Shown in pieces: positions 1-38,605 of a DNA stretch of 38,605 nt. Origin of the DNA: a virus; IMG/VR virus record IMGVR_UViG_3300008117_000134, positions 1 to 38,605 of that record; one strand, given 5' to 3'. The translations under genes were made by a program, and so were the position numbers. The first letter of the stretch is position 1, and the number at the start of each line of letters is the position of its first letter. A model generated the notes under the pieces. The model did no database searches. It was not told the origin of the DNA and was given only the letters and a program-made list of their open reading frames with translations.

Positions 1-234
1 GCTATTTAAAAATTCACGTTCTTGCCCGTTTGCCAGTTCCTGTGCCTTTTGTGTTGCTACATTTGCAGCTACAGCTATTATAGTTCTACTGGCAACATCA
101 AAATTATGTGTTTGCGCTCTAAGCTGTTCGGCTTGAGAATCTGTGATTTCCTGCACACTAACAGTGCTAGGAACACTGGGTAGATAATTTAATAGCGCAA
201 CTACGGTGTTGTTTTCTATACAGATATAATGCAT
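1..234 (-). CDS. Small fibre-associated protein, partial (C-terminus outside window)
   Basis: Not in any long-ORF list because it runs off the window. It reads as 78 uninterrupted codons from an ATG at 234-232 to base 1. It starts 2 nt after the stop of the upstream fibre gene, so it is translationally coupled to it. The protein begins MHYICIENNTVVALLNYLPS and includes an Ala/Gln-rich helical stretch, ending at the edge with an REFLNS-type segment. Small genes placed straight after T4-like fibre genes are often fibre-assembly chaperones or fibre accessory proteins. The N-terminal style and the position fit that, but the diagnostic C-terminus lies outside the window. Function is therefore inferred from context only. 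Confidence 0.6.
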   Translation of the reverse strand, partial: MHYICIENNTVVALLNYLPSVPSTVSVQEITDSQAEQLRAQTHNFDVASRTIIAVAANVATQKAQELANGQEREFLNS

Positions 235-236
235 GA

Positions 237-2519
237 TTAACTCCAAATGGCCAAATAGTTTGCTGCTGGGGTGCCATTCTGTTCTGTGTTCTGAACATAT
301 ACTCTGATTCTATCGCTGAGATATGAATACTGGCATCTTAATCTGTCATTTCCATCTACTCCACCGGCAAAAGCTATAAAATGTATAGAAGGAATAAATC
401 CTACAATATTTGCCATGCTTTTGCCTGCAGGAGGAAATACATCAAAAAAGTTTGCGCCATTGTTAAAAGATCCCACTTGATTAGTAAATCCCGAGGTGCT
501 AGACTGTTGGCCGCTGACGAAAGTGTACTGAGGTAACCTACTATCTACATAAGTTTTGGTGGTAGCATGATTGTCATTCACTGGGGCACCGACCAGTGTA
601 AGATAACCAGTCATTGTATCGCCAGATTTAGATACTCTTGCAGTATCACTAGCTGTGATAGTAATATTTGCGGTACCGTTGAATGCAACACCGTTAATGG
701 TTCTTGCAGTTTGTAATTGTGTCGCAGATCCTGCGTTTCCGGACACTGTCCCAGAGACATTACCTATTAAGTTAGCAGTGATCGTGCCTGCGGCAAAATT
801 GCCACTAGCGTCACGTGCTACAACTTTGCTGACAGTATTGGTGGAGGTAGCATCTACAGCGATTGTTGCATCAACGATTCCATCGTAACTGGCTATAGCA
901 CCACTGGTGCTGGTATTAACTAGTGTAAGAAATGAACCCTTACGCAACGGTTCTCTACTGATTGAAGCCCATGTAATTGAGCCTGCTTGTGCAGTTAATA
1001 CATACCCAGCTGTGCCTAGTCCCAGCATTGATGTAGTTCCAGCAGCGGTTTGGAATGGAATTGCTCCTGCACCACCACCTGCTATATTTGTAGCTGTCGT
1101 GGCCAAGGTTGCTGTAGTTGCATTCCCTAAGAAATTGTTGGCATAAATGTTGTTGAATTTATATCCTGTGATTCCAAGATTAGTTGTGTTGTCGCCTAGT
1201 ACCGCAGGTGCATTAGGACCTCCTAACGAAAGTGCTGTGGCAGCATCTACGAATGATACATCGGGTCCGCTTGATCCCATATCAAAATTAAGTGTGCCTG
1301 TACTGGATCTTACGGTTGGCCTACCAGAATCAACAAACATCTTAAGCTGACCAGAACTACCTATATTAACTCCGCTATCAGTAACATTTAAATTGATTAA
1401 TGTTCCTAATTGTTGCAAACTACTTTGTATTATGGTAGAGTTTAAAGTATCACCGGTTAGTGTATCAGCTGCTGCTGTTACAGTAATATTGCTGGTGCCA
1501 TTGAAATTCACACCATTAATCTGTCTTGCTGTGGCCAACTGTGTAGCAGAGTTTGCATTTCCGGTGAGTGTGGCTCCTACAAATGTATTAGCCTGTACAA
1601 TATTAAATGAACTTGTACCAGAGCTAGCAATAACATTACCAGTGACATTACCGACAAGATCCGCTGAAATAGTGCCTGCTGAAAATCCCCCCTCTGAATT
1701 TCTAGCTACTAATTTACCTACAACATTTGAGGGAGTAGCATCTACACTCCATGTGGTCTCTGAACTTCCGTCAAAATCAGAACCAAAAATGTATGTGCCT
1801 CGAACTAATTTGTTTGTTGTAGAAGATTTTATAGTGACATTTTGTTGGCCGTCAAAAGGCGTGCCGTTGATATTCCTAGCAGTACTCAACCTATCTGCAC
1901 TGGCAGAATTGCCTGTTATATCGCCTTTGATCTTAGCAGTGTTTGAAAGATTAATACCTGCTATCAACGTATTTTCAAACCCGGCCACTGAATTAGAAGA
2001 ATTTATAGAAAACGCCTGTGCTGTACATATAGCAATAGCTGTTCCATTCGTTTCTAGAATTATTACAGGTTTGGGGTCTCCTACAGAATCGTCTAATGAG
2101 GTAGCTCTGGCTCTGGTTATTCCGAACCCGGCCACTGCTTCGGGACCAATAAATGTCCAAGCAGAACCTGTGTAAATCTTAAGTTGATTAGCGGCAGTGT
2201 CTAACCACAGTGCGCCTGCGTTAATATCCGCAGGAGCGGTTGCACTTAAAATCGCAGCACCTATTGGATTCCAATTTGTACCATCATAAGCATAGGTCAA
2301 ATTGGTAGTGGTATTAAACCAAATCTGCCCCTGCAGTGGTCTTGAAGGTGGAAATTCATTGGCAAAATTTTCCAATAAAAACACAAAGTTTTCGTTCTGT
2401 GTTTCACCGTAACCCACATAGTTTCTACCAACTAGCCCCAGACTAGTAGAGGTATCAATAGTTCCATCTTCTAGAACTATTAACTGTGCCCCACTAAATT
2501 TATTTACTATATAGGCCAT
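237..2519 (-). CDS. Tail-fibre-like virion structural protein, paralogue C (760 aa)
   Basis: This is the last of three tandem paralogues. Residues 1-170 carry the shared head domain: GRNYVGYGETQNEN, LLENFA, a GQIWFN motif, then GALWLD and a WTFIGP motif. The middle is repetitive. A TAR-INGxxFNGxxNITV motif appears near residues 211-230, 330-346 and 605-620, typical of repeated beta-rich shaft modules. A SGDTMTGYLTL plus ATTKTYVD motif near residues 640-660 is common in phage fibres and often precedes the distal tip. The last ~95 residues (after TYVD) form an aromatic-rich beta domain that could be the receptor-contacting tip. Shine-Dalgarno AGGAG precedes the ATG. It likely decorates the baseplate as a fibre; the receptor is unknown. 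Confidence 0.8.
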   Translation of the reverse strand: MAYIVNKFSGAQLIVLEDGTIDTSTSLGLVGRNYVGYGETQNENFVFLLENFANEFPPSRPLQGQIWFNTTTNLTYAYDGTNWNPIGAAILSATAPADINAGALWLDTAANQLKIYTGSAWTFIGPEAVAGFGITRARATSLDDSVGDPKPVIILETNGTAIAICTAQAFSINSSNSVAGFENTLIAGINLSNTAKIKGDITGNSASADRLSTARNINGTPFDGQQNVTIKSSTTNKLVRGTYIFGSDFDGSSETTWSVDATPSNVVGKLVARNSEGGFSAGTISADLVGNVTGNVIASSGTSSFNIVQANTFVGATLTGNANSATQLATARQINGVNFNGTSNITVTAAADTLTGDTLNSTIIQSSLQQLGTLINLNVTDSGVNIGSSGQLKMFVDSGRPTVRSSTGTLNFDMGSSGPDVSFVDAATALSLGGPNAPAVLGDNTTNLGITGYKFNNIYANNFLGNATTATLATTATNIAGGGAGAIPFQTAAGTTSMLGLGTAGYVLTAQAGSITWASISREPLRKGSFLTLVNTSTSGAIASYDGIVDATIAVDATSTNTVSKVVARDASGNFAAGTITANLIGNVSGTVSGNAGSATQLQTARTINGVAFNGTANITITASDTARVSKSGDTMTGYLTLVGAPVNDNHATTKTYVDSRLPQYTFVSGQQSSTSGFTNQVGSFNNGANFFDVFPPAGKSMANIVGFIPSIHFIAFAGGVDGNDRLRCQYSYLSDRIRVYVQNTEQNGTPAANYLAIWS

Positions 2520-2539
2520 TTATGCCGCTCCTGTGTTCA

Positions 2540-4390
2540 TTATGGTGGTAAAGTAGAATCTGTCTGCCAGGTCCATGCACCTGACACAATTTGAAAGGTT
2601 TTAATAATTCTAGTAGTAGAAACACTTGCTGCTGCGATTGTTGCTGTAGGAAATGAAATACTAGTCACTGCCAACGAACTACTGCCAGATAGATCAGTGA
2701 GGAAAGGATTCGTGCTGATACTGGGAGGTAATGCATTTATGGCTAATGAGGTGCTGGAAGGATTTATCAGAGTACACAATATCCTTGCATAAGTGCCACT
2801 TCTAAATTCCGCTACAGGTGCAAGATTATTTAATACATTATTAATAATGTATGTGTTAGATTTACCATCAGATAAATCCATGCTGAATATCAATGGCCGA
2901 GATTCTATGGTATTGTCCACATATTCTTTGGTCGCAGCATCCTGTTGGCTAACAGGATCCTGCATGCCTGTGATTCTCGGCGAGCCTATCAACGCAACGT
3001 TTCCTGTGCCGTCTGGTTCGAGTTCAATATCAAAATCTGTTGATACTGTGCTGATCCTATGATTTTCTAATCGCATCTGCGTCACTGGCGGTATTCCAGG
3101 ACCAACGTTGACTACGTTTTGCGTACCAAATGCTGTAACACCCGGAATACTGGTAATTGCACTTCCAAGGCTATTGCCATCTATGACCTTGACTCCACCT
3201 ATCTGTAACTGTTTACCTACTGCCAGATTTAAATCTTCGCTGACGTCAAAAACTCCAGTAGGAGGTGGCCCCTCGCTAGTGGACCTATACACTATTTCTT
3301 TGTCGTAGGAAGATGAATCAGCACCGGTTGATCTAATTATGATACCAGCACCAGTAGCCGTGGTTTCACTGGGTGCTGCCACATTGGCTAATGTTAGTGT
3401 TTTATCTTCAATGGTAACATTAGAAGTATTGATAGTGGTTGTTGTTCCTTCTACGGTGAGGTCACCTGCTACCACCAAACTGCCACCAACATTCATTGTG
3501 CTACCAATTTTTCCCGAATATATATCGACGATTCTTGAACTGGAATCTATTGCTATGGCATTTTCTAGATCGAGACCTTTTCTAACCTTTAGGAATAGAT
3601 CTTTGTCGCTGGCGAAATTGGATACTTCTATATCTCCCGAGCTCACCAAGAGATTCATCTGATTGCCTGATCCTATCACAATACCGGCATCTACACCAAC
3701 AGATACCTGTCCATTAAAAGTATTTGATGTGTCTCTTCGGGCATATGTGGTAGCTACCGCACCCCCTAACTGTTCGGAGTTGGTGCAGGTTATACGGAAT
3801 TTTATGTTAGCTAATGTCCCTGCGTTAAACCCAGGTTCTATATTACCGCTGAATCCGATGATAGCTATTTTAGGTGTAAAACTGTCTTTGGCAAAAATTC
3901 CTAGTAATATACCGTTGTTATAAAGATATGTTACAACTCTAGTTTGATTCAGGGTGTCTAAAATGCTGTCAACTTCTAATCCGCTTTTACCTTGTGCTGT
4001 GGAATATGCAGGTCCGATCAATATGGGCTGTGTTCCATCGAAGAAATATAACTGCGCACCTACATCATCGAACCACAGGTCACCTATGCTTAATGTAACA
4101 GGCTGTGTGCTAGAAACAGTGGCAGAACTCACTGGAATGAAAACAGATCCATTATACACCTTAAGTTTGTTTTCTGCACTATCAAACCAAACCTGACCCT
4201 TGAGTGGGTGTAGCGGTCGTGTGGTGCTGGCAAAGTTTTCTAGAAGTTTCACTAGATTTTCATTAAATGCTTCACCAAATCCACTGTAATTTTTGCCTAT
4301 CAAAGTAAGGTCAGTGGATAATGTGTCTATCTGCCCATCGGCCACTGTGGCTACTATAGTTCCGTCAGTTTTGTTTATTTGATATGCCAT
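2540..4390 (-). CDS. Tail-fibre-like virion structural protein, paralogue B (616 aa)
   Basis: This is the middle member of the fibre triplet. Residues 1-190 repeat the shared head domain: LIGKNYSGFGEAFNENL, LLENFA, KGQVWFDSAENKLKVYNG, GDLWFDD, ILIGP, then a KDSFTPK-IIGF motif also present in paralogue A. The centre has a TINTSNVTIEDKTLTLANV segment of the kind found in cyanophage structural proteins. An AATKEYVD motif lies near residue 490, followed by a beta-rich Ser/Thr-rich tip ending in STLPP. No enzymatic motif is seen. SD-like AGAG lies about 6 nt before the ATG, and the stop is 20 nt before the next gene. Probably a baseplate-attached fibre or spacer protein; the exact T4 equivalent cannot be assigned. 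Confidence 0.78.
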   Translation of the reverse strand: MAYQINKTDGTIVATVADGQIDTLSTDLTLIGKNYSGFGEAFNENLVKLLENFASTTRPLHPLKGQVWFDSAENKLKVYNGSVFIPVSSATVSSTQPVTLSIGDLWFDDVGAQLYFFDGTQPILIGPAYSTAQGKSGLEVDSILDTLNQTRVVTYLYNNGILLGIFAKDSFTPKIAIIGFSGNIEPGFNAGTLANIKFRITCTNSEQLGGAVATTYARRDTSNTFNGQVSVGVDAGIVIGSGNQMNLLVSSGDIEVSNFASDKDLFLKVRKGLDLENAIAIDSSSRIVDIYSGKIGSTMNVGGSLVVAGDLTVEGTTTTINTSNVTIEDKTLTLANVAAPSETTATGAGIIIRSTGADSSSYDKEIVYRSTSEGPPPTGVFDVSEDLNLAVGKQLQIGGVKVIDGNSLGSAITSIPGVTAFGTQNVVNVGPGIPPVTQMRLENHRISTVSTDFDIELEPDGTGNVALIGSPRITGMQDPVSQQDAATKEYVDNTIESRPLIFSMDLSDGKSNTYIINNVLNNLAPVAEFRSGTYARILCTLINPSSTSLAINALPPSISTNPFLTDLSGSSSLAVTSISFPTATIAAASVSTTRIIKTFQIVSGAWTWQTDSTLPP

Positions 4391-4403
4391 TCTTGTTCTC
4401 TAA

Positions 4404-6515
4404 TTAAAATAACGGTGGTCCAGATCTAATAATATAATTTATTGTTAGAAATGGATTCATAATACCTATTGGTGTACTCAACGTAGTCAGAGCTGGTTTT
4501 TTTATTCCGCCTGAATCTTTTAGATACTGTGCTTGGCCAGGAGCAGTTGGTCCTAGTCCTGTTGTCGCTGCAGGATCGATAGTTGTGGTCACAGCTACAG
4601 CCGAATAATCTTGTGCACCAGAACTTAATGTATGACTATGCTCTGGTAAATTTGCTAGTGTGAGTGTTGCCGAACTCTGACCGGCATCGCCTCCTAGGGT
4701 AGTGGCTTTTACGTCGGGCACACGTCCTGTCGTACCTCCACCGGCATCTACAAATCCGCCTGTGACGATTGGCACTGTTCCGGCGTTGTCCATATTGTCC
4801 TTGCCTAAGGCAAATCTTCCTCTAAGATCCGGCAGTCTAAAAGTATTCACTCCTATTAAAACTGCTATACCATTATATGTTGTACCTATGACGTCATATA
4901 GGGCTGAAAATTTTGTTCTTTCAACTTCCGATCCGTCGCAAAATAAAAATCCGTATGGTGCGGTTGCGCCGGCATAAGGAATGATTCCGCCGATTGGAAT
5001 ACCTAGATCTCCTACGAATGTGTCTCTAGTCTGTTTTAATAAACCCGATGATGCTAATGCCGCTTCACTGGCCCTATATGTAAGCACAAAATCAGTAGGC
5101 TTAGATACATTCGGAAAGGGTTGATCTTTACTTACAATGATATTAGCAGTCAACGATGTATTGAATATTTTGGTGTAACTTCCTGTCTGCCCGTCAAACT
5201 GCACAGCTGGACTTATCACATCGCCAGTCAATTGAAAACTGGTGATATTAGTAAGACTGGTAGCGGTGTTGGCATTACCGCTGATATTTCCAGACAAAAT
5301 ACCTTGTATATCGTCTGCTATGATTGTTTTGGCTCTGATTGTCTTCCAACGTTTAAGATTAGTACCTAGATCATACAGTTCGGTAGTCTTTGGTTGTAGA
5401 TTATTGACCTGTGATGTACCTGTGATATCGACTCCGTCGCCTACTATGAGATTTTTAGAAATAGCAGCACCGCCGGCAGTCCTTAAACTTCCATTGTTTA
5501 GATTAGTGCTGGCAGTATTGTTTGTGATTATGATTGAACCAGTTAAAGTAAGGCTGCCGTCAATGTCTAGGGCCTGGTTAGGACTTGCCTGATTTATACC
5601 TACTTTGTTGTCCACTACTTTTAAAATTGTTGACGGAATGCCATTCCGATTGGTTTGAATATCGATAGAACTACCAGCCGCACTGTTGTAGATTTTTGCT
5701 GCTGTGGATGTAGTACCAATATTGAATGTGCCATCGACACCGACCGTAACCCCGTTATTGTTTCTTACATTAAATGCAAAATCAGTAGTATTAATAGTGT
5801 TAGATCTTAGGAACTTTCCCGATTCTACTTCAACTCCGCCAACACTCAATGCATTAGCCCGAGTGGCGGTTCCGAATAATATTGGTTCAAACCCCCCAAC
5901 AAATTCTGCTATTTCAGGCGCCGTACTTGGGTTAGATATGTTAATTCCAGAACGTACAACATCGAAACCAGATATAATGGTCTTAGGAGTAAAGCTGTCC
6001 TTGCTAAAAATAATAACTGGTATATCTGCAATGTAGAAAACAAGAATAAATCTATCAATATTATCGGAATCTGCGATCTTTTCTACCACAGGACCGTATC
6101 GTAATCCGTCAACAGCACTTTCCGATGGTCCTACCAATATCCAACGTGAGCCTGTGAAAATTCTTAGCTGTTGATTAGTAGTGTCTACCCATAATTCTCC
6201 TACCTTACTAGACTCTACCGATGGCTCGCTTACACCTTTTTGTATGCCTGAAGCTGCTTTCCATGCAGTATTATCCCATATTTGAAGAACTCCGTCAGTA
6301 CTATTATACCAAAGCTGCCCTTCTACAGGGTTTATTGGTTCATCAGCGGAAGCAAAATTTTCTAGTAAAGCCAAAAAGTTTTCTGCAATAATCTTGCCAT
6401 ACCCCGTAACATTTCTACCCGGAAACGCTAGACTCGTATCTGTACTAGAAGTATTATCAAACACTGTGATAGGTGTTTTATTTTCTTTATCTGTAAAATT
6501 AACTGAATATGGCAT
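4404..6515 (-). CDS. Short-tail-fibre-like protein with phage tail collar domain, paralogue A (703 aa)
   Basis: First-transcribed member of the fibre triplet. Residues 1-190 are the shared head domain (PGRNVTGYG, ENFLALLENFASA, GQLWYNSTDG, GELWVDTTNQQLRIFTG, WILVGPSE, SKDSFTPK). Residues ~505-575 are a phage tail collar domain: GGIIPYAGATAPYGFLFCDG, then YDVIGTTYNG and FRLPDLRGRFALG. This is the hallmark of T4 gp12-type short tail fibres and related fibre tips. The C-terminus contains LPEHSHTL, typical after collar domains, and ends in an INYIIRSGPPLF strand. SD GAGG lies about 9 nt before the ATG. Role: likely a host-contacting short fibre. It is longer than T4 gp12 because of the shared N-terminal module. 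Confidence 0.85.
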   Translation of the reverse strand: MPYSVNFTDKENKTPITVFDNTSSTDTSLAFPGRNVTGYGKIIAENFLALLENFASADEPINPVEGQLWYNSTDGVLQIWDNTAWKAASGIQKGVSEPSVESSKVGELWVDTTNQQLRIFTGSRWILVGPSESAVDGLRYGPVVEKIADSDNIDRFILVFYIADIPVIIFSKDSFTPKTIISGFDVVRSGINISNPSTAPEIAEFVGGFEPILFGTATRANALSVGGVEVESGKFLRSNTINTTDFAFNVRNNNGVTVGVDGTFNIGTTSTAAKIYNSAAGSSIDIQTNRNGIPSTILKVVDNKVGINQASPNQALDIDGSLTLTGSIIITNNTASTNLNNGSLRTAGGAAISKNLIVGDGVDITGTSQVNNLQPKTTELYDLGTNLKRWKTIRAKTIIADDIQGILSGNISGNANTATSLTNITSFQLTGDVISPAVQFDGQTGSYTKIFNTSLTANIIVSKDQPFPNVSKPTDFVLTYRASEAALASSGLLKQTRDTFVGDLGIPIGGIIPYAGATAPYGFLFCDGSEVERTKFSALYDVIGTTYNGIAVLIGVNTFRLPDLRGRFALGKDNMDNAGTVPIVTGGFVDAGGGTTGRVPDVKATTLGGDAGQSSATLTLANLPEHSHTLSSGAQDYSAVAVTTTIDPAATTGLGPTAPGQAQYLKDSGGIKKPALTTLSTPIGIMNPFLTINYIIRSGPPLF

Positions 6516-6518
6516 CTG

Positions 6519-7166
6519 TTATACCTCGATGAAACCAGTTAGACTCTGCACACGTATGGTGTAATCAATCTGTAGAAGTCTGTTAAGACTTTTTTGTACC
6601 GGATGAAATACTACATGTGTCAATAATTTACCGGTACCGCTAGGGTTATAGCTTACTAATCCTAGTTCATCAAAAACAAAATTTCCATTCATATCGACCG
6701 AATTATCAAAAGCCTGTTGTTCCAGCGGTTCTCCATAATCTAATAAACAACTAATAAGTATATCACTATAAGTAGATCCACTAACATGCCGTATCTGCAT
6801 GAGATTTCTAGCAGGATCTGAATTTTCGATAGCATTTTGATCTATAACTTTCACATAGGTTTGATTATACAGACTAGAGTTTACTCCTATGGTGTTGGGT
6901 GTGAGATAGGTAATCAACCCTGTCGGATCTACGATTGTGCCGCCAGAACCAAATGCCATTTGATAAACTGTGCCTTGTCCTTGATTGCTAAGACTCTGAA
7001 CCATAGCCACGCTCATATTTTCATAATGTATAGCGTTACGTTTATCAATAAACACTTCTTTGGTGCTAGGATCAAAGATCTTTATGTGTCCTTCAAAATG
7101 GAAACCGCCTGTTTCGTTGGGGCGAGACTGGGGGGTCTCTGAGATTTTTGATTTATTTTCTGGCAT
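6519..7166 (-). CDS. Virion structural protein of unknown function (215 aa; 223 aa if started at 7190)
   Basis: It lies between the giant baseplate-region gene and the fibre genes. The sequence is beta-rich and soluble, with no membrane segment. After a polar ~28-residue N-terminus it reads GGFHFEGHIKIFDP, and it ends RVQSLTGFIEV. I do not recognise the family. Two starts are possible. The ATG pair at 7188-7190 has no Shine-Dalgarno and sits directly under a GATAAATA late-promoter match (7192-7199). The ATG at 7164-7166 has AGAG six nt upstream, the same arrangement used by the fibre gene starting at 4390. I therefore prefer 7166, giving MPENKSKISETPQ. Position suggests a baseplate or fibre-attachment component. 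Confidence 0.72.
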   Translation of the reverse strand: MPENKSKISETPQSRPNETGGFHFEGHIKIFDPSTKEVFIDKRNAIHYENMSVAMVQSLSNQGQGTVYQMAFGSGGTIVDPTGLITYLTPNTIGVNSSLYNQTYVKVIDQNAIENSDPARNLMQIRHVSGSTYSDILISCLLDYGEPLEQQAFDNSVDMNGNFVFDELGLVSYNPSGTGKLLTHVVFHPVQKSLNRLLQIDYTIRVQSLTGFIEV

Positions 7167-7191
7167 TTTGTTCTCTGTTGAATTCATCATA

Positions 7192-7199
7192 TATTTATC
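7192..7199 (-). promoter_or_regulatory. Candidate internal late promoter GATAAATA that favours start 7166
   Basis: A minus-strand NATAAATA match overlapping the stop codon of the giant gene. A transcript from here would begin near 7185, downstream of the ATGs at 7185-7190 and upstream of AGAG and the ATG at 7166. This supports the shorter start of the next gene. Confidence 0.45.
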
Positions 7200-10100
7200 G
7201 AGGCAAACTGGTGGTCTTCTCCGCTATGAAACGGGCAATAGCTGTTGAATTTTCTAAAAGCGTTGTACCGCTAGATGCCGTAGTTTCTCCTCTGTCATAC
7301 CAAATTCTTCCTGTTCTTTTGATAATTGTGATTCTGGTTCCTGCTACTATGGGCTCAGTAAGTCTAATATAAGCCGTAATGCCATCTACTGCAAATTCTG
7401 CTTCTAACGTTTCATCTGCCGAGGGACTGTAAGATCCGTTATCTTCAACCCAAATATCTATCGGATCTTTTCGCAATCTACGGCCGCCTGCGAACACTTC
7501 GAGTTGATCACAGGCGCCATAAGTGCTGGGAATAGTATCTCTATACCACACATTTCTCGTGCCTTGTACAGGCACAATATCTAACGGTCCTATTAATAAT
7601 GAACTACCGTCGCTGACGAAATCTGTTCTATTTTGTGTTTCATTATAAGGTAGTATTTCTTCGTATCCTACATCAACCACAACAGTTCCTTCAGCATAAG
7701 TTTCTGCAATAGCTGTGCCTTGTGATCCTCTGCGTAGTTGTGATAATACATTACCAATTTTACTCATGTATTCAATACGTTCTCCATTAACACTTATAAC
7801 TCCTGGAACATTTCTCGATACGATTGGATCCGTTAACTGTGAGCTATCAGTAACTGTAATAGTAGTATCAAAGTAGTTGAGAGCACTGGTTAGATATACT
7901 TCTCCTCTGGCAAATCTATTATAGTGATAGACATTTAACATATCTTTGTGTATCTCAAAGGCGCTAGGTGATCTATAAATGTCTGATGAAAACAATACTA
8001 TCTTGATCTGATCACTAAAAGTAGAGTCTGTCCCTAGATAAACCACATTTCGAGGAATGCTCACATAGTAATCTTGATCCTGAGTAAGTCGTATTCCATT
8101 TTTATATACCCAAACATAACTAGCAGATATAGGAGCTCGGGGTAATTGATACTGTACCTTGCCGCCAACGATTTCATCAGATATCATATCCAATGAAGCA
8201 TATTCGCTGAACCATGTAACATTTATTTCTACATTATCTGTTTCGTTGGTAGTGATCATCTCGACACTGGGATCTATAACGAGATTAGATTCAACTATGG
8301 AATATTCTGCCCTTCGATTATTTTCGATCTTTATATCGTCGCCCGCTGTAAGTACAGCGGGCGATACCGTTAATTCTTTTGTAGCACCGTTGTAGATATA
8401 ATCTGTAATGAAAGTTTTTAACTGATTGTTTACATATACTCTTATATTACTTGGAAGAATAGCTCCTGAAACTTCCAACGGATCTTGACCTAGAATAAAC
8501 GTATTATTGGTTCCATTATATTCCACAGAAATTGTATCTGCGCCTCGAAGGTATTGGCCGCCTACTTCTACCAACATTGAATTAGGTGCTGATCCTCTAG
8601 ATAGTTCTGTAAATCCTTCAAGGTCAAAACTTCGTGTGCTGCCTTCAAAATATACCGTTTGAGTATTGACTTGCACTACAGCCACACCCGAGCTATCTAC
8701 ATCAGGACTGGCTTCAAGACTGATTATTTTTATCACCGCATATGCTGGAGGAATATCACCAAATTCTACCAAAGTTTTTCCCGGTACATCGATAATTCCT
8801 GTGCTGTTTTTGAACCCGACATCTACAAACTCACCATCGACTGTAACAAATATCAATGCTGTGTCTTCGTAATTAGCGTCTGTGAGAAATAAATTAGTGG
8901 CTCCATCAGCTACAAACAAATCTGAAGATAATATACCTATTCCTCCGATGCCTATCGAAATAATTTCTATTACCGAATCGCTGATTGGAGCTGTATTAAA
9001 TTCTACCGTATTCTGTAATAGGTCTAAAACATAATCTGTGCCAAGGTGTTTTTTAACTTTATTAACATATACAATTACCGATTTATTTTCAATGACACGT
9101 TGTCCGATGTCAAAGTTAGTGATAATCCCATTACCCTTGATAATTTTAGATTGCAGCGCCGCTGATCCTGTAGGTGTTGATTGAAACACTTTAATAGACA
9201 CGCTGTCCATGACCTGACCGGGAACATTTTCTTCTGGGGCCGGTACATGGTCAGGTTCCGTGAATCCGCCGCCGGTGATCGCTATTTCTTCTGCTGTGGT
9301 GCCTTTGGCTGTGACATACACACTGTCTATAGCCGATAAAGTACCACCACTGAGTTTTGTGTCTAGTAGATTATCATCAGTGATAGTAACAGATCCGTCG
9401 CTTTCTATAGGACGGAAAATCAACGTGTCACCGTCTTGGGTCGAAATATAATTACCAATTTCAATCACCCTATTGACACCGTTACCTATGAATGTAGGCA
9501 TTTCTGCATTGGGATTTACGCTGGTGGATGAATCTACTTGATCGGAATAAGCAGGATCGTCGATTCTTCTGGTCAGCGTTTCACCTGCAGGTTTAATATA
9601 GATGTTTATCTCCTGTCCCACTGCAGGAGTATAAGGTAAAGTTACTGTGTTAGTACTTCCGTCACAGACAACGTAATAATCGCTGTTAGTTTCAACACTG
9701 TCCCAGTTGTCAGTGAACCACGGCAGTGCATCCCAGCCGCCAGTAACGTCAAATGTCGTTCCTTGTATTTGAACTCCGCCAAAATCTATCCCTGTCATTA
9801 ATTGATTAAGTTCTTTGCCAATCATACCGCTGACAGGATTATAAAATCTATCTATTCTGTTTACTGCAGATAATAATTCAATATTTTTTTCATAATTAAC
9901 TACAATGAAATCACCCGACAACGGTGCGATATTGAATATAATTTTTCCTCTCAGTAACAAATAACTATCAGCAAATGAATAATAGAGATTGAGTGTATAT
10001 TCACTACTTAACACTAGTTGGTTATTTTTTAATATAGTAATTTTAGTTTTGTCTCTAGTAGGAGCATATCCCAGTTCAAACACTGCTGTAGTTCCTGTTG

Positions 10101-13100
10101 CCGTAAATGTTTGATTTTGTGTGTATGATTGATAGTCGCCTGTTTTACTCACACGATCAAATTTCACTGTGAGGTCAAAAGTTCTAACTTTAGTATCGCC
10201 TAGAACTGCTGTGGCCTTGGCCTGTGTACCATCATTAGAATTTCCTCCGACTAAAGTTACTGTGGGTCTTTGTGTGTAACCGCTGCCTGCGGTCAAAATC
10301 CTAATTCCAGATACTCTACCGTTGGATATATAGGCCTGAGCCGTGGCTCCTGATCCGTTGCCTTCTATGATCACTCTGGGAACTGTGGTATATGTTGTTC
10401 CACTGTTGTATAACAGAATATCAGTCACTCCATATCCATTGTTATCTGTCCACCATTTCCAGGGATACTGTGTCAATTCTGTGCGTTCGAAAGTTATAGG
10501 AACTACTTTACCGTCTGGTACTGAATAATTAGGAGACAGATCGAAATCTGCGATAGCTGACTGATAGGGATCTGGAGTGTCGTAACGACTCACATACTCT
10601 CTTACCGTGGTTCTAAACGGTTTGACTTCATCTATGTATTGTTGATAACTTTCTAGATTATCATTTTTGTAATTTAATTTTTGTTCAAAACTTCCTACTG
10701 AATGTGTAGCGTTTAGGAAACTTGTTTTAAAAACCCAATCTACATACTGTTGTTCAGATAATACATATCGTACACTAGAGAAAAAGAGTTTGTTCCATTC
10801 AACAGCGTAATCAGTTCTAAAAATGTCATTTTTCACAGCTTGTAAAATATTCCGTAATTCAATTGAATTAGAAATATCATAGGTGGTATTATCAAAACTC
10901 TGTGTGTTATCGAATCCTATTCCTGTTATGGTAGTATCATACAATGAAGTTTTGAACTGAATTGTGCCGTTTTCTCTCGCTACTAACTTAAATCTATCTG
11001 AAAAAGTTGCGCCTATGTCATTGATTTTTTCAAAAATTGCCCATCCTCCGGCACCATATTCCTTGACTCTTATTAGTGCACCTAGTGAGATTTGATATTG
11101 TTGTTCTTGAAAAACACTTAGAATTTCTAGACTTATCTGAGAATCTTTATCGTATCCTGTGAGATACCAATCCACTGTGTTCCAATACTTAGTGGTATCA
11201 TAGGCCTGAGATTGGCTACGGAAAAATACCTTTCGAACATCGTCCCAGGCATAGATACTCCAAAAATTGTCTATAGTAGAATCATTTATCACTAAAACTG
11301 AAAAGTTCCGTACATTAATCGACAAGGTTCTATATCTTTTACCTCTACTCTGTACTGTAGCAGTGACTATTCTTCCTTGGTTATCTAGAACTACTGAAAC
11401 TTTTGCACCCGTACCGTCGCCTACTATCTCTACTGTTGGAACAACTCTATATCCGAATCCCGGTTCAACAATATCAATTGTATCAAGTTCCCCATCTACT
11501 AAATTAGCTTGTAAGACAGCCTGTTTAGTTCGTACTGTACCTACCGTCTGCAAATCAATCTCTGTATCTACTTCAACATCGTACAGATTCAATATATCTA
11601 CTGGCACAGTATCTTTGGTATTTAAATTTGTAAAATCTATAAGATCAGAGAACGGCTGAGTAGTCAATACATTATTAATGTTTGTTATAGCTAATTTTAG
11701 TGCTGTCAATCTATCAACAAACATACTTTGTCGAGGTCGAAAACTAAGACCATATTTTTGTTTAGCAGGCAATTTTGTATCTGGAATTCTATTGCCCTGC
11801 AGATCAGTACCTACTAGACTATCAATCCACTTATTTTCCAATTGCGCAGTGGGGACACTGTCAGCAACAGATTCTGTTAGTAATTGATATTCACTATGTA
11901 TTGGTCTTTGAGATTCTAAATCATTTCTATACTTGATATTAATTAATGCGGTGTCTGATGACATCACCGATTTTAAATTGTATAAAACAAATTTATCAGC
12001 CGCTATTAATGCCATAAATGCAGTGCCGGTACCTACAGGATTAGCAATAATTCCAGCTACTTCTGCAGCTGACCGTGTTCTACCTGGCATATTAGCAGGT
12101 ACCACTGCTTTGTTTTCCACCCAATAAAAGTACATAGTTTCTTGTACCTGCCCTGTGATCGGATTGAAAGTTTGTTTTACGCTATATGCATCGTTATTAG
12201 GATATAGAGGTTGTCCGCTAATACCTACTGATAAGCCTTCGTTGGTGTCTGCCACTGCTGCCCACTCATTGGGTAATAATACACTTTGTACCCATTCATA
12301 TACGCCAATATCGCTGCCCTCGACCTGTTGGTTCCAGTTGCCTGTTCTAAAAGCAGCATCACCTTGTTCTGCATAAATCCATTTTGCAGCGGCAGTATTC
12401 CACCATAATTTTCCAACATTAAATTCATACCAGGCTATAGCAGGATCCGTAATCACTCGATCATTGCCTATGGTGTAAACTGCTGGATCGTATGGAGTCT
12501 TGAATTTTATTTCTTGTTCTGCTGAGTTAAGTATTTTACCTTTGGCAGCATCTACGTAATCAAGATCTTGTATTTTAATGTTCTGCACATTGTCGTATAG
12601 TTCTATGCTTCTGATTTTTCTTATGTCTATCACAGGTTGCTGACTGCTAAGGATATTCCAGGAACTTTGTTCGGAATCTTTTTTGAACAATCTGGCATTG
12701 CCTATGTAAGGTCCTTCAAAAGCCACTACTCCTACATCATGTAGCACCGGTAATCTGTAGTATGGGGAGCCCACAGCCACATAAGATCCCACACAGTCCA
12801 CGCTAGAGCCGAATGCTTCATCGGGAGAAAAGACTTCCTGCAGTTTTTCAGTAATAAAAAATATTTGATCTTTCTTATCAAATATATAAACTCCGCCGGT
12901 GAAACCTTGGGCAGTGCTGAATCTAGTTGATCTTAGATCAAATGTGGTATCCTGTAGAATGTCAAAGGTGATAGGAATATTGTTTGAAGCATTCTTTGCA
13001 CCCACCGCAATTTTTGCTGCATCGGGACTTACCGAAACTCCGAAGCCAAAATACTCATTGGGATATGTCTCGAAACTTTCTAGACGCTGTTTTACTCTAT

Positions 13101-16100
13101 ACTCAGTGGTAGCATTATCTAATTCCAATACATACACGCTGCCTTGGTCCTGATAGTTGATATCTGATTTAGGACTAGAAACAACCAAAGTGTTACCGGT
13201 AAGATCCATGTCCATGGCAAAGCCAAACTGATCCCCAGTACTGATCACCAGTCCGGAATCTATATCTGAGAATGAACTGATAGATGCTGCATTGATCATT
13301 TGTTTTAGTTCATAAACATCGCCTGCTGTCCTAGCATAAACAAATACCTTGCCACTAGACTGGGTGGTGCTGTCTCCTACTACCTGCCAGTTGGCGCTAT
13401 TTGACGGATCTTCGTTATAGCTTCTATAAGTAGAATCTGGTCCAAGAAATGCATCACCTAGGCGGTAGTATTGATACGAATCGCCAGGAGCTGTTGGATC
13501 TTTAAATCTCACAACTTCACCTTCTACATATTCTACATCACCTCTCCACAAACCTCGATAATTAGTAAAATATTGACCGTCTGCTTCTGGAGCACCTATT
13601 ACCAGTATGCTGCCGTCTCTATTCATGGCCATGCTGGAACCAAATTTATCACCCTGTTTGACCAATTCAGCCATTTGTGTGTCATTCAGTAGACCCGTAA
13701 TAGCGAATTCAAGTGTGCTGCCGTCATCCTCTACAGATAATGTGGTTGGCAAAGAACAATTGGTACTAATGTCGCTGACCTTTAGCCAGCCTTGAGATTC
13801 AATAGTAATTGTGCTACCGTCTGAAGTGCTATCTTCTAAATTCATCCATAGATTTCCCCTCACAGCTTCTGTTATGGGGTCTTGCGCAGCTTGCCATACG
13901 ATTTCCCCCGCTTTGTAAGATTCTTGGAAATCATATACGCCTTTGTACATGGGATTTTCTAGATGTCTCCATGCTGTACCATCGAACTTGAACAGATATA
14001 CGCGGCCGGTGTTATTATAGGCGCCTGTAGCAGATACTGCCATATAATACGATCTGCCGGTTACGGATACAGTTATTTCACTGCCAAATTTTTCGTTGTC
14101 TGCAGGTCTCGGACTAACGAAAGTTGTGGTGTTTGAAAATCTTCCGTTAGCATAGGTGTAAATTGCTATCATGCCCTGTTGATACAACCCTGTAGTAACT
14201 CCAGATTCAAGTGCAGGTATGATCGTGGCTAATTCCCAGTCATCTGTATTCACTGCTAGTTCGCTGCTACCGTCGCCTACCACTGTATTGGCATTTTTAG
14301 CTCGATAAAGTCTGCCACCGTATATTACAATTTCATCTGGCTGATATAATTGGTCTGTTCCCCATGGTCCTCGGAATGCGCTGGCTACACCACTGGCTTC
14401 ATCAGCACCTATAATCAGCATCTTACCATCTGGGCTCAAAGACATGGCATTGCCGAAAGATCCCAGTGCAGTGGAAAAGAATCCGGTAGGAGGTGAAACT
14501 ATTTGTTTCAGTACTAATCCTTCAGAACTTTCAGCATACACAGTCACTATGCCAGAGCCAGGAATGCTGACTATCAACTGTTTATTCACTGTGTCGTATA
14601 TTACTTTTTTACCCGCATTCACGGGGCTAGTAGTAGCATAATCTGTGATAGCATTAGCTGTGTATTGTTTTTGTTTTTCTATAACTTCCCATCGATCGTC
14701 GCCATTGTTATCTATGAATAGTCTAGAGGAATTAAGTAAAAGTGCAGACGTGCCTCGATTCAGAATCTGATAATCATCAAATCTGCTATTAGTTAGTATG
14801 ATTGGATTGACTATTGTGCTTTCATCTAATTCTGGGTCTCGAATATCAGCGTCAACTTCTATACTAATAGTGGTATTAGTAACTGAAACAATTTTGAAAA
14901 AACCCTGTAGGTTTATGATATTCCTAAAGCCCACATAAGTTTCAACTAAAAATGCGTGTGGTCGATTAAAAGTCAATACCACTAAGGTATCATCGAGTCT
15001 TTCCAGACCGGTCACAAACAGCATGTCGGATTGATTAGCTCTCAATACCGTCCATGAATCTTTATTGAATGTGATCCATATATGATCGTTTTCTCTAACT
15101 GTGGCGATGTTCAACGTGGTTAATGCTGCTTGAGTAGCTAATACATGTTCATATTGATCTTCATAGACATAACCTGCTGTTGATGTTGGTTCTGTTTCAA
15201 AAGAAGTTGGAGTGATATTTGTCGTATATGGAGTAGGACTAATGGTAAAATCATTAGCTGTGATTCTATAATTTTGATCAGTGACTGTGGTTGTTTGTGA
15301 AGACTGGAGTAGAAACAACTGGGGATTTAACTGAAGTTTATTTTTTTCTATTTGTATTTCTATTTCTCTAACCTGGTCAATACCTCCTATACGGCCTACC
15401 AAGAAAGCCCACTCTTCGTTAAGGGTCAAACTGTCGGATCCAGATCGACTGAGTTTGCCAAATATTTTTGTTATAGCATTTGCCGACCCTTTTTCGCGTA
15501 TAAATCCCTGATACAGTTGGAATTGGCTCACTGGATCTTCGGCTAGATTGTTTAAATAATCTCTCTGTTGATACCCAATAGTGTGTCTTGCCAGTGCTCT
15601 CTGACTTTGATTTACTCCCTCCGATGATGTTTCAAAATAATCTCCGAATTGTTTAATCTTATAATCAAAATTGGGTAGTAATTGTTTTTGTGGGGTAGAA
15701 TCTAATTTGGTCCAGAAAGCGTCGTTAAAGATTTCTGTCCCTAACTGATTTATTAGACTGGTCCAGTTATAACTTTTATATGAAACTATATCACCTAATC
15801 TATAATCTGTGAAGGGCTGCCAAATTTGTATATTAACATTATCAAATATAAATCCTGGACTCGTATAATCTCCATCCCAGTCCACTGTGCGGAATCCCTG
15901 TGCCTTGATTCGACCCTGCCTATATCCTGTGGTTTTATCATAGATAATGTCGTTGAACACTGTGCGATCATCAAATACCGTGACATGTTCTTTGAGCACG
16001 TAATTTAATTTCAAGAAAAATATTCCGTCGGTGGTATTGGTTGTTTCGACCGTGATATTTTGGAAACTACGATTGACATTTAAAAATCTTGGTTCTAAAG

Positions 16101-19100
16101 GCTTTCCATCACCTTTTAGTACCTGGTAATCATAGAACCCGTCCAGTATGTTATCTGCCACCCCCACAGGCACCACCACATCTACTTTTTGTGCCACAGG
16201 ACTTATAGCGATCAACGAACCTTTTTCCCAATTGTGCTTGGTCCAAAACATGAATTCTTTGGCGCTGCTGAGCCAGTCTTGGCTGACCTGATTTTCAGGA
16301 TCGTATCTGTCAAACCTAAATCCTAGATTTTTTAGATAGCTTTCGTAGCCCAATAGGAAATCTACTACCTGTTGTACGGTAGTAAACAGTGTGCCGTAGC
16401 TAATACGTTTTACTGATAATGTGTTAAATGTGCGGCGGCGTTGTGCTTCCACTGCGCCTACTTTAGGAATGTCGCTGAGTTTTTGCCATACTGTGGTATC
16501 GAAGGAATCTCCACTGTTGTGTGTGCGCAGTGCTCTATAGAAATCGTTAGAATATCTGACTATCGTACCATTGTTGTAATTTTTATCTGTGGTCCAATCT
16601 AAGAATGTTTCGCTTACTCCTCCTACAGATATCACCGGATCCCTCTGGCTAACCAATGCCTGATGATATTCAAAATAAGGATGTATGTCGTCGTACCCCG
16701 TAGCGATCCAGCCTCCTTCGGTCTTTTCAAATATCACTCCACTGATAGCCACCGTGGCCACTGGAGCGCCTACATTGAAGATAATATCATAATTTTCCGC
16801 AGGTACATATATACTGCTGGTGGTAGCTGAGGGATTTTTAGAATCTAGCAAGAATTTTTGCTGTTGTTGATCTACAAATCCGCTCATCCTAAAACTTAAT
16901 GCAACATCTAACCTGTTTATTTTTTCTAAAATGCTGTCCTGTGGAATTCCTCGAGATTTCACATAGGCCACAATATACTTCAATAAACCTATGTGTGAAT
17001 CTGATAAAGTGTCCGGAGCAATTTCATCAAGTGTGCTGAACAGAGATGTTGCGTTATTCACTGTCTGGCCCAACAGATTTGTAGTGGTCCTCGACCGATC
17101 AAAGTTATCTGTGATAAATTCAAAGGGTTTCATCAGACACATGGCCATGATCACTGCGAATGGCCATTCTGAACTGGATCTCCAGGCATATTCTACTGGG
17201 CTTATGTCGCCTAACACGAACGGTCCTCGATTGTTGATCAGTGAAAAATCCTGTGCTAGACTACTGTCTAACGGGCTTATTAACACACCATCGCTATCTA
17301 CAGGAATATGATTTATCAATCCCGGACGTTTGTATCTGTCATGGCGACCGGCTCTGCTTCCTTGTCTAATATGGCCATTCTCTAGATCTTCCCAGAGCAA
17401 TAGGTTGTTACGTGTGTATGGGGCGGCACCGTACTGTGTTTGCCACCAAGCAGGTTCTTGCGAAAATCCCAGCATCTCCCACGGACAGCGGTGTGGGCGG
17501 TCTGTGTCATAGAACCATTTATAAACTCCTCTCCAATAACCAGGCAAAGACTGTGTCTTGGTCGGATCTGACATTCTAGAATAGGTATAGGTAAAACTAT
17601 TCTCACTATCAAAATACGTGTTCAGGGTATAATTGATATTGGTGTTCTGTATCCATTTTAAAAATTCTTGATTTATAATATTATCTAATTGCGGTTTGGT
17701 ATAAAGTCCAACACCATAGTAACCGCCTAGAATAGAATCAATGTCAAAGATTTCAGGATTGTATTCCTGCTTGATGTTGTTGTAGATGCGATACTCTAGT
17801 TCTAGTATCAGGTCATCTCTAAAATCACCATAAGCGGCGGTGATACTGCCATCGTGCCCCTGTATAACTAGACGAGGTTGCTGATAAGTGTCATCCATGA
17901 ACTTCATAGGAGTGTATTTTTTATACAGCCCCATACTGGTAGGAGTCGGCGGGACATAACTGGTAGCTGTAGAAATATATTCACGTATTTCCACTATGTC
18001 GTTTTCTTCGAGAGTCACAGTGAGCTGCACAAAACCAAATGTTGAATTAAACACGTAATCTCTGGCATTCAACAATTGACTATCATTGAGATACACATAC
18101 ACTGCTCGTTTGCTGAGAGTGTTTAGGTCAAACTTTTCACTAAGTGCGAATGTTGTTATTCCTATGTCTTCTACTCTATATGTGATAGCTGTATAGGCAC
18201 CTGCTCCTATCATGTCACTGTCTGCAAAAGGACTTGCTGCTGTTTTGTTTTTTGTCAGACTAATAATAATATCGTCGACAAAGTTTGGAACACTGCCATT
18301 GTAGGCTATTTCTAATGCTCTAGAGGCAAAATTATTTCGGAAGTCTGTATAGGCTTTTTTCGCGTATTGTATTGACTTAACCACATTGTGAGTCTTGTCA
18401 CACAACATCATTATAGCCAATGGTGCGATTCCTGAATGTTTAAGGAATCGTTTAGCGTGTTTTTCGTATCCAGCAATATCTCTTAGATTGCTTACTCCAG
18501 GGATAGTTCCGCTGAGTGTGGAATCAAATTCCACTGCTGAAATCACGTGATCTACTGCTTGTCCTAGTGTGAAGGATGTCAGTTGTGCATTTAACGGATT
18601 TTTTTCTAGTCCTGCAGGTATTTCGTAATAGCCCTGATCTGGTTCCAGATCCGTGATAATTTTCAGAGTCACTGTGTCTTTGGCAGATAGTGTGTAAGGG
18701 AACACAAATGTATTCGCAGATCTTGTGTATGATCCTGTGTATTTTACTCCATTGATATAAACATTGATAATCGGATCAGTGGATAACAAGGACCAATCTA
18801 TGGTGTTGAATATCAGCGTATCCGTATCGCTAACTACCAGTTGGCTGTCTATTATAGGTTGTATATATTCTGTACCTGCCAGTAACCAGCCGTTGTCAAA
18901 AACTGAGTTTGGATTAAATTTAAAGTATCCGGTTGATATTTTCACATTCTTAGGTATGCGTAACTCTGTGTATTCAGCAACATCTGTATCCCAGTCAAAA
19001 TTGAATTCTATATCTCCCACATTGTCAATATTCAGATAACTGAGACGGAATCCCAATTCAGTATCTATTCTACCTGAACCTGGTTTATAACTGACAATTT

Positions 19101-20973
19101 TTGTACCGGCAAACGTACTGGTGGTGTATTTTTCACTGTCTCCGAAACTAACACCAGCCGAATCAAATGCATCGAACAACGGAGCCTGATTTACTGTGGT
19201 CTTTGTTTGACTAGGCACCCAGTCAGTACCGTTGAAGTGAAACATTTTACCGCCATTCTTATTACCTCTACGTACCAATACTCCCTGATCCAATACGCTG
19301 TCACTGTCCTCGGTTTCTACAAGATGTATCTGAGTACTGTTGATGTGCCTGATAAATGTTACTTCATATATTTTGTTGTTTGTTGATCTATCAGTATCAG
19401 CTGTGGCTAATATTCTAGCGCCATCAAATAAGAATTCCCCATCAATGTTGTAACCTGTGCTGCCTTCGATGCGAGATAGTATATCAGTGGTGTAATCGTC
19501 GAGATAATCTACAGTCTGTTTGGCTACTGCACCGTGATTGAATAGTTGCAGATTAGCTGAAAATTCTATAATAGGACGTTTGGCTCTAGTGGCTTCGTCT
19601 GCGGGAAAATCTGTGCCGCGCAAGGCATGAGCAGTTTCTAACACATTTCTGTGAAACCAACGATTGTATCGTGACCAAGGATTTGAGTCTATGCTGTCTC
19701 TAGCTATGGTCACATAGTCTTTGAAAGTGGGATAGGCTGTGGCATCATCGAAAGGTTCAGTATCGAATCCTGCGTTGTCAAACAACACTTCCGGTACTGT
19801 AGCGGTGAGTACTGGCACTATTAGATCAGAAAATTTTGTCAATGTTATTGCTTTTCCAACTCCCTCGACTAACCATGTTTCTGAAGAATATTTTCCTGGG
19901 ACAACGGTACCCTGAAATTCAACAATCATTCCATTAGTAAATGTAATACTGTTGCTACTGACATATTCACTCTTGCCAATGATGTCTTTTTCTACATTTA
20001 TATAGGTATTAGATTCAATATCAGCTATGACGAATCTACCAAAGGCATCGGGGGTGATCAATCCCTGATAATACAATATATCTGGAGCATCATAGGGCAC
20101 AGTGAAAGTCACCGTGCCATTTTCAATACCGTTGTTAATGACTCCTTTGTTGTATTCCAGTGCTGCACCGGATGCTGCTGGTTCGACATATTCCCAATCT
20201 TCGCTATCTAAACTAATAGAACTACCGTCTAATGGGTTAATGTCCCTACGAGCTCTATATAATTTCGAATCTGATACTGCTAGATCTCCTGCACTGTAAC
20301 CATAGCTGGGTTTGAATAGTAAACTTCCCGTGTCATAATTTGTGCGGATATTAAATCCTTCACCTGGCACATTTACTTTGAATTTGTATGACTGTCCTCT
20401 ATACAATGTTAGCGTAGGATTATTAGTGTAAGCATCAGGAGTGAATACAAAACTATTACCAGTTGTACCCAACACTACCCTATACGTACTGCTTACTGTG
20501 GCACTTTGGCCATACACAGCAACACTAGGTGGGCCATTTGGTACCCAATAATATTCTCGATAATTAACAAACTTATCCCAGGCTATGGGCGGATTCCAAG
20601 TATAGTGTTCTTGGCTAGTGATTTTGTCATCGCGGTCATCTGTGTTGCCGAAGAATTTTAACTGATTTTTAAAATCGATATAGTCATAAAAATTTTCAAT
20701 CTTATCATGATTTCGATTTATCACACCTGGTTCTAATTGATATGCACTTCGTAATGTTGCGTCGGTGTCTAGATACAGATCATTACCGTTGTAGGTTTTT
20801 CCAAATCTGCGACCAACATACCCTGTAATTTTATCTAATAATCCCGGCTGCACAAGTGGATCTACCACCCCTGCAAGAAATTTATCGTTGGCTTCAGTCT
20901 GAAAAACTTTGGGCAGAAGTTCTACAGCTTTTCTTATAGGTAACTTGCTGAAAGGAAAAAATTTATCTGACAT
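7195..20973 (-). CDS. Giant modular baseplate-region structural protein (4592 aa)
   Basis: A single open frame of 13.8 kb directly after gp6, where T4 carries genes 7-10. The N-terminus (MSDKFFPFSKLPIRKAVELL) and the following GRRFGKTYNGNDLY region look like the very large structural proteins of marine T4-like phages. Visible modules are: six chitin/carbohydrate-binding (CBM5/12)-like segments near residues 216-263, 1458-1500, 1714-1757, 2208-2249, 2346-2398 and 2479-2533; FG-GAP-type propeller repeats at ~2170, 2291, 2441, 2578, 2636 and 2717; two glycine-rich GxGY..P.V modules at ~3158-3211 and 3514-3579; six YVNG-type beta modules, the last four near the C-terminus; and a VNGERIEYM segment at ~4386-4419. 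No protease or lysozyme motif was recognised. It is probably a baseplate-peripheral scaffold or adhesin, and may replace gp7/gp8/gp10. The function is inferred. Confidence 0.85.
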   Translation of the reverse strand: MSDKFFPFSKLPIRKAVELLPKVFQTEANDKFLAGVVDPLVQPGLLDKITGYVGRRFGKTYNGNDLYLDTDATLRSAYQLEPGVINRNHDKIENFYDYIDFKNQLKFFGNTDDRDDKITSQEHYTWNPPIAWDKFVNYREYYWVPNGPPSVAVYGQSATVSSTYRVVLGTTGNSFVFTPDAYTNNPTLTLYRGQSYKFKVNVPGEGFNIRTNYDTGSLLFKPSYGYSAGDLAVSDSKLYRARRDINPLDGSSISLDSEDWEYVEPAASGAALEYNKGVINNGIENGTVTFTVPYDAPDILYYQGLITPDAFGRFVIADIESNTYINVEKDIIGKSEYVSSNSITFTNGMIVEFQGTVVPGKYSSETWLVEGVGKAITLTKFSDLIVPVLTATVPEVLFDNAGFDTEPFDDATAYPTFKDYVTIARDSIDSNPWSRYNRWFHRNVLETAHALRGTDFPADEATRAKRPIIEFSANLQLFNHGAVAKQTVDYLDDYTTDILSRIEGSTGYNIDGEFLFDGARILATADTDRSTNNKIYEVTFIRHINSTQIHLVETEDSDSVLDQGVLVRRGNKNGGKMFHFNGTDWVPSQTKTTVNQAPLFDAFDSAGVSFGDSEKYTTSTFAGTKIVSYKPGSGRIDTELGFRLSYLNIDNVGDIEFNFDWDTDVAEYTELRIPKNVKISTGYFKFNPNSVFDNGWLLAGTEYIQPIIDSQLVVSDTDTLIFNTIDWSLLSTDPIINVYINGVKYTGSYTRSANTFVFPYTLSAKDTVTLKIITDLEPDQGYYEIPAGLEKNPLNAQLTSFTLGQAVDHVISAVEFDSTLSGTIPGVSNLRDIAGYEKHAKRFLKHSGIAPLAIMMLCDKTHNVVKSIQYAKKAYTDFRNNFASRALEIAYNGSVPNFVDDIIISLTKNKTAASPFADSDMIGAGAYTAITYRVEDIGITTFALSEKFDLNTLSKRAVYVYLNDSQLLNARDYVFNSTFGFVQLTVTLEENDIVEIREYISTATSYVPPTPTSMGLYKKYTPMKFMDDTYQQPRLVIQGHDGSITAAYGDFRDDLILELEYRIYNNIKQEYNPEIFDIDSILGGYYGVGLYTKPQLDNIINQEFLKWIQNTNINYTLNTYFDSENSFTYTYSRMSDPTKTQSLPGYWRGVYKWFYDTDRPHRCPWEMLGFSQEPAWWQTQYGAAPYTRNNLLLWEDLENGHIRQGSRAGRHDRYKRPGLINHIPVDSDGVLISPLDSSLAQDFSLINNRGPFVLGDISPVEYAWRSSSEWPFAVIMAMCLMKPFEFITDNFDRSRTTTNLLGQTVNNATSLFSTLDEIAPDTLSDSHIGLLKYIVAYVKSRGIPQDSILEKINRLDVALSFRMSGFVDQQQQKFLLDSKNPSATTSSIYVPAENYDIIFNVGAPVATVAISGVIFEKTEGGWIATGYDDIHPYFEYHQALVSQRDPVISVGGVSETFLDWTTDKNYNNGTIVRYSNDFYRALRTHNSGDSFDTTVWQKLSDIPKVGAVEAQRRRTFNTLSVKRISYGTLFTTVQQVVDFLLGYESYLKNLGFRFDRYDPENQVSQDWLSSAKEFMFWTKHNWEKGSLIAISPVAQKVDVVVPVGVADNILDGFYDYQVLKGDGKPLEPRFLNVNRSFQNITVETTNTTDGIFFLKLNYVLKEHVTVFDDRTVFNDIIYDKTTGYRQGRIKAQGFRTVDWDGDYTSPGFIFDNVNIQIWQPFTDYRLGDIVSYKSYNWTSLINQLGTEIFNDAFWTKLDSTPQKQLLPNFDYKIKQFGDYFETSSEGVNQSQRALARHTIGYQQRDYLNNLAEDPVSQFQLYQGFIREKGSANAITKIFGKLSRSGSDSLTLNEEWAFLVGRIGGIDQVREIEIQIEKNKLQLNPQLFLLQSSQTTTVTDQNYRITANDFTISPTPYTTNITPTSFETEPTSTAGYVYEDQYEHVLATQAALTTLNIATVRENDHIWITFNKDSWTVLRANQSDMLFVTGLERLDDTLVVLTFNRPHAFLVETYVGFRNIINLQGFFKIVSVTNTTISIEVDADIRDPELDESTIVNPIILTNSRFDDYQILNRGTSALLLNSSRLFIDNNGDDRWEVIEKQKQYTANAITDYATTSPVNAGKKVIYDTVNKQLIVSIPGSGIVTVYAESSEGLVLKQIVSPPTGFFSTALGSFGNAMSLSPDGKMLIIGADEASGVASAFRGPWGTDQLYQPDEIVIYGGRLYRAKNANTVVGDGSSELAVNTDDWELATIIPALESGVTTGLYQQGMIAIYTYANGRFSNTTTFVSPRPADNEKFGSEITVSVTGRSYYMAVSATGAYNNTGRVYLFKFDGTAWRHLENPMYKGVYDFQESYKAGEIVWQAAQDPITEAVRGNLWMNLEDSTSDGSTITIESQGWLKVSDISTNCSLPTTLSVEDDGSTLEFAITGLLNDTQMAELVKQGDKFGSSMAMNRDGSILVIGAPEADGQYFTNYRGLWRGDVEYVEGEVVRFKDPTAPGDSYQYYRLGDAFLGPDSTYRSYNEDPSNSANWQVVGDSTTQSSGKVFVYARTAGDVYELKQMINAASISSFSDIDSGLVISTGDQFGFAMDMDLTGNTLVVSSPKSDINYQDQGSVYVLELDNATTEYRVKQRLESFETYPNEYFGFGVSVSPDAAKIAVGAKNASNNIPITFDILQDTTFDLRSTRFSTAQGFTGGVYIFDKKDQIFFITEKLQEVFSPDEAFGSSVDCVGSYVAVGSPYYRLPVLHDVGVVAFEGPYIGNARLFKKDSEQSSWNILSSQQPVIDIRKIRSIELYDNVQNIKIQDLDYVDAAKGKILNSAEQEIKFKTPYDPAVYTIGNDRVITDPAIAWYEFNVGKLWWNTAAAKWIYAEQGDAAFRTGNWNQQVEGSDIGVYEWVQSVLLPNEWAAVADTNEGLSVGISGQPLYPNNDAYSVKQTFNPITGQVQETMYFYWVENKAVVPANMPGRTRSAAEVAGIIANPVGTGTAFMALIAADKFVLYNLKSVMSSDTALINIKYRNDLESQRPIHSEYQLLTESVADSVPTAQLENKWIDSLVGTDLQGNRIPDTKLPAKQKYGLSFRPRQSMFVDRLTALKLAITNINNVLTTQPFSDLIDFTNLNTKDTVPVDILNLYDVEVDTEIDLQTVGTVRTKQAVLQANLVDGELDTIDIVEPGFGYRVVPTVEIVGDGTGAKVSVVLDNQGRIVTATVQSRGKRYRTLSINVRNFSVLVINDSTIDNFWSIYAWDDVRKVFFRSQSQAYDTTKYWNTVDWYLTGYDKDSQISLEILSVFQEQQYQISLGALIRVKEYGAGGWAIFEKINDIGATFSDRFKLVARENGTIQFKTSLYDTTITGIGFDNTQSFDNTTYDISNSIELRNILQAVKNDIFRTDYAVEWNKLFFSSVRYVLSEQQYVDWVFKTSFLNATHSVGSFEQKLNYKNDNLESYQQYIDEVKPFRTTVREYVSRYDTPDPYQSAIADFDLSPNYSVPDGKVVPITFERTELTQYPWKWWTDNNGYGVTDILLYNSGTTYTTVPRVIIEGNGSGATAQAYISNGRVSGIRILTAGSGYTQRPTVTLVGGNSNDGTQAKATAVLGDTKVRTFDLTVKFDRVSKTGDYQSYTQNQTFTATGTTAVFELGYAPTRDKTKITILKNNQLVLSSEYTLNLYYSFADSYLLLRGKIIFNIAPLSGDFIVVNYEKNIELLSAVNRIDRFYNPVSGMIGKELNQLMTGIDFGGVQIQGTTFDVTGGWDALPWFTDNWDSVETNSDYYVVCDGSTNTVTLPYTPAVGQEINIYIKPAGETLTRRIDDPAYSDQVDSSTSVNPNAEMPTFIGNGVNRVIEIGNYISTQDGDTLIFRPIESDGSVTITDDNLLDTKLSGGTLSAIDSVYVTAKGTTAEEIAITGGGFTEPDHVPAPEENVPGQVMDSVSIKVFQSTPTGSAALQSKIIKGNGIITNFDIGQRVIENKSVIVYVNKVKKHLGTDYVLDLLQNTVEFNTAPISDSVIEIISIGIGGIGILSSDLFVADGATNLFLTDANYEDTALIFVTVDGEFVDVGFKNSTGIIDVPGKTLVEFGDIPPAYAVIKIISLEASPDVDSSGVAVVQVNTQTVYFEGSTRSFDLEGFTELSRGSAPNSMLVEVGGQYLRGADTISVEYNGTNNTFILGQDPLEVSGAILPSNIRVYVNNQLKTFITDYIYNGATKELTVSPAVLTAGDDIKIENNRRAEYSIVESNLVIDPSVEMITTNETDNVEINVTWFSEYASLDMISDEIVGGKVQYQLPRAPISASYVWVYKNGIRLTQDQDYYVSIPRNVVYLGTDSTFSDQIKIVLFSSDIYRSPSAFEIHKDMLNVYHYNRFARGEVYLTSALNYFDTTITVTDSSQLTDPIVSRNVPGVISVNGERIEYMSKIGNVLSQLRRGSQGTAIAETYAEGTVVVDVGYEEILPYNETQNRTDFVSDGSSLLIGPLDIVPVQGTRNVWYRDTIPSTYGACDQLEVFAGGRRLRKDPIDIWVEDNGSYSPSADETLEAEFAVDGITAYIRLTEPIVAGTRITIIKRTGRIWYDRGETTASSGTTLLENSTAIARFIAEKTTSLPR

Positions 20974-21003
20974 AGTTAATAGATCTTATATAAATGCTTG
21001 AAC

Positions 21004-24000
21004 TTAATACCCATAGCTACCGCTGCTACCGCTGCTACCACCGCTGCTGCTACCACTACTAGTGCTGGTGCTGCCATTTGTGCTGCTTCTAGCTCCTGTG
21101 TTGGTTATCACCCTAGCAGAATCAACACCGATTTCAGCTGCTGTGATAGCTGTGACTATTTCAACATCAGCCACCGTTGCTCCACTGATTAGGATTTCGT
21201 CTGGTCTGCTCTGAATCTCAAACAGGCTGCCGAATGATTGACTGCTTTGTTTAGGACATATAACTATATTACTAATGTCTGGAGCTGTAGAATTTAAAAT
21301 ATAAGTAGTCAGTTCGCTCATGTAGAATCTGTCTCCAAAGTCCCAGTTACTAATGTCAAAAAATACATTCATCGCTGTGATAACTCGAACTTTTAAATCA
21401 TTGTCGTTGATGGATTGTCCGGGATTCTTAACCACTTTAAATGTGGCCTGTAGTTTAGGATCTGCTTTTGAACCAAACAGTACTTTGTATTTCACTGTGT
21501 GATAAATGATTTCATCACTGATAGATTTAATGGCCGATAAACTAGCACCAAACGTAGTTCTTAGGCTGTCTGTGCTAGGTGGTTCCGGAGCAGTCGCAGA
21601 GCCACCTGCAAGATAAATCCTATATGATTCATCATAGGATCTGGTCAATAAAAATATGTCAATTATGTTACTAGAGCTGGGATCTATTCTGCGATCCACG
21701 CTGGCGTTATGGATGTACTGAAATTTAAGATTTCTTCGTCCAATATTGGCTCGATATGATCTATCGAGATCAAATGTATTGGTGCTTCGATTCACTGCTT
21801 TTACAGCATCTTCATCAATGGTATAAAAATAAATTAGTTGTCCATCAGGATAGGTTGTTACATCAGTGAAATCGACCGAAGATTCTTTTTCTCTAATGAG
21901 AATTAGATCGTTTGAATTATCTACCAACTGATAAATGGTGGTGCCATACTGATCAACGGTTTCTTTGAAGAACAAATAATTCAATGCGGTATCTGCTCCA
22001 ACTATCTGCTCAAATGCATCCGGATTATCTATGACGCCGTCATCATCACTGTCTTTAAAACTTAATTTTATTTCAGTAGTGCTTTCATATCCGTCCTCAA
22101 ATTTAATAGTGTCACTAATTTCAAATGCAATATCCTGCCGTAATGCTGTAATAAAGCCACTGTCAGTGTTTATTCCAAGAACATTGATCTGATCTTTGAC
22201 CACAGCACCTAATTGGTCGTTATAACGTTTTTCATTAGTATCAAAATAAAATCGGTTCTGTGTAACACTGCCAAACACATAACTTAGGCGTTTGATTCTT
22301 ACATTATATCTGTCTGCTTCTTTGACAAAGGCCACAAGCCATGAACTATCTGCATTGGTGTTAGTGACATCTCCTGATTTTCCTAAAGTGAAATCACTGA
22401 CTAAATTAATGTTCGTAGCTGTGACGATTTTCCAGGTAGATAAGACTGAGTCATATCTCAATCCAAAGTTTAAATTCTGCGCACACTGATTTACTATTTC
22501 TGTTTCTAGTGCAGTATTTAGATCGTTTATAAATCGAGGAACTATGCGGTTAGCTACAGCACCTGTGGGAATCACATCGCTGAATGTAATTGCTCCTAGA
22601 CCGCTGGTTAACACACCTCGACCTGCATTTGTTCCGTCGCCTACCACAGACACCACCTTGGTCCATTTAAAGGTAGTAGCGCCAGGATGGTCTGGTGGTC
22701 CTGCCATCAATGTGCCGTTAGGCATAAAATGGAAACCTGTGGGGGCTGTGAATTTAATCAATGCTCCACTGAGCAGATATTTCAAACTGGAGGTGCTGTA
22801 TATGCCCACTTTTAACAGAGAATTATCTACCACATTCTTGAAATAACCTGTGGGGGTAGATGTGGTAACGCTCTGCCACACTGTGTTAGTATCTGTGAAT
22901 AGGATCCTATCAAATTTTGTAAAATAAAAATTATACACATCAGGATCTGTGAATTTTGGTTCTATGCTTTGTCGAATAAAATTAATAACATCAATCCTGC
23001 TGTCGAATTTAAATCCCAGTGTTTCTTCACTTTCTTGTTTGTAGATATATCCGTCGTCACAGAACACATTGATGCTGGAATATTTTCCGCTGGCATCTAT
23101 GATATCGAAGTTTCTACTGATACCACTAGATGTTCTATTGATTGATTTTATCTTGACTATGTTTTGACTGCTGCTCAATGGTGCGAGATTATAATCCTCA
23201 GCCGTGATCATACGATTCTGTGTGTAATAGACCGCAGGAGCATTGGTCCTTACTGAATCTATGCTTTCGGTGGCTGCTGAATTGGCCACTGTGGATTGTA
23301 GAGCTAGTCCTACTGTCAGCGTGTGCTCTACACCTGATTTATTGAAATAACTGATACCAATGTTTATACCTCTCAGTTCATTAGGACTGATGGTATATGA
23401 TAACCCGTTACTGGTTCTATAAAATACCCTAAAGGATCCCTGTGGTAAATTACCATAGACTCCATCGGCGAACACCAGATCGACTGTGTCATTTTCTTTG
23501 GTATTGACTGCATATATGTTTCTTATATCTTGTTCTACACTGTTGTAGGCTATGTTGTTGCCCACTAATGTTGATACCTTGGTCCATTCTTCTAACTGTG
23601 CGCCTGCGCTGTTTAATGAAAACAACCAAATATCGTCGTTGTTGATGTCGGCAGCATCAATGGCTATTTTTTCATTAGGTGTCGGAACTCCTATGCCAAA
23701 ATCAGCTAGAGCTAATGTGCCTTGTTTAAACATCAGGAAAAATCCTGTGTTAGGACTACCAGGACCTGTGCCGTCGTTTCTATAAACAAATCCCAGTTGG
23801 TTACCAGGAACCGGAGGTTCTTCATAGATGTTTTCACTGTTTTTAAATGCTGTAGAAACTAATTCAAACAGCATGCCTCTGGCTGCCACAGTTTTACTGA
23901 AACTGTAGATGGGCACATCTGTGCTGGTGGTTCTAAATCTATACTGTTCTGTGGGTATGCCTTGGATAGTAGCTGATCCTTGGCTGCGACCAAATTCTGT

Positions 24001-24501
24001 GTTATCTGCCATGGCAGAATTTAGCACCAGAATGAATTGCTCAAGCCAATCGGTGTTGGTTGGATCGTTCCAACTTACGATTTGTTGTGCGAGGTTTCGG
24101 CCATTGCTGTCAATGATGTCCTCGGTGGTGGCCACACTGGTAAATTTCAATAGACCCGAGGCAGCTTGATTTCTCTTGGCATTGTAGCTCAACATGCGAG
24201 CTATACGCAACACGCTTTCTTTGGTTTCGGCCAGTTCGATAAAATTTTCTCTGCTGGCGAGGTCTATGCGGAAGGCTAGACTCTGTCCGAGAAATGCCAC
24301 TGCATCTATCAATGCTAGATATTCAGATGATTCGATGTAGTCGTTGAAATCTTCGGGATAATTTTCCCGCAGATAAGTGATAATAACCCTGCGCAGATTT
24401 TCAAAGTCGTAGCTTTTAAAGTCGGCATTTCTAAATGTCTGATAGATTCTAGTCCAGTCTTGGTTTAGAATTAGATTATTTTGTCTGCTGGTAGTGGTCA
24501 T
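21004..24501 (-). CDS. 6: Baseplate wedge subunit gp6-like (1165 aa)
   Basis: The N-terminal ~130 residues match the gp6 wedge family: DWTRIYQTFRNADFKSYDFE, LRENYPEDFNDY, EYLALIDAVAFLGQSLAFRI, RENFIELAETKESVLRIARM and LSYNAKRNQAASG. gp6 forms the continuous ring that joins baseplate wedges and is related to baseplate J proteins. The protein is almost twice the length of T4 gp6 (660 aa), so large extra beta-rich segments are present. The last ~30 residues are a Ser/Gly/Thr low-complexity tail (STSSGSSSGGSSG). It follows gp25 as in related marine phages. A CATAAATA late-promoter match lies at 24520-24527, and AGGGA precedes the ATG by about 7 nt. Confidence 0.9.
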   Translation of the reverse strand: MTTTSRQNNLILNQDWTRIYQTFRNADFKSYDFENLRRVIITYLRENYPEDFNDYIESSEYLALIDAVAFLGQSLAFRIDLASRENFIELAETKESVLRIARMLSYNAKRNQAASGLLKFTSVATTEDIIDSNGRNLAQQIVSWNDPTNTDWLEQFILVLNSAMADNTEFGRSQGSATIQGIPTEQYRFRTTSTDVPIYSFSKTVAARGMLFELVSTAFKNSENIYEEPPVPGNQLGFVYRNDGTGPGSPNTGFFLMFKQGTLALADFGIGVPTPNEKIAIDAADINNDDIWLFSLNSAGAQLEEWTKVSTLVGNNIAYNSVEQDIRNIYAVNTKENDTVDLVFADGVYGNLPQGSFRVFYRTSNGLSYTISPNELRGINIGISYFNKSGVEHTLTVGLALQSTVANSAATESIDSVRTNAPAVYYTQNRMITAEDYNLAPLSSSQNIVKIKSINRTSSGISRNFDIIDASGKYSSINVFCDDGYIYKQESEETLGFKFDSRIDVINFIRQSIEPKFTDPDVYNFYFTKFDRILFTDTNTVWQSVTTSTPTGYFKNVVDNSLLKVGIYSTSSLKYLLSGALIKFTAPTGFHFMPNGTLMAGPPDHPGATTFKWTKVVSVVGDGTNAGRGVLTSGLGAITFSDVIPTGAVANRIVPRFINDLNTALETEIVNQCAQNLNFGLRYDSVLSTWKIVTATNINLVSDFTLGKSGDVTNTNADSSWLVAFVKEADRYNVRIKRLSYVFGSVTQNRFYFDTNEKRYNDQLGAVVKDQINVLGINTDSGFITALRQDIAFEISDTIKFEDGYESTTEIKLSFKDSDDDGVIDNPDAFEQIVGADTALNYLFFKETVDQYGTTIYQLVDNSNDLILIREKESSVDFTDVTTYPDGQLIYFYTIDEDAVKAVNRSTNTFDLDRSYRANIGRRNLKFQYIHNASVDRRIDPSSSNIIDIFLLTRSYDESYRIYLAGGSATAPEPPSTDSLRTTFGASLSAIKSISDEIIYHTVKYKVLFGSKADPKLQATFKVVKNPGQSINDNDLKVRVITAMNVFFDISNWDFGDRFYMSELTTYILNSTAPDISNIVICPKQSSQSFGSLFEIQSRPDEILISGATVADVEIVTAITAAEIGVDSARVITNTGARSSTNGSTSTSSGSSSGGSSGSSGSYGY

Positions 24502-24519
24502 TTCAAGTCCCTATGCCAA

Positions 24520-24527
24520 TATTTATG
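24520..24527 (-). promoter_or_regulatory. Candidate internal late promoter CATAAATA before gp6
   Basis: A minus-strand NATAAATA match in the 42-nt gap between gp25 and gp6. The expected transcription start would fall about 12 nt before the gp6 ATG, just ahead of AGGGA. It may boost gp6 and the giant gene relative to the upstream hub genes. Confidence 0.5.
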
Positions 24528-24543
24528 TTATAAAATAAACTGG

Positions 24544-24981
24544 TCATATTATCATATTATTGGTTTTATCAAAATCAAAGGTCATTCTTTCATTGACATT
24601 AAACGGAATATAAACTATGTCAGCCTGTATGCGTATGCCCTGATCTGTGCTGTCCACTGTGACTGAATTCACTGAAATTCTTGGATCATAATTTATTATG
24701 GCTTCTACGTCTTTGGCAATAATCTGTTTGACATCTTCCGTGAAATTTTCAAACAACATGTCCCAGATCACTGTGCCAAAATCTGGGTTTTCTAGTTTCT
24801 CTCCCTTACGGATATAGAAATGATTAATTAGGTCCTGCTTGACTAGATCAATATCATAGAGTCTATAGTTTTTTGAGTTCTGTTGGCTGCTGAAGCCTTT
24901 GTACAAGAACACACCTTGGCTTTCTGTTGTAACCGCTGTGGTGTTAGCCACAGATTTTTGATTATATAATTGATTTGCCAT
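24544..24981 (-). CDS. 25: Baseplate wedge subunit gp25-like (145 aa)
   Basis: GPW/gp25 family. Residues ~40-75 read YRLYDIDLVKQDLINHFYIR followed by KGEKLENPDFGTVIWDMLFE. The block continues with NFTEDVKQIIAKDVEAIINY and then DPRI, corresponding to the conserved E/D-P-R segment of gp25 proteins. The length is close to T4 gp25 (132 aa). gp25 sits in the wedge core, contacts gp6 and gp53, and helps start sheath assembly. It begins 2 nt after the gp5 stop and ends about 40 nt before gp6, giving the order gp5-gp25-gp6. Confidence 0.93.
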   Translation of the reverse strand: MANQLYNQKSVANTTAVTTESQGVFLYKGFSSQQNSKNYRLYDIDLVKQDLINHFYIRKGEKLENPDFGTVIWDMLFENFTEDVKQIIAKDVEAIINYDPRISVNSVTVDSTDQGIRIQADIVYIPFNVNERMTFDFDKTNNMII

Positions 24982-24983
24982 GA

Positions 24984-26600
24984 TTAGACGTCCCTATCTG
25001 TGATATCAGGAGTTAGTTGCGCAGGAGCTAGATGCTCATGCAGAGGCCAAGGTTCGTGCATAGGAATTCGTTTCATCAAACTCTTTACTATACCTGATTG
25101 ATATCGTTTATCCCAACCTACTGCAGTGCTGGTAGCAGGATTATCTCGGAGATCGTACGGTCTCACAAAGTCTGCTGTTACCGCAGTTTCTGCATTGTTA
25201 GGACCATTAAGATTGATTTTTGTGCCATTCATTTTTAGTTCTGATGTGGAGCCTAGGCTGATATCACCGGTAGCAGATATTTTAAGTTCTGTGTTAGTAG
25301 CTATATCCATATCATTGTTAGCTGAAATCTTGAGTTTCGCACCTACTAATACATCGTGATTGGCTCCTACTGTGAGCTTGGCATCGTTGTTGATCAAGAA
25401 CTCCATGTCTGTGGCGATTTCTGCATGCCATTTACCTGATTCGGTTCTGAAATTCATGTTACGACCTGCTTCAAAATTAATGTCTCTGTCAGCACGTATA
25501 TTGAGATCATTACCGGTATGTATGCTGACGCTGTCTTGAGCATAGATATCTATCTTACCATTACTGGTCATTTCAATCCAGGCAGTGCCTCTGGCATTGC
25601 CTATATAAATCAAATCTTCTGAATTATGCAGCAATATTTGGTGTCCAGTACGTGTCCGAACTCTAAAATATTCATTGTATGGAACTGTAGGCTCACTTGT
25701 TGAATTTCTTCTCTGAACGGATGGATCCAACAAATCAATATATTTCACGGGTCCTTCTGCAGCTGTTTTTTCTCGGTGATATCGATCATCGCCGTCATCC
25801 ATAACCAACTGTGTGCCACCTAATCTACTAATAGGCAATGGAGCAGACTTGCTGTCTTTTTTTCCTATCACTGCTTTTTTAGCGTTGGTTCTACGATCGA
25901 CTGGTCCGGGAGTTGAAATACCAAAAACCATTCCGGGTAACTCTCGTCTAGGCGATGATGATGACGTGCCTCTAACGTCATCTTCCAGGAGACCTTGTTC
26001 TAGAAATCTATCAGCGATAGGATGAACAACTCGAGGAAACTTTTCTGGATCAACGTTAGGTTTTTCACCTATAATACGTTTATTAACTTCCGCCACAGGC
26101 AACGGTAAAGAATTTCCTCGAGCATCTTTCATAGGACCGTATCTAGTTTTATCTGTAGCATCTAGAGAATTGATCTTAGATCCTGCGATGGCAGGAACCA
26201 TGTTGTTGATATTACGACCAGGCACACAGGCAAACCAATACCCCTGACTAGGATCACCATCCACAAACAAAACCAGTACATTCACACCAACGTCCGGCGG
26301 CACGAACCACATACCATAACTTTTTTGTGTGTCGTTGAATCCCTCGATAGTAGAGGTAGTGCCATTATTTTTACCCATATACTCGTAACCTGTATATCCA
26401 AAGAAAGGGGGAGCATATTTCACTATGTGTAATTGACTGTCGTCGCCGGGATCGTTGGCTTGATCTTTTAATAATGTAACTTCTAACGATCCCATGAACG
26501 TAGGATCAAGGTGACTAATCACCCTAGCAAGATATATACCCTGTGTGAGGACCCCTGATCTTCCTTCACCTTCTGCCGAAGGTCTTCCTAATTCTGCCAT
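24984..26600 (-). CDS. 5: Baseplate central spike / hub protein gp5-like, without a recognisable lysozyme domain (538 aa)
   Basis: The N-terminal ~130 residues form an OB-fold-like domain (GIYLARVISHLDPTFMGSLE, DVGVNVLVLFVDGDPSQGYW, FACVPGRNIN), as in gp5/VgrG spike proteins. Residues ~330-460 form a beta-helix of alternating strands (MTSNGKIDIYAQDSVSIHTG, NDLNIRADRDINFEAGRN, LKISANNDMDIATNTELKIS). T4 gp5 has a lysozyme domain between these parts; here the middle (residues ~130-320) is polar linker-like sequence with no lysozyme motif I can see. The C-terminus carries MHEPWPLHEH with H515, H521 and H523, a candidate metal-binding spike tip. SD AAGGA precedes the ATG, 3 nt after the upstream gene. 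It would trimerise on the hub and pierce the outer membrane. Confidence 0.88.
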   Translation of the reverse strand: MAELGRPSAEGEGRSGVLTQGIYLARVISHLDPTFMGSLEVTLLKDQANDPGDDSQLHIVKYAPPFFGYTGYEYMGKNNGTTSTIEGFNDTQKSYGMWFVPPDVGVNVLVLFVDGDPSQGYWFACVPGRNINNMVPAIAGSKINSLDATDKTRYGPMKDARGNSLPLPVAEVNKRIIGEKPNVDPEKFPRVVHPIADRFLEQGLLEDDVRGTSSSSPRRELPGMVFGISTPGPVDRRTNAKKAVIGKKDSKSAPLPISRLGGTQLVMDDGDDRYHREKTAAEGPVKYIDLLDPSVQRRNSTSEPTVPYNEYFRVRTRTGHQILLHNSEDLIYIGNARGTAWIEMTSNGKIDIYAQDSVSIHTGNDLNIRADRDINFEAGRNMNFRTESGKWHAEIATDMEFLINNDAKLTVGANHDVLVGAKLKISANNDMDIATNTELKISATGDISLGSTSELKMNGTKINLNGPNNAETAVTADFVRPYDLRDNPATSTAVGWDKRYQSGIVKSLMKRIPMHEPWPLHEHLAPAQLTPDITDRDV

Positions 26601-26603
26601 TTA

Positions 26604-29021
26604 TTATCCTTGTCCTAGATCTCTGTAATATCTAAAACCTGTTTTAATCGGTGCTTGATTACTGGTGGTTTTAGTTGTAGATGTGCGATTGTTCACACTG
26701 GTTGTAGAATCATTATTCACAACAGATGTGGCTGTTGCTGTATCACCTATGGGACTGGTTTTTGGAGATTCCTGCATTTTTAAATCCGTAGCCAGTGCAT
26801 TTACCGGAGTTACAGTGCCTGTCTTATCTTCTTCAGTGACTTCTGGCCCTTGGGGTCCTGGCATTCTAAGACATTTGAGTTTTTGTTTCCATTGCCCGTC
26901 TGCGAAGGTATTTTCACAGGCTACTACTCTGTATATACCGCCGAAGGGGCTCTCTTTTCCTTCTTTTGAAAAATCATATAACCCTTCGGTTTCATTGATA
27001 TCCACAGGTGTCTTAAATGTAAGGTAGATATAGACATTGCCGCTTTCGTAGTTCATAGTCCCGTCGTTGGTTATTTGGCTGGTCGGTGACGGAGCTTCTG
27101 CAAAATAGTTGGCAATTCCACTGTCCACAAGCCAGTACGGATCTCCCATTATTTCTAAATTTACAGAAATAAGATCGGCACTGTTACCACTCAGGAACGC
27201 CTGTTGCATGGTTTCTGCTACATTTTGTTCTACTGACTTAGTTCCCGATCCTCCTTTGTACCCCTTCAACAATCTAGGATCTCGTTTTGGTCTAGCTCTA
27301 CCTAGTTGTGCTGCCTGCGAAGCCGGTGCACTTCCTTGACCTGTTCCGGTAGTGGGATTTAAAGTTTCTGCGGATGTTTGATCTTGGTTACCAGTCTTTG
27401 ATGACTTGTTTTCCGCTGCAGGATTAGCCCCTGTGAAAAACAAGTTATTAATATCGATATCAAATCTAAGAATATCAACATTCTGACCTGTATAGATATA
27501 TTGGTATTCTTTGACCACTGATTTCATCAGTTCATGATATCCCACAGGAGCTGCATTGACGTTTGAAAAAATTGATTGATGGATGTAATATGGCACCACT
27601 CGATATGTTATTTTTTTAGCAAAGTCGCCTGTTAATGTGTCTAGGTTTAAAAGTTCAATCTGAGCATCTAATTTAAACCACTTGATATATCCTTCTGGAG
27701 TTACTTTATCATTAATAGCACTATAGGCATATTTAGAACTTAAAACAACCTGATTAATAATGGCGGTCAGTGATTGCCCTTGTCCGAACTGAAATGCACG
27801 AAGTTTAGGGTCTATGGTCATTCCTTCTCTTTTAACTAATCCTGTTTTTTCATCTATGCTGTCGCCGGCACGTTTAAAGATATTCGCTCCTCCCGTTAGT
27901 TGGTCAAATCCAAGACTAGAAGAACCAATTTCGTTTATTGGCAAATTTTTTACATCCACTACTTTGCTGATTCCAGAACCAAACAATGCGATATCGCCTT
28001 CGTTTTCTTCATCTATGTTGATTGTAGCTTGATTTTTCTGGACCACTGTACTGCCAGACGAATACCAATCGCTACTGGTTTTCGGAAACTGTATAACATA
28101 AATATCGGTTTCCGTAATTTTTTCTTCGGCTTTTAGTTTTTCTTCATTTCTATTCAGCACCGCTGTCAGACCGTCTGCGCTGGTTTGCAAGACTTCTGCT
28201 ACTACTCCTAGGCTTTTAGAATCACCGGCAATTTTCAAATCGTTGTATGTGACATTTATAGCATCTGAAAATGCCTGATGATTGTAAGGAATGCCTTCTA
28301 CCTTGTAATTAGAACCAGCTTCAGTAACTGTAAATTTCATTGATACTAATTTCAAGACAAAAAACTTAGGCTTGATTGAACTTATAGCAACACCGAGTTC
28401 GTCAAATCCCTGTATGTCCATTCTTAGCACATATGGACAGTTGTCTAGGTAACTGAGATATCCAGCATTTACAGCGGCAGCCTGCATACTCTGCAACAAC
28501 AGGCCCATCGACTGAGGTTCTACTATATCAAAACTAAATTTAATGGCATTACTATTACCGGTCTTTTCGTTAGCACCAATAATACTGTTCATAACAAAGT
28601 TATTGATAAAATATTCCGGAGAACCAGATAAAGTATTAACCCGTTGATTATCAAATCTACCGCCAGAACTAAACACAATATTTTTTAAGTTACTAGGACT
28701 ATCTCTATATGATTTAGGATTATTAAATTGCGCAGGAGTCAATGCTGCTAACGTCCATAGGATCGTGCTGGTGGCAAAGTCCTCCATGGGATTGCCGAAT
28801 AGTGCTGGTAATTTTTTAACCGCTGATGAGGATATTTTTTTAGCATCAACTGCTACTTTGCTCACACCGTCTTCGATAGGATCAGTGGCTCTAGCAACTT
28901 CTGATTCGGTGGTGCGAAAGGCCACTCCTACATTATATCCCGCTGCGGTGTCGAAGGGAATTACTGGCGTACCATCAGGTTTTTTAAGTTCTAATATTCT
29001 TCCTAATTCTCTAAAAGCCAT
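26604..29021 (-). CDS. Large baseplate hub-like structural protein (805 aa)
   Basis: It lies between gp53 and gp5. Residues ~155-250 read FSFDIVEPQSMGLLLQSMQA, then YVLRMDIQGFDELGV, then PKFFVLKLVSMKFTVTEAGS and YKVEGIPYNHQAFSDA. This pattern of a tube-like strand, a membrane-free beta domain and an Ala-rich helix is typical of hub/tube-initiator proteins. A later block has VNLEIMGDPYWL, TFKTPVDINETEGLYDF and YRVVACENTFADGQWKQKLK, also seen in phage hub proteins. The last ~70 residues are Thr/Ser/Asn-rich and probably disordered. Its size is far above T4 gp27 (391 aa), so a gp27 role is suggested by position and motif style rather than by clear similarity. SD TAGGAG lies about 7 nt before the ATG. 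Confidence 0.65.
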   Translation of the reverse strand: MAFRELGRILELKKPDGTPVIPFDTAAGYNVGVAFRTTESEVARATDPIEDGVSKVAVDAKKISSSAVKKLPALFGNPMEDFATSTILWTLAALTPAQFNNPKSYRDSPSNLKNIVFSSGGRFDNQRVNTLSGSPEYFINNFVMNSIIGANEKTGNSNAIKFSFDIVEPQSMGLLLQSMQAAAVNAGYLSYLDNCPYVLRMDIQGFDELGVAISSIKPKFFVLKLVSMKFTVTEAGSNYKVEGIPYNHQAFSDAINVTYNDLKIAGDSKSLGVVAEVLQTSADGLTAVLNRNEEKLKAEEKITETDIYVIQFPKTSSDWYSSGSTVVQKNQATINIDEENEGDIALFGSGISKVVDVKNLPINEIGSSSLGFDQLTGGANIFKRAGDSIDEKTGLVKREGMTIDPKLRAFQFGQGQSLTAIINQVVLSSKYAYSAINDKVTPEGYIKWFKLDAQIELLNLDTLTGDFAKKITYRVVPYYIHQSIFSNVNAAPVGYHELMKSVVKEYQYIYTGQNVDILRFDIDINNLFFTGANPAAENKSSKTGNQDQTSAETLNPTTGTGQGSAPASQAAQLGRARPKRDPRLLKGYKGGSGTKSVEQNVAETMQQAFLSGNSADLISVNLEIMGDPYWLVDSGIANYFAEAPSPTSQITNDGTMNYESGNVYIYLTFKTPVDINETEGLYDFSKEGKESPFGGIYRVVACENTFADGQWKQKLKCLRMPGPQGPEVTEEDKTGTVTPVNALATDLKMQESPKTSPIGDTATATSVVNNDSTTSVNNRTSTTKTTSNQAPIKTGFRYYRDLGQG

Positions 29022-29022
29022 T

Positions 29023-29322
29023 TCACACTCCTAGAAACTTTGACAGATTGCGTTGTTTGGGAAGATATATAGCCGTACCTGGTCTAAAATCATAAATGGG
29101 ATCTTTTATCACTGACATGTTTCTCTGTACAAATACCCACCAAAGTTTAGGATTACCATAGAGGTCAAAGGCCAATAAATCCGGTCTGTGGCGATATTGA
29201 TTTTCTATTACATATCTTACGTCATCTGCTTCGGCAGGGACTGGTCGAATATCCAACAACTCAAGATAAAAATTATTTTGCTGAGTGTTGGCCCATGGAC
29301 TTGCTTTAGAATATTTTGCCAT
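29023..29322 (-). CDS. 53: Baseplate wedge subunit gp53-like (99 aa)
   Basis: It matches the gp53 wedge family. Residues ~40-90 read ENQYRHRPDLLAFDLYGNPK, LWWVFVQRN, then DPIYDFRPGTAIYLPKQ. The RPD-LA-DLYG-P-LWW block followed by a D/G/I-LP strand is the LysM-like core of the family. It is shorter than T4 gp53 (196 aa) but keeps the core. Its ATG overlaps the gp48 stop by one base (TAATG), indicating coupled translation. It should act as a wedge component clamping gp25/gp6 and gp48. Confidence 0.88.
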   Translation of the reverse strand: MAKYSKASPWANTQQNNFYLELLDIRPVPAEADDVRYVIENQYRHRPDLLAFDLYGNPKLWWVFVQRNMSVIKDPIYDFRPGTAIYLPKQRNLSKFLGV

Positions 29323-30680
29323 TAGATGTATCCCACTTGACCTTTTTCTGATGCTAATTGTCCTCTGCTATAATCTTGTAGATTAAATTTACGCATTCTA
29401 GCTCTGGTGTAAACCGGTGACACTGTGACTGAAATTGTACTGAGCACAGGCACCCATGTAGTAGATCCAAATGATTCACACTTAACATAGTTAACGTCAT
29501 CTTTGAGATCTACTGAAAAACTTTTTATGATTATTGGTGTGTTATTAAACACGTTGGCTCCGTAGCCTTTTAATACACATATTATTGGAGGATTTCCGGC
29601 CAGATTACCTTCACCAAAAAACATCTTGGTAGCTGTTTTAAAAAAGGTAGTAGCGGCTATCCAATATTCTGCGTCACTTTCAGTTTCACAACTGAATTCG
29701 CCTGAAATCTGTATGTCATCTATTGAGCTGCCTTTGTATGCATACTGAGTATAATTACTGTGCACCGTATTAATGGTTGAGTATTCAGCTTTGGTGGCCA
29801 CTGTGATACTGGGGAGGTAGGGCCACACCACGCCGCCTGTAGCTACTAGTCTAGAAAACACAGGACTGTTAAATATACCCCACTCGCAGGTTATACGTAC
29901 ACGCCAATCATTTTTAGAACTTACGTCAAGTTTAATTGGCTCTCCGTCTTTGCTGAATGCTTCTGCTCCCTTTGGGAGATTAGCAGCACGTTTACGACTA
30001 AGTATATTGTTAAGCATACCGGCAGCTGAGCTTACTTGTCCTGCAACCTTCATCAATCCGCCAGCAAGGCTGCCGCCTGCGAGTTTGTTTATGGTACCGG
30101 AGATATCTGCTGCAATGTTACTGGTCGATCCTGCTACTGATCTTAGTGAATCCACCGCCCCACTGAATTTACTTCTGGCAGCGTCAGCAAATCCTCCCAT
30201 GCCAGTGATAGCTGTGTTAGCTCCATACGCTGCTTGTTGTGTTGATCCTCGCTTGGCATTGTTAAACGCACCACCGCCAAAAGGGCTAACTGTTAAGTTT
30301 CCAGTGGATCCGTTGAGACCCGATCCGAGCTCTCCTGATGCTCTGGAAATCTTGGAATCTAATTCAGCTTTGGCCTGTGCAAAATCTCCAGGCAAGGTTA
30401 CTGCATCGGCTTCTTGTGTTTTTTGGATGCTATCTGAAAGTCCTGCCACTAGGCTGGCACACGGGTTGATCGGCGGTCCGCTGGAACTATTGCTAAATCC
30501 ACTAGTTGTATTAAGTGTGGAGCCAGGCAGTTGCGGTATGCCCAGCCTAGCACGTATAAAGGGATCAGTAGGGTCCGCAGCACCAAGAGATTTCCTTTGT
30601 GTTGGCGTGAGCCCTTCGTAGGGATCTCCGTTGTAAGCAGCAGCTTCTGCAGGAGTATTAGGATAGGTTTTTCTCGCCAT
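29322..30680 (-). CDS. 48: Baseplate tail-tube cap gp48-like (452 aa)
   Basis: The C-terminal ~200 residues (from ~253) carry the gp48/gp54-type domain: NDWRVRITC, VWPYLPSITVATKAEYST, NTVHSNYTQYAYKGSSIDD, SGEFSCETESDAEYWIAATT, FFKTATKMFFGEG, a PPIICVLKGYG strand and IIIKSFSVDLKDDVNYVKC. gp48 and gp54 cap the baseplate and start polymerisation of the tail tube. The N-terminal 250 residues are Ala/Gly/Ser-rich, with a hydrophobic glycine-rich region at ~180-225, longer than in T4 gp48 (364 aa). Which of the paralogues gp48 and gp54 this is cannot be settled here. It is the first gene of the minus-strand block, preceded by AATAAATA and SD GAGG. Confidence 0.85.
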   Translation of the reverse strand: MARKTYPNTPAEAAAYNGDPYEGLTPTQRKSLGAADPTDPFIRARLGIPQLPGSTLNTTSGFSNSSSGPPINPCASLVAGLSDSIQKTQEADAVTLPGDFAQAKAELDSKISRASGELGSGLNGSTGNLTVSPFGGGAFNNAKRGSTQQAAYGANTAITGMGGFADAARSKFSGAVDSLRSVAGSTSNIAADISGTINKLAGGSLAGGLMKVAGQVSSAAGMLNNILSRKRAANLPKGAEAFSKDGEPIKLDVSSKNDWRVRITCEWGIFNSPVFSRLVATGGVVWPYLPSITVATKAEYSTINTVHSNYTQYAYKGSSIDDIQISGEFSCETESDAEYWIAATTFFKTATKMFFGEGNLAGNPPIICVLKGYGANVFNNTPIIIKSFSVDLKDDVNYVKCESFGSTTWVPVLSTISVTVSPVYTRARMRKFNLQDYSRGQLASEKGQVGYI

Positions 30681-30706
30681 TTTGAACAGATTTCCTCTTT
30701 ATAGAC

Positions 30707-30714
30707 TATTTATT
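30707..30714 (-). promoter_or_regulatory. Candidate late promoter AATAAATA for the baseplate block
   Basis: Seven of eight bases match TATAAATA on the minus strand, 26 nt before the gp48 ATG at 30680, with GAGG between. It lies in the only divergent gap next to this block, so it likely drives the long minus-strand late transcript toward gp53, gp5, gp25 and gp6. Confidence 0.6.
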
Positions 30715-30762
30715 ATTAGAAAAATGTGCTATTATATTACTAACCACGGAGACATATAATCA

Positions 30763-31617
30763 ATGACAGTGCCCAAGATCAAGTACTTGACCAACAAAGA
30801 CCTACTGAAAGAAATACATCTCAGCAAAAATACCTATTGCAGTTATACTAAACCAGAATACGGATTCTATGATCTCATAGTACCAAGTCTAGCAAAAATC
30901 AACATAAGAACCATAGCAGAAGCCAAACGAAACTGTGCTGCAAGGCTCAGCAAACAGGCGCACGAAGCAGCGGTTATAGCTGGAGGTAAAAAGCTGCCTG
31001 CTAAAGAATTTGAAGTAGACTACAAAAAAATGCGCAAGGAAGATCTTATATTTCGTGTGATGACTTTTGAACATATACCGCTTGCGCCGGGTCGCAAAAA
31101 GACATTGAAAAACACCGCAGACAGTCACGACAAGGTTAATTTTCCGCCATTCCAACATTGGAAGTTCGATGACAAAGGCAACATCGGTTGTGTAGGCAAA
31201 AGCCATTGGAAAGGCGATCTCGAGCGCGGTGAATTCTCTAAGGATCACGGTCAGATGACCAACGATCTAGCTCGCATGTTTATCAAGCTCTGTGAAAGAT
31301 ACGCTACCAGGGGCAACGTCCGAGGCTATACCTACAATGACGAAATGCGTGGGCAGGCTATCCTACAGCTCACACAGATAGGACTACAGTTCGATGAATC
31401 CAAATCCGATAATCCTTTTGCTTATTATACCGCTGCTGTTACTAATTCATTCGTGCGAATCATCAACATTGAAAAACGCAACCAAAACATTCGAGACGAC
31501 ATTCTAGAAATGAACGGCATGAATCCTTCATGGACTAGACAGAATGCAGGAGGCAGTGTGCCCGGTCCTGCTATAGTCACTACCACTGTGGATAACACCG
31601 GCAGTGATTGGGATTGA
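30763..31617 (+). CDS. 55: Late-transcription sigma factor gp55-like (284 aa)
   Basis: The C-terminal half is a gp55-type sigma factor. Residues ~162-190 read HGQMTNDLARMFIKLCERYA, then RGYTYNDEMRGQAILQLTQI, then KSDNPFAYYTAAVTNSFVRI (from ~213) and NIEKRNQNIRDDIL. This corresponds to the sigma region 2-like core that directs RNA polymerase with the sliding clamp to TATAAATA late promoters. It is about 100 residues longer than T4 gp55 (185 aa). Much of the extra N-terminus is Lys/Arg-rich and continues into FPPFQHWKFDDKG and a GKSHWKGDLERG motif. SD GGAGA lies 10 nt before the ATG. It is transcribed divergently from the late baseplate block it presumably activates. Confidence 0.9.
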   Translation: MTVPKIKYLTNKDLLKEIHLSKNTYCSYTKPEYGFYDLIVPSLAKINIRTIAEAKRNCAARLSKQAHEAAVIAGGKKLPAKEFEVDYKKMRKEDLIFRVMTFEHIPLAPGRKKTLKNTADSHDKVNFPPFQHWKFDDKGNIGCVGKSHWKGDLERGEFSKDHGQMTNDLARMFIKLCERYATRGNVRGYTYNDEMRGQAILQLTQIGLQFDESKSDNPFAYYTAAVTNSFVRIINIEKRNQNIRDDILEMNGMNPSWTRQNAGGSVPGPAIVTTTVDNTGSDWD

Positions 31618-31642
31618 TCTTTTATCATAAAGGCAGTATAAT
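31614..31642 (+). promoter_or_regulatory. Candidate host sigma70-type promoter before gp47
   Basis: TTGATC (31614-31619), a 17-nt spacer, then TATAAT (31637-31642, perfect -10). It overlaps the end of gp55. The expected start falls on or next to the gp47 ATG (31649), so the transcript would be nearly leaderless. Otherwise gp47 is read from upstream with a distant AAAGG (31629-31633). Confidence 0.4.
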
Positions 31643-31648
31643 AAATCT

Positions 31649-32659
31649 ATGAGTCTATTCAAAAAAGTCGCTTGTTTCACCGACATACACTTTGGTCTCA
31701 AGGGCGGTTCAAGAACACACAACACTGACTGCGAACAGTTTGTGGATTGGTTCTGCGACACTGCTCAGGCCAACGGCTGTGAAACGGCTATATTTCTCGG
31801 AGACTGGCATCACAATCGCAGCACCACTGATGTTAGTACAATGAATTACACAGTGAGTAATCTTGAACGATTAAATGATTCGTTTGAAAAGGTGTTTTTT
31901 ATATTAGGAAATCACGATTTGTTCTACAAAGACAAACGTGAAATCAACAGCATAGAATTCATGCGACTATTTCCTAATATCATTGCTATCAAAGATCCAC
32001 TGACTATGGAAGATGTAACCATACTGCCTTGGCTAGTAGGTGACGAATGGCGGGATATACCTAAAATCAAAAGCAAATATATTTTCGGTCATTTCGAACT
32101 GCCTAGTTTTTACATGAACGCCATGGTGCAGATGCCGGACCACGGACAGTTGCAGCGCAGTCATTTCCAACATCAAGACTATGTGTTCTCGGGACACTTC
32201 CACAAACGCCAGCAGAGCAACAACATCGTTTATATAGGTAATGCATTTCCTCACAACTATGCTGATGCCGGCGACGACGATCGTGGCATGATGATTCTAG
32301 AATGGGGTGGTAAACCTGAATACATAACTTGGCCGGATCAACCCATATATAGAACCTACAAACTGAGTCAGATCATCGACACACCAGAAAAACTGCTGCG
32401 TCCCAAGATGCACTGTCGCGTGACCATTGATTTACCTATTACTTTCGAGGAAGCTAACTTTATCAAAGAAAAGTTCATGCCCGAATATGATCTCAGAGAA
32501 CTGATGCTGATACCCGAAAAGGTAGAAGTAGACGCTACTTCTGCACCGATCGACATCAATTTTGAAAGTGTAGATACCATAGTGATGAATCAGATCAATG
32601 CCATTGACAGCGACACCTTTGACAAGAGCCTGCTGTTGGAGATATACAACGACCTATGA
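31649..32659 (+). CDS. 47: Recombination endonuclease subunit gp47 (Mre11/SbcD family, 336 aa)
   Basis: A calcineurin-like phosphoesterase with all Mre11 motifs in order: D12-I-H14, G51-D-W-H-H-N56, G87-N-H-D90, G147-H-F and G182-H-F-H185. These residues bind two metals in the nuclease. The length matches T4 gp47 (339 aa). With gp46 it resects DNA ends, creating 3' single strands for recombination-dependent replication. The start is fixed by the conserved DIH at residue 12. The gene overlaps gp46 by 4 nt (ATGA). A TTGATC-N17-TATAAT sequence immediately upstream is listed separately. Confidence 0.97.
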   Translation: MSLFKKVACFTDIHFGLKGGSRTHNTDCEQFVDWFCDTAQANGCETAIFLGDWHHNRSTTDVSTMNYTVSNLERLNDSFEKVFFILGNHDLFYKDKREINSIEFMRLFPNIIAIKDPLTMEDVTILPWLVGDEWRDIPKIKSKYIFGHFELPSFYMNAMVQMPDHGQLQRSHFQHQDYVFSGHFHKRQQSNNIVYIGNAFPHNYADAGDDDRGMMILEWGGKPEYITWPDQPIYRTYKLSQIIDTPEKLLRPKMHCRVTIDLPITFEEANFIKEKFMPEYDLRELMLIPEKVEVDATSAPIDINFESVDTIVMNQINAIDSDTFDKSLLLEIYNDL

Positions 32660-34434
32660 TTAAAATCAAGAATCTAACCGTGCGTAACTTCATGAGTGTG
32701 GGCGCACAGACTCAGGCCATCGACTTTGATCGCGGTCAGCTCACACTGGTCTTAGGTGAAAACTTGGATCTAGGCGGTGACGACTCGGGTGCCAGAAATG
32801 GCACAGGCAAAACCACCATCATCAATGGTCTCAGCTACGGCATCTATGGCCAAGCACTAACGAATATCAAACGTGATAATCTAATCAATAAGATCAACGG
32901 CAAGGGCATGCTGGTCACTGTGACTTTTGATGTAGACGGTGTTGAATATCACATCGAGCGGGGTCGCAAACCCAACATACTGAAATTCAGTGTCAATGGC
33001 GAGGAACAGCAGCTCACAGATCTAGACGAATCGCAAGGCGACAGCAGAGAAACGCAGAAAAGCATCGAAGAAAGATTCTGCATGAGCCACGACATGTTCA
33101 AGCATCTAGTGGCCTTAAACACCTATACAGAACCGTTCTTGGCACAGAAGGCGGCAGAACAACGTGCCATCATTGAACAGTTGTTAGGAATAACACTGCT
33201 AAGTGAAAAAGCAGAAGCTCTCAAAGAACAGATCAAGCTAACCAAAGACAGTATCAGCACTGAAACTACTCGTGTGGAAACTGTTAAAGCCAGCAACGAG
33301 CGCATACAGCAGAGCATCACTGCTCTGGAACGCAAACAGAACATGTGGGAAGAGGCCAAAGAAAAGAATCTCGAAAATATTCTCAAGAGCATTGATCATC
33401 TAAGTCACATCGATATCGAACAAGAAGTAGCTGCACACAAGGCTCTGGCTGTGTACAATCAACTGCGCAAAGACATCAACGAAGTCACTGCTCAATTAAA
33501 TCGAGCTAGGCTAGATCAGAGCAGAGAAGAAAAACTGCGTGATCGATTAGCAGCTGAAATCGCTACTCTAGAACGACATCTCTGTCATGCCTGTGGTCAG
33601 GAGTTCCACGATGCCAAGCACGACGAAGTAATGGCTGCAAAACGCAAAGATCATGCCGCGGCCTGTGCAGAATATGATTCGCAGACTGCGAACATCTCTG
33701 CCTATGAGTCAGCACTCACAGAACTAGGAGCTCTAGGCGATTGTCCAACGGTGCAGTATGACACCTTGGAAGAGGCATTGAATCACAAGAACACACTGAC
33801 CAGTCTGGAAAAGGATCTTGAGATCAAGGCCGCAGATGAAAATCCCTATGATGAACAGATCATCGAGCTCAAGGCCACTGCGGTACAGGAGATCGACTGG
33901 AACTACATGAACGAACTGGTGCGTGTCAAAGATCATCAGGAGTTTCTGTACAAATTGCTCACGAACAAGGATTCATTTGTGCGCAAAAGAATCATTGATC
34001 AGAATCTCGCATTCCTAAATCAACGTCTTACCTATTATCTGGACAAGATTGGCCTACCGCACACAGTGGAATTCCAAAATGATCTCACTGTGATAATCAC
34101 TCAACTGGGACAAGATCTAGATTTTGACAATTTGAGCCGCGGTGAACGCAATAGATTGATACTTTCTCTGAGCTGGGCGTTCCGTGATGTATGGGAGAAT
34201 CTCTATCACAGCATCAATCTCTTGTTCATCGACGAATTAGTAGATTCAGGCATGGATGCTTCAGGTGTAGAATCCAGTATCGCTGTGCTAAAACGCATGA
34301 CTCGAGAACGTGACAAGAATGTATTCTTAATTTCGCACAGAGATGATCTAACCAGTCGTGTGAATCATGTGCTGAAAGTGATCAAAGAAAATGGATTTAC
34401 AAGTTATTCCAACGATGTGGAGATCATTGAGTGA
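32656..34434 (+). CDS. 46: Recombination endonuclease subunit gp46 (Rad50/SbcC family ATPase, 592 aa)
   Basis: An SMC-like ATPase. The Walker A motif is at G45-A-R-N-G-T-G-K-T-T54. Two long coiled-coil arms surround a zinc hook C310-H-A-C313. The ABC signature LSRGE is at 493-497, and the Walker B segment LLFIDE is at 522-527. The length is close to T4 gp46 (560 aa). It forms the ATP-driven partner of gp47 in the end-processing complex. It overlaps gp47 (ATGA) and the next gene (GTGA), so the three are co-translated. No motif is missing. Confidence 0.97.
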   Translation: MIKIKNLTVRNFMSVGAQTQAIDFDRGQLTLVLGENLDLGGDDSGARNGTGKTTIINGLSYGIYGQALTNIKRDNLINKINGKGMLVTVTFDVDGVEYHIERGRKPNILKFSVNGEEQQLTDLDESQGDSRETQKSIEERFCMSHDMFKHLVALNTYTEPFLAQKAAEQRAIIEQLLGITLLSEKAEALKEQIKLTKDSISTETTRVETVKASNERIQQSITALERKQNMWEEAKEKNLENILKSIDHLSHIDIEQEVAAHKALAVYNQLRKDINEVTAQLNRARLDQSREEKLRDRLAAEIATLERHLCHACGQEFHDAKHDEVMAAKRKDHAAACAEYDSQTANISAYESALTELGALGDCPTVQYDTLEEALNHKNTLTSLEKDLEIKAADENPYDEQIIELKATAVQEIDWNYMNELVRVKDHQEFLYKLLTNKDSFVRKRIIDQNLAFLNQRLTYYLDKIGLPHTVEFQNDLTVIITQLGQDLDFDNLSRGERNRLILSLSWAFRDVWENLYHSINLLFIDELVDSGMDASGVESSIAVLKRMTRERDKNVFLISHRDDLTSRVNHVLKVIKENGFTSYSNDVEIIE

Positions 34435-34661
34435 GCACAGACAGTCACGATTCAATGATCGCTGCTTTCCAAGAATATTTTAAATGGCAGGATCGTTTTG
34501 AATACAAAAATTCAGACGAAGCAGGCATCAAGGCACGATATTGGCTATCAGAAATACGCAATTACGCATCAACTAGGCGCATGGAAATACAGGCAAAAAG
34601 ACTAGAACGCAAAAAATCCAGAAAAGGCCAACTAGGCAGGCCCCCGAAACTAACTAAATGA
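34431..34661 (+). CDS. Small basic protein of unknown function downstream of gp46 (76 aa)
   Basis: It starts with GTG overlapping the gp46 stop (GTGA), with GGAG 8 nt upstream, so it is probably a real coupled gene. The N-terminal half is acidic/aromatic and helical (FQEYFKWQDRFEYKNSDEAG), followed by ARYWLSEIRNYASTRRMEIQ. The C-terminus is strongly basic (KRLERKKSRKGQLGRPPKLT), suggesting nucleic-acid or polymerase contact. A late-transcription coactivator such as gp33 would be small and could sit near gp55, but I see no specific gp33 motif, so this stays a hypothesis. Confidence 0.72.
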   Translation: MSTDSHDSMIAAFQEYFKWQDRFEYKNSDEAGIKARYWLSEIRNYASTRRMEIQAKRLERKKSRKGQLGRPPKLTK

Positions 34662-35096
34662 GTGCAATGGACTTATCAAAATCAACCAGTAGAAGAAATA
34701 CCTGAAGGCTACATTGGCTTTGTTTATATCATCACGAACCTCAAGACCGGACAGAAATACATAGGCAAGAAACTTGCTCAATTTAAGAAGACCAAACCCC
34801 CACTCAAAGGCAAACGACTTAAAAGAAGATCAGTAGTAGAAAGCGATTGGCGCGAATATTACGGTTCATCGGATAGGTTAAACGCAGACGTCCAAGCACT
34901 CGGTCCGGAAAAATTCACAAGAGAAATACTTTATCTTTGCAAATCCAAGGCAGAAATGTCATATCTAGAGGCACGAGAACAGTTTGAACGCAGAGTTTTA
35001 GAGTCAGATGACTATTATAATGGCATTATAAACGTCAGAGTTGGCGGTTCAAACATACTTAGGCAGCGTCTTTTAGAACAATCTCAGGCAAAATAA
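34662..35096 (+). CDS. GIY-YIG family putative endonuclease (144 aa)
   Basis: The GIY-YIG fold signature is clear: G19-F-V-Y-I23 and Y33-I-G35, followed by a basic segment (KGKRLKRRSVVES), SDWREYYGSS, and a helix with candidate catalytic residues (SYLEAREQFERRVL). A single compact domain is present, with no separate DNA-recognition domain as in intron-homing enzymes. It may be a free-standing nuclease conserved in marine T4-like phages. It starts with GTG directly after the previous stop codon, with no obvious Shine-Dalgarno, so coupling is likely. It is followed by a 515-nt stretch without long genes. Confidence 0.85.
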   Translation: MQWTYQNQPVEEIPEGYIGFVYIITNLKTGQKYIGKKLAQFKKTKPPLKGKRLKRRSVVESDWREYYGSSDRLNADVQALGPEKFTREILYLCKSKAEMSYLEAREQFERRVLESDDYYNGIINVRVGGSNILRQRLLEQSQAK

Positions 35097-35140
35097 AGCG
35101 GTTTTAGAGCTCGCGCAGGCTGATTTCTTGCGCCCTTATA

Positions 35141-35160
35141 CCTGGATCACGGATCGCAGG
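35141..35160 (+). promoter_or_regulatory. Hairpin over a Shine-Dalgarno, ahead of a short ORF
   Basis: CCTG (35141-35144) pairs with CAGG (35157-35160), and GATC pairs with GATC across an ACG loop, with one bulged G. The 3' arm covers part of AGGGACGG (35158-35165), the only Shine-Dalgarno candidate for the ORF at 35172. Pairing would hide it, so translation may be controlled by structure. A second hairpin with a perfect 5-bp stem, GCGCA/TGCGC, lies just upstream at 35113-35133. Fold stability was not computed. Confidence 0.35.
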
Positions 35161-35171
35161 GACGGAATTCC

Positions 35172-35327
35172 ATGCCGCAATGGTACTCAGCAACTATCCT
35201 TGACCGGACGTTGATCGCGAAGAGCCGCGGTTTTGCTGTTTCAAAAATTTCAAAGGCCAAAATGAGGGGAGAAAAACCCCACATGGGTGAGTTTGTTAGC
35301 GTAGATTCACACATCGCCGTCATATAA
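35172..35327 (+). CDS. Possible 51-aa small protein in the 515-nt gap
   Basis: A short open frame from ATG 35172 to TAA 35325-35327. It begins MPQWYSATILDRTLIAKSRG and ends EFVSVDSHIAVI. AGGGACGG lies 7-10 nt upstream. The composition is ordinary for a soluble, basic protein and not obviously a random shadow. An internal in-frame ATG at 35262 also has AAAGG five nt upstream and would give a 21-aa peptide. I do not recognise a family. The surrounding DNA has several hairpins, so the alternative is that this is part of a structured RNA and not coding. Confidence 0.35.
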   Translation: MPQWYSATILDRTLIAKSRGFAVSKISKAKMRGEKPHMGEFVSVDSHIAVI

Positions 35328-35555
35328 AGACTGAGCTCGAGGTACCGGATGACCGCCTCTGTAATGCTCTAACGCTAGGGTGTACTGTGCAACTCGCATA
35401 ATGCTCTTATCTTTGCCCTGCTCTGGGCAAAGTGTGACTGAACAATCTGCATAATACTTGAATTGCTTCGCAATATCATTGTAAAAACAATTCTAAGAAG
35501 ACAATATGCGTTGAGCGATCAGCGAAAACGCAAACGAGCGTAAGCTCGTTATTCA
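35328..35555 (+). ncRNA. Hairpin-rich intergenic segment, possible structured RNA or multi-hairpin leader
   Basis: No gene of useful length is seen. Successive perfect inverted repeats are present: CTTTGCCC/GGGCAAAG (35411-35432, 6-nt loop), ATTGC/GCAAT (35462-35474), ATTGT/ACAAT (35478-35491, AAAA loop), GCGTT/AACGC (35508-35531) and AACGAGC/GCTCGTT (35533-35550, GTAA tetraloop). GAGG/CCTC with an inner CGG/CCG lies at 35339-35359, and TAATGCTCT is repeated at 35362 and 35399. No tRNA T-arm, T-run terminator, or group I or II core was found. It could be a small RNA, the 3' end of the upstream operon, or the leader of the downstream gene. The RNA type is unknown. Confidence 0.4.
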
Positions 35556-35563
35556 AATAAATA
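35556..35563 (+). promoter_or_regulatory. Candidate T4-type late promoter (AATAAATA)
   Basis: Seven of eight bases match TATAAATA, and all match the looser NATAAATA form. It sits 49 nt upstream of the ATG at 35612, which has its own AGGGA Shine-Dalgarno. It starts the plus-strand CTS-like cassette just after the last hairpin of the gap. Confidence 0.5.
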
Positions 35564-35611
35564 AACAATAGATCTGAATATTAAAATCAGCAATTATCAG
35601 GGACAGCACAT

Positions 35612-36663
35612 ATGAGAATAACAGAAATATTAACTGAATCGCAACTAGAACAGCTAGATGAAGGACCTATAGGATCAACTCTAGGTGCTGTGGGTCGAGG
35701 CATAGGCAAAGCCGTAGGCGGCGTGGCTAAAGGTGTCGGAGCTGTGGCAGGCGGAGTAGTTGGTGCTGGTCGAGCACTAAAGAAAGGATATCAAACTGGA
35801 AAAGCTATTGTAGGAGATGATCCAGATCCCAACGCAGGAGCTCCTGGATACACTGCACCAGCGGCAGGAGGAGGAGCGACGGCACCCGCAACGGTGGCAC
35901 CTGCAGCAGCACCAGCGACAGCAGCAGCACCTGCAGTGGGAGGCTCTGCTCCTCCCACCCCACAAGAGATTAACGCTGCTGGTCCTAAAGGTACAGTGGC
36001 AGCTAAGCCTCAGACAGGACAAGCTGCAACAGCTCTAGCTAAAACAGACGCTGTCACAGACAAACAAACAGCTACTAAAGCTGGGGAAACTGTGTACGCA
36101 CAGGTCAAGGCAAATATTAATAAACTAGACAAACAAGGTAAGACACGCATACTGAATCTCCTACAGAAAAGCATTCAACAGTCACCTGCTAAACCCGCAG
36201 CTAAACCTGCTGCAGGTGGCAGTTGGCAGGTGGCAAACCTCCAAATACTATGGCTAATGCACCAGTAAGTGCTTCAAATACAGCGAAACCTGGCAATCCA
36301 AATGCTGCCTTCTCAGACAAACCTTTAGAAGTTCCGGGTAAACGTGCCCGAAGCACTAACCCTAAGGCAAGTGGAACATCAGCAGGACAGGGTGCGTTTG
36401 CTAATGTAGCTCAACAGTTGGCAAAACCCGCAGGCAGAGCGCAAGGTGGCGGCAAGGTGGCGGGTGCGCTGAGTCAAACGGCTAACGCAGTGAAAAAACG
36501 TGCGGCTAGGCTAGCCGGCAGACAACCAGCCGCAGTCACTGCCAGTCTAGTGCATTACGGTAAGAGTCTAAATGAAGTTCTAGCTCAGAGATTAGAAATA
36601 CACAAGCGCAGAATGTTTGAATCTTCATTGACCAACGGCACCGCCAGCGTATTCGTAAAATGA
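35612..36663 (+). pseudogene. Ala/Pro/Lys-rich candidate internal head protein, frame split by a 14-nt duplication
   Basis: Two overlapping open frames, 35612-36268 (218 aa) and 36223-36663 (146 aa from a TTG), read as one gene when a 14-nt tandem duplication at 36212-36235 is removed. The remaining 1038 nt give exactly 346 codons (345 aa), joining PAKPAAKPAAGG to KPPNTMANAP. Without this the first frame ends in an atypical SWQVANLQILWLMHQ tail. The N-terminus MRITEILTES resembles T4 capsid-targeting sequences, with L-T-E/S and L-D-E/G matching the gp21 protease site. A glycine-rich hydrophobic segment (residues ~20-55) and long Ala/Pro/Lys low-complexity regions follow. AGGGA precedes the ATG by 8 nt. 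It could be a real mutation, an assembly error or two separate genes. Confidence 0.6.
36212..36235 (+). repeat. 14-nt-period tandem repeat that shifts the frame
   Basis: GCAGGTGGCA occurs at 36212-36221 and again at 36226-36235, separated by GTTG, so the period is 14 nt. Fourteen is not a multiple of three, and deleting one period rejoins the two flanking reading frames. Such a short repeat is a natural substrate for slipped-strand gain or loss. Confidence 0.85.
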
Positions 36664-37109
36664 AAATTTTTGAAATAGTTTCTGAGGCAGAAGGTGATTT
36701 TGCAAAATATCGACAGTTAGGACAAAATCCTTTAAACCTGGTAGGGCATCTAGCCAAAGAAGTTCCTGATTCTGCTGTATCAGCAGTTGATAAAACTAGT
36801 AAGTTAGGAAAAAAACTTCTAGGTATTGACTATGATGAGCCCGCAGCAAAAACTTCTAGTAAATCAACAGCATCGACCGCCAAGAAATCTGTGTCAACTG
36901 CCGCAGTTGATGTAACCAAAACTAAAGATATTCTAGATAGGTTACTTAAAGGCGAAGCTGTATCACGCGACGACACACAGCATCTTATGCGATTGAAAAA
37001 TCAAATCGATGATCCACAATTACAAAGGGTATTTGATAAAGTACAGCGCGGCAGCGCACTTGAATTCACTGATCAACGCAGCCTACAGATATATAGAAAT
37101 TCACTTTAG
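36660..37109 (+). CDS. Candidate internal/virion protein with CTS-like N-terminus (149 aa)
   Basis: It begins MKIFEIVSEAEG, resembling the T4 internal-protein targeting peptide MKTYQEFIAEA, with V-S-E/A at the expected cleavage point. Residues ~60-85 are Ser/Thr/Lys/Ala-rich (AAKTSSKSTASTAKKSVSTA). The C-terminal ~60 residues are a predicted helical domain (TKTKDILDRLLKGEAVSRDD, DPQLQRVFDKVQRGS). The ATG overlaps the stop of the upstream gene (ATGA), with no separate Shine-Dalgarno. The stop overlaps the convergent gp51-like gene by 4 nt, leaving no room for an intergenic terminator. The family is not recognised; the head-packaging role is inferred from the N-terminus only. Confidence 0.7.
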   Translation: MKIFEIVSEAEGDFAKYRQLGQNPLNLVGHLAKEVPDSAVSAVDKTSKLGKKLLGIDYDEPAAKTSSKSTASTAKKSVSTAAVDVTKTKDILDRLLKGEAVSRDDTQHLMRLKNQIDDPQLQRVFDKVQRGSALEFTDQRSLQIYRNSL

Positions 37110-37321
37110 AAAAACGGCAGTCCTGATTTTTTAGTGGTCTCTAGATTTTCTGCAACAATTTCACCAATGATTGCTCTCTCTTCCCAACTCATGTGTATGA
37201 CTTCAGTGTAACTGAGTCCTCGCATATACCAACACAGTTTCATGCAATCTTTTTTCAGTGCCTTGCCTTCTTTGTCTAGTAATTCACTTTCTCGTAAAAT
37301 CTCTGGCAAGGACAGGGTCAA
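37106..37321 (-). CDS. 51: gp51-like hub/tail assembly protein (71 aa if independently started; possibly made by frameshift)
   Basis: A short helical protein: LRESELLDKEGKALKKDCMK, then LCWYMRGLSYTEVIHMSWEE, then ERAIIGEIVAENLETTKKSG and LPFF. The W-Y-RG-S-Y-E--MS-EE--I---I-EN---T-K-GLP pattern is typical of the small proteins annotated as gp51 or baseplate hub assembly factors next to gp26 in marine T4-like phages. The only start at the junction is TTG (37321) overlapping the gp26 stop (TTGA). No Shine-Dalgarno is visible in the preceding bases. The -1 frame is open from a slippery AAATTTT in gp26 into this gene, so it may be made mainly as a gp26-gp51 fusion of about 354 aa. Confidence 0.75.
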   Translation of the reverse strand: MTLSLPEILRESELLDKEGKALKKDCMKLCWYMRGLSYTEVIHMSWEERAIIGEIVAENLETTKKSGLPFF

Positions 37322-37342
37322 GATTTTACGGCGAAAAAATTT
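37293..37342 (-). promoter_or_regulatory. Candidate programmed -1 frameshift signal in gp26/gp51
   Basis: Read on the minus strand, the zero frame is TCA AAT TTT TTC. The heptamer A-AAT-TTT (37342-37336) fits X-XXY-YYZ in the correct phase. A 5-nt spacer (TTCGC) is followed by a perfect 10-bp stem, CGTAAAATCT (37330-37321) with AGATTTTACG (37302-37293), around an 18-nt loop that contains most of the gp26 stop/gp51 TTG region. After a -1 slip the frame reads F-R-R-K-I then enters gp51 without a stop. The phase, spacing and stem are seen directly; function is inferred. Confidence 0.6.
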
Positions 37343-38169
37343 GATTGATCCATAGTGATCGGCAGACTGAATTGCTGATCACATTCCCCACAGGTTACGC
37401 TCTGGGCTTTGAATTCAATACGTTCTTTCATCTGCACCACATGATCTTGGATGCGTTGGAAAACATCTTTAGAACAGTTGGCAATAAAATCTTTGATCAT
37501 GTCTTTGTCTGTGACAGACCCATCCGGAGCATCTATGGATGTGATACAGTCTGCTATGATATCTACAGTGAGCTCGGTGAGTTTTAAAAAACTAGCACCA
37601 AATTTTTCTAATTTTTGTTCATCGCTGAGAGAATCATCATTGATGACCTGGAAGATACGCTGTTGTTCCATGGACTTCAGCGCAGTTTTAGTAACTTCTT
37701 TGTAGGTATAAGGCCTTACATGAACCGTAAGTTGGTCAATAGGAATATCTTTTTCATATACAAATTGATTGAAAACATTAAACCAGGCAGTGAGATCCAT
37801 GTCGTAGCTGTTGTCAGCATTGCAATGGGGACAGTTGGCACCAACTTCCATTTTGTCTCCATATGTGGCTATGCGAATAGCTATCAAGGCAAAATCTAAA
37901 TCTATGTTAGGCATAACCCAAGGATTTAGAATAGCAGGAATGCAGCTTTTAATTAATTCTACTGTGCTGGTTCCGTTCAACAAAGCATCAGGTGTCTTAA
38001 ACAACAGTTCATCTTTGGCAGTCATAGCATACACAGGATATTCACCATTTTCGCTAACATCTAGACTTCCTGGAGGATAAAATTCTCCTTTAGAAGGTAG
38101 TTGCACATAGATCTTTGGCTGCCTATAAAAGCTGGCTAAAGGATTCTTTTTAGGTTGATTTTGGTTCAT
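37318..38169 (-). CDS. 26: Baseplate hub assembly protein gp26-like (283 aa)
   Basis: It matches the T4 baseplate (gp26) family. It opens with QPKIYVQLPSKGEFYPPGSL, then YPVYAMTAKDELLFKTPDAL, LNGTSTVELIKSCIPAILNP and DFALIAIRIATYGDKMEVGA. Two CxxC pairs, C113-P-H-C116 and C260-G-E-C263, probably bind one zinc. The protein is longer than T4 gp26 (208 aa). In T4 it acts in hub assembly. The start has GGAG 7 nt upstream and a perfect TATAAATA late promoter at 38202-38209. The 3' end holds a slippery heptamer and overlaps gp51. Confidence 0.88.
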   Translation of the reverse strand: MNQNQPKKNPLASFYRQPKIYVQLPSKGEFYPPGSLDVSENGEYPVYAMTAKDELLFKTPDALLNGTSTVELIKSCIPAILNPWVMPNIDLDFALIAIRIATYGDKMEVGANCPHCNADNSYDMDLTAWFNVFNQFVYEKDIPIDQLTVHVRPYTYKEVTKTALKSMEQQRIFQVINDDSLSDEQKLEKFGASFLKLTELTVDIIADCITSIDAPDGSVTDKDMIKDFIANCSKDVFQRIQDHVVQMKERIEFKAQSVTCGECDQQFSLPITMDQSNFFAVKS

Positions 38170-38201
38170 TTTATCTCCGGTAAATATATAATGCTCGCAA
38201 G

Positions 38202-38209
38202 TATTTATA
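38202..38209 (-). promoter_or_regulatory. Late promoter TATAAATA for the gp26-like gene
   Basis: A perfect 8/8 match to the T4 late promoter on the minus strand. It lies 33 nt before the ATG at 38169, with GGAG in between. It sits in the 69-nt divergent gap inside a dyad, GGTAAA (38179-38184) with TTTACC (38217-38222). The opposite strand has GGTAAATA at 38179-38186, a poorer match that might serve the plus-strand gene. Confidence 0.75.
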
Positions 38210-38238
38210 TGCGCATTTTACCAGGAAAAAATTAAGTC

Positions 38239-38605
38239 ATGGCAGGTGTATTCATTAACATCCCCGGAGTAGGCAATGTAGAAGCCCAAGGAGCAGCTTC
38301 TGAAGCTACACTGCGAGAACTGCTGGCTGCTATGCGTGGTGGCGGTGGTGGAAGGGGTGGAGCAGGTGGTGTTATTATTGGTGGTGGAGCTGGCGGAGGC
38401 GGTGGCGGCGGCGGGCTGTTAGGATCTGCAGCTGGTATGATAGGCAAATCATTTAATAAACTAGGAATAGTTGCAGGCTTTGCCACCGGAGTCGTAGGAA
38501 AATTAGCTGGCGGTGCAATGAAAGCCACAGCCGCTACTATTGGAATGGGCGAAGCTATAACCGGTGCAGTACAAGCGTTATCACAGCTGGATGGTAGTGC
38601 TAGCG
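38239..38605 (+). CDS. Glycine-rich tail protein, possibly tape-measure-like, partial (N-terminal 122 aa)
   Basis: A plus-strand frame open to the window edge. It begins MAGVFINIPGVGNVEAQGAA, then SEATLRELLAAM, followed by a ~25-residue almost pure glycine run (residues ~34-58). Hydrophobic Ala/Gly helices follow (LGIVAGFATGVVGKLAGGAM, TAATIGMGEAITGAVQAL). AGGA lies about 12 nt before the ATG. Long helical glycine/alanine-rich tail proteins next to gp26/gp51 suggest a tape measure or gp29-type hub component. Only the start is visible, so this is an inference from position and composition. Confidence 0.6.
   Translation, partial: MAGVFINIPGVGNVEAQGAASEATLRELLAAMRGGGGGRGGAGGVIIGGGAGGGGGGGGLLGSAAGMIGKSFNKLGIVAGFATGVVGKLAGGAMKATAATIGMGEAITGAVQALSQLDGSAS

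Follow-up and report, generated by a model that had tools for sequence, protein, structure and literature searches.

A putative tail assembly chaperone locus with a conserved -1 slippery site in an IMG/VR virus and its gp26/gp51-bearing relatives

The gp26-like gene and its 3' end

The analysed stretch of DNA (IMG/VR record IMGVR_UViG_3300008117_000134, positions 1 to 38,605; hereafter the window) carries on its minus strand a gp26-like gene, the product of which matches the gp26/gp51 family PF12322 with 64.8 bits, over the Pfam cut-off of 24.5 (Table 1). Read on the minus strand, the 3' end of this gene is ATG GAT CAA TCA AAT TTT TTC GCC GTA AAA TCT TGA. A sequence-only reading of this DNA had pointed to an in-phase slippery heptamer A_AAT_TTT, a 5-nt spacer, a stem of 10 perfect base pairs and an open -1 frame leading to a fusion of about 354 aa, and each of these elements was found in the sequence as described. 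What it had missed is that the heptamer it named overlaps a second one, T_TTT_TTC, which is also in phase and is the site conserved family-wide. Slippage at either heptamer would give the identical junction peptide NFFRRKIL and the identical 354-aa product (279 + 75); either could serve in the window.

The stem (CGTAAAATCT/AGATTTTACG) encloses an 18-nt loop; its spacer measures 5 nt if counted from A_AAT_TTT, but 2 nt if counted from T_TTT_TTC. The -1 frame stays open until a stop codon at 37108-37106. If gp51 were a separate gene, the earliest start available to it in this frame would be the TTG at 37321. As had also been stated, no SD-like sequence precedes this codon in the window; a second TTG and an ATG lie further inside the ORF.

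Table 1. Features of the putative chaperone locus and its neighbour in the window
Feature	Position	Strand	Basis
gp26-like gene, predicted chaperone short form, 283 aa	37318..38169	-	PF12322 T4_baseplate E 1.2e-17; PHROG 150 baseplate hub E 4.5e-21
Slippery heptamer A_AAT_TTT	37336..37342	-	in phase; kept in 66/79 of the window's wider clade
Slippery heptamer T_TTT_TTC, family-wide site, overlapping A_AAT_TTT	37333..37339	-	in phase
gp26 stop codon TGA, zero-frame termination	37318..37320	-	sequence
-1-frame extension, 75 codons, predicted long-form C-terminal domain, position of cyanophage gp51	37109..37333	-	-1-frame purifying selection
TTG, earliest start available to a separate gp51	37319..37321	-	not conserved
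Stem 5' arm	37321..37330	-	covariation over 60 distinct sequences
Stem 3' arm	37293..37302	-	covariation over 60 distinct sequences
Divergent neighbour of gp26, cut by the window end	38239..38604	+	N-terminus near-identical to a 960-aa gene in L004

Taken alone, the slippery sequence, the stem and the open -1 frame are mildly unusual, and the case is made by comparison. In-phase X_XXY_YYZ heptamers (Y=A/T) occur 52 times in 12,124 window codons, and in the 18 larger ORFs of the window the overlapping pair described here is the only occurrence at most 75 nt from a stop codon. Perfect inverted repeats of at least 10 bp with loops of up to 25 nt were found at 3 positions (two places) in the window, compared with 0-6 in simulated sequences, thus the stem by itself is not significant; the weight of heptamer and stem comes from their conservation in relatives. 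The second perfect inverted repeat of this kind (at least 10 bp, short loop) lies at 8339-8340, inside a giant ORF.

Conservation of the slippery site

The close relatives comprised 27 IMG/VR loci with 64-99% identity to the window gp26, and AAT TTT TTC was kept in all readable ones. A wider alignment search yielded 80 loci down to 47% identity, a few of which repeat earlier contigs. T_TTT_TTC was in phase in 79/79 readable members of this set, 66 of them with A_AAT_TTT as well; the latter heptamer is absent from most lineages beyond this wider clade. All 14 named jumbo phages that were read (Phosso, Atu_ph07, PA5oct, RaK2, XaC1, BF, Vibrio 2.275, PBECO4, Munch, XacN1, CBB, SCTP-2, GAP32 and CM1) have an in-phase T_TTT_TTC or T_TTT_TTT together with an open -1 frame. 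An in-phase site and an open -1 frame were also found in S-PM2, P-SSM2, HTVC008M, KVP40, phiM12 and PhiW-14, in phiM9, where the last codon of the site is TTG, and in 89/90 readable IMG/VR cyanophage/SAR11 loci.

Of 136 readable loci, which span 24 clusters at 60% gp26 identity, 135 have T_TTT_TTN (TTTTTTC/T/G) in phase at the 3' end of gp26; these divergent groups include jumbo phages, cyanophages, a SAR11 phage, KVP40 and rhizobial phages. The residue before the site differs between clusters (N, S, D, H, A, R, Y), but its codon has T as the third base throughout. Given the codon use of each cluster, the joint probability that synonymous choice alone would produce this is about 10^-15.6, a value that assumes independent clusters and is weakened by their shared ancestry. 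An accidental co-occurrence of heptamer and stem, or a sequencing error, would agree with the finding that the stem alone is within chance range, but conservation over about 200 loci and 24 divergent clusters refutes this explanation, to which we give practically no credence. One of the loci (L145) has its gp26 frame broken at 162 codons, probably by a sequence error or as a pseudogene.

Stem and other potential stimulators

In the window clade, the two arms of the stem pair in 84.5% of cells, compared with 25-50% when the stem is slid, and 48 double-sided changes were counted, whereas shuffles gave 12.6 on average and 20 at most. The distance from T_TTT_TTC to the stem is 2-3 nt in this clade, a short spacer that counts against the frameshift reading. 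In a set of 48 loci, folding is on average strongest immediately behind the heptamer (mean energy -10.2 vs about -6 kcal/mol), and the hairpins formed there differ in sequence among lineages.

In cyanophages, the heptamer is preceded by an SD-like element whose end lies about 8 nt upstream; the Glu codon there is GAG in 40/52 cases vs 393/1454 elsewhere (P 3e-13). In S-PM2, about 24 nt separate this element from the gp51 ATG, too great a distance for initiation. The dnaX-type layout consists of an SD, a slippery site and a stem, and the cyanophage arrangement matches it. An upstream SD was also considered as a stimulator for the window clade and rejected, the interaction being weak (-2.8 vs -6.6 kcal/mol in cyanophages). 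Likewise rejected was +1 frameshifting, as in most loci the +1 frame closes a short way past the gp26 stop.

The same fusion could in principle be made by the polymerase instead of the ribosome, if transcription slipped on the T6 run, which is the most conserved element of the locus and which in the SAR11 phage HTVC008M reaches 8 Ts counting the stop codon. In most loci, however, the run has only 6 Ts, which is short for polymerase slippage, and both the covarying stem and the SD-like element of cyanophages belong to the stimulators of ribosomal frameshifting; we regard a transcriptional origin of the fusion as very improbable.

The -1-frame extension and its start codons

In all complete wider relatives the extension is 75-76 codons long, and in the close relatives the -1 frame ends 212 nt past the gp26 stop. 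The sequence-only reading had proposed to look for -1-frame stops between the heptamer and gp51, and none was found in any readable relative. After the slip site, pN/pS is 0.13-0.50 in the -1 frame vs 0.92-1.9 in the other frames. This purifying selection acts from the slip site on, also in loci that lack any ATG, GTG or TTG in the first 30 post-slip codons, which is the case in 22/79 wider relatives. In PA5oct, no start codon was found over the whole -1 ORF.

The window TTG is shared by the near-twin L002 only and occurs in 0/79 further relatives; the gp26 stop of the close relatives other than L002 is TAA, and therefore the TTG is absent there. Heptamer, spacing and stem are thus kept in the relatives and the TTG is not, as the earlier reading had anticipated. 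Nor is a strong SD with an ATG conserved for gp51, another feature it had suggested examining: the positions of ATG, GTG or TTG vary among relatives or such codons are missing, and the ATGA overlap of Phosso and Atu_ph07 comes without an SD.

These data bear on the possibility that two separate proteins are made, gp51 arising when ribosomes that have terminated on gp26 reinitiate at a start codon close to its stop (in the window, the TTG). The records do annotate a separate gp51, and coupled re-initiation is possible at the TTGA of the window, at the ATGA of Phosso and Atu_ph07, and in many cyanophages, where an ATG lies at +5 or a GTG at -1. However, these starts are not conserved and in PA5oct are missing altogether, while the slip site is invariant and selection on the -1 frame sets in at that site; moreover, T4 gp51 is a fused protein (see below). 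Reinitiation seems very unlikely to us for these reasons, and the -1 extension is probably translated only after slippage.

The gp51 extension has been left unannotated in the records of PA5oct (L031, after 3849) and RaK2 (L032, 3853-4050), and the present comparison reveals both ORFs. The gp51 annotations of HTVC008M and several others start internally, with conserved residues cut off.

Relationship to T4 gp26 and gp51

Among eight T4-like genomes searched, two PF12322 genes were found in T4 only. T4 gp26 matches the family at 8.8e-64, and residues 1-201 of T4 gp51 match it over the full model (3.9e-52). Beyond this part, T4 gp51 has about 48 residues that share homology with the -1 extension of cyanophages (hhalign 96.9%, E 1.7e-10, compared with E 0.1-0.8 for shuffled controls). 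Judged by these matches, T4 gp51 is a gp26 paralogue with a C-terminal domain fused in frame, i.e. a fused long form. The earlier reading repeated the description of T4 gp26 and gp51 as two separate proteins; T4 has two genes, one of which encodes the long form with a gp26-like part of its own. No slippery heptamer was found near the 3' end of Tevenvirinae (T4-type) gp26 genes, which end in GAG TTC TTT or similar; this would be expected where a second gene provides the long form. The pair that T4 makes from two genes is, it appears, obtained by its relatives from a single gene by means of a slip. One T4-type gp51 (L162) is broken at 120 codons, probably by a sequence error or as a pseudogene.

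The -1 domain of the window itself matches T4 gp51 weakly (hhalign E 0.002-0.025), and the matches of the window/jumbo extension to T4 or cyanophage gp51 are also weak (E 0.0008-0.04), in the same register and position. PHROG 634, the gp51 C-terminal domain, is matched by S-PM2 and HTVC008M, and the window ORF gave no hit to it. On such profile matches, the identity as gp51 can be called secure for the cyanophages and weak for the window. Cyanophage and marine vibriophage gp51 have been reported without the first ~200 residues of T4 gp51 (PMC3037559), and production of the long form by slippage from a single gene would account for their absence in cyanophages.

AlphaFold2 models of the window gp26 (pLDDT 78) and of a T4-type gp51 (pLDDT 87) had no significant PDB match in Foldseek, the known chaperone fold of the HK97 gp13 type included, and VIA-align of the T4-type gp51 model returned no match with a Z as high as 5.

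Proposed mechanism and comparison with known systems

Based on these observations, we consider it highly probable that gp26 and the downstream -1 ORF constitute one tail assembly chaperone locus, which gives rise to a short and a long form by -1 ribosomal frameshifting. Most ribosomes would terminate at the gp26 TGA and release the 283-aa short form. A minority would slip back one base at A_AAT_TTT/T_TTT_TTC, probably helped by the stem-loop just downstream, and produce the 354-aa long form with an extra, predicted helical domain at its C-terminus. The tape measure protein is probably coated by both forms, which would also bring in the subunits of the tail tube, presumably in a fixed ratio, like lambda gpG/gpGT. 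T4 would obtain the same pair from two genes, gp26 as the short form and gp51, with its gp26-like part and the same kind of C-terminal domain, as the long one.

A short form and a -1 frameshifted long form, as proposed here, are known from lambda G/GT and likewise from P2 E/E' and HK97 gp13/14 (Xu, Hendrix and Duda 2004, as cited in PMC5009743). The parallel with G/GT had already been drawn from the window sequence; it is supported by our results and strengthened by T4 gp51 being a fused long form. The locus may, as in lambda, lie beside tail genes: the HTVC008M annotation places the tail tube before gp26 and the tape measure after it, and in KVP40 the tail tube also precedes gp26. In contrast to lambda, the tape-measure-like neighbour in the window is divergent, and the slip site is T_TTT_TTC instead of G_GGA_AAG; the likeness considered here is one of layout. 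In T4, the short gp26 and the long gp51 with its extra C-terminal domain, both PF12322 proteins, are encoded by two divergent genes and there is no slip site, whereas the window and most T4-like groups tested have one gene and a slip.

G-T frameshifting was described in 2016 as widely conserved 'except T4' (PMC5009743). According to papers that cite the study of Vladimirov, Gautam and Davidson (2022), T4-like phages have two chaperone genes, one short and the other long and fused (PMC10885494), poly-T -1 signals occur in T4-like chaperone genes (PMC12846349), and the T4 hub assembly chaperones gp26 and gp51 were identified as tail assembly chaperones. A GTTTTT motif, a conserved poly-T -1 site ending the short chaperone gene, is also given for the chaperone locus of Vandenendeviridae/Andersonviridae (PMC12846349), which are different phage families from that of the window and are compared here by layout. 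Since PMC10885494 and PMC12846349 cite the 2022 study for T4-like chaperone genes, the principle of frameshifting in these genes must, as far as the citing papers convey it, be treated as known. What we add is the window clade, and perhaps also the jumbo phages and the data on stimulators; the window clade and the RaK2, PBECO4 and PA5oct jumbo phages are thereby placed among the phages with predicted tail-chaperone frameshifting.

We are inclined to think that single-gene -1 decoding with T_TTT_TTC is ancestral to the whole T4 supergroup, including the jumbo phages, and that the two-gene state of T4 is derived. The invariant slip site would then have been kept as one stimulator gave way to another from lineage to lineage, with a covarying stem in the window clade and unrelated hairpins and an SD-like element in the cyanophages.

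Neighbouring genes

The 960-aa gene of L004, to which the truncated neighbour of gp26 is near-identical at the N-terminus, looks by eye like a tape measure protein; family searches gave no match, and no family model confirms this putative assignment. At its 3' end, the putative chaperone locus overlaps a convergent plus-strand ORF (36660-37109) tail to tail by 4 bases (37106-37109). Elsewhere in the window, a 4592-aa ORF (7195-20973, minus strand) matches the giant virion structural family PHROG 10938 and also, over short stretches, families of baseplate wedge and head closure proteins. The S-PM2 gene directly after gp51 (L060, 1857-3001) has an ADP-ribosyltransferase-like domain, with PF01129 and PF03496 just over the cut-off.
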